Assembly (NCBI GenBank): GCA_023251835.1
Contig: JAHEXZ010000025.1
Coordinates: 1 to 61,847 of the forward strand
Direction of reading: 5' to 3'
Length of the DNA stretch: 61,847 nt
Source: Bacteroidota bacterium
Lineage (GTDB): Bacteria > Bacteroidota > Bacteroidia > 2-12-FULL-35-15
Shown here: in pieces, positions 1-61,847 of the stretch
How positions within the stretch are numbered: position 1 is the first letter of the stretch
Layout of the letters: the number at the start of each line of letters is the position of its first letter
The notes under the pieces: model-generated
What the model was told of the DNA's origin: nothing
Seen by the model: only the letters and a program-made list of their open reading frames with translations
The model's database searches: none
Position numbers and translations under genes: made by a program

Positions 1-222
1 TTAATTATAAAAAAAGCAGATACTGATGATAAGCGAAAAGTTAAATTACTATTGACTGAAAGAGGTAAAGAAAATAAAGAGCTTGCAAAAAATATAGTTC
101 GTAAATTTAACACTTTGATCGAGGAAAAAATTGGAAAAGAACGTATCGAAGATTTTTTCAGAACCATTGATGAAATAACCCTGCTTGCCGAACAACGATA
201 TAAACTGCAAAAATTAGGATAA
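1..222 (+). CDS. MarR-family transcriptional regulator, C-terminal part
   Basis: This is an open frame from the first base to a TAA at 220-222, giving 73 residues; the N-terminus lies outside the window. The fragment begins with the DDKRKVKLLLTERGKE stretch, which resembles the wing and following strand of MarR-type winged-helix proteins (D-x-R...-LT-x-x-G), and continues into two helices that would form the dimerisation part. It ends 35 bp before the fadN start on the same strand, so it is probably the first gene of the fatty-acid degradation operon and a likely local repressor of it. The family call rests on the wing motif only, because the recognition helix is not visible. Confidence 0.72.
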   Translation, partial: LIIKKADTDDKRKVKLLLTERGKENKELAKNIVRKFNTLIEEKIGKERIEDFFRTIDEITLLAEQRYKLQKLG

Positions 223-257
223 ACTCAAATATTAAAATTCATTAAACTAAAGACAAT

Positions 258-2633
258 ATGAACAGGATCATTAAAAAAATAGCAGTGCTTGGCTCTGGTG
301 TTATGGGAAGCCGTATTGCATGCCATTTTGCAAACATTGGTGTTGAGGTTTTATTACTCGACATTGTTCCAAAAGATGCAACAGCCGATAAAAAAAGCCG
401 CAATAAAATAGTAAACGATGCGCTTGATTTTGCATTAAAATCAAATCCCTCTCCCATTTATCGTAAGGCTTATGCCAAACGTATTACTACAGGCAACTTT
501 GAAGATGATATGAAAAATATTGCTGCCTGTGACTGGGTGATTGAAGTTGTTATTGAACGTTTGGATATTAAAAAACAGGTATTTGAAAATGTGGAAAAAT
601 TCCGTAAACCCGGAACCCTGATTACTTCCAACACTTCCGGCATTCCTATTCACATGATGACTGAAGGCCGAAGCGAAGACTTCCAGAAGCATTTCTGTGG
701 TACTCACTTTTTCAACCCACCACGTTACCTGCGCTTGTTAGAAATTATTCCAACTCCGAAAACTTCCCCCGAAGTAGTGAATTTCTTAATGCACTACGGT
801 GAATTATACCTCGGTAAAACAACTGTATTGAGTAAGGATACTCCTGCATTTATTGCCAATAGAATTGGCGTATACGGCATTATGGCTCTTTTCCATTTGG
901 TAGAAAAAATGGGCTTAACTGTTGAAGAAGTGGATAAATTGACTGGCCCCGTATTAGGCCGTCCTAAATCCGCTACTTTCCGTACCTGTGATGTGGTTGG
1001 ATTAGATACATTAGTACACGTTGCCAATGGTGTAGCTGCAACCTGCCCTAAAGATGAAGCAATTGACGCTTTTAAAATTCCTGGTTTTATCTCTAAAATG
1101 GTAGAGAACAAATGGCTGGGAAGTAAAACAGAACAGGGTTTCTTTAAAAAAATAAAAGGCGCAAATGGTAAATCGGAAATTCATGTACTGGACTTAAAAA
1201 CATTAGAATACAAACCTTCAGAAAAAGTAAAATTTGCTACACTTGAAGCTACAAAATCTATCGATAATATACGTGATCGTATGAAAGTATTGCTTGCTGG
1301 TAAAGACAAAGCAGGGGAATTTTATCGTGAATCATTCTATAGCTTATTTACATACGTAAGTAATCGAATTCCCGAAATTTCGGATGAACTGTATAAAATA
1401 GATGCAGCAATGAATGCCGGTTTTGCATGGGAATTAGGGCCATTTGAAGCATGGGATGCTTTAGGAGTTGCTGATACTGTAAAAGCAATGGAGGCTGCCG
1501 GTAAAAAACCAACACAATGGGTGTATGATATGCTGGCAAGTGGTGCAGCTTCTTTCTATAAAGCAGAAAATGGCACTAAAAAATATTATGATATACCTTC
1601 CAAATCTTATAAAACTATCCCGGGAACAGAAGCATTCATCCTGTTAGATAACATCCGTGCTAACAAAACAGTATGGAAAAACAGTGGTACTACTATCACT
1701 GACGTTGGTGATGGTATTATCAACTTAGAATTCCACACAAAAATGAACTCCATTGGCGGTGAAGTAATTGAAGGAGTGAACAAAGCAATTGACCTCGCTG
1801 AAAAAAGTTATCGTGGCCTGGTCATCTCCAATGAAGGAGCTAACTTTAGTGCAGGTGCCAACGTGGGTATGATTTTTATGATGGCTGTAGAACAGGAATA
1901 CGATGAGCTAAACATGGCTATCAAAGCATTCCAGAGCGCAATGATGCGTGTTCGTTACTCTTCTATACCTATAGTGGTAGCTCCTCACAACTTAACCTTA
2001 GGGGGTGCCTGCGAAATGAGCTTGCATGCCGATAAAGTGGTAGCCCATGCAGAAACGTATATGGGATTGGTTGAATTTGGTGTAGGCTTAATTCCTGGTG
2101 GTGGTGGAACTAAAGAGTTTGCACTTCGTCTGGCAGATGAATTACAAGAGGGCGATGTTGAACTAAATAATTTCCGTGATCGTTTTTTAACAATTGGTCA
2201 GGCTAAAGTTTCTACATCGGCTGCTGAAGCTTTTGATTTAGGATATTTACGTAAAGGCAGAGATATGATTGTTGTTTCACGTAACCGTTTGTTAACTGAA
2301 GCAAAGGCACAATGTATTGAATTGGCTGAAGCCGGATATACACAACCTGTTCAGCGTAAAGACATCCGTGTTCTTGGAAAACAGGCATTGGGATTGGCTT
2401 ATCTTGGTGCCAACACTATGAAATCGGGTAACTACATCAGTGAACACGATGAAAAAATTTCAAGAAAATTGGCATACGTACTCTCGGGTGGCGATCTTTC
2501 TACCCCAACCGTAGTAAGCGAACAATACCTGTTGGATTTAGAGCGCGAAGCTTTCTTATCACTTTGTGGTGAGAGAAAAACATTGGAACGTATTCAGTCA
2601 ATTATTACTGGGGGTAAGATTTTAAGAAATTAA
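258..2633 (+). CDS. fadN: 3-hydroxyacyl-CoA dehydrogenase / enoyl-CoA hydratase, FadN type
   Basis: Bifunctional beta-oxidation enzyme of 791 residues that hydrates trans-2-enoyl-CoA and oxidises the resulting 3-hydroxyacyl-CoA with NAD. The N-terminal half is the dehydrogenase: Rossmann motif G12-x-G14-x-x-G17, then the HFFNPP signature near residue 155 and helical C-terminal dehydrogenase domains to about 470. The C-terminal half (about 500-720) is a crotonase fold with NFSAGANVGM and a glycine-rich GLIPGGGGTKEF stretch. Dehydrogenase first and hydratase second is the FadN order, the reverse of E. coli FadB, and the length matches B. subtilis FadN (about 790). The start is ATG at 258. fadA and fadE follow in the same order as in B. 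subtilis fadNAE. Confidence 0.93.
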   Translation: MNRIIKKIAVLGSGVMGSRIACHFANIGVEVLLLDIVPKDATADKKSRNKIVNDALDFALKSNPSPIYRKAYAKRITTGNFEDDMKNIAACDWVIEVVIERLDIKKQVFENVEKFRKPGTLITSNTSGIPIHMMTEGRSEDFQKHFCGTHFFNPPRYLRLLEIIPTPKTSPEVVNFLMHYGELYLGKTTVLSKDTPAFIANRIGVYGIMALFHLVEKMGLTVEEVDKLTGPVLGRPKSATFRTCDVVGLDTLVHVANGVAATCPKDEAIDAFKIPGFISKMVENKWLGSKTEQGFFKKIKGANGKSEIHVLDLKTLEYKPSEKVKFATLEATKSIDNIRDRMKVLLAGKDKAGEFYRESFYSLFTYVSNRIPEISDELYKIDAAMNAGFAWELGPFEAWDALGVADTVKAMEAAGKKPTQWVYDMLASGAASFYKAENGTKKYYDIPSKSYKTIPGTEAFILLDNIRANKTVWKNSGTTITDVGDGIINLEFHTKMNSIGGEVIEGVNKAIDLAEKSYRGLVISNEGANFSAGANVGMIFMMAVEQEYDELNMAIKAFQSAMMRVRYSSIPIVVAPHNLTLGGACEMSLHADKVVAHAETYMGLVEFGVGLIPGGGGTKEFALRLADELQEGDVELNNFRDRFLTIGQAKVSTSAAEAFDLGYLRKGRDMIVVSRNRLLTEAKAQCIELAEAGYTQPVQRKDIRVLGKQALGLAYLGANTMKSGNYISEHDEKISRKLAYVLSGGDLSTPTVVSEQYLLDLEREAFLSLCGERKTLERIQSIITGGKILRN

Positions 2634-2676
2634 GCCCTCTCCCGACCTCCCCCAAAAGGGGAGGAGAGGTTAGGCA
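2634..2676. repeat. Family A palindromic repeat, copy A1 (after fadN)
   Basis: A GC-rich imperfect palindrome starts directly after the fadN stop codon. Its arms are CCTCCCCC and GGGGAGGAGAGG around an AAA loop. It pairs with copy A2 (2731-2760), which lies in the opposite orientation about 55 bp downstream. Confidence 0.8.
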
Positions 2677-2730
2677 GTATTAAATGAAAACAAAAAAACT
2701 ATAAATAAAATATTAACACCGCTTCAAAAG

Positions 2731-2760
2731 TCTTCCCTTCGGGGAGGTTGGAGAGGCTTA
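2731..2760. repeat. Family A palindromic repeat, copy A2 (before fadA)
   Basis: This is a shorter member of the same family (CTTCCC-TTC-GGGGAGG, then TTGGAGAGGCTTA), inverted with respect to A1. It ends 12 bases before the fadA ATG and therefore puts purine-rich GGAGAGG sequence into the ribosome-binding region. Confidence 0.75.
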
Positions 2761-2771
2761 ACTTCAACAAC

Positions 2772-3950
2772 ATGAACGCATACATCGTATCCGGATTCAG
2801 ATCCGCAGTAGGTAAAGCAAACAGAGGCGGTTTCCGTTTTACACGTCCTGATGAAATTTCTGCAAACGTTATAAAACACCTGATGGCATCTGTGCCCAAT
2901 GTAAATGAAGAACTGATAGACGACCTGGTAGTAGGCTGTGCAATGCCCGAAGCAGAACAGGGTATGAATATGGCACGTTTTATATCTTTACGTTCTTTTA
3001 AAACGGACAAAGTGCCAGGAATGACTGTTAATCGTTATTGTTCTTCAGGGTTGGAAAGTATTGCTATTGCCTCCGCCAAAATAAACTCTGGAATGGCTGA
3101 TTGTATTATTGCTGGTGGTGCAGAAAGCATGAGTTTAATTCCAATGGGAGGATGGAAAATTGTTCCTGATCCTAACATTGCACTTACAAATCCTGACTAT
3201 TACTGGGGTATGGGACTAACTGCTGAAGCTGTGGCTAAGGAATATAAAGTAAGCCGTGAAGACCAGGATGCTTTTGGTTTTAGCTCTCACCAAAAGGCAA
3301 TAAAAGCTATAAAAGAAGGCAGATTTAAAGATGAAATTGTTCCGTTTACAGTTTCTGAAACATACATTGATGAAAACGGAAAAAAGAAAACCCGTGATTT
3401 CATCGTTGATACAGATGAGGGGCCACGTGCTGATACCACCATCGAGGCATTAGCGAAATTAAAACCTGTATTTGATGCAAAAGGATCTGTTACAGCAGGT
3501 AACTCTTCACAAACCAGTGATGGTGTAGCTTTTGTAATGGTGGTAAGTGAAAAATTCTTAAAAGAAAATAACTTAAAACCCATTGCTCGTCTGGTAAGTT
3601 ATGCTGTTGCCGGTGTGCCTCCGCGTATTATGGGTATTGGCCCCATTGCAGCTATCCCAAAAGCACTAAAACTGGCTGGAATGAAGCAGGACCAGATTGA
3701 CCTGATTGAATTAAATGAAGCCTTTGCTTCTCAATCACTGGCTATTGTTCGTGAACTTGGCCTTAATCCTGAAATTGTAAACGTAAACGGTGGAGCTATT
3801 TCATTAGGCCATCCATTAGGCTGTACTGGTGCTAAATTATCGGTACAACTTTTTAATGAATTGAAACGCAGAAACAAAAAATATGGAATTGTTTCCATGT
3901 GTATTGGTACCGGACAGGGTGCAGCAGGGGTTTATGAGATGCTGAATTAA
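2772..3950 (+). CDS. fadA: Acetyl-CoA acyltransferase (3-ketoacyl-CoA thiolase)
   Basis: Thiolase that performs the last step of the beta-oxidation cycle, cleaving 3-ketoacyl-CoA with CoA to acetyl-CoA and a shortened acyl-CoA. I chose ATG at 2772 (392 residues). An in-frame TTG at 2748 lies inside a repeat element and would add eight residues unlike the family N-terminus. The catalytic set is visible: acyl-accepting C90 in NRYCSSGLESI, H347 in GGAISLGHPLG, and C377 in SMCIGTGQG; the NEAFA motif is also present. The length matches B. subtilis FadA (about 391). It lies between fadN and fadE, separated from each by a pair of inverted family A repeats, and is probably cotranscribed with both. 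Confidence 0.94.
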   Translation: MNAYIVSGFRSAVGKANRGGFRFTRPDEISANVIKHLMASVPNVNEELIDDLVVGCAMPEAEQGMNMARFISLRSFKTDKVPGMTVNRYCSSGLESIAIASAKINSGMADCIIAGGAESMSLIPMGGWKIVPDPNIALTNPDYYWGMGLTAEAVAKEYKVSREDQDAFGFSSHQKAIKAIKEGRFKDEIVPFTVSETYIDENGKKKTRDFIVDTDEGPRADTTIEALAKLKPVFDAKGSVTAGNSSQTSDGVAFVMVVSEKFLKENNLKPIARLVSYAVAGVPPRIMGIGPIAAIPKALKLAGMKQDQIDLIELNEAFASQSLAIVRELGLNPEIVNVNGGAISLGHPLGCTGAKLSVQLFNELKRRNKKYGIVSMCIGTGQGAAGVYEMLN

Positions 3951-3986
3951 GCACCCCTCCCAACCTCCCCTCAGGGAGGAGAAGAA
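3951..3986. repeat. Family A palindromic repeat, copy A3 (after fadA)
   Basis: CCCCTCCCAACCTCCCC-TC-AGGGAGGAG begins directly after the fadA stop. It is inverted relative to A4 (4036-4070), so the two can fold onto each other, as A1 and A2 can at the previous junction. Confidence 0.8.
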
Positions 3987-4035
3987 AACTAAAAACAATT
4001 AAAATCAAATTTAATATTAACTTCCCACCTTTATA

Positions 4036-4070
4036 ATCCCTCCCTTGAGGGGAGGGTTAGGAGGGGTAAA
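4036..4070. repeat. Family A palindromic repeat, copy A4 (before fadE)
   Basis: CCCTCCC-TTGA-GGGGAGGG followed by TTAGGAGGGG lies just upstream of the fadE ATG at 4081. AGGAGGGG at 4059-4066 could act as a Shine-Dalgarno sequence or be masked by pairing with A3. Confidence 0.8.
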
Positions 4071-4080
4071 AACAAAAAAC

Positions 4081-5877
4081 ATGTCAACACTAACTCAAAA
4101 AGGAACTGCACTAAAAGGTGGCGAATTTCTTATCAAGGAAACAGAAGCCAATGATATTTTTATTCCTGAAGAATGGAATGAGGAACAATTAATGATTGCA
4201 AAAAGCTGCCATGACTTTCTGACACAAAACGTATGGCCTATCCTTGACCGTATTGATAGCCAGGAAGAAGGTTTAATGGTTGACTTGTTAAACAAAGCCG
4301 GAGAGCTTGGATTATTGAGTATATCAGTGCCTGAAAATTTAGGTGGTTTTGGTAAAGATTTTGTGACTTCTATGTTAGTTACCGAAGTGCTTGGTAAAGG
4401 ATACTCTTTTGCTGTAGCTATGGGAGCACATACGGGAATTGGTACTTTGCCGATTTTATATTATGGTAACGAAGCGCAAAAAGCAAAATATATCCCGAAA
4501 TTAGCTTCCGGTGAGTGGAAAGCCTGCTATTGCTTAACTGAGCCAAGTGCAGGCTCAGATGCTAATTCCGGAAAAACACGCGCTACTCTTTCTGCTGACG
4601 GAAAACACTACATTCTGAATGGACAAAAAATGTGGATCACCAATGCCGGTTTTGCTGATATATTTACAGTATTTGCAAAGATTGACAATGATGAAAACCT
4701 GAGTGCATTTATCGTTGAGAAAAATTTTGGCGGCATTTCCCTGAACCCTGAAGAGCATAAAATGGGTATCAAAGGAAGTTCAACACGTCAGGTATTTTTC
4801 AATGATTGCAAAGTGCCTGTAGAAAATTTATTATCTGACCGTCAGAACGGATTTAAAATTGCAGTTAATATATTAAACCTCGGACGTATAAAACTTGCCG
4901 GTGGTGCTGTTGGTGGTTCTAAAGAAATCATAACAAAATCTGTTCAATATGCGAATGAGCGTCAGCAATTCGGAAGACCTATTTCAAAATATGGAGCAAT
5001 CCGTTACAAACTGGCAGAACAGGCTATTCGTACCTATGCAACTGAAACAGCAACATACAGAGTAAGCCAAAACATTGAAGATGCAACCAAAGCGTTAATT
5101 GCCGGAGGTATGGATGAAGCAAAAGCAAAACTAAAAGGAACTGAACAATTTGCTGTTGAAGCCGCAATTTTAAAAGTACACGGTTCAGAAGTGCTTAATT
5201 ATGTTGCAGATGAAGGAGTTCAAATTTATGGAGGAATGGGTTATAGTGCTGAAGCGCCTATGGACAGGGCGTACCGCGATGCACGTATCAACCGTATTTT
5301 TGAAGGAACAAACGAAATCAACCGTATGCTTATTGTAGATATGATGCTGAAACGTGCTCTGAAGGGTGAACTGGATTTAATGACACCTGCCCAGAAAGTT
5401 GCCGGTGAATTGATGAGCATCCCTGATTTCAGCACTTCTGAAAGAACGTTGTTCTCTGAAGAGAAAAAATACATTGTTAACTTCAAAAAAGCAGTTTTGA
5501 TGGTTGCCGGTGCTGCTGTTCAAAAATTAATGCAAAACCTTGCTAAAGAGCAGGAAGTATTGATGAACCTGGCAGATATGATGATTGAGTTGTATGTTTC
5601 TGAATCATTACAGCTACGTGTAGAAAAATTAGTAGGCATGCGCGGTGAAGAAGCCTGCAAAGAGCAGTTGGAAATTATGCGTGTATATATCAATGATGCC
5701 GCTGACAGAATCCAGAAATCCGGAAAAGAAGCTATCAACAGCTTTGCAGAAGGTGATGAGCAACGCATCATGTTAACCGGTTTAAAGCGTTTCACCAAAA
5801 CAGAACCAATCAACACCACAGCAGCACGCAGAACTATTGCTGCTAAAGTGATTGCTGAAAATAAATATTGTTTCTAA
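4081..5877 (+). CDS. fadE: Acyl-CoA dehydrogenase, FadE type
   Basis: FAD-dependent enzyme of 598 residues catalysing the first oxidation of beta-oxidation, acyl-CoA to trans-2-enoyl-CoA. The signature CYCLTEPSAGSDANS and the following MWITNAGFAD are typical of the FAD/acyl-CoA binding region. The catalytic base is E408 in FEGTNEINR. A C-terminal extension of roughly 150 residues beyond the dehydrogenase core matches the long B. subtilis FadE form rather than the short (about 380 residue) enzymes. I chose ATG 4081 over an in-frame TTG at 4045, because the TTG lies within repeat A4 and would translate the repeat. It is the third gene of the fadNAE operon. A probable terminator (5891-5918) follows. 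Confidence 0.93.
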   Translation: MSTLTQKGTALKGGEFLIKETEANDIFIPEEWNEEQLMIAKSCHDFLTQNVWPILDRIDSQEEGLMVDLLNKAGELGLLSISVPENLGGFGKDFVTSMLVTEVLGKGYSFAVAMGAHTGIGTLPILYYGNEAQKAKYIPKLASGEWKACYCLTEPSAGSDANSGKTRATLSADGKHYILNGQKMWITNAGFADIFTVFAKIDNDENLSAFIVEKNFGGISLNPEEHKMGIKGSSTRQVFFNDCKVPVENLLSDRQNGFKIAVNILNLGRIKLAGGAVGGSKEIITKSVQYANERQQFGRPISKYGAIRYKLAEQAIRTYATETATYRVSQNIEDATKALIAGGMDEAKAKLKGTEQFAVEAAILKVHGSEVLNYVADEGVQIYGGMGYSAEAPMDRAYRDARINRIFEGTNEINRMLIVDMMLKRALKGELDLMTPAQKVAGELMSIPDFSTSERTLFSEEKKYIVNFKKAVLMVAGAAVQKLMQNLAKEQEVLMNLADMMIELYVSESLQLRVEKLVGMRGEEACKEQLEIMRVYINDAADRIQKSGKEAINSFAEGDEQRIMLTGLKRFTKTEPINTTAARRTIAAKVIAENKYCF

Positions 5878-5890
5878 AACCTCACCCCAA

Positions 5891-5918
5891 CCCCTCTCCA
5901 CAAGGAGAGGGGCTTTTT
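5891..5918 (+). terminator. Rho-independent terminator made by family A repeat copy A5
   Basis: CCCCTCTCC (5891-5899), loop ACAA and GGAGAGGGG (5904-5912) form a perfect 9-bp stem followed by C and five T. The repeat extends upstream to about 5880. It probably ends the fad transcript. Its U-run ends three bases before the ogt start codon, so ogt expression may depend on read-through. Confidence 0.75.
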
Positions 5919-5920
5919 AA

Positions 5921-6412
5921 TTGTCATCACTACAGATTACATATTACTCTTCTCCTATTGGTATCATTGAAATTACAGGCAATGAGGAAGGTATTGCTTC
6001 CCTTTATTTTATTGATGTTAAAAAAGAAGATTCACCTGTAATTTCCCCTATATTGAAAGAATGTCTTTATCAGTTGGATGAATATTTTAAAGGTATACGT
6101 AAAGAATTTGGCCTTAAACTTAATCCTCAGGGCAGTGAATTTCAAAAGAAGGTATGGAATCAACTACTTGGAGTTCCTTTTGGAAAAACCACTTCTTATT
6201 TACAAATTTCAAAACAGATTGGCGATAGTAGTGCCACACGTGCAGTAGGCAACGCCAATGGCAGTAACCCAATTTCCATTATAATTCCCTGTCATCGTAT
6301 TATTGGCAGCAATGGTAAATTAACTGGTTATGGGGGAGGGCTATGGCGCAAAGAATGGTTGCTTAACCATGAGAAAAACACTATCTTCGGAAAACAGACA
6401 GAATTGTTCTAA
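5921..6412 (+). CDS. ogt: Methylated-DNA--[protein]-cysteine S-methyltransferase
   Basis: Suicide repair protein (163 residues) that removes alkyl groups from O6-alkylguanine by transferring them to its own cysteine. The active site is C124 in IIPCHRIIGSNGKLTGYGGG, one of the most conserved motifs of the family, preceded by the helix-turn-helix region with SSATRAVGNANGSNP. The N-terminal YYSSPIGIIEITG region also fits. No ATG is available: the best start is TTG at 5921, only two bases after the terminator-like repeat A5, which contributes AAGGAGAGG upstream. The repeat may have replaced the original start region. Convergent with the protease gene at 6434. Confidence 0.9.
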   Translation: MSSLQITYYSSPIGIIEITGNEEGIASLYFIDVKKEDSPVISPILKECLYQLDEYFKGIRKEFGLKLNPQGSEFQKKVWNQLLGVPFGKTTSYLQISKQIGDSSATRAVGNANGSNPISIIIPCHRIIGSNGKLTGYGGGLWRKEWLLNHEKNTIFGKQTELF

Positions 6413-6433
6413 TAGGCATCTTAGTTACAAAAA

Positions 6434-8113
6434 TTATTTAGAAGAAATTATAAGTGGTTTAACTTCGGTAGAAAAAGGAGTTTTTAGCTGAATGAAATAG
6501 ATTCCGTTTGTTTGGTTGGTTAAATCAATCTTATAAGTTCCATTTGCTGTATTTTCAGCCTTTTTATAATGTACTTTTTGGCCAACAATATTATAAACGG
6601 TAATTTCAATATCCGTAGCTTTATCCAGTTCAATGGAAACAGTAAAAGAACCGTTATTCGGATTTGGGTAAACAGACATATTATTTTTAAATGCGACAGT
6701 TTCTTTGATACCAACACCGTTGCATGGATTATAGCTACCAATTAAGCTTGTAACTCCTGAATTTGCAGGGTCTAACCATGGTTTTAACTGGTGGTCGGCT
6801 GTGGTTCCGTCTGAAGTCCAGTGGTAGGAAAGTTTACCATAAGAATCCGGTTTGGTTTGACCATTAGGTTGAACACTATTACAATAGGAAGTTCCACCAG
6901 TTAAGGTACCAACTATCTGACTGCTGGTATTGAACAAAGGTGAGCCTGACGATCCTCCTTCAGTAACTCCCCAACCATTTGTTGTACCTCCCCAATACAC
7001 ACGCCAGTGCGTGCCCGAAACTCCTCCCCAGGTGGAAGACGATGCGGTACCAGTTGTTTGTGATATTTTTTTATTACTGCCACTTGGGTGATGTATACAT
7101 ACAGACCCACTTGTCGGGGCAGAGGTTGATTTGTTCCATCCATTCCAGTAGGCATTTGTCCACCAGGTTGGGTGAGTTGTAGAACTCATTTCTAATAACA
7201 AAAAGTCAGAACCGGAATCACCCCCATTATCATCAGAATCAGCCTTTTTAGTACAACCGGTAAATACATTATTAGAGGTACCATAAGTGTCAGATTGACC
7301 GGTGCATTGTATAGCTTCATAATTAAAGTAAAATTTCCACTGATTAAAATCGGAAGTGGAAGCATCAACTCCGCAATGAAAGGCTGTTAGAATATAACGT
7401 TTACAATCTAATGCCGCATTGTTAATAAGAGAACCGGAGCAATATCCAACATTTACACCTTCTTTTACCAATACTTTTACAACTCCCCTTTTTTCATCCT
7501 GCCAGTTGTTTCCTTCAGGTGAACAAATAACATTGACCTCGCAATCGTCAGCCATAGGCAGCTCCCGGTATTGGTGAGCCAATGATGTAATCCTGAATTT
7601 GCCCTGTCCTTTTACCGTAGCAGGTTCAAAATACTCAATAATTTCTTCCGGACCTTTTAGAAACTCTGTTGAAAACAGTTCATTACCCTGGTTATCTAAA
7701 TAGGTATAGGAGCCATATATCTGTTTATGATCAGGTGTATATACATGCAGTGCAGAGCCTTCCGGTAAAAAGAAATTATCGAAAAACAGGCATGTGGCAA
7801 GTGCCTGGTTTGATTTTAAATGTAATCGCCATACTCTGTCTCCATTAGTAAGTTCAGACCAGAAACCGGCATTTACCATAGTTAGATTCACGTCAAAGAT
7901 TCTTGCAAAACGCGGATAATTACCTTGTTTTTGAAATACTTCTGCATCAATCAGATCTTGGGTAAAATCATGTGATGGCATTGTTACAACAGGTATATCA
8001 CCTTCCAGTGTATGAATAAAACTATAGGGAGCAATTCCGGGATTTTCCTGCGCATTCATACAAGGTGAAAATAAAAAAAGTGCAGATAAAAATAAGAGAT
8101 AAGCTTTTCTCAT
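6434..8113 (-). CDS. Secreted lysyl-endopeptidase-like serine protease with T9SS sorting domain
   Basis: Trypsin-fold (S1) protease of 559 residues from the ATG at 8113. I preferred this start because MRKAYLLFLSALFLFSPCMNA is a good signal peptide; an in-frame ATG at 8158 would add 15 residues ahead of it. The catalytic triad is H246 in LTAFHC, D303 in GSDFLLLE and S389 in GGSSGSP. The GGSSGSP form and the cysteine-rich pattern resemble Achromobacter/Lysobacter lysyl endopeptidases. The last 80 residues form a type A T9SS sorting domain (YPNPNNGSF, VYNIVGQKV, NGIYFIQL), so the enzyme is probably released or attached at the cell surface. Lysine specificity is an inference from family resemblance. 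Confidence 0.87.
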   Translation of the reverse strand: MRKAYLLFLSALFLFSPCMNAQENPGIAPYSFIHTLEGDIPVVTMPSHDFTQDLIDAEVFQKQGNYPRFARIFDVNLTMVNAGFWSELTNGDRVWRLHLKSNQALATCLFFDNFFLPEGSALHVYTPDHKQIYGSYTYLDNQGNELFSTEFLKGPEEIIEYFEPATVKGQGKFRITSLAHQYRELPMADDCEVNVICSPEGNNWQDEKRGVVKVLVKEGVNVGYCSGSLINNAALDCKRYILTAFHCGVDASTSDFNQWKFYFNYEAIQCTGQSDTYGTSNNVFTGCTKKADSDDNGGDSGSDFLLLEMSSTTHPTWWTNAYWNGWNKSTSAPTSGSVCIHHPSGSNKKISQTTGTASSSTWGGVSGTHWRVYWGGTTNGWGVTEGGSSGSPLFNTSSQIVGTLTGGTSYCNSVQPNGQTKPDSYGKLSYHWTSDGTTADHQLKPWLDPANSGVTSLIGSYNPCNGVGIKETVAFKNNMSVYPNPNNGSFTVSIELDKATDIEITVYNIVGQKVHYKKAENTANGTYKIDLTNQTNGIYFIQLKTPFSTEVKPLIISSK

Positions 8114-8167
8114 AATACTTGTGGTATTAGTTAAATGATATGCCCTGATATAAGACAAGCAATAGTA

Positions 8168-8650
8168 TTATTTAGTTGCATAGGTAACCCGTTTATCACC
8201 AAGTTTTAATATTACTGTATTCTTTCCGGCATATTTTAAATTAGAAATATTGAATTTTAATTCTTTCATAATCAATTTACGGCAGGCATCCCCGTTATTT
8301 GTATGTTTTAAGCATAACGATAACTGAGGTGGCAACGATTTAGCATACATGCCATTTGAATATAAGTCAAATGAATGTTCTTTACAACCACCGGAATAAT
8401 TAACAAAAACAGATAGCACATCATTATCTATTTTTATGCTGTCCACAGTATACATAGCTCCTGTATTTGTCATATCAACTTCAGCATTAACAACAGCATT
8501 TTTTATTTCCGGGATTTCGGCCTGATTTACACCTGTTTTTTCATTTGATACAGATGCTTTTGTTGTTTGTGTAATTTGTTTTTTATGGCAACTATAGAAT
8601 AAAAGCGCTGAAATAATGAAGCCTTTTACTAATAGTATACTGCGAATCAT
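8168..8650 (-). CDS. Hypothetical lipoprotein
   Basis: Protein of 160 residues from ATG 8650; an upstream in-frame ATG at 8671 is less likely because it would put seven residues before the signal peptide. A hydrophobic segment ending in LLFYSC gives a plausible lipobox with the cysteine near residue 21, so it is probably anchored to the outer or inner membrane. The C-terminal part has a VNYSGGCKEHSFDLYSNG stretch and two further cysteines (LCLKH, ACRKL), which could form a disulphide. I do not recognise a named domain. It lies directly upstream (9 bp) of the T9SS protease gene on the same strand and may be cotranscribed with it. Confidence 0.7.
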   Translation of the reverse strand: MIRSILLVKGFIISALLFYSCHKKQITQTTKASVSNEKTGVNQAEIPEIKNAVVNAEVDMTNTGAMYTVDSIKIDNDVLSVFVNYSGGCKEHSFDLYSNGMYAKSLPPQLSLCLKHTNNGDACRKLIMKELKFNISNLKYAGKNTVILKLGDKRVTYATK

Positions 8651-8856
8651 AGATATTTTAGGTTTATTCAAATGTAGCCTTTTCCGTTGCGAAAAGCAAG
8701 CCTCAGCAAGGTTTAATTTTCCGGGCTAAAAATCAATTTTTTTAAACAAACATTACACCTTTGTGAGTAAAAATTCGACTAACACTTTTTTAATAACGAC
8801 AATAACGGCTTTTGCTGAGTCAGAGATATTTGATTTTATTTATGAAAGTCTATATT

Positions 8857-9735
8857 TTAATAGTCACTAAGTGAAAACTTTTTAGCATGTGGGTAATAAG
8901 CATTAAAATATCCATATCCATTCTGAACATTGGTAGGGAAATGGATAGGCTCAGAAGTGAGTTGTGTTATCAGTCCTCCTGTACGTTTGGCCGCAGTTAA
9001 AAATTCATAATACCCTTTGGTGATATTAGCTACTTCTACAGCAATACTATCCGTTGGTTTCACCTTTTCCAGAATAGCTTCATGTTCCAGCACATTATTA
9101 GTAAAGGATGCATCATTCAATAGTTCAGATGATGATAATATTTTATTTGTACCATTTCCGAAATAAGAGCTGATATCAAGATTTGCACCTGTAGAAACCT
9201 GTTTAAGGATATAATTCACTACATAAAAATTTTCTTCGGCAGGATTATCAGTTAAAATATATTTTATCGAAATAACGGTATCATTAGGATTTTTGGTAAC
9301 TATTGGGTATACCGTATCAAACTCAACCTTAGGAAGCATGGTAGTTACAGCCGAAGCGTAAAGTCCGGTAGAGGGTTCGGTTACATTTAAAGTATATGTG
9401 TTATAATTTGTCAATAAAGTACTATTGCTCAAATATATGCCCGGAACCAGCATATTTAAAGTATCCGTTTGGTTATTGTATGAAACAGTTACAAAAGCAT
9501 TTGTTACTAAGAACTTATTAAGCAAGTCTGAGGTAACGTTTTCTGAGGTTGCAATTGGCTCTAAAGGGCTGAAAGATTTTGTTAAAGAAACAATTATGCT
9601 TTTTTGAGGAATAATCTGAGAGGCCACTACAATTTTTGATTCGGCAGGTTCCACTTCAATATCAATTCCTTTGGGGGTGCATCCGCTAATTAGTAGTAAA
9701 ATTACTATACAGCCTGGCAGTATGAACTTTTTCAT
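8857..9735 (-). CDS. DUF4249-family lipoprotein
   Basis: Lipoprotein of 292 residues. The signal peptide ends in LLISGC, a good lipobox with the cysteine at about position 19. The mature protein starts CTPKGIDIEVEPAESKIVVAS, which matches the beginning of DUF4249 proteins. These are beta-rich surface lipoproteins encoded beside TonB-dependent receptors in Bacteroidota. The gene follows the receptor gene (9747-12032) with an 11-bp gap on the same strand, so the two probably form one outer-membrane unit, analogous to SusC/SusD pairs. The substrate is not evident. Confidence 0.82.
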   Translation of the reverse strand: MKKFILPGCIVILLLISGCTPKGIDIEVEPAESKIVVASQIIPQKSIIVSLTKSFSPLEPIATSENVTSDLLNKFLVTNAFVTVSYNNQTDTLNMLVPGIYLSNSTLLTNYNTYTLNVTEPSTGLYASAVTTMLPKVEFDTVYPIVTKNPNDTVISIKYILTDNPAEENFYVVNYILKQVSTGANLDISSYFGNGTNKILSSSELLNDASFTNNVLEHEAILEKVKPTDSIAVEVANITKGYYEFLTAAKRTGGLITQLTSEPIHFPTNVQNGYGYFNAYYPHAKKFSLSDY

Positions 9736-9746
9736 ATTGATAGTTA

Positions 9747-12032
9747 TTAAAATTTAAAATTATAAGCTGCGAACGGTATAAAGCCGAATAAGCCGTGTGC
9801 CACGTATTTTGCACTTCCGTCAGGATTTGTTTCTACGTCTACCCTGAAAGGTTGTGCTCTGTTATAAAGATTATAAGCTCCAATACGCCATTCGCCATCC
9901 CATTTAATGCGTTTACGATTGGGTTTCGATTTAATAATAAAACTTATATCTAAGCGATGGGATGGAGGCAATTGGGCACTGTTTCTGTCGGCATAAATAA
10001 GAAGCATATCCACATTGGTGAGCGAAGAGTTAGGCATCACAAACATACCGGTTACAGGAGTAAAACGCTGTCCTGTTGAATACACCCAGGCAAATGAAGT
10101 TGATAAACGTTTAGTAAAATCAAAGCTCCCTACAACTGACAAGTCATGTCTTCGGTCATAGGTAGCGTAATAAGTTTTACCATGATTTAATGCATCAAAT
10201 TGTCGTGTAGCCCATGAAAGTGTATATCCTACCCAGCCTGAGAATCTACCAGACGTTTTTTGTACAAAAAATTCAAAACCATAAGCATCGCCATTCCCGG
10301 TCACCAGCTCCCGCTCATAATCATCATTTAGAATAAGGTTGGCACCTTCACGGTATTCAATCAGGTGGTACATTTTTTTGTAGTAAGCTTCTGCAGATAC
10401 CGTTGTTTTTATCTTATCAAATAAATAATTATAGCCACAGGCCAATTGATCGCTCTGTTGTGGTTCTATCCTGTTACTTACCGGATACCATAAATCTGTT
10501 GGCAGTGTAATGGTGGAGTTGGAAACAAGATGTAAATATTGAACCATTCTTGAATAGCTGAATTTCAGGGATTGTTTTTCATTAATGGAATAGGAAACTG
10601 AGAAACGAGGTTCAGGGTTAAAATAGATTCTGCCTTGATGTGTTAACAAAAAAGATTGCCGTAAACCATAATTCAGCTTTGTTTTGGCAGTAATATCAAA
10701 TTCATGGTTGGCATAAACTTCCATTTCCTGTGTTGTTATTAATTTGCCCTCAGCCGATTTTACAAACTCAGATATTTCTCCTGCGGAATTAACAACATTT
10801 GGCCTAAAGCCGTGATGAGTAAATTGAATACCATATTTAATAGTGCTTCTGGTGTTTTTGAAATAACTAAAATCATATTTAAATCCAATATCAGTGATTT
10901 TGGAGCGTGCGCTAAAAGAGTTTCCGGGAGTTGTTGCATCAATAGTGTATCGGAAACGGGTATATATAAGAGAAAAATTGGAGAATAATTTTTCATTGAA
11001 TAAATGATTCCACCGCACGGTGCTGATATTGTTACCCAAGCGAAAGCCTCCATTTAGAAAATTTGTTGAAGACCTTAAAATATCATCGCCATAATAAAAA
11101 CTAAAATAAAACCTGTCTTTATCTGATAGCTTGTAGTTCAGCTTGCAGTTGGTATCATAAAAGTGGTAAGGCAAAACATCTTCGCCTTTATAAAGTAATT
11201 TTAATAATTGGTCAATATATGATCGTCTGCCAGAAATAAGAAAAGACATTTTATCCTTAGCAATAGGGCCTTGTAGTGTAATGTGTGAAGATAAAGTGCC
11301 AATTCCACCATCGACATGAAATTTTTGTAAATCTCCATCTTTCATACGTATGTCCATTACGGAAGATAACCTTCCTCCATATTGAGCAGGAAACCCGCCT
11401 TTAAACATATTCACTTCTTTCAATGCATCATTGTTGAATACAGAAAAAAAGCCAAACAGATGTGAAACATTATACACTACAGCCTCATCCAGCAAAATAA
11501 GGTTATCATCCCCGGAGCCTCCTCTCACATACATGTTGTTTTGCCCTTCTCCGCCCCGTTTTATACCGGGCATCAGTTGCATCACCTTTATAATATCTGT
11601 TTCGCCACCAAGAGTAGGTATATTTTTTATTTTTTCCATCGGCACATAAATAGTGCTCATTTGTGCTGAACGTACCTGTTCTTTTTCTCTGTTCCCTTCT
11701 GTTGATACAACTATCTCAGTCAATACATTTTCAGCAGGTTTTAATTGAACATTCAGCGTCATGTTGTTTTTTAAATTCACCTGGCGCGTTTGAATAGAAT
11801 AGCCTAAAAAACTAATTACAATTTCATATTTTCCCTCAGGAAGTGTCAGGGAATAGAATCCATATACGTTAGTAGCTGTTCCGGTAGTAGTTCCTTTGAC
11901 ATAAACCAAAGAACCAATTGTTGTTTCACCACTGATGGAATCATACACAGTACCACTGATTGTATAGTGATTCTGAGAATGCAGCAATACAAAACAAAAA
12001 ACAAAGCAGAATGTGGCAAAATATTTTATCAT
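9747..12032 (-). CDS. TonB-dependent outer-membrane receptor with carboxypeptidase-like N-domain
   Basis: Outer-membrane transporter of about 761 residues from ATG 12032, which begins the signal peptide MIKYFATFCFVFCFVLLHSQ. An in-frame ATG at 12107 lies inside uvrB and would put 25 unlikely residues ahead of it. An N-terminal carboxypeptidase regulatory-like domain (YTISGTVYDSISGE...LPEGKYEIVISFLGY) is followed by a plug domain (MQLMPGIKRGGEGQNNMYVRG, LLDEAVVYNVSHLFG) and a long beta-barrel ending in aromatic YNFKF, as expected for BamA recognition. It is paired with the DUF4249 lipoprotein downstream. It starts 4 bp after the uvrB stop codon. The substrate is unknown. Confidence 0.88.
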   Translation of the reverse strand: MIKYFATFCFVFCFVLLHSQNHYTISGTVYDSISGETTIGSLVYVKGTTTGTATNVYGFYSLTLPEGKYEIVISFLGYSIQTRQVNLKNNMTLNVQLKPAENVLTEIVVSTEGNREKEQVRSAQMSTIYVPMEKIKNIPTLGGETDIIKVMQLMPGIKRGGEGQNNMYVRGGSGDDNLILLDEAVVYNVSHLFGFFSVFNNDALKEVNMFKGGFPAQYGGRLSSVMDIRMKDGDLQKFHVDGGIGTLSSHITLQGPIAKDKMSFLISGRRSYIDQLLKLLYKGEDVLPYHFYDTNCKLNYKLSDKDRFYFSFYYGDDILRSSTNFLNGGFRLGNNISTVRWNHLFNEKLFSNFSLIYTRFRYTIDATTPGNSFSARSKITDIGFKYDFSYFKNTRSTIKYGIQFTHHGFRPNVVNSAGEISEFVKSAEGKLITTQEMEVYANHEFDITAKTKLNYGLRQSFLLTHQGRIYFNPEPRFSVSYSINEKQSLKFSYSRMVQYLHLVSNSTITLPTDLWYPVSNRIEPQQSDQLACGYNYLFDKIKTTVSAEAYYKKMYHLIEYREGANLILNDDYERELVTGNGDAYGFEFFVQKTSGRFSGWVGYTLSWATRQFDALNHGKTYYATYDRRHDLSVVGSFDFTKRLSTSFAWVYSTGQRFTPVTGMFVMPNSSLTNVDMLLIYADRNSAQLPPSHRLDISFIIKSKPNRKRIKWDGEWRIGAYNLYNRAQPFRVDVETNPDGSAKYVAHGLFGFIPFAAYNFKF

Positions 12033-12036
12033 GCTG

Positions 12037-14061
12037 TTATTTGCTGCTGAACAATTTTTCAAGTGCAAACATTTCATCGCGCAACCGGGCTGCTTCAGCA
12101 AAATCAAAGGCTTTGGCAGCCGTATCCATAGCTTTGCGGGTACGGGTAATGGCTTTTTGAAGTTCTTCCTTACTCATGTACTGAACTATAGGATCTGCTG
12201 CATAGTTGATGGTTTCATTTTCAACATAAGCACGCGACAATTTTCCTTTGGAATCTACCACTATAGAAGTTTGTCCCATAATTGATTCTCTTGTCTTGTT
12301 CAGCGCTTTAGGCACCAAACCATTAGCAATATTATAAGCAATCTGTTTTTGTCGTCTGCGTTCCGTTTCATCAATGGTGCGTTTCATGGAGCCTGTAATG
12401 CTATCAGCATACATAATTACTTTACCATTCAAATTACGTGCTGCACGTCCCGCTGTTTGTGTTAAAGCACGGTCCGACCGCAAAAAGCCTTCTTTATCCG
12501 CGTCTAATATTGCTACAAGTGATACTTCAGGTAAATCCAAACCTTCCCGTAGCAGGTTGATACCAATCAATACATCAAACATCCCCAGACGAAGCTCCTG
12601 CATAATCTTAACACGCTCAAGTGTATCTACATCAGAATGTATATAACGGCAACGGATTCCAATATTTGACATATATTTTTGCAGTTCTTCCGCCATTCGC
12701 TTTGTTAGAGTTGTTACCAATACGCGTTCATCACGTTTTACTACTTTGTCAACCTCTTCCAGTAAGTCATCAATTTGATTGATGCTTGGCCGTACTTCTA
12801 TAATGGGATCTAAAAGTCCTGTGGGACGAATGACCTGTTCTGCAATAATTCCTTCTGAACGCTGTAACTCATATTCTGCCGGTGTTGCACTTACATAAAT
12901 AATCTGGTTATGCAATGATTCAAATTCTTCAAACTTCAACGGGCGGTTGTCCATTGCAGCAGGCAAACGAAACCCATAATCTACTAAATTCACTTTTCGG
13001 GCATGGTCGCCACCATACATGGCACGTATTTGTGGTACAGTAACATGGCTTTCATCAATCACCATCAAAAAATCAGCAGGAAAATAATCCAGCAGGCAAA
13101 AAGGTCGGGAACCCGGCAAACGATGGTCAAAATAGCGGGAATAATTCTCAATACCTGAACAATAACCCAATTCACGCATCATTTCCAAATCATAGGTAAC
13201 GCGGTCTTCTAAGCGTTTTGCTTCCAACTCTCTACCCATATCTTTAAAATATTGTACCTGCTTTACCATATCTTCCTGTATCTGGAATATGGAATTTTTC
13301 ATAGTTTCAGGACTGGTAACAAATATATTAGCAGGATATATAATTACATTATCCAGTTTCTCAATAGTCTTTCCTGTGCTGGTTTCAAAATATTCAATAT
13401 CTTCAATTTCATCGTCCCAGAAAACAACACGCAGGGAATAGTCTGCATAGGCAAGATTAATATCTACCGTATCTCCTTTTACCCGAAAGTTACCACGCAG
13501 AAGCTCTTCCGTACTTCTTGAATAAAGACTTTCTACCAATTTGTGTAAAAACTTATTACGGCTTATAATGTCTCCTTTCTTAATAGGGATGACATTATTT
13601 CGAAATTCAACAGGGTTGCCTATACCATAAATACAGGAAACAGAAGATACTACAATAATATCGCGTCTGCCCGAAAGCAAAGCAGAAGTGGTACTCAAAC
13701 GTAATTTCTCTATTTCATCATTGATAGATAAATCTTTTTCTATATATGTGTTTGAGCTGGGAAGAAATGCTTCCGGTTGATAATAATCATAATAGCTTAC
13801 AAAATATTCAACTGAATTTTTTGGAAAAAATTGTTTGAACTCACCGTATAATTGGGCAGCAAGCGTTTTGTTATGACTTAGTACAAGGGTTGGTTTTTGT
13901 GTTTGTTCAATTACATTGGCAATGGTAAATGTTTTCCCGGAACCAGTCACTCCTAATAGTGTTTGAGCTGGTACATTATTTTTTATCTCATTTACCAATT
14001 GTTGTATGGCTGAAGGCTGGTCACCAGTAGGCTGAAAATCGGATATTATTTTAAAATTCAT
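12037..14061 (-). CDS. uvrB: Excinuclease ABC subunit B
   Basis: DNA damage-verifying helicase of nucleotide excision repair, 674 residues, the usual length. The Walker A motif GVTGSGKTFTIANV lies near residue 40. The beta-hairpin region YYDYYQPEAFLP, the helicase motif VIDESHVTVPQ and the C-terminal helicase motifs (INLLREGLDLPEVSLVAILDADKEGFLRS, TQTAGRAARN) are intact. The C-terminal UVR motif (MDTAAKAFDFAEAARLRDEM) that contacts UvrC is present at the end. The ATG at 14061 gives MNFKIISDFQPTGDQPSAI, the standard UvrB N-terminus. It is transcribed in the same direction as the TonB receptor gene that follows it, but a functional link is unlikely. Confidence 0.97.
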   Translation of the reverse strand: MNFKIISDFQPTGDQPSAIQQLVNEIKNNVPAQTLLGVTGSGKTFTIANVIEQTQKPTLVLSHNKTLAAQLYGEFKQFFPKNSVEYFVSYYDYYQPEAFLPSSNTYIEKDLSINDEIEKLRLSTTSALLSGRRDIIVVSSVSCIYGIGNPVEFRNNVIPIKKGDIISRNKFLHKLVESLYSRSTEELLRGNFRVKGDTVDINLAYADYSLRVVFWDDEIEDIEYFETSTGKTIEKLDNVIIYPANIFVTSPETMKNSIFQIQEDMVKQVQYFKDMGRELEAKRLEDRVTYDLEMMRELGYCSGIENYSRYFDHRLPGSRPFCLLDYFPADFLMVIDESHVTVPQIRAMYGGDHARKVNLVDYGFRLPAAMDNRPLKFEEFESLHNQIIYVSATPAEYELQRSEGIIAEQVIRPTGLLDPIIEVRPSINQIDDLLEEVDKVVKRDERVLVTTLTKRMAEELQKYMSNIGIRCRYIHSDVDTLERVKIMQELRLGMFDVLIGINLLREGLDLPEVSLVAILDADKEGFLRSDRALTQTAGRAARNLNGKVIMYADSITGSMKRTIDETERRRQKQIAYNIANGLVPKALNKTRESIMGQTSIVVDSKGKLSRAYVENETINYAADPIVQYMSKEELQKAITRTRKAMDTAAKAFDFAEAARLRDEMFALEKLFSSK

Positions 14062-14489
14062 GATAAGCGAAGTTAAGAATTTAAAATGGAAAATGCTTTT
14101 CTGATTTACATTACAGATGGGTTAACGCATGATATCAACTTCCTTGCTCAATTAATTTTTAAAGCAGAGGCATTCTCTGTTATGGACAAGGGATAGTGTA
14201 TTCTGCTATTATTGCATACCTTAGCATTGCTATCATGAAAGAACAAATGAAACTCAAACAATCCAATTACAAAATATTACAGATTTTAAAATTTTCATTA
14301 ATTGACAAAATCCCTATACAGCAATTGTTTGGCGACTATTATCTACAAAATCTCAAAGAACAACATTGTAATCAACTGAAAATCAATTTATAATATTAGG
14401 ATGCCAGTGTTCTTTATTAAAAGAGAATTTTTATTTCCCTATTGAAAAATTTTCCAAAACCTAAGTTGGTTTGAATTAATAACTATGCT
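14062..14489. other. 428-bp gap between lpxD and uvrB
   Basis: This AT-rich stretch has no RNA gene or repeat that I can recognise. It contains one small possible reading frame (see 14235-14393) and presumably the uvrB promoter. Confidence 0.5.
14235..14393 (+). CDS. Possible small protein, uncertain
   Basis: A 52-residue frame from ATG 14235 (an alternative in-frame ATG at 14196 gives 65 residues). It is lysine- and glutamine-rich (MKEQMKLKQSNYKILQIL) with no recognisable domain. A TACCTTAG box at 14217-14224 is one base from the Bacteroidota -7 consensus. Base composition alone could produce such a frame, so it may not be a gene. Confidence 0.2.
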   Translation: MKEQMKLKQSNYKILQILKFSLIDKIPIQQLFGDYYLQNLKEQHCNQLKINL

Positions 14490-15527
14490 TTAAAGCTGCA
14501 TAATTTTTTTAATTTCCATTTCCAGTGATTTTACTCTGTCATTAAGTTTTTTCAGGCCTCTGAATAGGACGTAACTACGTTGATATTCACCTATTGCAAA
14601 TGCCGGTGAGCCTTGCACAACAAGCCCTTCTTTATCTATTGTAGACCCTATACCTGACTGGCCGGCAATTTTAACTCCATCGGCAATTTTAACATGGCCA
14701 ACCACGCCAGCCTGTCCACCCACCAAAACATTTTTGCCAAGTTTGCTGGAGCCGGCAACAAAAGCGCCTCCTGCAAGCATTGAATTTTCACCTATCTCAA
14801 CATTATGAGCTATTTGTACCAGGTTATCAAGTTTTGCTCCTTTGCGTATAATTGTTGAACCAATGGTTGCCCTGTCAACAGATGTATTGGAACCTATTTC
14901 AACATTATCTTCAATCACTACATTTCCAATTTGCGGTATTTTCTTATTATCCGAGTTAGGAGCAAAGCCAAAGCCATCGCTCCCAATTACAGTACTTGCA
15001 TGAATTATACAATTATTTCCTATCACAGAATCGTGGTATATTTTCACTCCGGCATAGAAAGTAGAATTATCTCCAATTGCTGTGTTGTCACCAATATAAC
15101 AATGAGGATATATTTTTACATTATTTCCGATTTTTACATTTTCACCAATATATGCAAATGCACCAATATAACAGTCCGTTCCATATTTTGCACTTTGAGA
15201 AATATAAGATGGTTGTTCAATACCCTTTTTATTTTGTTTTGTTTGATAATAGATTTCCAACAAACGGGCAAAACTACCATAGGCATCTTCAACACGTATA
15301 AGTGTGCAGGTAGGTTTTACTGATTTATCAAGTACTATACTATTATTTACAATAACAATAGAAGCATCTGTTTCATACACCATAGGAGTATAAATTGTAT
15401 TTGCCAAAAAGGATAAGGTACCTTTTTTTCCTTCTTCAATTTTTGATAAACCGGAAACTGTAATATCTGCGTTGCCTTCAATTTTTCCGTTTAACAATTC
15501 TGCTATTTGGCGGGCTGTGTATTCCAT
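14490..15527 (-). CDS. lpxD: UDP-3-O-(3-hydroxyacyl)glucosamine N-acyltransferase
   Basis: Third enzyme of lipid A synthesis, 345 residues. It transfers a 3-hydroxyacyl chain from ACP to the 2-amino group of UDP-3-O-acylglucosamine. The N-terminal uridine-binding domain ([27 protein letters not shown]) is followed by a left-handed beta-helix of hexapeptide repeats ([IV]-G-x-N/D) from about 100 to 310, with the catalytic-type histidine in [20 protein letters not shown]-terminal helix ([17 protein letters not shown]) completes the family layout. The gene shows that the organism makes lipopolysaccharide. It stands alone here, not in an lpxD-lpxC-fabZ cluster. Confidence 0.95.
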
Positions 15528-15618
15528 TTCTTAACCAATTTGTAGTGATAGTTAATATTAACAAACAATAAAATAGCCATATACCTTTGGCGTAAAAACC
15601 GAAAATGAATATATGGCA

Positions 15619-15647
15619 GGGCAAACAGCCGGTGGCTGTTTGAGCCC
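15619..15647. repeat. Hairpin element GGGC-AAACAGCC/GGCTGTTT-GCCC
   Basis: The arms AAACAGCC and GGCTGTTT flank a GGT loop, extended by GGGC/GCCC across a 2-base bulge. It lies in the 398-bp gap between lpxD and tRNA-Arg, about 100 bp upstream of a family B remnant. It has no U-run, so it is more likely a mobile palindrome than a terminator. Confidence 0.55.
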
Positions 15648-15748
15648 GTTAGCGTGAAAGCCATCTGCCTTTAAAAAACAATTATATACAGATGAAACCA
15701 AAGATAATATTTTTTTGCAAAAATTTGTTAAATCAGTAGATATATTTA

Positions 15749-15818
15749 TACTGAGCGGATGAGTTTGCTAATTTTTGTAAAACCCGATAGCTATGGGGTC
15801 ATTCAGCCGAAGTATAGT
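15749..15818. repeat. Family B palindromic repeat, degenerate copy B1
   Basis: The outer ends match the family (ACTGAGCGGATGAGTTTGC at the left, TCATTCAGCCGAAGTAT at the right), but the TTCGACAAGCTCAC centre seen in other copies is replaced by unrelated sequence. It is probably a decayed or recombinant copy. Confidence 0.65.
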
Positions 15819-15884
15819 AACAAGTTTTCAGGTAATACAATAAAAATCAAATGAATAGATTATTAATTAATTTGTTGGGTGTAT

Positions 15885-15914
15885 AAAAAAAGCACATCAG
15901 TTTTTGATGTGCTT
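15885..15914 (-). terminator. Rho-independent terminator of tRNA-Arg
   Basis: A 10-bp perfect stem (AAGCACATCA at 15890-15899 and its complement at 15905-15914) has a 5-base loop. Read on the minus strand it is followed by a run of T. It lies 11 bp beyond the tRNA 3' end. Confidence 0.85.
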
Positions 15915-15925
15915 AAATTTTTCAG

Positions 15926-15999
15926 TGGCCTCGAGAGGACTCGAACCTCCAACCTACAGAACCGGAATCTGCCATTCTATCCAATTGAACTACGAAGCC
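15926..15999 (-). tRNA. tRNA-Arg (anticodon CCG)
   Basis: Folding the minus strand by eye gives acceptor arms GGCTTCG and CGAGGCC (one G-U), an anticodon stem GCAGA/TCTGT (one G-U) with the 7-base loop TTCCGGT, and a T arm GGAGG-TTCGAGT-CCTCT. The anticodon is CCG, reading CGG. The discriminator is A and the 3' CCA is not encoded, so it must be added by tRNA nucleotidyltransferase. Confidence 0.95.
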
Positions 16000-16204
16000 A
16001 GTTATAATCTTATGCAAAGATAATGTAAAAATACCTTCTAATCTTATATTTATTTAAGCAAGAACCTTACCTGTTGCTATAATGACGCCAATAGGGAACC
16101 GACTCTCAAACCTATTACAAATTGCATCAGTATTTTTTTATTCAAATACAATAAAAACAGTACTTTTATGTTTAAAATATCGCAATTTAGTTATGCTGCA
16201 CGAT

Positions 16205-18520
16205 ATGAAAAGAATATTTCTATTAATAGTTATTACACTATCAGTTCAATTCATTCTTGCACAAAATGTTGGTGTTGGGCAATGGGAAGATTTTTTATCA
16301 TATAAAAGTGGTGTTTCCGTTGCAGAAGGTGGAGGAAAAGTTTACTGTGCAACCCAAAGTGGAGTTTTCTCATTAAATAAATCAGATAATACGATTGAAC
16401 GTTTATCAAAGATAAATGGATTGGCAGATATAGAGGCAACCGTTCTTGGATATAATTACTACAGTAATAAATTAATCATTGCATATAAAAACTCCAATAT
16501 TGATATTATTGATAATAATGGGCTAATTGTTAATCTTTCTGATATTAAGCGTAAACCTATACTTGGAAATAAAGCAATTAATAACGTTTACTTTATTAAC
16601 CAATATGCCTATTTTGCTTGTGGTTTTGGAATAGTTATTATTGATATGGATAAATTAGAAGTAAGTGACACCTATTACATTGGCTCTAATGGCAGTTTAA
16701 TTAATGTGAGAGACATTACCTCTGATGATAATTATTTTTATGCGGCTACTGATGCAGGTATATACAGAGCTTTAAAAAGTAGTCCTAACCTGGCGAATTA
16801 TTCAGCATGGTCTGTTATGAACGGACTTCCTGCAGGTGTATATAACACAATAACTGAGTTTAATGGTAAAATATATACTAACTATTCTAAACTGTTTACA
16901 AATGGCACTTATTATCAGGATACAGCCTATGTATATGATACTTCATGGAATTATTTTATTCCTCCCACTGCCCTTACTATTCGCTCATTAAAAAAATATA
17001 ATGATGTTTTAATTATGACACAACCGGGAGCTGTAACAACCTATGATTCAGATTTGATTGTTAAAGATTATATTAGTGGTTACTTTAACGATCTTACAAG
17101 AGCTGACTATGCCATTACAGACAACTCTGGTAATATATGGATTGCTGATGATAAATATGGGATGGTAGGTTGGCGACCCGGAATCGGCATATTTTCTTAT
17201 TTTCCTGATGGACCTTCCAGTGCAAATGTGGTGGCAATAAGTATTCAGGGAAACAATATGGCAGTGGCACCTGGTGGTGGTGGAAATGGCTATTTTGTAG
17301 ATGGATTATATGACTACAATGGTACTACATGGAAGAATATAAAGGGTAACTATCCTTCTATTGTGAATTTGGATACAATAAATAATATCAGTAATGTATT
17401 GGTTGACCCGAACGATACAAAACGAATATACGCAACAACAGGCTTGTGTGGGATAATTGAGTTTTATGATGGCACCCCTGTAAAACTATACACCGATATA
17501 AACAGCTCTTTACAGCGAATCAGTCCAACCGGTTATAATCCGATATGGACTTCCGGGATGGCATTTGACAATGTGTCAAATCTGTGGATTGGAAATTCCG
17601 GAGTACAGTCTTCAATTTCAATAAAAAAAACGGATGGTACATGGCAGGCCTTAAATTTTTCTTCTTTTATTGGTGGTACACCCGAAATTGGGCAGATACT
17701 GGTGGATAGAAATGACCAAAAGTGGGTAATACTTACTCGTGGGAACGGGCTCATGGTTTATAGTGGTTCGGGAACGGCTCCTAATACTTCAAATACAAAA
17801 AAATTGAGTAGCGCTGTTGGAAATGGAGCTTTGCCCAGCACTAATGTGTTTTGTCTTGCTCAGGATATGGATGGTGAAATTTGGGTTGGAACAGATAAAG
17901 GCATTGCAGTATTTTATTCTCCTGAAAGTGTTTTCTCCGGTGATAATTTTGATGCTCAACAGATATTGATTGAACAGGATGGGCATGTGCAAATACTGCT
18001 TGAAACTGAGCTCATCCAGGCCATTGCAATTGATGGCGCAAACCGTAAATGGATTGCAACTGCAAATTCGGGAGTATTTTTAATGTCGGCTGATGGAACA
18101 AAACAGATTTACCATTTTGATGTAAACAATAGTCCTTTATTCAGTAATGATGTAAAAAGTGTAGCCATTAACCAGCAAACTGGTGAAGTATATTTTGGCA
18201 CAACAAAAGGAATTATTGCATTCCGGGGAACAGCTACTGCCGGTGCAGAATTTTTTACTGATGTATATTCATTCCCAAATCCTGTAAAACATACCTACGA
18301 TGGTCCGATTGCTATTAAAGGGCTTGTAAACAACACTACAGTTAAAATAACCGATATAAGTGGTACATTAGTATATGAAGCTTTGTCTGAAGGAGGACAA
18401 GCTATCTGGTATGGTCGTAATTTTAATGGTGAACGTGTGAGTACAGGAGTTTACATGGTATTTTGCACAAATGAAGACGGCACACAAAAAATGGTAACGA
18501 AAATTTTGTTTATCAACTGA
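16205..18520 (+). CDS. porZ: PorZ-like type IX secretion system protein
   Basis: Surface protein of 771 residues from ATG 16205, where MKRIFLLIVITLSVQFILAQ is a signal peptide; an in-frame ATG at 16082 adds 41 residues without one. The N-terminal half is made of beta-propeller repeats. The opening (VGQWEDFLSYKSGVSVAEGG, VYCATQSGVFS, LSKINGLADIEATVLGYN) resembles PorZ, the attachment-complex component that supplies anionic lipopolysaccharide to T9SS cargo. Length is close to P. gingivalis PorZ. The C-terminus (SFPNPVKHTYDG...GERVSTGVYMVF) is itself a T9SS-type sorting domain, as in PorZ. The call is by remembered family pattern; a two-component-type propeller protein is the alternative. recO follows after 3 bp. 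Confidence 0.8.
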   Translation: MKRIFLLIVITLSVQFILAQNVGVGQWEDFLSYKSGVSVAEGGGKVYCATQSGVFSLNKSDNTIERLSKINGLADIEATVLGYNYYSNKLIIAYKNSNIDIIDNNGLIVNLSDIKRKPILGNKAINNVYFINQYAYFACGFGIVIIDMDKLEVSDTYYIGSNGSLINVRDITSDDNYFYAATDAGIYRALKSSPNLANYSAWSVMNGLPAGVYNTITEFNGKIYTNYSKLFTNGTYYQDTAYVYDTSWNYFIPPTALTIRSLKKYNDVLIMTQPGAVTTYDSDLIVKDYISGYFNDLTRADYAITDNSGNIWIADDKYGMVGWRPGIGIFSYFPDGPSSANVVAISIQGNNMAVAPGGGGNGYFVDGLYDYNGTTWKNIKGNYPSIVNLDTINNISNVLVDPNDTKRIYATTGLCGIIEFYDGTPVKLYTDINSSLQRISPTGYNPIWTSGMAFDNVSNLWIGNSGVQSSISIKKTDGTWQALNFSSFIGGTPEIGQILVDRNDQKWVILTRGNGLMVYSGSGTAPNTSNTKKLSSAVGNGALPSTNVFCLAQDMDGEIWVGTDKGIAVFYSPESVFSGDNFDAQQILIEQDGHVQILLETELIQAIAIDGANRKWIATANSGVFLMSADGTKQIYHFDVNNSPLFSNDVKSVAINQQTGEVYFGTTKGIIAFRGTATAGAEFFTDVYSFPNPVKHTYDGPIAIKGLVNNTTVKITDISGTLVYEALSEGGQAIWYGRNFNGERVSTGVYMVFCTNEDGTQKMVTKILFIN

Positions 18521-18523
18521 TGC

Positions 18524-19246
18524 ATGCTTCATAAAACAAGTGGTATCATACTTCATACTACCAAATACTCTGAAACTAGTCTTATAGTAAAGATTATCAG
18601 TCCCGACCTGGGTGTTAAATCCTATATAGTTAAAGGGGGCAGAAGCAAAAAAACAAAATTTAAAGCTACTATTTTCCAACCGTTAGCATTGGTTGACATG
18701 GTAGTATCGGGCAGAGATAAGTCTGATTTACAACGCATCTCGGAAATAAGCATTCTATATCCTTATTCGGACATTCCTTATAATATTATCAAAAGTTCCC
18801 TTGTATTATTTTTAAATGAAGTAATTTATAAAGCAATAAAAGAGCAGCATCCGGATGAAAATGTATTTGAATTTATAAAAAATTCATTACAAATACTAGA
18901 TATAAAACAGGGTAGTTGTTCCAATTTTCATGTTTTTTTTATGATTCAATTGAGCCGTTATTTGGGGTTTTTTCCGGAAGGGCGATATTCAATAGCTACT
19001 CCCTTTTTTGATTTGCAGGAAGGACGTTTTGTTGATAAAAGGCCTGTTCATATTTATTATCTGGAGGCTTCTTTAAGCTGGTTATTCAGTGAGTTAATAA
19101 GAGCCGAATATACCAACATCCAGCAGTTAAAAATAGATAAGCAGCAACGAAAGCAGCTTATAGATGCACTAATTAAGTTCTATCAGTTGCATATTTCATC
19201 GTTTGGAGAAATAAAGTCGCACCAGGTATTAGAACAGGTTTATTAA
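18524..19246 (+). CDS. recO: DNA repair protein RecO
   Basis: Recombination mediator of 240 residues that anneals single strands and helps load RecA in the RecFOR pathway. The N-terminus MLHKTSGIILHTTKYSETSLIVKIISPDLGVKSYIVKGGRSKK is the OB-fold start typical of RecO, and the C-terminal helical domain includes FFMIQLSRYLGFFPEG. The paired zinc-binding cysteines found in some RecO proteins are absent, as is common in Bacteroidota. The ATG at 18524 lies 3 bp after the porZ stop, so the two genes are probably cotranscribed. Confidence 0.93.
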   Translation: MLHKTSGIILHTTKYSETSLIVKIISPDLGVKSYIVKGGRSKKTKFKATIFQPLALVDMVVSGRDKSDLQRISEISILYPYSDIPYNIIKSSLVLFLNEVIYKAIKEQHPDENVFEFIKNSLQILDIKQGSCSNFHVFFMIQLSRYLGFFPEGRYSIATPFFDLQEGRFVDKRPVHIYYLEASLSWLFSELIRAEYTNIQQLKIDKQQRKQLIDALIKFYQLHISSFGEIKSHQVLEQVY

Positions 19247-19401
19247 ATCCTTGCTATAAAAGAGTTTTGTTGCATGAATAAGAGAAACTGTCAAGAATAA
19301 CCACAACGCATAAATAAAGTATTTCCCCTGATAAAAATTGGGTTTTTCGGAAGAACTCGGCAAAAGTGTTTTTTTGTAAATTGTTAAATTTTTAAAAAAA
19401 G

Positions 19402-19432
19402 TTGCAATTTCTTATCTTATAATATATCTTTG
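19402..19432 (+). promoter_or_regulatory. Promoter of the cupredoxin gene
   Basis: TATCTTTG at 19425-19432 matches the Bacteroidota -7 consensus TAnnTTTG, with TTG at 19402-19404 in the -33 position 20 bases upstream. The expected start is about 30 bases before the ATG at 19470. Confidence 0.7.
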
Positions 19433-19469
19433 GTAGTGTTTCTTTGTTAAGAACTTTAATTTTATTGTT

Positions 19470-20078
19470 ATGATAAAAAACTACATATTTATTATTTGTA
19501 TATCTTTTTTGGTCTTTTTTTCTTTAAAGGCCAATGCTGATACAATCACTGTATCAATTACTAACAATGCATTTACTCCATCTACTTTTTCTGCTCAGGT
19601 AGGTGATGTTGTTAAATGGGTATGGAATTCAGGGGGAACAGCACACAATGTTACCAGTACAAGCCAAAGCATTCCTGCAGGAGCCGCTCCACTTGCTTCA
19701 GGGAACCTGACAAGCGGTACTTATATTTACACCATAACCCTGGCTGGTAATTATGGTTACAGTTGTACATTGCACATGTTGAGCGGTATGGCTGGTGGTT
19801 TTAATGTTACCACAACAGGTATTTCTAAACCTGTTTTAAATTTATCTGCAACGGTGTATCCTAATCCGTTTAAAGATAAAGTAATCATCAAATACAGTGG
19901 TGTTGAATCAATTGATGTAGTTAATATAGTTGGCGAAAAAGTGAAAACAATTGAACTTAATGCAACAGAAAATAAAACAGAAGTTACTTTTGATGAATTT
20001 CCTTCCGGTATTTACTTTTTCCGTATTTATAAAGATGGTGATATAATCGAAACAAAGAGAGTTATTAAATCGGAATAG
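19470..20078 (+). CDS. Secreted cupredoxin (plastocyanin-like) with T9SS sorting domain
   Basis: Protein of 202 residues with a signal peptide (MIKNYIFIICISFLVFFSLKANA), then a plastocyanin/azurin-type fold of about 95 residues. Copper ligands fit the family pattern: a histidine in GGTAHNVTS and the CTLHMLSGM cluster (C-x2-H-x4-M). The last 75 residues are a T9SS sorting domain (VYPNPFKDKVIIKYSG, VNIVGEKVKTIEL, SGIYFFRIYKDG). It is therefore probably a small blue-copper electron carrier displayed on or released from the cell surface. It is transcribed alone, with its own promoter (19402-19432) and terminator (20102-20133). Confidence 0.88.
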   Translation: MIKNYIFIICISFLVFFSLKANADTITVSITNNAFTPSTFSAQVGDVVKWVWNSGGTAHNVTSTSQSIPAGAAPLASGNLTSGTYIYTITLAGNYGYSCTLHMLSGMAGGFNVTTTGISKPVLNLSATVYPNPFKDKVIIKYSGVESIDVVNIVGEKVKTIELNATENKTEVTFDEFPSGIYFFRIYKDGDIIETKRVIKSE

Positions 20079-20101
20079 TTTCTTTTGCTGTGCTTTAAAA
20101 A

Positions 20102-20133
20102 ATGTCCTGTAATTTTTTACAGGGCATTTTTTT
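20102..20133 (+). terminator. Rho-independent terminator of the cupredoxin gene
   Basis: ATGTCCTGTAA and its near-complement TTACAGGGCAT (one G-U pair) form a stem with a T-rich loop, followed by a run of seven T. It lies 24 bases after the cupredoxin stop codon. Confidence 0.85.
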
Positions 20134-20332
20134 ATTCATCAGAACCTGTTTCCGAGTTTTGCAGGGAAGTCTGGATAGAGGCCTTTTAATTATACTCTGA
20201 CCCCAATCACACAAACTATAAATTAAACAAAACAAATGATTTGAGTTTATATTATTTAATTGAAAGGCATTTCAATCAAAAAGATCCCCTAACCAATTAT
20301 ATTATAGGAATAACCTATGAGCATACATTTTA

Positions 20333-21115
20333 TTAGATATACTCGGGCTTTATAATACTTTTGTTATCATTAAGTTTATTAATAAAAAGCAGATTGGGCT
20401 TGAAATTATTTTTTTTAACATTGTAAAGGAATATTACCCCAAAGCAATATTTGCTTATAGAACCAGCTCTTACCCTGTTATTTTTCATTAATCGTATAAA
20501 GGGTGAGGGCGACAATTTTTCTTGTTTTACTTCTGCAATTACAACATTTGCTAAATTTTTTTCCTCAGTATCGTTCTTAAATTGAAGATTAATGTCTAAG
20601 GTGAGGCGCTCCTTAGTGAATTTGTTTACTAAAGTAATTCTCGAACAATTTGACCATAATTTCGGAAATAAACTTTGTGCTGAAAAATTAGTCTTTTCTT
20701 CCAGAAACTGTTCTGCTTTATCCTTTATAACATAATCAACTTCTTTCTTTTTTATTCGGTTCTTAATTGTTCTTCCCTTATTATTTTTAAACTTTATTTC
20801 AAAATAATGCAGGTTGGAATCAACATAAATCCGGTGACGCACTTTGTATCTGGTGGGTTTACCTCTGTGGTGTTCCATATACATTTTGAAATCCTGGGTA
20901 TCGAAATAGAGTGTTTGATACTTGCTTGCACGTACACCATTTATTTCAAGAATTTTATAATCATTCACAACCTGCATCAAAAAGCCAGGCAATTGATCAG
21001 AACGAAAAACAAATTTAGTATCTGTTCTGTTCATTAAAGCAACACTATCCATCTCACCAAGAGTAATAGGCTCAAAAGCAGCAAGCGTACTATCAATACT
21101 TTCCATTAACTGCAT
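20333..21115 (-). CDS. VTC-domain (polyphosphate polymerase-like) protein
   Basis: Protein of 260 residues covering a whole VTC domain, the tunnel-shaped triphosphate-tunnel-type fold that makes polyphosphate in yeast Vtc4. The basic and acidic residues lining the tunnel are present: DTKFVFR, YFDTQDFKMYMEHHRGKPTRYKVRHR, EIKFKNNKGRT, LTLDINLQF and VVIAEVKQEK. There is no membrane segment, so it is probably cytoplasmic or recruited by partners. Its start overlaps the end of the response regulator gene by 23 bp, indicating translational coupling. It is the last gene of a cluster with a cellulose-synthase-like glycosyltransferase. In Bacteroidota such proteins more often sit with DUF4956/CotH, so this setting is unusual. 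Confidence 0.82.
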   Translation of the reverse strand: MQLMESIDSTLAAFEPITLGEMDSVALMNRTDTKFVFRSDQLPGFLMQVVNDYKILEINGVRASKYQTLYFDTQDFKMYMEHHRGKPTRYKVRHRIYVDSNLHYFEIKFKNNKGRTIKNRIKKKEVDYVIKDKAEQFLEEKTNFSAQSLFPKLWSNCSRITLVNKFTKERLTLDINLQFKNDTEEKNLANVVIAEVKQEKLSPSPFIRLMKNNRVRAGSISKYCFGVIFLYNVKKNNFKPNLLFINKLNDNKSIIKPEYI

Positions 21116-21476
21116 TATGCTTTAACTCAATCTGGTGAACTACATTCAGTAAATTTTCAAACTGTATTGGCTTTTTTATAAAGAAACCAAAATTAATATT
21201 CAGTTTCTTCAGCATCTCATCAGCCTCTCCTAAAGACGACATAACTATCACAGGCGTATCCATTGACATAAAATTTTCCCGGATGCTTAAAAAAGTTACT
21301 CCTGAAATAATTGGCATCATCAAATCACAAATAAGCAAATCAAAATGGTTATCCATAACCATATCAACGGCTTTACTTCCATTACCGGCTATTTGAACTT
21401 TATGGCCATTTGCCGTTAGCTTAAAAGTCAATGCCGTTAAGGTTATTTCATCGTCTTCAATCAGCAGAATATCCAT
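21093..21476 (-). CDS. Single-domain response regulator
   Basis: CheY-like receiver of 127 residues without an output domain. The acidic pocket (IEDDE near residue 7), the phosphoacceptor D51 in LLICDLMMP, the switch residue in VMSS and the conserved lysine K101/K102 in FFIKKPI are all present. I chose ATG 21476, which is preceded by an unusually strong purine tract (GGAGGAGGAGG) and gives the standard MDILLIEDDE start; an in-frame ATG at 21524 adds a Gly-rich 16-residue leader that is really this ribosome-binding site. It overlaps the VTC gene. No histidine kinase is encoded nearby, so its phosphodonor is elsewhere. Confidence 0.9.
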   Translation of the reverse strand: MDILLIEDDEITLTALTFKLTANGHKVQIAGNGSKAVDMVMDNHFDLLICDLMMPIISGVTFLSIRENFMSMDTPVIVMSSLGEADEMLKKLNINFGFFIKKPIQFENLLNVVHQIELKHNAVNGKY

Positions 21477-21622
21477 CTTTCCTCCTCCTCCTAAGGATAG
21501 ATAACTATAAATTTTTTCTCGCAAAGCTATTGATATAAACCGGCAACTATTTTACTTTTCGTTAAGCTATATTTAAAAATAGCCTAAATCCATTTACTTA
21601 TGGCTACTTCAGAGCCATACGG

Positions 21623-21919
21623 TTAGTTCTTTTTATAAAAAACTTTCTGAAAGGAGTTAAAGAAGGATTCTAATTTTTGCTCCATTTGAATACTATCTAT
21701 CTCACCATGTTTATATTCCAGAAATAATTGTCTCAGATTTTGCTTGTGGTATTCAAACGAATGTACCGATGAATACTCATCCTCAAATAAACTTTTATAT
21801 TCCCCAAAGTCAGAAGGACTTATCTTTTCAATCGCAAGCATCATCCATGTCGAAAAAATGAGACTGAAAATAAAAAACAAAGGTTTTAAAATAAAAGCAT
21901 AATTTTTCATCTGAAACAT
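21623..21919 (-). CDS. Small membrane protein of the polymer cluster, unknown function
   Basis: Protein of 98 residues (95 if ATG 21910 is used) with one N-terminal hydrophobic segment (FILKPLFFIFSLIFSTWMMLA), followed by a charged helical tail with many glutamates and lysines and a possible coiled coil (QNLRQLFLEYKHGEIDSIQMEQKLESFF). I do not recognise the family. It lies 17 bp downstream of the glycosyltransferase gene in the same operon, so a role as a small accessory subunit of the synthase is plausible but not shown. Confidence 0.65.
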   Translation of the reverse strand: MFQMKNYAFILKPLFFIFSLIFSTWMMLAIEKISPSDFGEYKSLFEDEYSSVHSFEYHKQNLRQLFLEYKHGEIDSIQMEQKLESFFNSFQKVFYKKN

Positions 21920-21936
21920 TAATTAGCAAAAAAAGT

Positions 21937-23742
21937 TTATAACGGCTTCCAATAAGCAGCGCGCACCATTATGCTTAAAGAGATTATATTAAAGATACAC
22001 CAGAAAGCATTTGCTGCAAACCCTGAAGCTGTTGGGTGATGCCCCATAGCCAGCAATATTGCATTATAAGTAATTCCAGTTAAAGTAGCCCCAATAATTA
22101 TTAAATGAGGCAAGATATGCTGAATATTCTTTGTAAAACGCTTCCCTTTGGGAGTAACATTGAACTTAACTTCCTTTCCTCTTAATACAGATAACAGAGC
22201 CATCAACATAAACCAAAAGCTTGATATATAATACTGATCCCCTCTCTTTGTGGAAATACCCCAGCAACCCAGCATTATTGTCACGGTGTTCATAATTTGA
22301 AAAGGCAAAAAATATTTAAAGAAATCAAAACTGAATGCTTTAACAGGAAGAGATAAAGTAAAAAAAAAGATAATGGGACTAAGCAGGAAAACCAGTATCC
22401 ACAATGGAGCAAAATAAGACCATATTGTTGTAAAATAAGATATTTTTTGCCCTGCTGAAAGTCCATTTTTAAATATAGGATTATCTCTAAAAGCGATATC
22501 TAATGACCCGGCTGCATAACGCTGATGCTGCTTAATCCAACTGTCCAGATCTTGTGTAGATAGCATTTTGCACTCTATATCAGGATGTTGAATACTTTCC
22601 CATCCGTTTTCTTTATCGGCATGAAGCATTATAGAAGTATATATATCTTCAGATGCATGAAATTTGAAAGGAATTATTTCCTGTTCTAATAAAAGTTTCT
22701 TTTTTTGAGCATCTATTGAAGCATTGTTTGTATGTCTGGTAACAAGCCCCTCTTCTGTTTTTTTTATCTCTCCGGCAAAATCTTTTACAGCAAGGTTCAT
22801 AATCGCTTCTCTTCTATGTATAGATCCTGCACCACAACAAAAAGCCGCATTATAGTAATTCCGTTTCCTCAATATAACATCATAAAAAAGTCGTGGATCA
22901 TTACCAAAAATATCTTCGTTCACTTTTATCTTTCCAAAAACAAAATTGATTACGCAAATCAATTTCTTATTACTTAATTTAAACCTGTTGATAATTGTAT
23001 CACTTAGTTTTTCAGCCTCGCTTGTATCATAAAACCATTGCGGTGTCTGAACCCATGCAACTTTCCACCTTCTGAAGTAACCGGTAGTATTACCAAGAAA
23101 ATCAGGAAAGGGTCGTGTATCTGCATCAAGAATTGCAAATAAATCCCCGGTTGTATGGTCCAATGCATTCTTAAGGTTACCAGCCTTATAACCTTTATTA
23201 TGTTCTCTGATTTTGTATTCTACCCCCTCCTCTTCTGCCACCTGTTTCATATTTTCCTTTGTTGGATCTCTTCCATCTCTCCTTCCGTCATCTAATACAT
23301 GTATTTTTATTTCAACATCAGCAAAAGGGTATCTCATTCTTTTTGCATCTTTAATGCTTAGCCTTACCAATTCAACATCTTCATTATAAGTCGCAATAAA
23401 AACATCAATTTTTACCGGTCTATCGTCTCTGCCCTGCAAATCCTCAATTTCTGAAAGATAGTGTACCGGAGATGTTTTTTCAGCATCCTTATAAGACCAG
23501 AAATTGATAACCACCAGCACCGTGCTTATAAAACTTAACGATTCTGCCGCCACCAGAGGAATAGCAAACCACATAGCATCTGGATTAAGCGAATAATACC
23601 AGCGCCAGTTCAAATAAGCAACACCCAATACAATAGTAATTACACCGAAAAACTGAAACAATAACGTTCTGAATGGATTATCCGGAATAGCAGAATATGG
23701 CTTCCTTTTCTCAAATTTGTCAAAGTAAAACTGCTTCGCCAC
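21937..23742 (-). CDS. Cellulose-synthase-like family 2 glycosyltransferase
   Basis: Membrane glycosyltransferase of 601 residues related to BcsA. Two N-terminal membrane segments precede a cytoplasmic GT2 domain with D151-D152 in VLDDGRRDG, D206-x-D208 in ILDADTRP, the acceptor-site E365-D366 in SEDIYTS, and Q405-x-x-R408-Y409, a QxxR[WY] motif. About five more membrane segments follow to the C-terminus. There is no PilZ domain, so cyclic-di-GMP control as in BcsA is not expected; the neighbouring receiver and STAS proteins may regulate it instead. It starts 10 bp after the STAS gene. The product is a processive beta-linked polysaccharide by family; the sugar is not known. Confidence 0.88.
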   Translation of the reverse strand: MAKQFYFDKFEKRKPYSAIPDNPFRTLLFQFFGVITIVLGVAYLNWRWYYSLNPDAMWFAIPLVAAESLSFISTVLVVINFWSYKDAEKTSPVHYLSEIEDLQGRDDRPVKIDVFIATYNEDVELVRLSIKDAKRMRYPFADVEIKIHVLDDGRRDGRDPTKENMKQVAEEEGVEYKIREHNKGYKAGNLKNALDHTTGDLFAILDADTRPFPDFLGNTTGYFRRWKVAWVQTPQWFYDTSEAEKLSDTIINRFKLSNKKLICVINFVFGKIKVNEDIFGNDPRLFYDVILRKRNYYNAAFCCGAGSIHRREAIMNLAVKDFAGEIKKTEEGLVTRHTNNASIDAQKKKLLLEQEIIPFKFHASEDIYTSIMLHADKENGWESIQHPDIECKMLSTQDLDSWIKQHQRYAAGSLDIAFRDNPIFKNGLSAGQKISYFTTIWSYFAPLWILVFLLSPIIFFFTLSLPVKAFSFDFFKYFLPFQIMNTVTIMLGCWGISTKRGDQYYISSFWFMLMALLSVLRGKEVKFNVTPKGKRFTKNIQHILPHLIIIGATLTGITYNAILLAMGHHPTASGFAANAFWCIFNIISLSIMVRAAYWKPL

Positions 23743-23752
23743 ACGTCATCAA

Positions 23753-24175
23753 TTAAGAGAAATGAAAAATTGAATCTAAACTCATTGAATTGAATTTATT
23801 CTTTATATCATCTTTAACATTAACAAACTTTACTTCAATACCTTGTTTTAGTGAGTCTTTTAAAATATCAATCAGGTTAGCAATGCCTGTATTATTAATA
23901 AAATTCACATTTTTAAAATCAACATATTGCACTCCCTGAAAATAAACACCTGCCAGTGAATTAATCGCATAATGCCCTCTTAACTGAAAAATTTCATCTG
24001 ATTTAATAATACCATCATTTATTGCACATGAATCTGTTGTTTTTAAACCCATTCTTGAATTATTGATTGAATCATCCAACAATTGACTATTTTCCGTTTC
24101 CACTAAAACATCGGTTGAAATAAAGTCCTGATCAATTTTGCCCGGTTTAAACTTTGCTTCTGAAATATTTTCCAT
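23753..24175 (-). CDS. STAS-domain protein
   Basis: Protein of 140 residues from ATG 24175 (an in-frame ATG at 24205 is less likely). The second half has a STAS/anti-sigma-antagonist pattern: VDFKNVNFINNTGIANLIDI, then a helix, then GIEVKFVNVKDDIKNKFNSMSLDSIF. In the position of the phosphorylated serine of SpoIIAA-type proteins (D-S-S-G) this protein has N-N-T-G, so classical serine phosphorylation looks impossible. The first 60 residues have no recognised domain. It is the first gene of the VTC/response regulator/GT2 operon and may act as a scaffold or regulator of polymer synthesis. Confidence 0.7.
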   Translation of the reverse strand: MENISEAKFKPGKIDQDFISTDVLVETENSQLLDDSINNSRMGLKTTDSCAINDGIIKSDEIFQLRGHYAINSLAGVYFQGVQYVDFKNVNFINNTGIANLIDILKDSLKQGIEVKFVNVKDDIKNKFNSMSLDSIFHFS

Positions 24176-24573
24176 TGTTATTGAGTATAAAAATTTCACA
24201 TTCAAATCTAATAAGTAAAAATTTCGGTAGATTTAATTTTCGTTAATTCAGTAATTATTATGGCCAAAACAGAATACTAAAACCCAACCCATGTGCAGAA
24301 AAATTTTGCCGTCTTTAATTTTTATTACTTGAAGCATTGTCCTGAGGCTGGCTGACTTTGCCACACTCGGGCGACCGCTCGACCCGACACAAAAAGTTTA
24401 AATTTCGTACAGAAGTCTTGCCCACTTTTTCGCCCCGTTGAAAAAACGGGGCGTTTTGGCTATCCCACATTGCAGCACATTTGCTGGTTAATTTTCAACA
24501 TATTGGCCTTCAGACGGAATAACCTCCCAATTTCTGCCATCAAAATTGTATATTTGGTCACTTTTTTAACAAT
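24176..24573. other. 398-bp gap at the left edge of the restriction island
   Basis: Between divergent genes. The middle part (about 24340-24460) is richer in G and C than its surroundings (for example CACTCGGGCGACCGCTCGAC) and contains a strong hairpin. A -7-like TATATTTG at 24549-24556 lies just before the restriction gene. No reading frame of note was seen. Confidence 0.5.
24431..24457 (+). terminator. Terminator-like hairpin in the island's upstream region
   Basis: CGCCCCGTT (24431-24439) and AACGGGGCG (24445-24453) form a 9-bp GC-rich stem with a 5-base loop, followed by TTTT. No gene ends here, so it may insulate the island from upstream transcription or end an unseen small RNA. Confidence 0.5.
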
Positions 24574-27500
24574 ATGACAAGAGAGGAGGCGAAAGCCATT
24601 ATAAATACTCTGATTGAACGATTTTCGGAACACCGCAAAGAATACCATTTGCCCGATTATAACGAGCAGAAGGCAAGACAGGATTTCATTAATCCGTTTT
24701 TTAAAGCACTTGGCTGGGACATTGACAATGAAAAAGGCGCATCCGAAGCATATCGCGAAGTAATTTACGAAGATAAAGTAGTAGTACGAGGAAAAGCGAA
24801 AGCACCCGACTATGGTTTTCGCCTTTCGGGTAGCGGAAAAAAAAGATTGTTTTTTGTTGAAGCAAAAAAACCATCCGTTGCGCTAAAAACAAATAAAGAA
24901 TCCGCATATCAATTAAAACGCTATGGAAGTAGCGCACAGGCTCATGTTTCTATTCTTACAAACTTTGAAGATTTTATTGTTTATGATTGTTCACGAGTTC
25001 CAAACCTCAATGACAGCGCAAGCGTTTCTCGTTTAAAGCACATACATTTTGAAGACTACATAAAAGAGTTTGATTTTATTTACGACACATTTTCGCACGA
25101 AGCAGTTACAAAAGGTCGTTTCGATAAATTTGTGCAAAGTGATGCCAATAAAAAAGGAACCGACACGCTTGACAAACGATTTGTAAAAAGCCTTGACGAG
25201 TGGCGATTATACCTTGCAAAAAGCATTGCATTTAATAACCGAAAACTGACAGATGAAGAAATAAATTTTTCCGTTCAGCAAACTCTTGACCGTTTAATTT
25301 TTCTTCGCTTCTGCGAAGATCGTGCCGCAGAGCCAGATGCTCAATTGCAAAAAGCAGTTTCCAAAGGCGATTCATATAAAAACCTGGTTGATCTTTTTAG
25401 ACAGGCTGATGACAAATACAATTCCGGACTTTTCGATTTTAAGAAAGATGTAATCACTCCCAAACTTAAAATTGATAATAAGGTTTTAAAAATTGTAATC
25501 AACGAATTATATTTTCCTCTCTGCAATTACGATTTCCGTGTAATGCCAGTTGAAGTATTGGGCAATGCCTATGAGCAGTTCCTCGGAAAAGTAATACGCA
25601 CCACACCCGCACGCAGTGTAAAAATTGAAGAAAAACCCGAAGTACGAAAAGCGGGCGGAGTTTTTTACACACCGCAATACATAGTTGAATACATCGTAAA
25701 AAACACTGTTGGAAAATTAATTGACGGTAAATCACCAAAAGAAATTGCTCAACTAAAAATTGTTGATCCCGCCTGTGGTAGTGGTTCGTTCTTAGTTGGC
25801 GCATTTGAATATTTACTCAATCACCATGTTAATTGGTATCATGAAAAAGGCTTCGCCACAAAAAAAGGAAAAGACAATCCATTTACACCACAAGGCACAT
25901 TAACCACGCACGAAAAAAAGCGTTTACTAATTAACAATATTTTTGGAGTTGACATTGATGCCAATGCAGTTGAAGTAACTAAATTAAGTTTGTTGCTCAA
26001 ATGTATGGAAGGCGAAACCGCAGCCAGCATTACGCAACAAATGAGTTTATTTCACGAGCGTGTTCTTCCCGATCTTGACAATAACATTAAAAGCGGAAAC
26101 AGTTTAATTGATACGGATATATACGATAACGCAATAGATTTAGGTTATGAGCGAAAAATAAAACCTTTCTCTTGGAAAAAAGGGTTTCCTGATGTATTTA
26201 AACCAAAGAAAGAAGATGAACGTGACGAGTTGAAAAAACAATTTGAATTAGTTAAACAAGCCGATGAAAATATCGGATCAAAAGCCCAGCAGTTAATAAG
26301 AAAATATCAAAGTAAAGTTGAAGAACCAAAGCTTGAATATGGGGTTAGTAGTGGTTTTGATATTGTTATCGGCAATCCTCCTTACGGTGCTTTATTTTCA
26401 GAAAGTGAATTAAGCTACTTTAAAACAAAGTATTCAACTTCTGTATGGAGAGGGGAAAGTTATCTCTTGTTTCTCGAAAAGGCACACTGCTTATTAAGAA
26501 AAAATGGCTTGCTTGGTTTTATTATTCCAGATACCCTTTTAAACTTAGGATTCACGCAATCGCTTAGAGATTATTTATTGAAGAATTCTTCAATATCTGA
26601 AATAGTTAGTTTGCCTTCTAATGTTTTTGTGGGCGCAACCGTTGATACAATATTATTATTTACAGAAAAGAAATCGTCAACTCCTCAATTTCACGATTCG
26701 AAAGTTTCTGTAAAAATATTCAACAAAAAAAATTCTATAAATATTCTGACTAACCCTGTACGTTCTTTTATAGCTAATACAGGTGATTGGTATAAGAGTA
26801 AATCCTTTAATCTGCAAAGCGATTCGTCCGAGCAAACATTAATATTGAAAATCGAAAATGAAAAAAGGAAAATTGATGATATAAGTAATATATTCTATGG
26901 TATAAAAGCTTATCAAGTCGGTAAAGGTAAACCTCCTCAAACTGCTAAAGTTCGCGATAGCAAACCATATACTTCAGAAACTAAAAAAGGAAAAGAATGG
27001 TTACCCTTTTATGACGGAAAGAATATTGGTCGATATAAACTACTTTGGCAAAAAAACAATTGGCTACATTATGGTAATTGGCTGGCAGAACCACGTAATC
27101 CTTCTTTATTTGAAGGAGAGAAAATCCTCATACGTAAAATAATCGGGAAGACATTGATTGCAACTTGCATTGCGGATACTGCCTTTTGTAATACCCTTCT
27201 CTTCGTTTTGAAAATTAAAAATCAAAATTATTCTTACAAGAGTGTTCTTTCGATATTGAATTCTTTTTTAATAGGATGGTATTTTAGAAAAAAATTTCAG
27301 ATAAGTAGCGATGATACTTTCCCTCAAATAATGATCCGGGATATTTTACAATTTCCTATCCCAGAAATAAACTCTAAAGCCGATATAGAGTTAAATAAAC
27401 ATGTTGATTTGCTCTTGAAATTGAACGAGGAATTAAAAATCGAAAAACTTCAAACCAAAATCGATCAAATAAAACAACGCATTGAACACAGTGAAGAAAA

Positions 27501-27579
27501 AATAAATGAGTTGGTTTACGAACTATACAATTTAACAGAAAAAGAAATTAAAATAATAGAGGGAGGTAGCAATGAGTAA
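24574..27579 (+). CDS. Fused restriction endonuclease / N6-adenine DNA methyltransferase (type IIG-like)
   Basis: Single polypeptide of 1001 residues combining cleavage, methylation and specificity. The N-terminal nuclease-like domain has D79...E96-A-K98 (PD-(D/E)xK pattern, in PDYGF and FFVEAKKP). The methyltransferase follows, with S-adenosylmethionine motif I D398-PACGSGSF and catalytic motif IV N601-PPY, the amino-methylase form for adenine. Residues of about 700-960 look like a TaqI-type C-terminal specificity domain, and the tail is a predicted coiled coil (about 945-990). This is the Eco57I/type IIG layout. The stop overlaps the start of the next gene by 8 bp. The recognition sequence cannot be read from the protein. 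Confidence 0.9.
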   Translation: MTREEAKAIINTLIERFSEHRKEYHLPDYNEQKARQDFINPFFKALGWDIDNEKGASEAYREVIYEDKVVVRGKAKAPDYGFRLSGSGKKRLFFVEAKKPSVALKTNKESAYQLKRYGSSAQAHVSILTNFEDFIVYDCSRVPNLNDSASVSRLKHIHFEDYIKEFDFIYDTFSHEAVTKGRFDKFVQSDANKKGTDTLDKRFVKSLDEWRLYLAKSIAFNNRKLTDEEINFSVQQTLDRLIFLRFCEDRAAEPDAQLQKAVSKGDSYKNLVDLFRQADDKYNSGLFDFKKDVITPKLKIDNKVLKIVINELYFPLCNYDFRVMPVEVLGNAYEQFLGKVIRTTPARSVKIEEKPEVRKAGGVFYTPQYIVEYIVKNTVGKLIDGKSPKEIAQLKIVDPACGSGSFLVGAFEYLLNHHVNWYHEKGFATKKGKDNPFTPQGTLTTHEKKRLLINNIFGVDIDANAVEVTKLSLLLKCMEGETAASITQQMSLFHERVLPDLDNNIKSGNSLIDTDIYDNAIDLGYERKIKPFSWKKGFPDVFKPKKEDERDELKKQFELVKQADENIGSKAQQLIRKYQSKVEEPKLEYGVSSGFDIVIGNPPYGALFSESELSYFKTKYSTSVWRGESYLLFLEKAHCLLRKNGLLGFIIPDTLLNLGFTQSLRDYLLKNSSISEIVSLPSNVFVGATVDTILLFTEKKSSTPQFHDSKVSVKIFNKKNSINILTNPVRSFIANTGDWYKSKSFNLQSDSSEQTLILKIENEKRKIDDISNIFYGIKAYQVGKGKPPQTAKVRDSKPYTSETKKGKEWLPFYDGKNIGRYKLLWQKNNWLHYGNWLAEPRNPSLFEGEKILIRKIIGKTLIATCIADTAFCNTLLFVLKIKNQNYSYKSVLSILNSFLIGWYFRKKFQISSDDTFPQIMIRDILQFPIPEINSKADIELNKHVDLLLKLNEELKIEKLQTKIDQIKQRIEHSEEKINELVYELYNLTEKEIKIIEGGSNE

Positions 27580-28402
27580 CGTAAAATTATTTGAGCATAA
27601 GCAAATACGGTCTGCGTGGAACGAGGGAGAAGAAAAGTGGTATTTTTCAATTGTAGATGTTATTGGTGTTTTAACCGATAGTTCCAAGCCGGGAAATTAC
27701 TGGAAGGTTTTAAAACATCGTTTATTAAAAGAAGGCAACCAGTCGGTTACAAATTGTAACCAACTGAAATTGCAATCTGCCGATGGCAAGTTTTACAATA
27801 CCGATGTGGGCAATACAGAACAATTGCTTAGGTTAATACAATCTATCCCATCGCCCAAAGCCGAGCCTTTTAAGCTTTGGTTGGCACAGGTAGGCTATGA
27901 GCGTATTGAAGAAACTGAAAATCCCGAACTAAGTTTTGACCGCGCCATGCAAACCTATTTACAAAAAGGCTACAGCAAAGCATGGATTAACCAACGCTTA
28001 AAAAGTATTGAAGTAAGAAAAGAACTTACCGATGAGTGGGAGAACAGCGGTGTAAAAAAAGGAAACGAGTTTGCTATTTTAACCGATATAATTACCAAAG
28101 CCTGGAGCGGCAAAACAGTTAAAGAGTATAAAAAGCACAAAAACCTGAAAAAAGAAAGCCTACGAGACCACATGACCAATCTTGAATTGGTTTTAAATAT
28201 GTTGGCAGAAGCTACTACTACAGAAATATCGAAAGAGAAGAAGCCAAAAAATTTAACTGAAAATAAAATAATTGCACAACAGGGTGGCATCATTGTCGGA
28301 AATACACGTAAACAAATTGAAGCAAAAACCGGCAAAAAAATTGTAAGCCCCAATAACGCAAAAGAGCTTACCGGCAAGAAAAATACAAAGAAATTAAAAT
28401 GA
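27572..28402 (+). CDS. BRO-N domain / DinD-like protein
   Basis: Protein of 276 residues. The first 110 residues resemble a BRO-N (phage antirepressor-type DNA-binding) domain: KLFEHKQIRSAWNEGEEKWYFSIVDVIGVLTDS. The C-terminal half resembles the C-terminal part of E. coli DinD (LKKESLRDHMTNLELVLNMLAEATT, then a GNTRKQIEAKTGK segment), a damage-inducible protein that inhibits RecA filament activity. Start ATG 27572 overlaps the end of the restriction gene by 8 bp, preceded by GAGGGAGG, and its own stop overlaps the next start by 4 bp, so the three genes are translationally coupled. A regulatory or DNA-damage-linked role in the restriction system is an inference. Confidence 0.78.
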   Translation: MSNVKLFEHKQIRSAWNEGEEKWYFSIVDVIGVLTDSSKPGNYWKVLKHRLLKEGNQSVTNCNQLKLQSADGKFYNTDVGNTEQLLRLIQSIPSPKAEPFKLWLAQVGYERIEETENPELSFDRAMQTYLQKGYSKAWINQRLKSIEVRKELTDEWENSGVKKGNEFAILTDIITKAWSGKTVKEYKKHKNLKKESLRDHMTNLELVLNMLAEATTTEISKEKKPKNLTENKIIAQQGGIIVGNTRKQIEAKTGKKIVSPNNAKELTGKKNTKKLK

Positions 28403-28785
28403 GTAAAGATATACGTATACAACTTGCTTTGGATAATTGGGATGATTATGTAATCCAGTTAGCAAGCATGTCCGATAAAGCACTTGTAGAAAAATTAGAA
28501 GTAATTAATATGCAAGCGGTAATTGCTCACGAAAAAAATATTTCTTCATCATCTGAGTTACTTGAAATTTGGTGGCGACAAGTTGTAGAAGCACGCACCT
28601 ACAAAGCCGAAAACAATATCCCCGATGCACCCAACGAAATTGAATTAGCCATTGCCGATATTGAAACCTTTGTTGCTAAATCCGAACAACGTCAGGATGT
28701 TTTAAATGAAATGACACAACCTGTTCAGCAATCTCGCCCTAAAGTTCAACAGCATAATAATGACAGCCAGCTATCGCTATTTTAG
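28399..28785 (+). CDS. Small acidic protein ending in a sliding-clamp-binding motif
   Basis: Protein of 128 residues starting at ATG 28399, which overlaps the previous stop (ATGA). It is helical and acidic, without a recognised domain, rich in Glu, Asp and Gln, with tryptophans in the middle (LEIWWRQVVEAR). The last 30 residues are Gln/Ser/Asn-rich and look disordered, ending exactly with QLSLF, the consensus pentapeptide by which proteins bind the DNA polymerase III beta clamp. It is therefore probably tethered to replication forks. It forms one operon with the restriction enzyme and the BRO-N/DinD-like gene. Confidence 0.75.
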   Translation: MSKDIRIQLALDNWDDYVIQLASMSDKALVEKLEVINMQAVIAHEKNISSSSELLEIWWRQVVEARTYKAENNIPDAPNEIELAIADIETFVAKSEQRQDVLNEMTQPVQQSRPKVQQHNNDSQLSLF

Positions 28786-28935
28786 AAAAAAACTATAAAA
28801 GCAAGCTACCCTGGATTCATTATAGAATTTGGAGAAGATGAACCTTATCGTAAACAACAGTATTCCAAACTGTTTATTGCCTATGACAATCTTGAAAAAG
28901 CTTGGAAAGAATGGCTTGACTTGGTTCAAAAATAA
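28786..28935 (+). pseudogene. In-frame coding fragment downstream of the island, no start codon
   Basis: After the TAG at 28783-28785 the same frame stays open for 49 codons to TAA 28933-28935, with a protein-like composition (ASYPGFIIEFGEDEPYRK, then SKLFIAYDNLEKAWKEWL). No ATG, GTG or TTG start is available in this piece. It may be the remnant C-terminus of a lost gene, a stop-codon read-through extension, or a gene using an ATA start at 28795. The family is not recognised. Confidence 0.4.
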
Positions 28936-29032
28936 TATAACGACCGCCAGCATTCCACAGACAAATGCATTGCATAGTCTGCTGATTTTTGCAAACTCAT
29001 ACAGTAGAAGTATTAAAACCAATCTTAATGTC

Positions 29033-29040
29033 TTAAATTT
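29033..29040 (+). promoter_or_regulatory. -7 promoter element for the Smr gene
   Basis: TAAATTTG matches TAnnTTTG and lies only 5 bases before the ATG at 29046, so transcription would begin at or next to the start codon (a nearly leaderless mRNA). No clear -33 element was seen. Confidence 0.4.
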
Positions 29041-29045
29041 GCAAT

Positions 29046-30089
29046 ATGAAATTTAAAATTGGTGATAAAGTCTGCTTTTTAAACGAAAAAGGAGAAGGAA
29101 CAATTACTACAATCATTAATAAAACTACTGTAGGCGTTACTATAGAAGAGGATTTTATAATACCTTATGCTATTTCAGAGTTGGTTTCTGTTAATAATGA
29201 TACAGACCATATACCATCTGCACAAAAAGCTATAGTAAACACCTCTGTTGAAGAAACAAGACGCTCAACTGTAGAAACAAAAAAAATTCTGCCCCAAAAA
29301 GAAAAAGAAGGAATTTATATTGCTTTTTCTCCTGAGAACATAAATGATATCACGTATTCTGATTTTAATGTATGGCTAATCAACGCTACTAATTATAAGA
29401 TACTATTTACATATTCATTGTTCCAAAATGGTAGTTATATCACTATAGAAACAGGCACTATAAAAGAGAATGCATCACTACTGCTTGAAACCATCAACAG
29501 AAAAAAATTACACGATTATTCTACTTTTAAAATTGATATTTTATTTTTTGATGAGAAACCGTATTCGCCACAGCCTCCAATCACTGAACTAATAAAACTA
29601 AAACCTGTTAAACTGTATAAAGAGAATGCTTTTGCAGTTAATGATTTTATCCCGGACAAAGCATTGGTAATAGATGTTTGCTCTTTTGATAATTATGAAG
29701 AAAAAATAAATCTCCAACCTCAGACAGATCTTTCAAAAATATTGTTCCGGAAACAAACCTATTCTGAAACCTCAAAAAAATCAAAACCACACATAAACAA
29801 TGGCCCCGCCTATGAAATGGAGATAGATCTTCACATCGAAGAACTATTAGATAATTATAAAGGAATGAGTAATGCTGAAATAATACAGGTACAGCTTAAA
29901 CACTTTCAGCAAGCTCTGGATAAAGCCATTAATGAACATTATAGAAAACTAATTATTATTCACGGTGTTGGTAATGGCAGATTAAAACACGAGGTCCGCA
30001 CTATACTCTCATCGTACAAAAACCTTCAGTATTACGATGCATCTTATAGTAAATATGGCTTCGGTGCCACGGAAATTTTAATTCACTGA
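29046..30089 (+). CDS. DUF2027/Smr-domain protein
   Basis: Protein of 347 residues. The N-terminal 50 residues form a KOW/Tudor-like beta segment (FKIGDKVCFLNEKGEGTITTIINKTTVGVTIEEDF), followed by the DUF2027 part found in Bacteroidota. The C-terminal 90 residues are a Smr domain with the DLHIEEL motif and HGVGNGRLKHEVRTIL (HGxGxG), as in the nuclease end of MutS2. Smr domains nick DNA or cut RNA at stalled ribosomes; no MutS ATPase part is present. It lies directly downstream of the restriction island but seems to have its own promoter, and is probably a housekeeping gene. Confidence 0.85.
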   Translation: MKFKIGDKVCFLNEKGEGTITTIINKTTVGVTIEEDFIIPYAISELVSVNNDTDHIPSAQKAIVNTSVEETRRSTVETKKILPQKEKEGIYIAFSPENINDITYSDFNVWLINATNYKILFTYSLFQNGSYITIETGTIKENASLLLETINRKKLHDYSTFKIDILFFDEKPYSPQPPITELIKLKPVKLYKENAFAVNDFIPDKALVIDVCSFDNYEEKINLQPQTDLSKILFRKQTYSETSKKSKPHINNGPAYEMEIDLHIEELLDNYKGMSNAEIIQVQLKHFQQALDKAINEHYRKLIIIHGVGNGRLKHEVRTILSSYKNLQYYDASYSKYGFGATEILIH

Positions 30090-30138
30090 AACACTATAAA
30101 TAGAAGCCAATCTATATTTGATGCACCCTTCCTGCATC

Positions 30139-30285
30139 TATACTTCGGCTGAATTAGTTTGCAATAGTTCGACAAGCTCACTAACCATTGCAAACTCATT
30201 CGCTCAGCATTACTGACTCTAACATGATTTGCTATAGTTCGACAAGCTCACTAACCATCGCAAACTCAGTAGATTCAGTATATCT
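30139..30285. repeat. Family B doublet, left arm of the rnpB-flanking inverted repeat (copies B2 and B3)
   Basis: There are two tandem units of about 73 bp, B2 (30139-30212) and B3 (30213-30285). Each is an imperfect palindrome with TTTGCAAT/TTTGCTAT at one side, TTCGACAAGCTCACTAACC in the middle and TGCAAA/CGCAAA at the other. The doublet matches the reverse complement of 30825-30970 with about 13 differences over 146 aligned positions by hand. Confidence 0.9.
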
Positions 30286-30331
30286 TCCTGCTTTCGGCTA
30301 TTTTTTTAACACTAAAAACCTATTTTTTTTG

Positions 30332-30339
30332 TATCTTTG
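30332..30339 (+). promoter_or_regulatory. -7 promoter element of rnpB
   Basis: TATCTTTG fits TAnnTTTG and ends 5-6 bases before the predicted 5' end of the RNase P RNA. The -33 region is T-rich but has no exact TTTG at the expected spacing. Confidence 0.65.
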
Positions 30340-30344
30340 CAATT

Positions 30345-30717
30345 GCAGGCCGTTCTATCGCCCCAGCTATTAGCAGGGGAGGAAAGTCCGGGCAACACAG
30401 AGCATCCCACTTCCTAACAGGAAGGTTCTTTCTGCAAACAGTGGAAAGAAACAGCAAGTGCCACAGAAAATTACAGCCCTTCAGAAATGTGGGTGATGGT
30501 GAAAATGTGAGGTAAGAGCTCACGGGAATGGTTGGTGACAGCTATTTCGGGTAAACCTTGGGAGTTGAAAGACCAAATAAACCGGAGCTTAAGAGCTGCT
30601 CGCTCAATTCCGGAGGGTAGGTTGCTTGATCCTTCCCGTGAGGGAAGGGCTAGATAAATGATAGAACCTGTCCGCCTTAGGCGGACTCGACAGAACCCGG
30701 CTTACAGGCCTGTTTTT
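30345..30717 (+). ncRNA. rnpB: RNase P RNA, bacterial class A
   Basis: Catalytic RNA of RNase P, which removes tRNA 5' leaders. The conserved 5' core GAGGAAAGTCCGGGC (about 30378-30392) and the 3' core ACAGAACCCGGCTTACA (about 30690) are present. The P1 helix is closed by CAGGCC at 30346-30351 and GGCCTG at 30707-30712, followed by a T-run that probably ends transcription. A perfect hairpin GTCCGCC-TTA-GGCGGAC at 30670-30686 occupies the P19-like position. The gene is bracketed by inverted family B doublets, which do not interrupt it. Confidence 0.95.
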
Positions 30718-30764
30718 AAATTATTCTCCACTGTTTCTTCCATAATTGAAGCCGGGGGAAGGCT

Positions 30765-30795
30765 TTTGTTTATCTAAAATATTAGATTATTTTTG
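30765..30795 (+). promoter_or_regulatory. Promoter of the E2 gene
   Basis: TTTG at 30765-30768, exactly 19 bases, then TATTTTTG at 30788-30795: a complete Bacteroidota promoter. The transcript would run for about 215 bases before the ATG at 31017 and would include family B copies B4 and B5 in its 5' leader. Confidence 0.7.
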
Positions 30796-30824
30796 TAAAT
30801 TATAAACAAACCATGAGGATATAT

Positions 30825-30970
30825 ATTGAATCTTACTGAATTTGCGATGGTTAGTGAGCTTGTCGAACTATAGCAAAGGCCGTTAGATTCAGTAATACTG
30901 AGCGAATGAGTTTGCAATGGTTAGTGAGCTTGTCGAACTATTGCAAATTCATTCAGCCGGAGCATATTCC
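30825..30970. repeat. Family B doublet, right arm of the rnpB-flanking inverted repeat (copies B4 and B5)
   Basis: Two tandem units, B4 (about 30825-30892) and B5 (about 30893-30970), are the reverse complement of the left arm in the same mirror order (B4 matches B3, B5 matches B2). The two longest perfect matches to the left arm are about 50 and 37 bases. Confidence 0.9.
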
Positions 30971-31016
30971 CTTTCATGGGTAATACTTATCGACAATTAT
31001 TAGCAACTACATAATA

Positions 31017-32354
31017 ATGGCACAAGTAGAGTTAATTATGCCTAAAATGGGCGAAAGCGTTGCAGAAGCAACAATCATCAAATGGTTAAAAAAAGAAGGG
31101 GATCAGATTGATGCTGATGAAACCGTATTGGAAATTGCTACCGATAAAGTAGATAGTGAAATTCCTTCGACTGCTGCCGGAACTCTTGTTAAACGTTTGT
31201 ATAACGAAGGTGATATTGTTCAGGTAGGTAAAGCTATTGCACTCATCTCAACAGATGCTGGAGGCACTGCTATTATAGAAAATAAAATAAAATCGCCCCA
31301 ACTAAAAACAGAAACGGTTTCCCAGCCCGTTACAACACCTGACTCCAAACAAACAGTAATTATTGGAAAAAATTCTTCCTCCGGTAAATTTTTCTCCCCT
31401 CTTGTGCGCAATATTGCTAAAGAGGAGAAAATTACAATGGAAGAGTTGGAGTCTATTGCGGGAACCGGAGCCAATGGCAGGGTTACCAAAAATGATATAC
31501 TGGCTTACCTTCCAACAAGAGGAAAACAAACAGCCTTTACCATAAAAGAAAAGGAGGAAAATAAAGCTCAACCACAAGTTACTAAAACTACCACATTAAT
31601 AAACGAAACAGCAACAAACAACAAACCTGCTGTTAGCGTAAATGCGGGTGACGAAATAATTGAAATGGACAGGATGCGCAAGCTCATTGCCGATCACATG
31701 GTGATGAGCAAACACACCTCACCTCATGTTACTTCGTTTGTTGAAGCTGATGTTACCAATATTGTAGTATGGCGTGAAAAAGTAAAAAAGAATTTTGAAA
31801 AACGCGAAGGTGAAAAATTAACCTTCACTCCTATCTTCATTGAAGCATTGGTAAAAGCCATTAAGGATTTTCCGATGATTAATATTTCGGTTGATGGCTC
31901 CAAAATTATTAAACGTAAGAATATCAATATAGGTATGGCAACTGCCCTTGCATCAGGTAATCTTATTGTGCCGGTTATTAAAAATGCCGATACACTCAAC
32001 CTTATTGGTCTTACTAAACAAGTAAATGATTTAGCAAACCGTGCCCGTAGCGGAAAGCTTTCTCCTGATGATATTCAGGGTGGCACTTATACAATTTCAA
32101 ATGTAGGTTCTTTTGGTAATGTGATGGGAACTCCTATCATTAATCAGCCACAGGTAGCTATTATGGCTGTTGGTGCCATCAAGAAAAAGCCTGCCGTTAT
32201 TGAAACACCAACGGGTGACCTGATTGGCATACGCCACTTTATGTTCCTTTCACATTCCTATGATCATAGGGTTGTTGATGGTTCTTTAGGTGGTCAGTTT
32301 GTTCGTAGAGTAGCCGACTATCTTGAACAATGGGATATAAACCGTGAGTTTTAA
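31017..32354 (+). CDS. 2-oxo acid dehydrogenase complex E2 component (dihydrolipoamide acyltransferase)
   Basis: Core acyltransferase of 445 residues in a 2-oxo acid dehydrogenase complex. An N-terminal lipoyl domain carries the lipoylated lysine in EIATDKVDSEIPS (K near 44). A peripheral subunit-binding domain (FFSPLVRNIAKEEKI...GANGRVTKNDILAYL) lies near 125-165. The C-terminal catalytic domain ends in HSYDHRVVDG, with the active-site His and Asp. The flexible linkers between domains are rich in Thr, Pro and Lys. A branched-chain type is the likeliest, but pyruvate and 2-oxoglutarate types cannot be excluded, because the E1 and E3 genes are not nearby. The ATG at 31017 gives the normal AQVELIMPKMGESV start. 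Confidence 0.93.
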   Translation: MAQVELIMPKMGESVAEATIIKWLKKEGDQIDADETVLEIATDKVDSEIPSTAAGTLVKRLYNEGDIVQVGKAIALISTDAGGTAIIENKIKSPQLKTETVSQPVTTPDSKQTVIIGKNSSSGKFFSPLVRNIAKEEKITMEELESIAGTGANGRVTKNDILAYLPTRGKQTAFTIKEKEENKAQPQVTKTTTLINETATNNKPAVSVNAGDEIIEMDRMRKLIADHMVMSKHTSPHVTSFVEADVTNIVVWREKVKKNFEKREGEKLTFTPIFIEALVKAIKDFPMINISVDGSKIIKRKNINIGMATALASGNLIVPVIKNADTLNLIGLTKQVNDLANRARSGKLSPDDIQGGTYTISNVGSFGNVMGTPIINQPQVAIMAVGAIKKKPAVIETPTGDLIGIRHFMFLSHSYDHRVVDGSLGGQFVRRVADYLEQWDINREF

Positions 32355-32362
32355 AAAGCCCT

Positions 32363-33844
32363 TTGGAAAAACACATTTTAAGTAAATCAACATTTTTGCG
32401 TGGGCTGCAGTGCTTCAAATCCTTATACCTGTATAAGAATTTTATTCACCTGCGCGATCCTCTATCCCCGGAACAAAAAGCGATTTTTAACAGGGGAAAC
32501 AATGTAGGTACACTTGCACAACAACTTTTCCCCGGAGGTATTGATGCTACTCCCGAAAAACGTTCAGACAATACCGCAGCAGTTGAAAAAACACAGCAAC
32601 TTATTAATAACGGAGTTGAGATAATATATGAGGCTGCTTTCCAGCACGAGCAGGTACTTGCAATACTTGACATACTTGTAAAAAAAGACAATCACTGGTA
32701 TGCCTATGAAGTAAAAAGTTCAGCTAAAATTTCTCAAACCTATTTACTTGATGCCTCCATTCAATACTGGATTATTACCAGGTCAGGGATTCCATTGACA
32801 GATATATCACTTATCACCATCAATAATCAGTATATGAAATGTGGAGCGTTGGATTTAAAGAAATTATTCAATTTCACTTCTGTAAAACAGGATGTCTTAC
32901 GTAACCAGGCGTTAATAGAGGAAAAGATACATCTATCTAAACAAGTATGTATAAATCCTAAAATACCGGAAATTCAAATTGGAGAACAGTGCTTTAGCCC
33001 ATACAACTGCGATTTTATAGGCTTATGTTGGAAAAATGTTCCTAAAAACTCTGTGTTTGAAATAAATGCGGTACCTAAAACAGAACTGTTCAATTTATAT
33101 CATGCCGGCAATAAAACTATTAATGAAATACCAATAGTCAATGCATTGGATAAAAATGCCAATATTCATATACAAGCTGTAAAAAAAGGAGAAGCACACG
33201 TTAATGTCCCTGGAATCAAAATTTTTTTAGACAAGATTTCTTACCCGCTTTTTTTCATGGATTTCGAAACCTTTATGCCGGCTGTTCCCCTATATGATAA
33301 TACTAAACCCTATCAGCACATTCCATTTCAATATTCATTACACTATAAAAAAAATAAAGAAGTAACAGCCGAACATTTTTATTTTCTGGCTGATCAGGGA
33401 ACTGACCCAAGAAAAGCCTTTCTGGAAAGTCTTTTGAAACACACTGAAACGTCAGGAACTATTTTAGTATTTGATGCATTAATGGAACGTAACATTCTCA
33501 ATGCACTAAAAAAAAAACTTCCCGAATATTCTGCCGAAATTGACTTACGTTTAAACCGGATTGTGGATTTGATGCAACCTTTCCAGGAACGTAGCTATTA
33601 TCATCCGGCAATGAAAAATTCACATTCTATAAAAAATATACTTCATGCTTTAGTACCTGACCTAAACTATAAAGATTTAAAGATATCAAGCGGAAGCATT
33701 GCTATGTCAGCATTTGAACAACTACAAACAGAAACTGATTTATTAAAAATTATGCAAACAAAGGAAGAACTACTGGAATATTGCAAATTAGATACACTTG
33801 CAATGGTTAAAATTTTTGAGATTCTTGAAAAACAGGTTATATAG
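32363..33844 (+). CDS. DUF2779-family protein (nuclease-like)
   Basis: Protein of 493 residues. The N-terminal half contains a PD-(D/E)xK-like core (ILDILVKKDNHWYAYEVKSS) and cysteines typical of Fe-S-containing nucleases (FLRGLQC near residue 17; QCFSPYNCDFIGLCW near 220). The C-terminal half is DUF2779, an RNase H-like/DEDD-type exonuclease fold with FFMDFETF and a closing LEYCKLDTLAMVKIF. The start is TTG at 32363, 8 bp after the E2 stop, and gives the MEKHILSKSTFLRGLQC start common in the family. Substrate and role are unknown; DNA or RNA processing is likely from the fold. Confidence 0.85.
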   Translation: MEKHILSKSTFLRGLQCFKSLYLYKNFIHLRDPLSPEQKAIFNRGNNVGTLAQQLFPGGIDATPEKRSDNTAAVEKTQQLINNGVEIIYEAAFQHEQVLAILDILVKKDNHWYAYEVKSSAKISQTYLLDASIQYWIITRSGIPLTDISLITINNQYMKCGALDLKKLFNFTSVKQDVLRNQALIEEKIHLSKQVCINPKIPEIQIGEQCFSPYNCDFIGLCWKNVPKNSVFEINAVPKTELFNLYHAGNKTINEIPIVNALDKNANIHIQAVKKGEAHVNVPGIKIFLDKISYPLFFMDFETFMPAVPLYDNTKPYQHIPFQYSLHYKKNKEVTAEHFYFLADQGTDPRKAFLESLLKHTETSGTILVFDALMERNILNALKKKLPEYSAEIDLRLNRIVDLMQPFQERSYYHPAMKNSHSIKNILHALVPDLNYKDLKISSGSIAMSAFEQLQTETDLLKIMQTKEELLEYCKLDTLAMVKIFEILEKQVI

Positions 33845-33854
33845 ACAGGATACT

Positions 33855-34496
33855 TTATAGCTCAATTAATTTTGCTTCTTTTACCACAACATTCAATTCA
33901 CTTATCATCATTGCTGTAGCACCCCATACTATTAAACCTTCGATTTCGTAACAAGGCGTTTTTATTTTATAACCACTGCTGTTAGTAACTGTTTTTTCCA
34001 TTATCGCAACATTGTTCAAACCAAATAAATCAACAGTAATTATTTTTTGAACTTCATATCCATTCATCACTAACTCTGGCTGTTTTCCTAAAAAACCTAT
34101 AAAAGGAGATACTAAAAAGTTACTTGGAGGAATATATATATCCGTGAGCTTGCCAATGATTGTAATTGTATTATCTGTAATACCAACCTCCTCGTAAGTT
34201 TCGCGCAAAGCAGTTTGTTGTATGTCAATATCTGTTTCTTCAAATTTCCCTCCCGGGAAAGCCACCTGTCCGCTATGAACACCGTTATAAACAGGGCGTT
34301 GTATTAGCAATGTAAAAATGCTGCTTTCAAAAGGAAACAACACTATTAAAACAGCGCTTCTTCTCGGGTTGTATTTTTTAATTTCAGATGGCTGAACGGG
34401 CTGCCTGCCCGCAGGAGCCATTAAAAATTGGGCTTCTTTCCCCGGTAAGGGCTGTTGCAGACGAATTCTTAATTGCTCAAAAAATCTGGTAGACAT
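33855..34496 (-). CDS. Nudix hydrolase, CoA pyrophosphatase-like
   Basis: Hydrolase of 213 residues with an intact Nudix box: GGKFEETDIDIQQTALRETYEEVGI fits G-x5-E-x7-R-E-U-x-E-E-x-G-U and is preceded by GQVAFPG. The upstream NPRRSAVLIVLFPFESSIFTLLIQRPVYNGVHSGQVAFPGG segment is typical of the NudL/CoA diphosphatase group, which splits CoA into 4'-phosphopantetheine and 3',5'-ADP. A short palindromic stretch (GCCTGCCCGCAGG, about 34400-34412) encodes extra residues in the loop before this segment. It converges with the DUF2779 gene. Substrate specificity is inferred only. Confidence 0.87.
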   Translation of the reverse strand: MSTRFFEQLRIRLQQPLPGKEAQFLMAPAGRQPVQPSEIKKYNPRRSAVLIVLFPFESSIFTLLIQRPVYNGVHSGQVAFPGGKFEETDIDIQQTALRETYEEVGITDNTITIIGKLTDIYIPPSNFLVSPFIGFLGKQPELVMNGYEVQKIITVDLFGLNNVAIMEKTVTNSSGYKIKTPCYEIEGLIVWGATAMMISELNVVVKEAKLIEL

Positions 34497-34841
34497 AATT
34501 TTCTGAAGTTTTCTAAATGCTATAATTTATATCAAACAAGAAACGGTTAACTTTTAAGAAAATCCATCTGTGGCATTCTGTACGGCAAGAGAACTTTTAA
34601 CAAAAACTAAAAAATACCTTATTCGATATAAACTCTACGATTTTAAAAGTATGAAAATTAAATTTAATAAATCTCTTGTTAATAAAGTGGTTAACAAAAT
34701 TCATTAAAAACTAAATATTTTGGAACAGGGCTGAAACCAAATCAAATTTTAAGCGTACAAGAATCGGTTTTCAACATGAAAATATCGGTAGTTTGCACAA
34801 AATATCCTGTAAAAATTTAATAATCATTTAACTGTACAATT
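34497..34841. other. 345-bp gap before the small tandem paralogues
   Basis: AT-rich sequence between divergent genes; it should hold the Nudix promoter and that of the small paralogues. I saw no RNA gene, repeat or convincing TAnnTTTG promoter. Confidence 0.5.
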
Positions 34842-35054
34842 ATGAGCTTAGAACAATTACAGGAAATAGTTGACTGGCTGAAACACCAAATAAAGTATCT
34901 GGAGTCTTCTATCAGCGAAGCGCAGCAAACAAACAATTATGGCCGGAAGCTGCAACATGAAGGTATGCGTGATGCTTTTATTAAGTGTTTAAACCAATTG
35001 AATAAATATATGCGGAAAAGAAATGTCAATAAGCCTATAGAAAATAACATCTAA
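34842..35054 (+). CDS. Small helical protein, tandem paralogue 1
   Basis: Protein of 70 residues with no known domain, predicted as two helices (EQLQEIVDWLKHQIKYLESSIS and HEGMRDAFIKCLNQLNKYM) with no signal peptide. It aligns without gaps over about 50 residues with the protein encoded 11 bp downstream (35066-35236), sharing the pattern EQ-Q...WL...QI...E...QTN-Y...EGM..A..KCLN.L.K. Such conservation after duplication argues that both are real genes. Function unknown. Confidence 0.7.
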   Translation: MSLEQLQEIVDWLKHQIKYLESSISEAQQTNNYGRKLQHEGMRDAFIKCLNQLNKYMRKRNVNKPIENNI

Positions 35055-35065
35055 ACTATATTCCT

Positions 35066-35236
35066 ATGAACCCGGAACAAATACAACAAATGCTTAGATG
35101 GCTGAACCAACAAATCATTAATTCTAATGAATCAATGAATGAGGCACACCAAACAAATAGCTATTGCAAAGAAACACAATGCGAGGGGATGAAAGAAGCC
35201 TATTTGAAATGCCTAAACAAACTAAGCAAAATTTAA
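35066..35236 (+). CDS. Small helical protein, tandem paralogue 2
   Basis: Protein of 56 residues from ATG 35066 to TAA 35236: MNPEQIQQMLRWLNQQIIN at the start and KCLNKLSKI at the end. It is the second copy of the 34842 protein, shorter at the C-terminus, with two extra cysteines in the middle (SYCKETQCEGM). It is probably cotranscribed with the first copy. Function unknown. Confidence 0.65.
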   Translation: MNPEQIQQMLRWLNQQIINSNESMNEAHQTNSYCKETQCEGMKEAYLKCLNKLSKI

Positions 35237-35241
35237 ATATT

Positions 35242-36261
35242 TTATTGCGCTACATTAATCAACTGTCCCGCCTGAAGCCTGAGGTGGTCTCCGTTCAGTT
35301 TTTTAATGTATGAAGTGCTGGTTCCAAAGCGCTTGGCTATACCCAAAATAGTATCTCCTTTTTCAACCGTATAAACCTTCATATCTTTTGGGAATGCAGC
35401 TAAACCCCATTTTGTTTGTTTGATCGTTAATTCATCACAAAGCAGTTTTTGATCCGACAATGAAATTAAGTATTTTGGATTAACTGGTACTCCTTTAAAA
35501 CGTACCTCAAAGTGTAAATGAGAGCCTGTGGAATGTCCGGTACTACCTCCTAACCCAATAACATCTCCTGCTGAAATCAATTGCCCGGGTTTTACTTTTA
35601 TCTTTGACAGGTGCGCATATACTGTTTCCAAACCATTATAATGCCGGATAATTACTACATTCCCAAAGCCTCCGTATATACGTGCAACCCTCACCATACC
35701 ATCAAAAGCTGCTGAAACCTGATCGCCTTTTTCTAAATCAATATCAATACCCTTATGCTCCCGGTTATCGCGCCAGCCAAACATGGACGTTATAGGCCCG
35801 TCAAATGGATGAAAATAGCCATTATTACTGTTAGCCAATAAGTTTAATGTTATAGTAGTATCTCGTTCAGGATTTAACATATCTTCTTCCGGAAATAACT
35901 TATCAATTTCCCAGCTCACATAAAAATCAGCAGCCGGAAACGAAACATTATTTTTGATTAAAGGCGAGTTACTCTCATCCTCTTTTATATTAGCAACAGC
36001 CATATCAATTTCATTTAACAGATCAACCGGTACTTTTTCCATCGAAAACAGGTAATCCACCAATATAATAAGTTGCCTTTTATTCATTTTTTGAATTACT
36101 GTTTTTTGTTTTTCAACAGGCAGCTTAATAAAGTTAGAAGTTATAGTATCGTCTGATGGAAAAACAACAGTACGCCCGGAAATCGGAGCAGCAGCCAGCA
36201 ACAATATTGTTATTAACAATCCGCGTTTAATAAAAAAGATATTTTTTTTACAATACAACAT
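35242..36261 (-). CDS. M23 peptidase with C-terminal LysM domain
   Basis: Cell-wall-associated protein of 339 residues. The hydrophobic N-terminal segment (GLLITILLLAAAPISG) is a signal peptide or anchor. The M23 (LytM) domain at about 155-275 has the zinc-binding HKGIDID and HLHFEV motifs, so it is probably an active glycyl or D-Ala-meso-diaminopimelate endopeptidase. A single LysM repeat (VYTVEKGDTILGIAKRFGTSTSYIKKLNG) at the C-terminus binds peptidoglycan. It probably remodels murein during growth or division, or works as a NlpD-like amidase activator, though its zinc ligands look intact. Confidence 0.9.
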   Translation of the reverse strand: MLYCKKNIFFIKRGLLITILLLAAAPISGRTVVFPSDDTITSNFIKLPVEKQKTVIQKMNKRQLIILVDYLFSMEKVPVDLLNEIDMAVANIKEDESNSPLIKNNVSFPAADFYVSWEIDKLFPEEDMLNPERDTTITLNLLANSNNGYFHPFDGPITSMFGWRDNREHKGIDIDLEKGDQVSAAFDGMVRVARIYGGFGNVVIIRHYNGLETVYAHLSKIKVKPGQLISAGDVIGLGGSTGHSTGSHLHFEVRFKGVPVNPKYLISLSDQKLLCDELTIKQTKWGLAAFPKDMKVYTVEKGDTILGIAKRFGTSTSYIKKLNGDHLRLQAGQLINVAQ

Positions 36262-36320
36262 CCCTAATCATTACATTTTAACCGGTTCTAAATTATAAAT
36301 TTTTTGGAAAGTATCAAATA

Positions 36321-36354
36321 AAAAAGCTTCCGGAAGTTATTCACAGAAGCTTTT
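36321..36354 (-). terminator. Rho-independent terminator of the aminotransferase gene
   Basis: AAAAGCTTC and GAAGCTTTT form a 9-bp stem. On the minus strand it is followed by a T-rich run. It lies 20 bp beyond the aminotransferase stop codon. Confidence 0.75.
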
Positions 36355-36374
36355 ATTAGTGGTATATGTATTTC

Positions 36375-37574
36375 TTACAAAGTTCTACCCGGGTATACTT
36401 TTAGCGCTTTTTCAAGGCAAATCATTGCATTTTTCAATGCATCTTTATTGAGTACATAAGCTAACCTGACTTCATTTGTGCCAGACCCCGGGGTTGAATA
36501 AAACCCGGTAGCAGGAGCCAGCATCACTGTCTGATTTTCAAATTCAAATGATTCTAATAACCATTGGCAAAACTTGTCGGCATTGTCAATTGGCAGACGT
36601 GCAATACAGTAGAAAGCACCGCTCGGCTTCGGGCAAAATACTCCCTCCATTTTATTTAGTGCTTCAATTAAAAAGTTCCTTCGCTCAACATATTCTTTTT
36701 GAACTTTATCAAAATAATCTTTAGGAGTATTGAGTGCAGCCTCAGCTCCTATCTGGCCGAATGTTGGTGGACTCAAACGTGCCTGTGCAAATTTCATTGC
36801 TGCCACCATTACATCCTTATTTTTAGAAATTAATGCTCCAATACGTGCTCCACAAGCACTATAACGTTTTGAAATAGAATCCAGCAGAATCATATTATTG
36901 TCTATACCCTGCAAATGCATTACCGACACATATTCTTTACCATCATAGCAGAACTCGCGATATACTTCATCAGACAATAAAAACAGGTCGTATTTCAAAA
37001 CTAATTGTTTCAATAACTCCAACTCTTCTCTTGAATATAAATAGCCAGTAGGATTTCCGGGATTGCATATCATAATCCCTTTTGTTTTTGGCGTAATGAG
37101 CTTTTCAAACTCCGATATTGGAGGCAAAGCAAAACCATTTTCAATGAATGATTTTACAGGTTTTACTATTATACCTGCTGCACAGGAAAAGCCATTATAA
37201 TTTGCATAAAACGGTTCAGGAATAATGATTTCATCACCATCATTAAAACAAGTCATCATTGCAATCTCAATAGCTTCGGAACCGCCTGTAGTAATAATTA
37301 TATCATTGAAATCAATTATTATATTAAAACCTGCATAGTATGCCGCCAGTTTTTTACGATACGACTCAAAACCTGCTGAATGGGAGTATTCCAAAACCCT
37401 GATATCAGCATTTTTGATAGCATCCAACATTACTTTAGGAGTTTCAATATCCGGTTGACCGATATTAAGATGATATATTTTACGACCTTGCTTTTTAGCA
37501 GCTTCGGCATAAGGAACAAGTTTACGGATTGGAGATGAAGGCATGGTATTGCCCTTAATAGCTATTTTTGGCAT
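36375..37574 (-). CDS. Pyridoxal-phosphate aminotransferase, class I/II
   Basis: Fold-type I aminotransferase of 399 residues. The Schiff-base lysine is in DSISKRYSACGARIG, and the cofactor-binding NPGNPTG motif is in MICNPGNPTGYLYS. The N-terminal RKLVPYAEAAKKQGRKIYHLNIGQPDIETP is the usual substrate-clamp start of the aspartate/alanine-type group. The substrate cannot be read with certainty; aspartate or aromatic amino acids are plausible. It has a -7-like TAACTTTG (minus strand, 37597-37604) shortly before the ATG and its own terminator, so it is probably a single-gene unit. Confidence 0.9.
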   Translation of the reverse strand: MPKIAIKGNTMPSSPIRKLVPYAEAAKKQGRKIYHLNIGQPDIETPKVMLDAIKNADIRVLEYSHSAGFESYRKKLAAYYAGFNIIIDFNDIIITTGGSEAIEIAMMTCFNDGDEIIIPEPFYANYNGFSCAAGIIVKPVKSFIENGFALPPISEFEKLITPKTKGIMICNPGNPTGYLYSREELELLKQLVLKYDLFLLSDEVYREFCYDGKEYVSVMHLQGIDNNMILLDSISKRYSACGARIGALISKNKDVMVAAMKFAQARLSPPTFGQIGAEAALNTPKDYFDKVQKEYVERRNFLIEALNKMEGVFCPKPSGAFYCIARLPIDNADKFCQWLLESFEFENQTVMLAPATGFYSTPGSGTNEVRLAYVLNKDALKNAMICLEKALKVYPGRTL

Positions 37575-37701
37575 TTTATTAAATTTTTAATCCGCCCAAA
37601 GTTACTATTTTACCGTGAATTGTGGATTAAACGTTATAAAATTGAAATTGCAGGTTGCGGAGCGCAAAGGCTTTAAAACAGATGTACCCATTATAAACAG
37701 C

Positions 37702-37732
37702 AAATCCCTCACTGGTAGCCAGTGAGGGATTT
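37702..37732 (-). terminator. Hairpin after the DUF1573 genes
   Basis: AAATCCCTCACTGG and its exact complement form a 14-bp stem with a 3-base loop, 25 bp past the DUF1573 stop. There is no long T-run, so this may stabilise the 3' end rather than terminate strictly. Confidence 0.6.
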
Positions 37733-37757
37733 GAGAGACACTAACAAAACAAACAAA

Positions 37758-38201
37758 CTACTTTTTTACGTCAGTTGTTGTACTTGCAGGAGTGGGATCC
37801 GGGTTAACAACTCCTTTAATTTTAATTACTTTTGTAGGAGTATCAGCATTTGAAGTTAAAGTGATTGTTTTTTCAAATGCACCAATTCTGTCAGTAGCGT
37901 ATTTAACTTTGATTACTCCTGCTGCGCCTGGTTTAATTGGTTCTTTAGGCCAATTAGGAGTAGTACATCCGCATGAACCAACGGCATTAGAAATAATCAA
38001 TGGTTCTTTTCCAACATTGGTAAATTTAAATTCGCGATTACCATCAGCATTATGCTCTATGGTACCATAATCCATCACTTCGGTCTCAAATTTAAATTTA
38101 GGAGCATTGGAATTTACCGGATTTGGTGTAGTAGTTTCCTGTGCTTTTGCGCCTATTGCAACACATAGCATTAGGCCAATTGATAAAACTGTTTTTTTCA
38201 T
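37758..38201 (-). CDS. DUF1573 secreted protein, copy 2
   Basis: Protein of 147 residues with a signal peptide (MKKTVLSIGLMLCVAIGAKA) and one DUF1573 domain, an Ig-like beta-sandwich: MDYGTIEHNADGNREFKFTNVGKEPLIISNAVGSCGCTTPNWP. The GSCGCT cysteines are typical of the family and could bind metal or form a disulphide. It is paralogous to the preceding gene (38243-38734), with a 41-bp gap on the same strand, so this is a tandem duplication. Probably a periplasmic or surface protein; function unknown. Confidence 0.85.
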   Translation of the reverse strand: MKKTVLSIGLMLCVAIGAKAQETTTPNPVNSNAPKFKFETEVMDYGTIEHNADGNREFKFTNVGKEPLIISNAVGSCGCTTPNWPKEPIKPGAAGVIKVKYATDRIGAFEKTITLTSNADTPTKVIKIKGVVNPDPTPASTTTDVKK

Positions 38202-38242
38202 TGTTTCAGAGTTTTAATTATTAGTTATTGTTTATTTAAAGT

Positions 38243-38734
38243 TTAGTGTTTTTCATATGGAATAGCTCCTCCATCCTCTTTTTTTCCGACAGGGAATGCA
38301 TCAGGTGCTGCCGGCTGAACAATTCCTTTAATAGTAATCACTTTTTGAGGAGTTTTGGCATTTGAGTTAATAGTAACTGTTTTTGTAAAATTTCCAGGGC
38401 GTTTAGTATCATAAGTCACTTTAATCACCTGTGATTCGCCCGGTTTAATTGGAACATTTTTAGGATACGTAGGTACTGTACATCCGCAGGAGCCTTTTGC
38501 ATCAGAAATAATTAATGGTTCGGTACCGGTATTTTTGAATTTAAACTCATATGTTCCATTGCCTTCATATTCAATTGTTCCAAAATCATGAACATCTTTT
38601 TCAAAAGTCATTTCGGCCTGGCTGCCTGGCTGAACAGCAACAGGTGCCTTTTCATTTGTTTTTCCTGTAGTTTGTGCATACGTAAATACTGTTGCTAAAA
38701 GTACTGCACTTAATGTATAAATCACTTTTTTCAT
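38243..38734 (-). CDS. DUF1573 secreted protein, copy 1
   Basis: Protein of 163 residues from ATG 38734, which begins the signal peptide MKKVIYTLSAVLLATVFTYA; an in-frame ATG at 38791 would add 19 residues before it. It has the same DUF1573 domain as its neighbour (VHDFGTIEYEGNGTYEFKFKNTGTEPLIISDAKGSCGCTVPTYP) and an extra charged tail ending in GAIPYEKH. It is divergent from valS. Confidence 0.85.
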   Translation of the reverse strand: MKKVIYTLSAVLLATVFTYAQTTGKTNEKAPVAVQPGSQAEMTFEKDVHDFGTIEYEGNGTYEFKFKNTGTEPLIISDAKGSCGCTVPTYPKNVPIKPGESQVIKVTYDTKRPGNFTKTVTINSNAKTPQKVITIKGIVQPAAPDAFPVGKKEDGGAIPYEKH

Positions 38735-38825
38735 GGTCACTTTAATCGGTTTATGATTTAAATTTCCAGTTTGTTTTATTGCCATAATCATGCCAAAATC
38801 TAATAAACCAGAAAAATATTTTTAG

Positions 38826-38833
38826 TAAATTTG
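38826..38833 (+). promoter_or_regulatory. -7 promoter element of valS
   Basis: TAAATTTG fits TAnnTTTG and lies about 40 bases before the ATG at 38873. No exact TTTG -33 box was found. Confidence 0.45.
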
Positions 38834-38872
38834 TTGTCCCGAATTTCGGGAAAACGAAGTACGCAAATTATT

Positions 38873-41557
38873 ATGGAAATTCCAAAAAACTACGACCCTA
38901 AAAATACAGAGGATAAATGGTATGCCTACTGGTTAAAAAATAAGTTCTTTAAATCAATACCTGATAAACGTGAACCTTATACTATTGTAATTCCACCTCC
39001 AAACGTTACCGGGGTATTGCATATGGGTCATATGCTTAATAATACGATACAAGATGTTCTGATCCGAATGAAACGTATGCAGGGGTATAATGCCTGCTGG
39101 GTACCGGGGACAGACCATGCATCCATTGCTACAGAAGCGAAGGTTGTTGCATTACTAAAAGAAAAAGAAATAAAAAAATCGGATCTGACAAGAGAAGAGT
39201 TTTTAAAACATGCCTGGGAATGGAAAGAAAAATATGGTGGAATCATTTTAAAGCAATTAGAAAAGTTAGGAGCTTCCTGTGATTGGGACCGTACTCGTTT
39301 TACGATGGAAGATGATCTGAGTGAAGCGGTAATTGATGTTTTTATTGATTTGCACAATAAAAAACAAATATATCGTGGTGTGCGTATGGTGAATTGGGAT
39401 CCGCAGGGTTTGACGGCTGTTTCTGACGAAGAAGTTATCTATAAAGAAGTAAATTCAAAATTGTACTATGTTAAGTATAGAATAGACCTCTCCCCTACCC
39501 CCTCTCCTTCAGCAAATGCTCAGGATAAACTCGGAGAGGGAGATCAATTCATTACCATTGCTACTACGCGCCCTGAAACTATATTAGGAGATACAGCAGT
39601 ATGTGTACATCCGGAAGATGAACGTTATAAGCATCTGAAAGGGAAACGAGTGATTATACCGATTGTAAATCGCTCTGTTCCTGTAATTTTTGATGAATAT
39701 ATTGATATGGAATTTGGTACTGGTGCTTTAAAAGTAACACCAGCACATGATATAAATGACTACAATCTTGGGGTTAAACATAATCTTGAGATAATTGATA
39801 CCATTGCTGCTGATGGTAAAATGAGTGCTGCAGCTCAGTTTTATGTTGGTGAAGACCGCTTTGCTGTTCGTAAAAAAATTGCAAAAGACCTGGAAGAACT
39901 TGGATTGATTGTAAAGATTGAGGACATTAAAAATAAAGTCGGTTATTCAGAGCGTACTGATGCTGTTATTGAACCACGATTGAGTATGCAGTGGTTTCTG
40001 AAAATGGATACCATTTCAAAACCGGCATTGGCAAATGTATTGAATGGAGAAATCAAATTAATTCCTGAAAAGTTTATAAACACTTATAAACATTGGATGG
40101 AAAACGTGCATGACTGGTGTATATCGCGTCAGTTATGGTGGGGACAGCGTATCCCTGCATGGTATGATTCAAAGGGTAATACAGCAGTTTGCAAGACAAA
40201 AGAGGAAGCCTTTGAAAAATTAAGAGTTACAAATCCACAGGTTAAAAGCGAAGAAATAAATCAGGATGAAGATGTATTGGATACCTGGTTTTCTTCCTGG
40301 TTGTGGCCAATCAGTGTATTTGATGGTTTTAAAAATCCAGATGGAAGGGATATTAAGTATTACTATCCTACCAATGATTTGGTAACAGCACCGGAGATTT
40401 TATTTTTCTGGGTAGCCCGTATGATTATTGCAGGTTATGAGTATCGTGGGGAGAAGCCTTTCAGCAATGTTTATTTGACAGGAATTGTACGTGATAAGTT
40501 GGGCAGGAAAATGAGTAAATCGTTAGGAAACTCACCCGATCCGATTGATTTAATAGAAAAGTATGGTGCTGATGGAGTACGTGTAGGAATGTTACTGTGT
40601 TCACCAGCCGGCAATGATTTACCTTTTGATGAGAGTTTATGTGAACAGGGACGTAATTTTTCTAATAAGATATGGAATGCATTCAGGCTGATTAATGGGT
40701 GGATACCTCTCTCCAACTCTCCCCACAGGGGAGAGTGTAAGGTAGCTATAGAATGGTTTGAGGCGCGGTTCAATGAGCAGTTGGAAATTATAAATGATCT
40801 GTATTCAAAATACAGAATGAGTGAAGCCTTGATGACTACTTATAAACTGGTATGGGATGATTTCTGCTCCTGGTATCTGGAGATGATTAAGCCGGAATTT
40901 GTGGATGGTAAATCATTACCAATTGATCAAACAACCTATGACGCTACTATTGTTTTCTTTGAGAAACTATTACAAGTTTTGCATCCGTTTATGCCATTCA
41001 TTACAGAGGAAATATGGCATTTAATTAAGGAAAGAGATGAGAAGGAATGTATTATAGTTGCTGAATGGCCTAAAGTACAAAAGTGGAACAATACGATTAT
41101 AAAGGGTTTTGAAGTAGCTATGGAAGTTATTACAAACGTAAGGAATCTCCGTAAACAAAAAAATATTTCCCCAAAAGAGAAAATACAATTATTTGAAAAA
41201 GTAAACCAAGGGGAAGCGAAACAACTATTTGACCCAATTATTGTTAAACTTTGCAATTTGAACGGACTTGAATATATTGATAAAAAGCTTGACGGGGCGT
41301 TTTCTTTTGTGTTGAAGCATGCAGAGTTTTTTGTTCCGCTATCAAAAAATATTGATGTAGCTGCTGAAAAGGATCGTCTGGCAAAAGAACTGGAATACAA
41401 TAAAGGGTTTCTTAAATCAGTTGAGATAAAACTGGCGAATGAGAAGTTTATTGCAAATGCAAAACCTGAATTGGTAGCCAATGAAAGGAAAAAACAAGCT
41501 GATGCAGAAGCAAAGATAAAAGCGATTGAAGAGCAACTGACGGGTTTGGATAATTGA
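38873..41557 (+). CDS. valS: Valyl-tRNA synthetase, with two repeat-derived insertions
   Basis: Class I synthetase of 894 residues from ATG 38873; an in-frame TTG at 38831 would add 14 residues. HMGH at 50-53 and KMSKS at 546-550 are the ATP-binding signatures, the editing domain (FITIATTRPETILGDTAV) is intact, and the coiled-coil C-terminal arm is present. Two short GC-rich palindromic repeats are translated in frame: residues about 206-223 (39487-39543), just before the editing-domain strand, and residues about 612-623 (40706-40740), in the helical anticodon-binding region. Flanking sequence is normal on both sides, so both probably sit in surface loops. The gene stands alone, divergent from DUF1573. 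Confidence 0.95.
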   Translation: MEIPKNYDPKNTEDKWYAYWLKNKFFKSIPDKREPYTIVIPPPNVTGVLHMGHMLNNTIQDVLIRMKRMQGYNACWVPGTDHASIATEAKVVALLKEKEIKKSDLTREEFLKHAWEWKEKYGGIILKQLEKLGASCDWDRTRFTMEDDLSEAVIDVFIDLHNKKQIYRGVRMVNWDPQGLTAVSDEEVIYKEVNSKLYYVKYRIDLSPTPSPSANAQDKLGEGDQFITIATTRPETILGDTAVCVHPEDERYKHLKGKRVIIPIVNRSVPVIFDEYIDMEFGTGALKVTPAHDINDYNLGVKHNLEIIDTIAADGKMSAAAQFYVGEDRFAVRKKIAKDLEELGLIVKIEDIKNKVGYSERTDAVIEPRLSMQWFLKMDTISKPALANVLNGEIKLIPEKFINTYKHWMENVHDWCISRQLWWGQRIPAWYDSKGNTAVCKTKEEAFEKLRVTNPQVKSEEINQDEDVLDTWFSSWLWPISVFDGFKNPDGRDIKYYYPTNDLVTAPEILFFWVARMIIAGYEYRGEKPFSNVYLTGIVRDKLGRKMSKSLGNSPDPIDLIEKYGADGVRVGMLLCSPAGNDLPFDESLCEQGRNFSNKIWNAFRLINGWIPLSNSPHRGECKVAIEWFEARFNEQLEIINDLYSKYRMSEALMTTYKLVWDDFCSWYLEMIKPEFVDGKSLPIDQTTYDATIVFFEKLLQVLHPFMPFITEEIWHLIKERDEKECIIVAEWPKVQKWNNTIIKGFEVAMEVITNVRNLRKQKNISPKEKIQLFEKVNQGEAKQLFDPIIVKLCNLNGLEYIDKKLDGAFSFVLKHAEFFVPLSKNIDVAAEKDRLAKELEYNKGFLKSVEIKLANEKFIANAKPELVANERKKQADAEAKIKAIEEQLTGLDN
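39487..39543. repeat. Family A repeat, copy A7, in frame inside valS
   Basis: It contains CCTCTCCCC...CTCTCCTT and ...CTCGGAGAGGG arms around a loop with GCAAATGCTCAGGATAAAC. It shares a 28-base identical core with copy A8 in aspS (39513-39540 and 49078-49105). It is translated as [17 protein letters not shown]. Confidence 0.85.
40706..40740. repeat. Family A repeat, copy A6, in frame inside valS
   Basis: CTCTCCCC and GGGGAGAG arms around ACA, with a CCTCTCTCCAA shoulder. It is translated as PLSNSPHRGECK between IN-GWI and VAIEWFEARFNEQ, a place where other ValRS proteins have only a few residues. Confidence 0.8.
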
Positions 41558-41616
41558 TATGCTCATCGACTCTGGTTCCACTATTTATGGCTAACAGATG
41601 TTACTAACAGAAGTTA

Positions 41617-42912
41617 TTATACCTTTTTCACAAAATCTATAAATTCATTGATTTCGTCAAAGCTATTATAGATATGTGTAGAAATACGAATAGAGTTTAA
41701 GTCCGACTCAGGCACAAGCCGAATCCTGAAAAAATTTTCACTGGCTTTTTTTCCAAATTCCTGGTAATCCATATTTTTCAGTTTAAAACCAATCATTGTT
41801 CCTCTTGATTCTGGCTCGGTTGGGCTGAGCATTTCTATTTTATTATCGAGATATAATAACTGTTCCTGCAAATTTGTAGTTAAAGCCCGTGCACGTTCTG
41901 CCACTCTTTTTACACCAATAAGTGAAACAAAATCGGCAGCAGCAGCCATACCCTGATATATATAAGGATTTTGGGTTCCATAATCATACTTATGTGCAGT
42001 GGGTACATAACTTTCCAACTGTTGTTTTTTTTCTGATAATTCCCACTTTTCTATGGCATTGCCTCCAACATAATAAGGCTGAAGTATATTTAGCATTTCT
42101 TCTTTTACATAAAGGAAACCGGTACCTAAAGGCCCCATTAGCCATTTATGACCGCACGATGCATAAAAATCACATCCTAATTCCTGTAAATCAATAAAAG
42201 TTGAACCAAGTCCATGAGCCCCATCAATACAAACAAACAAGTGTTTTAATTTTCCAAGAGCTGCAATTTCTTTGACTGGCAATACAATACCTGTGGTGCA
42301 GGTAATATGAGGAACTGCTATTGCCTTTGTTTTAGGAGTGATGAGCGCATGTATGAGGTTTAAATTTTCTTTAGCAGTAAGAGCAGGGGTAAATGTTTTA
42401 ATTATAATTCCACGGAGCTTGGCCACATTCAGCCAGGGAGCAGCGTTACCAACATGCTCGTGCGTTGTCATTATTACTTCATCTCCTTTTTTTAGTGGCA
42501 ATCCCCAGGCAACAATATTAATACCTTCGGTAGTATTGTGAGTAAGTGAAATTTCTGATATTTTAACATTGAGGAAAGCTGCTAATTTTTCACGAGCTAT
42601 TTCCTGTCCGCTATAATCGCCTTCGGTATTGGCTTCTATCAATCCTTTTTTTACCATTTCAATAACGGGATAAGGAGATGGCCCCATAGTGCCATTGTTG
42701 AAATAGACCCTGCTTTTTTTCAATGGGAACTGGTCCCGGACAAATTTCCAGAATAATTCCCCTTCATTATACGGGGGCATTAATGAAGAAAAGCGATTTA
42801 TTGGAGTACCATTTACGGGTAATATAGAGGCTTGTGACAGGTTTGGCAGAACAGCAGTTCCAATGGCAAATCCGCTCAACTGTTTCAAAAAAATTCTTCT
42901 ATTGTTTGACAT
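41617..42912 (-). CDS. Class V aminotransferase with Tat-type signal
   Basis: Fold-type I pyridoxal-phosphate enzyme of 431 residues, of the cysteine desulphurase/isopenicillin N epimerase-like group. The PLP lysine is in ASCGHKWLMGPLGTGFLYV, with CIDGAHGLG for the cofactor aspartate-histidine and LTHNTTEGINIVAWGL for the phosphate loop. The N-terminus MSNNRRIFLKQLSGFAIG fits the twin-arginine RRxFLK pattern, so export of the folded enzyme is predicted. Its start overlaps the end of the SpoIIE gene by 28 bp, so the two are cotranscribed. The substrate is unknown. Confidence 0.85.
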   Translation of the reverse strand: MSNNRRIFLKQLSGFAIGTAVLPNLSQASILPVNGTPINRFSSLMPPYNEGELFWKFVRDQFPLKKSRVYFNNGTMGPSPYPVIEMVKKGLIEANTEGDYSGQEIAREKLAAFLNVKISEISLTHNTTEGINIVAWGLPLKKGDEVIMTTHEHVGNAAPWLNVAKLRGIIIKTFTPALTAKENLNLIHALITPKTKAIAVPHITCTTGIVLPVKEIAALGKLKHLFVCIDGAHGLGSTFIDLQELGCDFYASCGHKWLMGPLGTGFLYVKEEMLNILQPYYVGGNAIEKWELSEKKQQLESYVPTAHKYDYGTQNPYIYQGMAAAADFVSLIGVKRVAERARALTTNLQEQLLYLDNKIEMLSPTEPESRGTMIGFKLKNMDYQEFGKKASENFFRIRLVPESDLNSIRISTHIYNSFDEINEFIDFVKKV

Positions 42913-45900
42913 TGTATGCTTTCTTTAAGAAGCTGTTCAGAATACATTTTATGCGGGTTAGCAATATTTGATAATTTACTACCGAGCTTTATACCAATAA
43001 CTGTAACATCATCTACCTGTTCGAGTTCTCCTTTCCACTCCAAAAAAGTTCGATCCAATAATTCCTGCTGCCTTTTTTGTGGCAGATCCGAAATTGCTAA
43101 AAGAGTGTTTTTCAATTGCTTAGACATGATTTTTTTAGCTTTTTGGCCTCCAAACTGATCAGCAAAACCATCGGTATGCATGTATATTATATCTCCTTTT
43201 TTAGCGATTATTTCGTGCTGTTTGAAAGGTTTCATGCTTGAATAAAATCCTACAGGTTGTTTATCGCCTTTAAATTCTGTTAATTCTTTTGTATCATTTT
43301 GTTCAGAGATAAGGTATATTGTATTATTAGCTCCGGCAAAATGGATTTTCACATGATCAGAATCTGTGGATTTAAAAATAGAAATAAGGGCAATGTCCAT
43401 TCCATCTTTACCACCATCATCTGCTTGTTCAGGATTAAGGGCACATATAATTATACGTCTTAATTCATCCAGCATACCTGCCGGTTCAATCATTTTTTTT
43501 GAGTGAGAGATTTCATTCAGCAAACTGATTCCTATCAAACTCATAAAAGCTCCCGGGATGCCATGTCCGGTGCTGTCAGCGCAAGCAACAAGAGTTCTGT
43601 CGGGCAGGTCAAAAGCCCAATAAAAATCACCGCTTACAATATCACGTGGTTTATAAAGAATAAAAAAGTCTTTTAAACAATAATTTAACACACTTTCAGA
43701 AGTAAGAAAACTGTGCTGAATGCGTTGTGCATAATTAATACTATCAGTAATGCTTTTATTTTTTCCTGCAATTTGCACATAAGCCTGTTTCAGTTCTGCA
43801 TTTTTTTCTTCAATAATGTGATTTTGTTTAATAATTTTTATGTTGGAAGATTTAATTTTCACATAGGAGAATATACCACTTAATATAATAACGGCAATTA
43901 TTGAATAAAACCACCATGTTTGCCAGAAAGGCGGAGCAATAGTAAATTTAAAGGAAGCAGGTTGTTTGTTCCATACACCATCTCCGTTATTAGCGATAAC
44001 AAGAAATTCATAGTTGCCGGGAGGGATATTTGAATAAATAGCTTCTGTTTTAGCCGTTTGCGGGAGCCAGTCTTTGTCCAGACCTTTCAACATATACTTA
44101 TACCTCACTTTTGCAGGGGCTGTTAAGCTTACACCAACAAAATTAAATGCCAGGTAATTTCTGTCATGTGCCAATTTTAAGTTGACCGGCAAGTTATTCC
44201 GATCAAGAGAATCGGCAAAGTACTTCCAATCCTGTTTTTGACCGAACAAATAAATACTTTTAATATAGGTATATGGTTCTACTTCATTTTTTTTATCATA
44301 CTCTGGTTGATATACCACTAATCCTTTGGAAGTACCAAACCAGACTTTATTCTGGTTGTCAAGTAAGATTGAATTTAATGTACAATCCTCGCTAAGAAAG
44401 CCATCTTCCGCAACATAATGACGGATCTCGTAGTCATTATTGCCTAGTGGTATTATTTTATCCACTCCATTCGGGAAACCAGCCCATAACACTTGTTTTT
44501 TGTTTATTACAAGAGATTGAACAATATTAGATAATAAACCTTCTTTTATAGTTATTCCAGAGAACTCTTCATTGCTGTATTTATATATTCCATTTGCCGT
44601 TACAAACCATGAATTATTTAAACTATCAATCAAAATATTAGAAACTTGTTTCGTAGTAAGACCATCTTTCTCGGTAAAATGCTTGATTACATTGCCATCA
44701 AACCTATAGGCACCATTTTCGGTTGCAAACCAATAATTGCCATTATTGTCCTGATTTATTTTATATATAAAATTATTCGGAGTTCCGCTATAATTAAATT
44801 CAACAATTTTTCCATTATTAATTTGAGCAACTCCCAACTTTGTTCCCAACCAAACAGTACCATTTTTATCAATATATATATCATGAATGTAGTTCAAACC
44901 TCTTTTTAAGTCTGAAGCTTCTATTCTCTCAAATATTTTTCCATTAAAATGAAGCGCACCATAGCTGGTACCAATATATAATGTACCATCAGCACTCTCA
45001 GCAATTGCGGTTATATCAGGATTATATTTCCAATCCTTTTGATTGTAATTTTTTATTATTTTTCCTTCTAAAATGCTCAGTCCCTTTTTCGATCCGATCC
45101 AATATCTCCCGTCTTTACTTTGATAAATACAATTAATAGCGTTGGACGGTAAACCATCATTTGTTGTATACATATAAAAACTTTCGTTGGCCAATTTTGA
45201 TATTCCATTGTCTTTAGAAGCAAGCCATATATTCTTTTCTTTGTCTTCAATAATTTTCCAAATAGTGTTGTTTACCAAACCATTTTTTTGAGAATATAGT
45301 ACGAATGTATTATTTTTACATTTTATTCCTCCGGCACTTGAAGCGATCCATAAATTTCCTTTATGGTCTTTGGCGTATCCATAAAAACTTGCATCGTTTG
45401 CTACACCAGTTATAGTAATCTGGTTGATTTTGTTATCCTTTAATTCATAAAGGCCTTCGTGCATAAAAAACCAATAATGTTCGTTGCCTTGCTCCAGCAC
45501 GGAATAGAAATACTCATTTTTTAATCCGTCTTTTTTTGAATAATTCTTTACTTCTTTGCCATTATACCTATATGCACCAGATCCGAGTGTACTAAACCAA
45601 AAATTTTGTTTGCTATCCTGATAAATATTGAAAATAAGAGCATTATCTATCGCTTCATTTATAGTATAAGCTGTACAAAAGGTATCTTTAAATAGAGAAA
45701 GACCTTTTCCCGTTCCCAGGAAAATTTGATTATCTGGTGTAATAAAAATAGTATAAACCCGATCATGGCTCAAACCATTCTGTGTAGTGAAATTTTTAAA
45801 TTTTTTGCCGTCAAATACAGAAAGACCCTTATTGGTTCCTATCAAAATTCTACCTTTCTGATCTTTTACAATAGAATAAACAACATTATCAGCCAAACCA

Positions 45901-46130
45901 TTTTTATCTGTAATGTGTTCAAAACTGTTTCCATCATATTTAGTAATCCCTCCTCCATTAGTTCCAAACCACATTACACCCGAGTTATCCTGGAATACTG
46001 ATAAAACCTGGGGTTGAGACAGCCCATTTTCAACTGTGTAATTAGTGAAATTATAGGTCTGTCCATTTAACTGATCGAGAGATAAAAGGAAGAACAAACA
46101 AAAAAGAGCCGTCAATAGTGATCTTGACAT
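42885..46130 (-). CDS. Two-component-type propeller / Y_Y_Y / SpoIIE phosphatase signalling protein
   Basis: Membrane signalling protein of about 1081 residues from ATG 46130, which starts the signal peptide MSRSLLTALFCLFFLLSLDQLNG; an in-frame ATG at 46226 adds 32 residues. About 14 two-component regulator propeller repeats (NGLSQPQV..., W-F-G-T-x-x-G) form two seven-bladed propellers outside. A Y_Y_Y domain (LAFNFVGVSLTAPAKVRYKYMLKGLDKDW), a membrane segment (WWFYSIIAVIILSGIFSYV), a coiled coil and a cytoplasmic SpoIIE-type PP2C domain (IVSGDFYWAFDLPD, CADSTGHGIPGAFMS) follow. It resembles hybrid sensor histidine kinases but with a phosphatase output, so it probably senses an extracellular signal and controls a STAS/anti-sigma switch. 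Confidence 0.9.
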   Translation of the reverse strand: MSRSLLTALFCLFFLLSLDQLNGQTYNFTNYTVENGLSQPQVLSVFQDNSGVMWFGTNGGGITKYDGNSFEHITDKNGLADNVVYSIVKDQKGRILIGTNKGLSVFDGKKFKNFTTQNGLSHDRVYTIFITPDNQIFLGTGKGLSLFKDTFCTAYTINEAIDNALIFNIYQDSKQNFWFSTLGSGAYRYNGKEVKNYSKKDGLKNEYFYSVLEQGNEHYWFFMHEGLYELKDNKINQITITGVANDASFYGYAKDHKGNLWIASSAGGIKCKNNTFVLYSQKNGLVNNTIWKIIEDKEKNIWLASKDNGISKLANESFYMYTTNDGLPSNAINCIYQSKDGRYWIGSKKGLSILEGKIIKNYNQKDWKYNPDITAIAESADGTLYIGTSYGALHFNGKIFERIEASDLKRGLNYIHDIYIDKNGTVWLGTKLGVAQINNGKIVEFNYSGTPNNFIYKINQDNNGNYWFATENGAYRFDGNVIKHFTEKDGLTTKQVSNILIDSLNNSWFVTANGIYKYSNEEFSGITIKEGLLSNIVQSLVINKKQVLWAGFPNGVDKIIPLGNNDYEIRHYVAEDGFLSEDCTLNSILLDNQNKVWFGTSKGLVVYQPEYDKKNEVEPYTYIKSIYLFGQKQDWKYFADSLDRNNLPVNLKLAHDRNYLAFNFVGVSLTAPAKVRYKYMLKGLDKDWLPQTAKTEAIYSNIPPGNYEFLVIANNGDGVWNKQPASFKFTIAPPFWQTWWFYSIIAVIILSGIFSYVKIKSSNIKIIKQNHIIEEKNAELKQAYVQIAGKNKSITDSINYAQRIQHSFLTSESVLNYCLKDFFILYKPRDIVSGDFYWAFDLPDRTLVACADSTGHGIPGAFMSLIGISLLNEISHSKKMIEPAGMLDELRRIIICALNPEQADDGGKDGMDIALISIFKSTDSDHVKIHFAGANNTIYLISEQNDTKELTEFKGDKQPVGFYSSMKPFKQHEIIAKKGDIIYMHTDGFADQFGGQKAKKIMSKQLKNTLLAISDLPQKRQQELLDRTFLEWKGELEQVDDVTVIGIKLGSKLSNIANPHKMYSEQLLKESIQCQTIEEFF

Positions 46131-46207
46131 AATTTTTTTCTTTACCCAAGTTAAATTACCACGATTATAGATACACCGGACATTCTGCTTAAGGTTATCG
46201 GTTTTCC

Positions 46208-46215
46208 CAAATATA
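46208..46215 (-). promoter_or_regulatory. -7 promoter element of the SpoIIE gene
   Basis: On the minus strand this reads TATATTTG, matching TAnnTTTG, about 80 bases before the ATG at 46130. Confidence 0.45.
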
Positions 46216-46283
46216 CAAGAATACATAATACTATAAACGATCCAGATTAAAAATTAAGAGCAATTGACCAGCGATTAAGAAAA

Positions 46284-46314
46284 AGAAAGGGCGATCTCAG
46301 AAATCGCCCTTTCT
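46284..46314 (-). terminator. Rho-independent terminator of the T9SS cargo gene
   Basis: AGAAAGGGCGAT and ATCGCCCTTTCT form a 12-bp stem with a 7-base loop. On the minus strand it is followed by TTTTT. It lies 19 bp past the stop at 46333. Confidence 0.85.
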
Positions 46315-46332
46315 TTTGGTTTATAACCGATA

Positions 46333-48117
46333 TTATTGTTCAATAACTTTTAGCACATTATTTCGATTGCCGGCAGTTAGTTTAATAAAGTAGATTCCCG
46401 AAGAAAGGTTCAAACTTTTTGCATTAAAATTATAGAAATAGATTCCAGCCTGTTTTGATCCTTTATCCAACAGCTGAATTCGTTTACCCAGAACATTATA
46501 TACTTCCAGAGTTATTTCTGACTTTTCCTCAAGGTTAACCTTGATAGTGGCAGATGTTGAGTAAGGATTCGGGTACACCGCCAGGATTCCATTGTTTTCA
46601 ATTAATTTCTGTTCATTTATGCCTACCATTGAGCAGGTCGGACGGATAGAGTCAAGACCAGAAGTAAAATTGAGGCAGGAAACAAGTGTTCCTCCTGCAA
46701 TTGTAAAATCATAGGTACCGGTCATATGCAATCCAGGAATATCAACAAAAATGTCATAATTTCCATCACTTAAATTATTAAGCTCAAATGAACCACTTGA
46801 TGTGGTTTTTACTTCACGCATAGCGCTACCGCCCGGTTTTTTTTGTACGATAATATCAATACCTGGAATCGGGTTAGAACGATGTGCCTGATAATTAGCA
46901 TTTTCCTGAACCATACCACTGAAATCCACATCAAGATTTCCTTGAATCTGACCTTGCCCAACCGAATCAGGATGATATTGGAGATGTATTTTATGCCCAT
47001 CCGAACTGCTGTCATTCATTGTAATGATAGAAGGAGCACTTAACCAATCAGTGGAATCACCATAATAGGTAGTTAAAACATTTGGATAATACAGTAAATC
47101 AGGACGTATTGCAATCCTATATTCACCATAGGGGATACTGTCAAATTTAAAATTACCCAATGAATCGAGGGGGGATTTATCGAGAATATCATTTTTAGCA
47201 AAATTGGAATTTTCTCTGTACAAATATGCCTCACCATGTGTAACAACATTTGTTTCATTCAAAGAATCATAAACAGTTCCCGAAATATAGCCAAAATCAA
47301 CAGGTAGTGTATACCAGCTGTAACTAACCATAGTATTTGCAGAATTTACGTTGAAATACATTAGTGATGATGAGCCAAATGTATTATTAGCTATAAAGGA
47401 GTACTCTATAAAATTCTGAGGAAAATTAAGTCCTGTGTAAGAGCCCGACATAAAAACGCTATCAATTGTTGACACTTGTATTTTAGTAAGAAGCACATTA
47501 GTGAAAATACTGCCATTAGGCATTATTAATGTTCCATAACCAATGCCGCTTAATATTTTAGTTTTTGCACCTCTGATTTGAATTGGCATTCCATTGTATT
47601 TTCCATAGGTGATGTAATTTGATACGTTGGTCAATGTCATTCCATAAGTGGCTACATTAGGAACATATAATTCTTTAGGATTTATTATTGATGTTGTATC
47701 CAAACCTACATAGGTATTGCCTGCCGGAACTTTGATATTAAAACCACCTATCATGTGAAGGCCGACTGTATCAATGATATAATATGAATAGAGCGAATCG
47801 GACAGGTTATTAAACGGGGTCCGCAGATAAGATGCATGGGTGGCTTCGGGAAAGTATTGATGGTATTGATTCAATGTGGAATCAGGATGGAACGTTTTGA
47901 TTACAAATGTATCGGTAAAGTTGGCATTAAGCCCGGAATAGTCCCAAATTGTATCCTGGCCGGGATAAGGTACAAACAGAGAACCAGGAACTGTGTCCCA
48001 AACTTCTTTTACAGCAGTTCCTCTGACTGGTAAATAAGTTCCTTCAATAACCGGACCTTGTGCAAAGGAAGAAAGAAAAGAAAATGCAAATAAAAAGCTA
48101 GTAACTACTTTTTTCAT
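46333..48117 (-). CDS. T9SS-secreted protein with Cna-B/SdrD-like domain
   Basis: Protein of 594 residues with a signal peptide (MKKVVTSFLFAFSFLSSFAQ), a long beta-rich region of unknown family, and two carboxypeptidase-like/SdrD_B-type repeats: FGYISGTVYDSLNE...GYGEYRIAIRPDLLYYPN-like and IPGIDIIVQKKPGG...SSGSFELNNLSDGNYDIFVDIPGL. The last 80 residues form a T9SS sorting domain (VYPNPYSTSATIKV, VYNVLGKRIQL, SSGIYFIKL). It is therefore probably a surface or secreted adhesin-like or structural protein. The body has no catalytic motif that I can see. It has a -7-like CAAATATA (minus strand 48159-48166) and its own terminator, so it is a single-gene unit. Confidence 0.8.
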   Translation of the reverse strand: MKKVVTSFLFAFSFLSSFAQGPVIEGTYLPVRGTAVKEVWDTVPGSLFVPYPGQDTIWDYSGLNANFTDTFVIKTFHPDSTLNQYHQYFPEATHASYLRTPFNNLSDSLYSYYIIDTVGLHMIGGFNIKVPAGNTYVGLDTTSIINPKELYVPNVATYGMTLTNVSNYITYGKYNGMPIQIRGAKTKILSGIGYGTLIMPNGSIFTNVLLTKIQVSTIDSVFMSGSYTGLNFPQNFIEYSFIANNTFGSSSLMYFNVNSANTMVSYSWYTLPVDFGYISGTVYDSLNETNVVTHGEAYLYRENSNFAKNDILDKSPLDSLGNFKFDSIPYGEYRIAIRPDLLYYPNVLTTYYGDSTDWLSAPSIITMNDSSSDGHKIHLQYHPDSVGQGQIQGNLDVDFSGMVQENANYQAHRSNPIPGIDIIVQKKPGGSAMREVKTTSSGSFELNNLSDGNYDIFVDIPGLHMTGTYDFTIAGGTLVSCLNFTSGLDSIRPTCSMVGINEQKLIENNGILAVYPNPYSTSATIKVNLEEKSEITLEVYNVLGKRIQLLDKGSKQAGIYFYNFNAKSLNLSSGIYFIKLTAGNRNNVLKVIEQ

Positions 48118-48216
48118 GATCTTGATTTTTAGAAAGTTAACATATCAGTTGTAAACTACAAATATACCCTTTTTGTCTGTTTAATTCCACTTTATTTTAA
48201 GTTCTGACAAATGTTA

Positions 48217-50019
48217 TTATTTTTTCAGAACTATCCCCAATTCATCCAATTGTTCCTGTGAAATAACAGAAGGAGAATCGATCATTACATCACGGCCGGA
48301 GTTGTTTTTAGGGAAAGCAATAAAATCACGGATTACATCGGCTCCACCAAAGAGCGAACACAAGCGGTCGAAACCAAATGCAATGCCTCCATGAGGTGGG
48401 GCACCAAATTCAAATGCATTCATCAGAAAACCGAATTGGGCTTGTGCCTGTTCTTTTGTAAAACCAAGCAGCTCAAACATGCGAGCCTGAAGTTGTTTAT
48501 TAAAAATACGTATTGAACCACCACCAACTTCAACCCCATTTATTACCATGTCATAAGCATTGGCACGTACGGTACCCGGGGTAATATCTAATAATTCAAT
48601 ATCTTCAGGCTTAGGCGATGTGAAAGGGTGGTGCATAGCATGCCAGCGTTGCGTTTCATCATTCCATTCTAATAACGGAAAATCAATTACCCAATGGCAG
48701 GCATATGTATTTTTGTCTCTTAATTCAAGGCGTGTTCCCATTTCCAGTCGTAATTCAGACAATGCTTTACGAGTTTTGTGTTTTTCACCGGCCAATATGA
48801 GTATTAAATCGCCAGGCTGAGCATTAAATGCTGTTGCCCATTTTTTCAAATCTGCCTCATTATAAAATTTATCAACAGAAGATTTAATGGTTCCATCAGA
48901 ATTATAACGGGCGTATACCAAGCCGGAAGCTCCTATTTGAGGGCGTTTTACAAATTCAGTCAGCTCATCCAACTGTTTGCGGGTATAATCAGCAGCACCT
49001 TTTGCACAAATGCCAATAACAAGTTCAGCTTTATCAAAAATCGGAAAAGCCTCACCCCTAACCCCGCTCTCCTTCGACAAATGCTCAGGATAAACTCGGA
49101 GAGGGGAGTTTTGAGAAGTGTTTTTCAATTCAACAAATTTCATATCGAAACGGATATCTGGCTTATCGTTTCCATAATATTTCATTGCGTCTGCATAGGT
49201 CATCCGTGTTAATGGTGGAATATCAATTCCTTTTACTATCTTGAACAAATGACGCACTAATCCTTCAAATGTGTTTAAAATATCTTCCTGCTCAACAAAA
49301 GCCATTTCGCAATCTATTTGTGTAAATTCCGGCTGGCGGTCGGCACGTAAATCTTCATCACGGAAGCATTTAACAATCTGATAATAACGGTCGAAACCAC
49401 CCACCATCAACAATTGTTTAAATGTTTGAGGAGACTGGGGCAAAGCATAAAATTCTCCCTGATTCATACGGGAAGGAACAACAAAATCACGTGCTCCTTC
49501 CGGAGTAGATTTTATTAATACCGGAGTTTCTACTTCGAGAAAATTTAATTTATCCAGATAATTACGTGTTTCAATAGCCATACGATGACGTAATTCCAGA
49601 TTTTTACGAACGGGATTCCTACGTAAATCAAGATAGCGGTATTTCATGCGGATGTCATCCCCCCCATCCGTTTCATCTTCAATAGTAAAGGGGGGAATTA
49701 CAGATGAATTGAGTACAGTTATTTTATCAGGATATATTTCAATATCACCGGTTGGGATTTTATTGTTTTTGGAATAACGTTCTGCAACATTACCAGTAAC
49801 ACTAATTACGTATTCCCTCCCTAATGTACGTGCAATATCCACCAACTCTTTTGGTGAATTTTCTGTTTCAATAGTTATTTGTGAAATGCCATAACGGTCG
49901 CGAAGGTCAATCCAAAGCAGGGATCCTTTATCTCTAAGTCCCTGCACCCATCCACTAATAGTAACCGTTTGGCCAACATGAGCCATTCTTAATTCTCCGC
50001 AAGTATGTGTTCTTAACAT
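48217..50019 (-). CDS. aspS: Aspartyl-tRNA synthetase, with a repeat-derived insertion
   Basis: Class II synthetase of 600 residues with the N-terminal anticodon-binding OB-fold ([25 protein letters not shown]), motif 2 ([18 protein letters not shown]), the GAD insertion domain typical of bacterial AspRS, and motif 3 ([16 protein letters not shown]). Residues of about 303-324 (49050-49112), at the start of the GAD domain, are translated from a palindromic repeat ([20 protein letters not shown]), where relatives go directly from FVELK to a short GFPVFD loop. The reading frame stays open and the catalytic motifs are intact, so the enzyme is probably functional. Confidence 0.95.
49050..49112. 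repeat. Family A repeat, copy A8, in frame inside aspS
   Basis: CCTCACCCC...CTCTCCTT and ...CTCGGAGAGGGGAG arms. It has a 28-base core identical to copy A7 in valS, and both elements run in the same direction on the plus strand although aspS is read from the minus strand. The element is thus translated in opposite senses in the two genes. Confidence 0.85.
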
Positions 50020-50209
50020 ATAGATTATAAGATTTGAAATATGAGATATGAGAATACAAGACTTTATCTCATCTCAAAAAGTATGGCGAATTTACTAAAA
50101 ATATTTATCGTTAAGCAGAAAAGGATATTCCTGAATTTCGTGATATTGCTTAATGCCTCTTCAACAAAACAACTGTTAAAATTATAAATCCATCTGGTGG
50201 TTTTAAACT

Positions 50210-50246
50210 AAAAATCCCTCATTATAAGATTTAATGAGGGATTTTT
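50210..50246 (-). terminator. Rho-independent terminator after the THX gene
   Basis: A 15-bp stem (AAAAATCCCTCATTA and its complement at 50232-50246) with a 7-base loop. On the minus strand the second arm ends in a T-run. It lies 26 bp past the THX stop codon. Confidence 0.85.
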
Positions 50247-50272
50247 AGTTTTACTTTAAATAGCTTTAACTT

Positions 50273-50506
50273 TTATTCAGCTTTTTTAGGTGCTGCTTTT
50301 TTGGGTGCTGCCGCCTTTTTTGCTGCAGCCTTCTTCACAGGTGCGGCTGTTTTTTCCGAAGCTGATACAGTTTTCTCAGCTGTTACCTTTTTAGATGACG
50401 CTGCTTTTGGTGATGCAGCAGTTTTTACTTTCTTTTTTGGTCTTAGAACTCCGTACGAGCCCATTGAAATTTTACCTCTGCGGGTTTTTTTGTCTCCTTT
50501 TCCCAT
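50273..50506 (-). CDS. 30S ribosomal protein THX-like, with a lysine/alanine-rich tail
   Basis: Protein of 77 residues. The N-terminus MGKGDKKTRRGKISMGSYGVLRPKK matches the small ribosomal protein THX (bTHX), which binds 16S rRNA in the head of the 30S subunit. Unlike the short Thermus form it continues with about 50 residues of KA- and P-rich repeats (AAPVKKAAAKKAAAPKK), resembling the tail of histone H1-like proteins, which should be disordered and strongly basic. A full promoter-like TACATTTG box (minus strand, 50544-50551) and a terminator flank it. Confidence 0.85.
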   Translation of the reverse strand: MGKGDKKTRRGKISMGSYGVLRPKKKVKTAASPKAASSKKVTAEKTVSASEKTAAPVKKAAAKKAAAPKKAAPKKAE

Positions 50507-50543
50507 GATATGTGTTTAGGTAGTTATGTATTAATTGTAAATG

Positions 50544-50576
50544 CAAATGTACACGAATTTTGCAGAAAAACACAAA
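50544..50576 (-). promoter_or_regulatory. Promoter of the THX gene
   Basis: On the minus strand TTTG (50573-50576) is followed, after 21 bases, by TACATTTG (50544-50551), two bases wider than the usual 19 spacing. It lies about 38 bases before the ATG. Confidence 0.5.
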
Positions 50577-50607
50577 CTGTTTTGTATCAATTCATTCTGA
50601 TACTACT

Positions 50608-51345
50608 TTAATCGGTGCTACTAACTCCCCAGTCTCCTGACTCCCTGCCATCACCTCCATTCATCTTCCTCTTCTCCCAAAAATCTTTTTCAATTAAATC
50701 CGGTTTACGTATTGAATTACGCAACCAGATTAAAAGCAGCACTTCCTTTTCCCTTTCATTCAAATGCCAATTAACATCTGACTTATGTAGTTTTGTAATA
50801 AGTGTATACAGACATAATGCAGCAGAAACAGAAATATTAAAACTTTCAGTAAAACCAAACATAGGTATTCTTATAAATTCGTCTGCATGCTCTCTTACTG
50901 TATCGGAAATACCTGTTAACTCGGTACCAAATACTAAAGCCAAAGGTTTATCAACAGAGAGTTCTCCAATGGTACACTCTTTCTCACGCGGACTGGTTGC
51001 AACAATACGGTATCCTTTTTCTTTTAACTGATCAATACAGTATTTTGAATTGTTGTCTTTTTTTCTGTATTTATGAATATTCAACCATTTTGGTGAACCT
51101 AATGCAATATCGCGATGTACAGTATAAGCATTTTTATTTTCGACAACATGAATATCCTGTATTCCAAAAATATCACAGGAACGAAGTACGGCACTTGCAT
51201 TGTGAGGCTGATAAAGGTCTTCCAGGACAACAGTAATGTGCCTTGTACGGTAATTTAGCACCTCATCAAACTTGGCTCTTCGGGTTTCAGAGACCATACC
51301 CGACAGATACTCAATCAATTCTTTATTTGAGTTTTCTACTTCCAA
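50608..51345 (-). CDS. trmH: TrmH-family RNA 2'-O-methyltransferase (SpoU)
   Basis: SPOUT methyltransferase of 245 residues. The family motifs are present: YQPHNASAVLRSCDIFGIQDIHVVE (motif 1, with the catalytic Arg), LALVFGTELTGIS (motif 2, S-adenosylmethionine knot) and MFGFTESFNISVSAALCLY (motif 3). The layout and the C-terminal helices resemble TrmH, which methylates G18 in the D-loop of tRNA, but 23S rRNA methylation cannot be excluded from the sequence. A stem-loop element lies directly upstream. Confidence 0.9.
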   Translation of the reverse strand: MEVENSNKELIEYLSGMVSETRRAKFDEVLNYRTRHITVVLEDLYQPHNASAVLRSCDIFGIQDIHVVENKNAYTVHRDIALGSPKWLNIHKYRKKDNNSKYCIDQLKEKGYRIVATSPREKECTIGELSVDKPLALVFGTELTGISDTVREHADEFIRIPMFGFTESFNISVSAALCLYTLITKLHKSDVNWHLNEREKEVLLLIWLRNSIRKPDLIEKDFWEKRKMNGGDGRESGDWGVSSTD

Positions 51346-51377
51346 ACTTATATTCTATTTCAGAGTTATACTGTGCA

Positions 51378-51508
51378 CGGGATAAATTTCCGCATTGTTA
51401 TATTTCAAAATGGCCAACCCAGATACTTCGACAAGCTCAGTATGACTGGCACACGGGTCACTCTGAGCCTGTCGAAGAGTGTGGGCTGGATTGCGGAAAT
51501 TTATCCCG
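51378..51508. mobile_element. MITE-like inverted-repeat element (~131 bp)
   Basis: The terminal inverted repeats are a perfect 17-bp CGGGATAAATTTCCGCA (51378-51394 and 51492-51508). Inside, a second inverted pair CTTCGACAAGCTCAG/CTGAGCCTGTCGAAG (about 51429-51478) and short CCAACCCA/TGGGCTGG arms allow most of the element to fold into one long hairpin. It carries no gene and lies between the trmH-like gene and the ureohydrolase gene. Confidence 0.75.
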
Positions 51509-51529
51509 TTTAATGTATACAAAGGAATA

Positions 51530-52594
51530 TTACATTAGGGAAGCTTTACCATTTGATTTAGCTACCATATTAGCAATACGATATAACAAACGGGCACCAA
51601 CATTAGCATCCCATTCATCACCACCTGGTGCTACTTCATTAATATCAAATGCAATAATTTTTCTTCCGGAATCAACAATTTTTTCAATCAACATTAATAC
51701 CTGCTCAAACTCAAACCCTCCTGCAACAGGAGTTCCTGTATTCGGACAAAGCTTTGGGTCCAAACCATCGATATCAAAACTTAAATATATATCATTTGGC
51801 AATTGTGCAATAACTTCATTACAAATAGTTGCCCATGTTGTTCCCTCGTATTGTTTACGTTTTATATCACGATCAAAAAAAGTAACAATACGCCCCCCGG
51901 ATTTCTTAATAAGATCGTATTCAAATTCACAATAATCGCGGATTCCAACCTGCACCAGCCTTGATACCTGAGGAATTTTAATGGCATTATACATAATAGA
52001 AGCATGAGAAAATTCAAAACCTTCATAAGCTTCCCGTAAATCTGCATGTGCATCAATTTGCAAAATGGCAAAAGAATTATGTTTTTCTGCCAGCGCCTGT
52101 ATTAATCCCAAAGGCGTACTGTGGTCACCACCAAGCAAGGCTACAATCTTGTTTTTATTAATATAACTAAATGATTTATTCTTTACCCACAGATTTAATT
52201 TAACACACTCTGCATTAACTGCATTTTGTATATCTTTCATTGTGCTGTTGGTTTCAGAAGTTTCACCTTCCTCCAACAAGGCTATATAGGCTTCTGATTT
52301 ACGTCTCAGGCTTTCACTTTTACTGGCTATATCATCCGGTATAGTTTCCATAGCAAGTCCGATTTTCCAGGCATCTGCGATTTTTGGGTCAAACAGATCT
52401 ACCTGAAAAGATGCATTAAATATAGCTTGTGGGCCCAATGCTGTTCCTGCACTATAAGAAACAGTTACTTCCCATGGTACAGGAAGTACAACTACCTCTG
52501 CTTCATCTGTTGTGAATGGTAAACCATATATATTATTATTAGCGTCCCCCAATGCATTCGGGTCAAAGTTGTTTATTTTGTCTTGTTTGCTCAT
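51530..52594 (-). CDS. Ureohydrolase (agmatinase/arginase family)
   Basis: Binuclear-manganese hydrolase of 354 residues. The metal ligands are all visible: ALLGGDHSTPLG, LQIDAHADLRE and SFDIDGLDP. The N-terminal VVVLPVPWEVTVSYSAGTALGPQAIFNAS and the C-terminal FDINEVAPGG also fit. Substrate could be agmatine, arginine or formimidoylglutamate; the agmatinase group is the closest match by eye, which would give putrescine for polyamine synthesis. A TACCTTTG box (minus strand, 52661-52668) lies 67 bases before the start. A deoxyhypusine-synthase-like gene, another polyamine-linked family, lies 7 kb away. Confidence 0.88.
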   Translation of the reverse strand: MSKQDKINNFDPNALGDANNNIYGLPFTTDEAEVVVLPVPWEVTVSYSAGTALGPQAIFNASFQVDLFDPKIADAWKIGLAMETIPDDIASKSESLRRKSEAYIALLEEGETSETNSTMKDIQNAVNAECVKLNLWVKNKSFSYINKNKIVALLGGDHSTPLGLIQALAEKHNSFAILQIDAHADLREAYEGFEFSHASIMYNAIKIPQVSRLVQVGIRDYCEFEYDLIKKSGGRIVTFFDRDIKRKQYEGTTWATICNEVIAQLPNDIYLSFDIDGLDPKLCPNTGTPVAGGFEFEQVLMLIEKIVDSGRKIIAFDINEVAPGGDEWDANVGARLLYRIANMVAKSNGKASLM

Positions 52595-52660
52595 TTTTTA
52601 GTTAGTATTTATATCCGAGATATGGGATGTAAAATTGAGACTCTGTTTTTATTCAGTTTA

Positions 52661-52668
52661 CAAAGGTA
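52661..52668 (-). promoter_or_regulatory. -7 promoter element of the ureohydrolase gene
   Basis: Reads TACCTTTG on the minus strand, a full match to TAnnTTTG. No -33 TTTG at 19 bases. Confidence 0.45.
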
Positions 52669-52720
52669 ATATTTGGTTTTTATCCACTATCGCTATCAGA
52701 TATAACCCAACATAAATAAA

Positions 52721-52758
52721 AAAAGTCCTGTCCCGACAATTGCCGGGACAGGACTTTT
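52721..52758 (-). terminator. Rho-independent terminator of the HU gene
   Basis: AAAAGTCCTGTCCCG (52721-52735) and its exact complement (52744-52758) form a 15-bp stem with an 8-base loop. Flanking A/T runs make it usable in both directions. It lies 25 bp past the HU stop codon. Confidence 0.9.
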
Positions 52759-52782
52759 TTATTTGCTTAGTTGACTAAACTA

Positions 52783-53058
52783 TTACTTGTTAACAGTTTT
52801 TGCTAAGTCAGCACCAGCTTTAAATTTTGCTACTTTTTTTGCAGCAATTTTAATAGCTTTGCCAGTTTGTGGATTACGTCCAACTCTTGCAGATCTTTTA
52901 GAAACTGAGAAAGAACCGAAACCTACTAATGCAACTCTGTCGCCTTTTTTTAATGCTTTTGTTGTAGCGGTAACGAATGCTTCTAATGCTCTTCCAGCAT
53001 CAGCTTTAGTTAATTTTGTTTCTGCTGCGATAGCGTCAACTAATTCTGCTTTGTTCAT
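52783..53058 (-). CDS. HU-family DNA-binding protein
   Basis: Nucleoid-associated protein of 91 residues. It has the HU/IHF layout: two N-terminal helices (MNKAELVDAIAAETKLTKADAGRALEAF), the GFGSFSVSKRSARVGRNPQTGK signature, and a beta-arm with the tip RNPQTGKAIKI that inserts into the minor groove. It ends with AKFKAGADLAKTVNK. Bends and compacts DNA as a dimer. It is a single-gene unit with a strong terminator. Confidence 0.95.
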   Translation of the reverse strand: MNKAELVDAIAAETKLTKADAGRALEAFVTATTKALKKGDRVALVGFGSFSVSKRSARVGRNPQTGKAIKIAAKKVAKFKAGADLAKTVNK

Positions 53059-53342
53059 TTTTTGTTTTTTTAGGGTTAAACAATTATTTATTTATTAACA
53101 GGCACAAAATTAATAAAAATCAATGATAATGCAAGTTTTCAAGTAAAAAAAACGCAAAATTGTTGAAAACTAAGGCTTTTGTTAATAACTTTCTCTAAAA
53201 ATGGGCTTATAATTAGGTTTCGGGGGACATTTTAATTGAATTGACGCAATATGTATATATACAGCATTTAGTATACTCCAAAACCTTTATATGATAGCAG
53301 TACGCAAAAAATATTTTTTTATTGTTTCCCGGCTTTCTTAAC

Positions 53343-54296
53343 TTATACCTTCCAATCACCTTTTAACATAAAACCCCGTAAAAATTCATTTACAGGCATT
53401 TTTTTCTTTCCAGCCAACTGCAACTCTTCTAAAGAAATACAACCATCTTTAACCGCTATTTTTAGATAATTCCTGGAGTCTGTGATAATACTGCCAGATG
53501 GCAAATGTGTTGTTATTCCTTCCTTTTTACTTTTAAAAATTTTTACAGAAAAAGCCTTTCCTTCCGGTGAAATAAAATCTGTGAATGCAGCTGGGTACGG
53601 ACTTAATCCACGTATATGATTATGAATCTCCGCTGTTGTTTGACTCCAGTCAATTCGACAATCTTCTTTGAATAACTTTGGTGCATTTTTAAGAATCGTA
53701 TCTGCTACCACTAACTGCGATTGATCGATCTGCGGATAATCCCCTTTTTCTATAGCCTGTACAGTTTTAATAACTAATTGTGCCCCTATATGCATTAGTT
53801 TATCATGTAGATCTCCTGCAGTCTCATCTTCACCTATGGCAACTTTTTCCTGGAAAATAATTTTACCGGTATCAATTTCATGCCTCAGAAAAAAAGTAGA
53901 AGCTCCGGTTTCTTTTTCACCATTCATCACAGCCCAATTAATGGGAGCTGCCCCCCGATATTTTGGTAACAAGGAAGCATGAAGATTAAAAGTTCCTAAA
54001 GAAGGCATATTCCACACTACTTCGGGTAACATTCTAAAAGCAACTACAATTTGCAGATCGGCTTTTAATTGATTCAATTGCTGCAAAAAACGTTCATCTT
54101 TCAATCTTTCAGGCTGTAAAATAGTTAAACCGTTTTCAAGGGCAAACTTTTTTACTGCCGATTGTTGTATTTGCTGCCCACGTCCTGCTGGTTTATCCGG
54201 AACAGTAATCACTCCTACAACATTATAATTGTTTTCTAATAGAAGCTTCAATGGCTCCACGGCAAACTCCGGGGTACCCATATATACAATACGCAT
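53343..54296 (-). CDS. fmt: Methionyl-tRNA formyltransferase
   Basis: Transfers a formyl group from 10-formyltetrahydrofolate to initiator Met-tRNA, 317 residues. The start MRIVYMGTPEFAVEPLKLLLEN and the active-site region FNLHASLLPKYRGAAPINWAVMNGEKETG (catalytic N, H and D as in the family) are standard, and the C-terminal tRNA-binding OB-fold is present (LSPYPAAFTDF...GSIITDSRNYLKIAVKDGCISLEELQLAGKK). The def gene is not adjacent. Confidence 0.96.
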   Translation of the reverse strand: MRIVYMGTPEFAVEPLKLLLENNYNVVGVITVPDKPAGRGQQIQQSAVKKFALENGLTILQPERLKDERFLQQLNQLKADLQIVVAFRMLPEVVWNMPSLGTFNLHASLLPKYRGAAPINWAVMNGEKETGASTFFLRHEIDTGKIIFQEKVAIGEDETAGDLHDKLMHIGAQLVIKTVQAIEKGDYPQIDQSQLVVADTILKNAPKLFKEDCRIDWSQTTAEIHNHIRGLSPYPAAFTDFISPEGKAFSVKIFKSKKEGITTHLPSGSIITDSRNYLKIAVKDGCISLEELQLAGKKKMPVNEFLRGFMLKGDWKV

Positions 54297-54458
54297 GTTT
54301 AATTATCCTTTCTATATTTTTATCAATACCAATCTTATACTTCAGGCTATTTGATACTCAAAGATATTCAATTGATTATAATTCTGTTCCTGAAAATATT
54401 TAATATGTAATAACCTTTTGTTCGATTAATCTAAAAGTTAATCGAACAAAGGCAAATA

Positions 54459-55031
54459 TTATTCAATTTTTACCTGGAACGTTAAATCTATATCCGTTTC
54501 TCCCGGAGCGTATGTACCATCTTTAATTCCAGGCTGATGGCGGAGTACAATATGAACAGTTCCATCACTTGCTGTCATTGTTTTCCATTTGGTTTGTAAT
54601 CCAAGCGGAAGTGATGGAATATGTGTATCCTGATCCAAAATAGTTATTGTAGCATTTATTGTTGCAGGAGTATAAAAAAACAAATGATCATTGGCTTCTT
54701 CCTGTATCTCTTTTGAGATAGTATCTACAGGATTTTGGGTTTCATCAAGAATCAGCGTGTTTACTATATACGTTTTGTTTGCGAATAATTTTATCGTATC
54801 AAACTGTATGGCAGTATTACCACCATCACCATCCGGGTCACGGAACTGAGCATTTGCAATTGGAACAGCCCCTGCAGAATCTGTAAAAGTCAGCTTAAAT
54901 GTTGTCATTACCTCTGATTCATTAGCCGGAGGTGGCGGTATAACTACCTCATCTTTATCTTTTTTACATCCTGTAAATACACTTATTACCAGTAGGGCAA
55001 TAAATGCAATATGTTGAATTGTTGTTTTCAT
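54459..55031 (-). CDS. Lipoprotein paired with the TonB receptor
   Basis: Lipoprotein of 190 residues. The signal peptide ends in ISVFTGC, with the lipid-bearing cysteine at about 22, followed by a charged, proline-rich linker (KKDKDEVVIPPPPANESE). The beta-rich body (TTFKLTFTDSAGAVPIANAQFRDPDGDGGNTAIQ...IQEEANDHLFFY...LQTKWKTMTASDGTVHIVLRHQPG) resembles small lipoproteins that Bacteroidota encode next to TonB-dependent receptors. Its gene starts 48 bp after the receptor stop codon on the same strand. Probably a cell-surface accessory for the same substrate; the DPDGDGG motif could bind calcium. Confidence 0.75.
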   Translation of the reverse strand: MKTTIQHIAFIALLVISVFTGCKKDKDEVVIPPPPANESEVMTTFKLTFTDSAGAVPIANAQFRDPDGDGGNTAIQFDTIKLFANKTYIVNTLILDETQNPVDTISKEIQEEANDHLFFYTPATINATITILDQDTHIPSLPLGLQTKWKTMTASDGTVHIVLRHQPGIKDGTYAPGETDIDLTFQVKIE

Positions 55032-55079
55032 GTTTTTTTAATTGGTTTATCAGTTAATTGGTTCATCGGTATCATTATA

Positions 55080-57389
55080 TCAAATTGATACTTTTAATCG
55101 TAGTGTAATATTTCTTCCCATTTCATCGGCATAATAGCGGAAACGGTTCATATAATCCCTATAAACAGTATTGAGCAAATTTGTGCCCCCTATTCCAACC
55201 GTTAATGGTTGTTTTTTAAAATAAAAAGTTGTTCCGGCTTCTAAATTTAAAAGTGTGTATGCGGGAGGAGGAACTGCATAATCGCTGTTTGCGGGCACAC
55301 GAAATTGTTTATTTACAACTATTCCGGCAATACTTACATAACTGTCTTTTAGCTTCTTTATAGATTTAAAATTATAGGTCAGTTCTCCCTGAAATCTATC
55401 AGGTGGCATTTGAATCAGATAATCATCAATTGTTTTATTATAAGCTCTTAATACAGATGCTTTACCTGTAAGCATCAGTTGGGGAATAATGTAATAATTT
55501 ACCTGTGCATCTATACCCATGAACCGTGCATTTACCTGAGTATAATGCAAGGTTGGAAAAGAACCATGAATGGTAACTGTTGGAGGCAAAACAGGCTGCA
55601 GGTATATGAAATTACGAAACGTATTATAATAAGCACTCATCTCAACAATCCATTTATCATGATTATTATATTGTATAGAAGCAATAGAATTAACAGCCTT
55701 TTCGGGCTTTAGCTCCCTGTTTCCTATCTCATAAGTAGCCGTACCATGATGTATTCCATCGCTATACAACTCATTTACTGCAGGTGCCCGCCATGCTGTT
55801 CCGATATTGATGTTGGAAGTTATGTTTTTATTGAATCTATATATGGCTCCAACAGTGCCGGATGTATTCTGATATTCATACACAGGTGATACAATTATGT
55901 TGTTTTCATATTTAAAAACTTGTAAGTGCCTGTAATCATAACGTACACCGGCTTCCAACTGCAACTTATTTTTTGTCCAACGCTCAATCCCATATACCCC
56001 CCCTGTATAAATCCGGTAATTAGGAATAAAGTACCTTCCTTCATAAGTGTTTCCCTGGGTCATGCCACTCACACCTATTGTACCAGTGAAACGTTTAACA
56101 GTACTATGCTCCCAGAGCATATCTACAGAATGACTTGTAATTTCAAACTGCAATTCAGGTCGGTTTAATCCTGCCAGCGAGTCATTCAATGGCTGATGTT
56201 TATCATACTCATTGCGCAGATTATACTGGCGGGCATATACAACACTTAATTTACCTGCATCACCAGTAAACATATAGGCTTTTGCTTTAAACAATTCATG
56301 TTCTATATGCTGGTAAGGGCGTTTTATATCGTAAGTAAATTCACCCTTTTCAAGCGGTTCGGTACGTGCGATGGCGTTCAGCAAATCTGTAACATTACCA
56401 ATATGAGCAGCCGAAAGAATACCTATGTTAGTATTGAACTGACTATAAAAGATTTCAGCACCATAGTTTTTCTTTTTCCAACCAGCCGCAGCAGAAAAGT
56501 TATATTCTTCCAAACCTGTATTTTTTAAATAATAACGGGGAGCAGCAACCGTTCCCGATTTTTTTAATGTTCCCTGCAAACGCCAGCTTAAAGGAGAAAT
56601 TTTCTTAAAATTTTGCTCCAACATACCAGAAACAGCTCCTCCCCTTCCATTGCTATTTCCAACCAGGTTCAGCTCCCCGCCAATACCAGCAGAATCGCGT
56701 AATTTTCCGGGTTCAACAAGTATCACTCCTGCAATAGCATCCGAACCATAACGAACACTGTTCGCACCTTTTAGTACAGTTAAATTATTGGCAATAAAAG
56801 GGTCAATTTCAGGGGCATGCTCACTCCCCCACTGCTGGCCTTCCTGCCGTATACCATTATTCAGAATTAAAATACGGTTGCTGTGCAAACCATGAATCAC
56901 AGGTTTTGAAATTCCTGAACCTGTTTGCATAGCAGCAACACCTGTAACATTTTTGAGTGCTTCGCCCAATGAACTTCCACGGGTTTCATCCAGCTCCTTT
57001 CCTCTCATTTCATAGCTGCTTTGTGTTGTTTTTTCAGTACCACGTTCAGCAACTATATCAATCAGGCTTAACTCATGCAGATGATGTTCCGGGTAAAAAT
57101 TCTGAATGGTATTACCATTTACCGTTACTAATAGAGTGATGTCCTCACATCCCAGGTGCCTGCATTGTAAAGTATAGTTACCGTTGCACAGTCCGCCAAT
57201 GGTATAATTGCCAAGGCTGTCTGTCAATGCCCCAGTTTTTATCTCATGCACATAAATCTCAGCATATTCCAAAGGGAGATGGTCATGATTGTCGGTCACC
57301 TTGCCAGATATGGTATAGGTGCATTGAGCATCCCCAATGCCGGCAAAGCTGAAGATAATTACTATGAGTAAAAAAAATGCCTTTTTCAT
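55080..57389 (-). CDS. TonB-dependent receptor, probable metal uptake
   Basis: Outer-membrane receptor of 769 residues from ATG 57389, which begins the signal peptide MKKAFFLLIVIIFSFAGIGDA; an in-frame ATG at 57488 adds 33 residues. A carboxypeptidase-like domain (YTISGKVTDNHDHLPLEYAEIYVHEI) comes first. The plug has LGEALKNVTGVAAMQTGSGISKPVIHGLHSNRILILNNGIRQEGQQWGSEHAPEIDP, and the barrel ends in a C-terminal aromatic-rich strand. Histidines are frequent in the N-domain and plug (YPEHHLHELS), which with the adjacent His/Cys-rich protein suggests zinc or copper rather than siderophore or sugar uptake. The metal assignment is an inference. Confidence 0.88.
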   Translation of the reverse strand: MKKAFFLLIVIIFSFAGIGDAQCTYTISGKVTDNHDHLPLEYAEIYVHEIKTGALTDSLGNYTIGGLCNGNYTLQCRHLGCEDITLLVTVNGNTIQNFYPEHHLHELSLIDIVAERGTEKTTQSSYEMRGKELDETRGSSLGEALKNVTGVAAMQTGSGISKPVIHGLHSNRILILNNGIRQEGQQWGSEHAPEIDPFIANNLTVLKGANSVRYGSDAIAGVILVEPGKLRDSAGIGGELNLVGNSNGRGGAVSGMLEQNFKKISPLSWRLQGTLKKSGTVAAPRYYLKNTGLEEYNFSAAAGWKKKNYGAEIFYSQFNTNIGILSAAHIGNVTDLLNAIARTEPLEKGEFTYDIKRPYQHIEHELFKAKAYMFTGDAGKLSVVYARQYNLRNEYDKHQPLNDSLAGLNRPELQFEITSHSVDMLWEHSTVKRFTGTIGVSGMTQGNTYEGRYFIPNYRIYTGGVYGIERWTKNKLQLEAGVRYDYRHLQVFKYENNIIVSPVYEYQNTSGTVGAIYRFNKNITSNINIGTAWRAPAVNELYSDGIHHGTATYEIGNRELKPEKAVNSIASIQYNNHDKWIVEMSAYYNTFRNFIYLQPVLPPTVTIHGSFPTLHYTQVNARFMGIDAQVNYYIIPQLMLTGKASVLRAYNKTIDDYLIQMPPDRFQGELTYNFKSIKKLKDSYVSIAGIVVNKQFRVPANSDYAVPPPAYTLLNLEAGTTFYFKKQPLTVGIGGTNLLNTVYRDYMNRFRYYADEMGRNITLRLKVSI

Positions 57390-57527
57390 TTTACAAGAAC
57401 TATAGCTCAGAATAGTTTGATTTATTTCCACACAATACAAAGGAAATAAGTTGCTGTACGGCTGATGCCCACGGAAATAGCGAACCATAAGTTGCGCGAA
57501 AGAGTGAGCTTGCTTTGGTTGGTGTTG

Positions 57528-57842
57528 TTAAGCTACCGGAGGAGCCCGGGAAGAAAGGTTCTGAAAAGCTCCCGGAGTATAAAGATTTTCAGGTAATGAT
57601 GAAAATAAAACCTGCTGAACAGGGGCTACACATTGATAACCAGCATTGGCTGAACAATTGGAATCTGTTAATGTAAAATCACAGATGTCGCAATAGTGTT
57701 CCTGCTCATGAAAATGCTTTGCGTTGGCAGTACAATGTTTATCCTCCTTATGTTCAAAGGCATGCACCTGTTTCTCTACCATTGGAAACAGGAAGAGTAA
57801 CAATAAAACTAATGATAGGTATTTATTCAGTTGTTTGTGCAT
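57528..57842 (-). CDS. Secreted His/Cys-rich protein next to the TonB receptor
   Basis: Protein of 104 residues with a signal peptide (MHKQLNKYLSLVLLLLFLFPMVEKQVHA) followed by FEHKEDKHC, then KHFHEQEHYCDICDF, in which histidines and cysteines are spaced as in metal-binding sites. The remainder is low in charge, with a cysteine pair (SNCSANAGYQC). It is the first gene upstream of the TonB receptor and runs in the same direction, so a periplasmic metal-binding accessory or sensor is likely. The family is not named by me. Confidence 0.72.
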   Translation of the reverse strand: MHKQLNKYLSLVLLLLFLFPMVEKQVHAFEHKEDKHCTANAKHFHEQEHYCDICDFTLTDSNCSANAGYQCVAPVQQVLFSSLPENLYTPGAFQNLSSRAPPVA

Positions 57843-57909
57843 TTCGGATGTAAAAGTAGGTGTTTTTTGTGGATTATTATAATTCTGTTTTTTATGTATT
57901 TCAAAAATA

Positions 57910-59430
57910 TTATGGTCTCATCAACCCCAAAATTTCCTCCACATGTTTCCTGTCATTTGACAAACGAGGAACTTTATGCTGTCCCCCCAGTTTATTTTTC
58001 AATTCAAACCATTTGTAAAATGTATTTTCAGGAACCGACCTTACAATAGGCTGTTTCAATATAAGGTTTTTATACCGTTTTGCTTCGTAGTCTGAATTGA
58101 TTGATTTCAGGGCATTATCAAGCATTTCAGTAAAATATTCAATGGTGTTTGGCTGTTTCTCAAACTCTATCAACCATTCATGTGTACCGGAATTTTTACC
58201 GTCCATATATACAGGTGCAGCTGTATATTCTTTTATTTGTGCCCCGGATTTTTCGCAGGCAATGCTCAATGCTTTATCAGCATTATGAACCACCACTTCC
58301 TCACCAAAAGCATTCATAAAATGTTTGGTACGGCCGGTAATTTTAAAACGATACGGGTGCAGGGAAGTAAATTTAATTGTATCTCCTACCATATAACGCC
58401 ATAGCCCGCCTGTAGACGAAATTACGAGGGCATAGTTTGTATCCAATGTTACTTCATCCAATGAAAGAGTTTTTGAAGAAGTAATTCCCAAGTCATCCAC
58501 AGGCATGAATTCATAATAAATACCATAATCCAACATCAATAATAGTTCATCAGAATCGTGCTGGTCCTGAATACCAAAAAAACCTTCTGATGCATTATAT
58601 AACTCTAAATAATTGATACCAGGCTTTTTATTAAATAAAGCTTTAAACTGTTCTCTATAAGGAATAAAATTAACACCTCCATGAAAATATACTTCCAGAT
58701 TGGGCCATACATCTATAATGGAAGTCTTTCCCTTTATTTCCAATACACGCTTTATAATCAGTAGCATCCAGGAAGGTACACCGGCAAGGCTCACCATATT
58801 TTCATCAGCTATGGCATGTGAAAGCTTTTCCAGCTTATCATCCCACTTATCCATCAATGCAATCGATAAGTCTGGTGCCCGGAAAAACTCAGCCCATATT
58901 GGTAAATTATTCATTACAATAGCCGATAAATCGCCACTCTGAGATTCATAATCGCCAAAACTGTCGGTTGTTAAGCTGCCTCCCAATCCCAGATTTTTTC
59001 CGGTAAACAGCTGGTTTTCAGGGTATAGTGAACAATAAATCGCTATCATATCACGGCCGCCATTGTAATGACATTCATCCAACGACTCCTTACTCACAGG
59101 AATATATTTGCTTTTATCATTTGTTGTACCCGATGATTTAGCAAACCAAATAATATCCGTATTCCATAAAATATTTTGCTCGCCTCTGCGAGTCCGGTCA
59201 ATAAAAGGCTTTAAGGTTTCATAATCCTGCAAAGGAACAGCCTCTTTAAACTGTGCAGCATTCTGAATGTTTTTATAGTTATATAATTTGCCCCATTCTG
59301 TGTCTTTTGCCGCATCAAGCAGTTTCTTTAAACATTCATTCTGCACTTCATGTGGATACTTCATAAAAAGCTCTATCTGGTGCATCCGTTTTTTCATCCA
59401 CCAACTGGCGATAGAATTTAGTATGGTCAT
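57910..59430 (-). CDS. GH3 auxin-responsive promoter family protein (acyl-amido synthetase-like)
   Basis: Protein of 506 residues of the GH3 family, an adenylating (ANL superfamily) enzyme group that joins amino acids to carboxylic acids in plants and occurs widely in Bacteroidota. The N-terminus is hydrophobic-poor and starts MTILNSIASWWMKKRMHQIELFMKYPHEVQ. The ATP-binding loop is AKSSGTTNDKSKYIPV, then YNASEGFFGIQD and LVISSTGGLWRYMVGDTIKFTS match the nucleotide and acyl-binding motifs. Substrates in bacteria are not known. A family B repeat lies in the upstream region, within 25 bp of the start. Confidence 0.88.
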   Translation of the reverse strand: MTILNSIASWWMKKRMHQIELFMKYPHEVQNECLKKLLDAAKDTEWGKLYNYKNIQNAAQFKEAVPLQDYETLKPFIDRTRRGEQNILWNTDIIWFAKSSGTTNDKSKYIPVSKESLDECHYNGGRDMIAIYCSLYPENQLFTGKNLGLGGSLTTDSFGDYESQSGDLSAIVMNNLPIWAEFFRAPDLSIALMDKWDDKLEKLSHAIADENMVSLAGVPSWMLLIIKRVLEIKGKTSIIDVWPNLEVYFHGGVNFIPYREQFKALFNKKPGINYLELYNASEGFFGIQDQHDSDELLLMLDYGIYYEFMPVDDLGITSSKTLSLDEVTLDTNYALVISSTGGLWRYMVGDTIKFTSLHPYRFKITGRTKHFMNAFGEEVVVHNADKALSIACEKSGAQIKEYTAAPVYMDGKNSGTHEWLIEFEKQPNTIEYFTEMLDNALKSINSDYEAKRYKNLILKQPIVRSVPENTFYKWFELKNKLGGQHKVPRLSNDRKHVEEILGLMRP

Positions 59431-59452
59431 ATCTTATTTTGCAATGGGTTAT

Positions 59453-59528
59453 TATATACTTCGGCTGAATGAGTTTGCGATAGTTCGACAAGCTCACTAT
59501 GCATTGCAAACTCATTCGCTCAGTATAT
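59453..59528. repeat. Family B palindromic repeat, copy B6
   Basis: A complete single unit with all family marks: ACTTCGGCTGAATGAGTTTGC, TTCGACAAGCTCACTA, ATTGCAAACTCATTCGCTCAG. It lies in the GH3 upstream region. Confidence 0.85.
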
Positions 59529-59698
59529 ATCTGTGCCCGTAAAGGTAAAATTTTAATTTCTGCCATCAATATGTCTGAATATAATATCCCTGTTAATTTT
59601 ATATTTCACTTTTACGTAAATAACACATTGCATGAACTTTATATGAAATTAAAAGTTCATGCCATTACCAGCTTGAACGATTTTCGAATAATTTAGTG

Positions 59699-59706
59699 TA
59701 CTTTTG
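59699..59706 (+). promoter_or_regulatory. -7 promoter element of the deoxyhypusine-synthase-like gene
   Basis: TACTTTTG matches TAnnTTTG and lies 22 bases before the ATG at 59728. The -33 region has no clear TTTG. Confidence 0.5.
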
Positions 59707-59727
59707 CCGAGCAAAAAATAAAAAGTT

Positions 59728-60702
59728 ATGACTAAAGGACCTATTTCAAATTTTATTGAAACACATTATAAACATTTTAATGCTGCCAGCCTTGTAGATG
59801 CTGCCAAAGGATATGAATTACATCTTAACGAAGGCGGCAAAATGATGGTTACTCTTGCCGGAGCTATGAGTACTGCAGAGCTGGGAAAATCACTGGCAGA
59901 AATGATTCGCCAGGGTAAAATAGATATTATTTCCTGTACAGGCGCTAACCTTGAAGAAGACATTATGAACTTAGTTGCCCATTCGCATTATAAACGTGTG
60001 CCTAACTATCGCGACCTTTCTCCGCAGGATGAATGGAATCTTTTGGAAAATCATTACAATCGCGTTACAGACACTTGTATTCCTGAGGAAGAAGCCTTCA
60101 GGAGGTTGCAAAAACATATTCACAAAATATGGAAAGATGCCGATACTAACGGAGAGCGGTACTTTCCACATGAATTTATGTATAAGATTTTATTGAGCGG
60201 GGAGTTGAAACAATATTATGAAATAGACCCAAAAGATTCCTGGATGCTGGCTGCTGCAGAACGCAATTTACCAATAATAGTCCCCGGCTGGGAAGATTCA
60301 ACAATGGGTAACATTTTTGCTTCTTATGTTATTAAAAAAGAGATCAAAGCTTCAACAATGAAATCAGGCATTGAATACATGGCCTGGCTGGCAGACTGGT
60401 ATGTAAAAAATTCCAGTGGCAAAGGTGTCGGCTTTTTCCAGATAGGTGGTGGTATTGCAGGCGACTTTCCAATATGTGTGGTACCAATGCTTTACCAGGA
60501 TATGGAGATGGAAAATATCCCATTCTGGAGCTATTTTTGTCAGATTTCAGATTCTACCACAAGCTATGGGTCTTATTCCGGAGCTGTACCAAATGAAAAA
60601 ATCACCTGGGGTAAATTAGATATTCATACTCCAAAATACATTGTAGAATCCGATGCAACTATTGTTGCACCGCTTATATTTGCATGGATTTTAGGCTGGT
60701 AA
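59728..60702 (+). CDS. Deoxyhypusine synthase-like protein
   Basis: Protein of 324 residues covering the whole deoxyhypusine synthase fold. NAD-binding features (MMVTLAGAMSTAELGKSLAEMIRQGKIDIISCTGANLEEDI) and the conserved C-terminal block are present. The lysine that forms the enzyme-spermidine intermediate in eukaryotic enzymes is conserved as K296 in ITWGKLDIH. Bacteria lack eIF5A, so the physiological reaction is different; homospermidine synthesis or transfer of an aminobutyl group to another target are possible. A good promoter precedes it. The ureohydrolase in this window (51530) might supply its polyamine substrate. Confidence 0.88.
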   Translation: MTKGPISNFIETHYKHFNAASLVDAAKGYELHLNEGGKMMVTLAGAMSTAELGKSLAEMIRQGKIDIISCTGANLEEDIMNLVAHSHYKRVPNYRDLSPQDEWNLLENHYNRVTDTCIPEEEAFRRLQKHIHKIWKDADTNGERYFPHEFMYKILLSGELKQYYEIDPKDSWMLAAAERNLPIIVPGWEDSTMGNIFASYVIKKEIKASTMKSGIEYMAWLADWYVKNSSGKGVGFFQIGGGIAGDFPICVVPMLYQDMEMENIPFWSYFCQISDSTTSYGSYSGAVPNEKITWGKLDIHTPKYIVESDATIVAPLIFAWILGW

Positions 60703-60725
60703 CAGGATTATATTAAAAAAAATTA

Positions 60726-60756
60726 TTTGCTTTTAATTTTTTTATTTCTATCTTTG
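60726..60756 (+). promoter_or_regulatory. Promoter of the sigma factor gene
   Basis: TTTG (60726-60729), exactly 19 bases, then TATCTTTG (60749-60756): a full Bacteroidota promoter. It lies about 207 bases before the ATG at 60963, giving a long 5' leader. Confidence 0.75.
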
Positions 60757-60962
60757 CTAAAGTTGAAACAAAAAATATTTTTTATCTGACGTAACATTTA
60801 GATTTTTTTAACGTTAGATAAACTGCTTTTAAAAATTTAGTATTCATTTCAGTTGGGTTAATATTATTTAATCCAACATTCTAAAAATATAAAGGAGAAC
60901 TGATATAGCATAAACCTCTACTTTTTTATCTTATTTATTCACAAATAAAAAAGGAGGTATCT

Positions 60963-61565
60963 ATGCTTATCAAACAGCTTATTGACGACCAGGAGCTTGT
61001 CAATCAATACATCAGCGGTGAAGAATCAGCCCTTTGTACCTTAATCAAACGCCATAAAAGAAGAATATTCAGCTATATAATGCATACCGTTAAGGATAAA
61101 GCATTAGCTGAAGATATTTTTCAGGATACCTTCATTAAAGTGATCAGCACTCTTAAAAAGGGTCATTATAATGAAGAAGGTAAATTCCTGCCCTGGGTAC
61201 TTCGTATCTCCCACAATTTAATTATAGATACTTTCAGACGTGATAAACGTATGCCGACCATCAGTGGCGGCACTAATGAAGATGGTGAAGATTTTGATAT
61301 TTTTAGCCTCTTAGGAGAATTTGACCGTACTGCAGAGCAGGATATTATCCAGGTACAGATACGAAAAGATATACGGAAACTGGTGGAGTGCCTTCCTGCA
61401 GAACAACGTGAAGTGCTCATGATGCGTCATTATTACGACATGAGCTTTAAAGAAATATCTGAACAAACCAATGTAAGTATTAATACAGCATTGGGACGTA
61501 TGCGTTATGCATTAATTAATTTACGGAAAATGATTGAAGAAAAAGATATAGTTGTTACTTATTAA
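60963..61565 (+). CDS. RNA polymerase sigma-70 (ECF-like) factor
   Basis: Sigma factor of 200 residues. Region 2 is ALCTLIKRHKRRIFSYIMHTVKDKALAEDIFQDTFIKVIS, followed by LRISHNLIIDTFRRDKRMP (the -10 recognition part). Region 4 is VECLPAEQREVLMMRHYYDMSFKEISEQTNVSINTALGRMRYALINLRKMI, a helix-turn-helix for -35 recognition. A loop of about 25 residues lies between the regions. No anti-sigma gene follows; the window ends 282 bp later. A long leader upstream suggests regulation at the RNA level. Confidence 0.92.
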   Translation: MLIKQLIDDQELVNQYISGEESALCTLIKRHKRRIFSYIMHTVKDKALAEDIFQDTFIKVISTLKKGHYNEEGKFLPWVLRISHNLIIDTFRRDKRMPTISGGTNEDGEDFDIFSLLGEFDRTAEQDIIQVQIRKDIRKLVECLPAEQREVLMMRHYYDMSFKEISEQTNVSINTALGRMRYALINLRKMIEEKDIVVTY

Positions 61566-61736
61566 ATTTTGCGCTTGTTTGTTTTTGTTTTATTAACTCA
61601 TGTTACGCAAAGAAAAAGATTTAAAAATGATAGACTTTTATACTTGTAATGGACAAGAGAATTGAAAGAGAGAAGGGTAATTTTCTCAAAAAGACAATAA
61701 AAATGACTGCTTTAAATAATTCATAATCATAATCAT

Positions 61737-61818
61737 TGTCATTTCGAATCCTGCTGAAAGCAGGAAGAGAAATCTTTGCAATTGATTGACAAGATTTCTC
61801 ACTGCGTTCGAAATGACA
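61737..61818. repeat. Family C palindromic repeat
   Basis: Terminal inverted repeats TGTCATTTCGAA (61737-61748) and TTCGAAATGACA (61807-61818), with a second perfect inner pair GAGAAATCTT/AAGATTTCTC (61767-61776, 61791-61800). The element lies in the intergenic region after the sigma gene and has no coding content. Confidence 0.8.
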
Positions 61819-61847
61819 GGTGGAAATATAGAGATATTCTGAATTAG

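Follow-up and report, generated by a model that had tools for sequence, protein, structure and literature searches.

A dispersed hairpin family lies in frame in aspS, valS and other genes of a Bacteroidota genus and is probably mobile

Results

A repeat shared by two tRNA synthetase genes

The window, meaning the whole 61,847-nt stretch that was analysed, comes from contig JAHEXZ010000025.1 (assembly GCA_023251835.1) of a Bacteroidota bacterium of the 2-12-FULL-35-15 lineage. The features of its two tRNA synthetase genes are:

38831-41557, plus strand: valS, valyl-tRNA synthetase, identified by Pfam and by a PDB alignment starting at residue 15
39486-39542, plus strand: the copy at site 1 of valS, a composite of the form ACCTCTCCCCTACCCCCTCTCC-loop-GGAGAGGGAG that encodes a 19-residue peptide
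39513-39540, plus strand: 28-nt core of the valS copy
40709-40736, plus strand: second valS hairpin (site 2), CTCTCCAACTCTCCCCACAGGGGAGAGT, read as PLSNSPHRGEC
48217-50019, minus strand: aspS, aspartyl-tRNA synthetase of 600 residues and carrier of the element, identified by Pfam (tRNA-synt_2, GAD, OB-fold) and by alignment with AspRS in the PDB
49049-49108, plus strand: whole aspS element, in which the head GCCTCACCCC is followed by the spacer TAACCCCG, the CTCTCC-25-nt loop-GGAGAG hairpin and the tail GGGAG
49067-49103, strandless: hairpin CTCTCC...GGAGAG of the aspS copy
49073-49097, plus strand: 25-nt loop TTCGACAAATGCTCAGGATAAACTC of the aspS copy, related to the TTCGAC..GCTCAG repeat
49078-49105, plus strand: 28-nt core of the aspS copy, identical to 39513-39540

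The 28-nt core, CAAATGCTCAGGATAAACTCGGAGAGGG, matches exactly at its two positions and is mismatched on either flank. An earlier sequence-only reading of this DNA had reported an identical 28-base core in valS and aspS, on genes of opposite strands, and both the exact match and the Pfam assignments confirm it. The core has the same orientation on the plus strand at both places, while valS lies on the plus and aspS on the minus strand, so that the two copies are read on opposite strands. The TTG start listed for valS is probably too early, with MEIPKNYDPK beginning at ∼38873.

In AspRS the element is translated from the minus strand as a 20-residue peptide, and alignment places 18 extra residues there that are missing from ∼30 relatives and from the closest solved AspRS; where the relatives read KFVELN-DVVKGKDFKVF, aspS has a 35-residue stretch containing the insert. 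The sequence-only reading had placed the insert within the GAD domain. It is indeed present in AspRS, at residues ∼300-322, where it borders the N-terminal side of the GAD domain as matched by Pfam (residues 331-419). An AlphaFold model built with 33 sequences was of middling quality (mean pLDDT 73.7), and residues 309-322 fell below a pLDDT of 50, so the insert is predicted as a low-confidence coil. Other inserts were found in aspS of genomes G006 and G014 and at locus L053. In ValRS, the site 1 insert precedes ITIATTRPET, at a place where relatives have a short turn, and Thermus ValRS is without it.

The core is part of a larger hairpin element

Comparison of copies indicates that the 28-nt core is the loop plus the 3′ arm of a larger element, correcting the repeat extent first proposed. 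Extended comparison gave the consensus RCCTC(A/T)CCCC-N-CCCTCTCC-[loop]-GGAGAGGG, and the C-rich end conserved across copies, RCCTC(A/T/G)(C/G)CC, is followed by a short spacer and then by a GC-rich hairpin; head and hairpin are conserved in both G000 and G010. Copies of the family measure ∼33-58 bp, the short ones spanning 28-34 nt from CCTC to GGAGAG and the composites 52-54. Most have loops of 3-8 nt, and the 25-nt loop is known from four copies (valS, aspS, contig C12 of the same genome, and one in genome G008). This long loop is a variant of the TTCGAC..GCTCAG(G) dispersed repeat that is common elsewhere in the same genome. As single-stranded DNA, the composite hairpins are of unremarkable stability (z of 0.04 for aspS and -0.78 for valS), and the hairpin nature of the copies with 25-nt loops therefore rests on comparison with the family. 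A search of the window with Rfam left the element unmatched, returning RNase P and one tRNA only, and no exact core fragment was found in the viral contigs searched.

The genome-wide search that had been proposed was run with the core and with the hairpin. In this genome the exact 28-mer occurs only in valS and aspS; a near copy with 2 mismatches lies on contig C12, and another near copy is present in G008. The pattern CTCTCCN{2,32}GGAGAG gave 86 matches in the 4.1-Mb genome, some places being counted twice, compared with 6 for the reversed control, and shuffles led us to expect 0 matches to the 28-mer at up to 3 mismatches, in agreement with the earlier argument against chance. Across 36 genomes of the same genus the same pattern gave 1235 matches and its reversed control 71, with 0 to 107 copies in each genome and the hairpin present in most of them. 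The hairpin family is dispersed in both orientations, in several reading frames and through many genomes of the genus. Two intergenic members lie in the window:

5879-5913, plus strand: short-loop copy ACCTCACCCCAACCCCTCTCCACAAGGAGAGGGG
2637-2668, strandless: hairpin CTCTCCCGACCTCCCCCAAAAGGGGAGGAGAG, directly after an ORF, a looser relative

Copies are scarce in genes and show no general avoidance of stop codons

Placement was surveyed at 48 listed sites, ∼44 after duplicates were removed, classified partly by eye. Conserved proteins accounted for ∼10 of the ∼44 (valS twice, aspS, thiC, paaZ, mfd, uvrA, metH, kbl and an integrase-like ORF), signal peptides for 4 and doubtful N-termini for ∼5, and the remaining sites were leaders or intergenic. 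Since only ∼14 of the ∼44 copies are in coding sequence, and the genome, like the window, is ∼87% coding, genes are strongly depleted of copies (binomial p ∼1e-16). At four loci (L198:3005, L183:1501, L195:3004 and L189:2988), hairpins lie between the hydrophobic stretch of a signal peptide and an AxAQ-like cleavage site, as in LLLFSPLLWRGAGGEAFAQ, and the cleavage site is apparently kept.

The sequence-only reading had proposed a mobile element adapted to insertion into coding sequence, to be checked by stop-codon avoidance in all six frames. The check did not bear this out: intergenic copies were no more open than shuffles (4.36 and 4.22 open frames of 6), and of the two composites the valS copy has just 2 open frames of 6 and the aspS copy 3. 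Coding copies had 5.0 open frames of 6, a value that selection alone would give, and the length of the element modulo 3 showed no coding preference, in small numbers. Of the proposal, a dispersed family stands, while adaptation to genes finds no support in the depletion in coding sequence or in the few open frames. The plain reading is insertion regardless of genes, followed by selection.

The same loops have been filled repeatedly

In-frame insertions were seen in alignments to solved homologues for ThiC (two), UvrA and KBL, and against the sequences of relatives for MetH; Mfd, PaaZ, the second valS site and signal peptides also carry in-frame hairpin copies. In G010 the family is found as well in IleRS, LeuRS, MetH and a putative MurC, named from its sequence, and the IleRS and LeuRS copies are in-frame insertions against homologues, the MurC copy also being in frame. 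Reading of the element in both directions and in different frames, as earlier suggested, is seen in several essential genes. The IleRS insert lies just before WTTTPWTLPSN and the ValRS insert just before ATTRPET, which, from what is known of class I synthetases, we take to be equivalent places in the editing region.

Seven same-genus sequences have an insert at valS site 1: four share an orientation, that of G008 is reversed, and the other two are of a third kind. In a valS tree built without the insert columns, the filled sites were scattered among empty neighbors, at least 6 changes were needed, and placing the four alike copies in one clade was rejected (p-AU 4e-5). Because G008 is a near neighbor of the studied genome and has the opposite orientation, separate events are needed; these sequence comparisons indicate that the valS loop was filled by separate events, of which gains and losses are only partly separable. 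In MetH, G000, G010/G018 and G005 have site 1 filled, as does genome G023, which belongs to another family, and site 2 is filled in G000 and G009. Other simple repeats (CCGAACTCCGAACTCCCGACT, AAATCCGAAATCCAAAATCC) occupy the site 2 loop of relatives, at L250, L256, L259 and L269.

When filled and empty sites were compared in G010, G018 and G009, one gap in the mur operon began at GACCTC. No target-site duplication was seen at three G010/G018 sites, where diverged flanks would hide one, and within coding sequence the insert usually takes the place of some residues of the loop.

Discussion

Origin of the copies

We consider the aspS insert most probably to belong to a family of REP-like mobile palindromes that are non-autonomous, are without GTAG or CGTC tags and are kept in tolerant loops. 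Movement of the family is suggested by the comparison of sites and genomes. Copies would arise by transposition or copying via some enzyme and would land without regard to genes, and those in genes would survive only where they keep the frame, bring no stop into it, and fall in a signal peptide or in a loop that tolerates them. Tolerant loops, such as those in the ValRS/IleRS editing-domain region, at the AspRS GAD edge and in MetH, may thereby be colonized repeatedly. Alternatively, the core might have been copied between valS and aspS, which lie 9.5 kb from each other, by gene conversion or recombination, and the sequence-only reading had taken a core confined to these two genes, and explained in this way, as evidence against its own proposal. 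The exact 28-mer is indeed at just two places in the genome, and the exact-core search, with its three copies, would on its own have pointed to gene conversion. The heads of the two copies differ, as do the starts of their loops (TTCAGC and TTCGAC), and the family also lies in other genes. Given the near copies on C12 and in G008 and the genome-wide hairpin family, recombination between valS and aspS cannot account for the whole, and the separate events in the valS loop mean that it is not a general explanation. As a general cause gene conversion is largely refuted, and even for the shared core we regard it as very unlikely.

Local formation of hairpins through template switching or the perfection of palindromes where loops are variable, with no movement of an element, would agree with the frequent substitution of loop residues at coding sites instead of clean additions, with the lack of visible target duplication, and with the presence of other simple repeats in the same MetH loop. 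We nevertheless find it improbable, since the head RCCTCACCCC, which is outside the hairpin, is common to copies at unrelated places, the 25-nt loop is common to several loci and two species, and the mur-operon gap starts at the head. That the insert is functional, with the peptide or an mRNA hairpin tuning translation or the enzyme under positive selection, could be argued from the repeated use of the same loops and the retention of inserts by essential genes; however, one loop holds different peptides, frames and orientations, most relatives carry no insert, and the AspRS segment is predicted to be low-confidence coil, leaving this with very little likelihood. A narrower form of the mobile palindrome reading, in which a RAYT (Y1/HUH) transposase moves the family as in an ordinary REP family, is possible although we doubt it. 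Counts of hairpins and of Y1_Tnp matches rise together across the 36 genomes (Spearman 0.57, p 3e-4, uncorrected for kinship or genome size), but the genome’s three Y1/RAYT-type genes each sit among hairpins of other sequence, not of the CCTCACCCC/CTCTCC type, a search of their flanks for the family hairpin found only other hairpins, and G011 and G006 have 37 and 16 hairpins, respectively, with no Y1 match in either. It is unlikely that the family represents a mobile palindrome of a new class, in which loops are exchanged while stem and head stay constant and a mover enzyme with site preferences makes recurrent landing pads of homologous loops in essential enzymes; if so, the ValRS/IleRS editing regions and the MetH and AspRS loops would supply Bacteroidota with new stretches of peptide.

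Relation to known palindromes

Rickettsia provides the best-known palindromes within genes, and scattered cases of REPs are known from other bacteria. No description of the present family was found in the literature searched, which was short of most subscription journals, the papers listed for the sequences themselves were all unrelated, and the family appears to be previously undescribed, resembling intragenic REPs and Rickettsia palindromic elements (RPEs), which are the published precedent for palindromes within genes. Some GTAG- and CGTC-tagged intragenic REPs are in frame in genes, including uvrA and tRNA synthetases, and different REPs occupy about the same site in recB of two Xanthomonas (PMC3733652). 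Like these, which measure ∼20-40 bp, the family is a small palindrome of high copy number, its composites being longer, mostly outside genes and sometimes in frame within them. It differs in that the copies listed end in neither GTAG nor CGTC, in its C-rich head CCTCACCCC and CTCTCC hairpin, in its Bacteroidota host and in its separate entries into the same valS loop within one genus.

RPEs are palindromes that have entered functional genes, unrelated to one another, without loss of the reading frame (PMC10969869), and the insertions in AspRS, ValRS, ThiC, UvrA, KBL and MetH are alike in this respect. By description (length, peptide and placement), however, RPEs are ∼150 bp long, encode conserved peptides and belong to Rickettsia, whereas the copies studied here are 33-58 bp and their peptides vary with frame and strand. 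The family shares with MITEs a short, non-autonomous, dispersed and palindromic form, but is without a demonstrated target duplication, the terminal inverted repeats of a known IS or a cognate transposase. The 25-nt loop in valS and aspS is also a variant of the motif in the TTCGACAAGCTCA-type dispersed repeats of the same genome, although in valS and aspS that motif sits within the CTCTCC hairpin of another family.

A whole Bacteroidota genus has in-gene palindromes, and the same loop may be empty, filled or reversed among its many species, which makes them a natural series for the rate at which peptide segments enter proteins and for the positions tolerant of them in essential proteins. Inserts of this kind in tRNA synthetases, UvrA and MetH should be taken neither for assembly errors nor for domains.

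Other repeats in the window and genome

K-mer enrichment showed that other repeat families are present. The RNase P RNA gene (30342-30720) is flanked, at 30139-30280 and 30837-30947, by two oppositely oriented dimers of another repeat, of the AATGAGTTTGCAATAGTTCGACAAGCTCACTAACCATTGCAAACTCATT type and ∼70 bp long. The Y1 transposase genes at L172:1982-2503 and L173:1330-2026 have hairpin arrays of their own (ATGATGCCGCTGGCATCAT and AAGCGTAGCGGGACGCTACGCTT) and are likely to be separate RAYT-REP systems. A double TTCGAC..GCTCA hairpin repeat with long identical flanks is found at 51390-51477 and at L151:4549, L159:11176 and L170:163, thus on several contigs and near the contig ends in two. At the end of the window’s own contig, positions 61736-61847 hold a CGAAATGACAG repeat, and the same stretch is present in L152, L156, L164 and L169.
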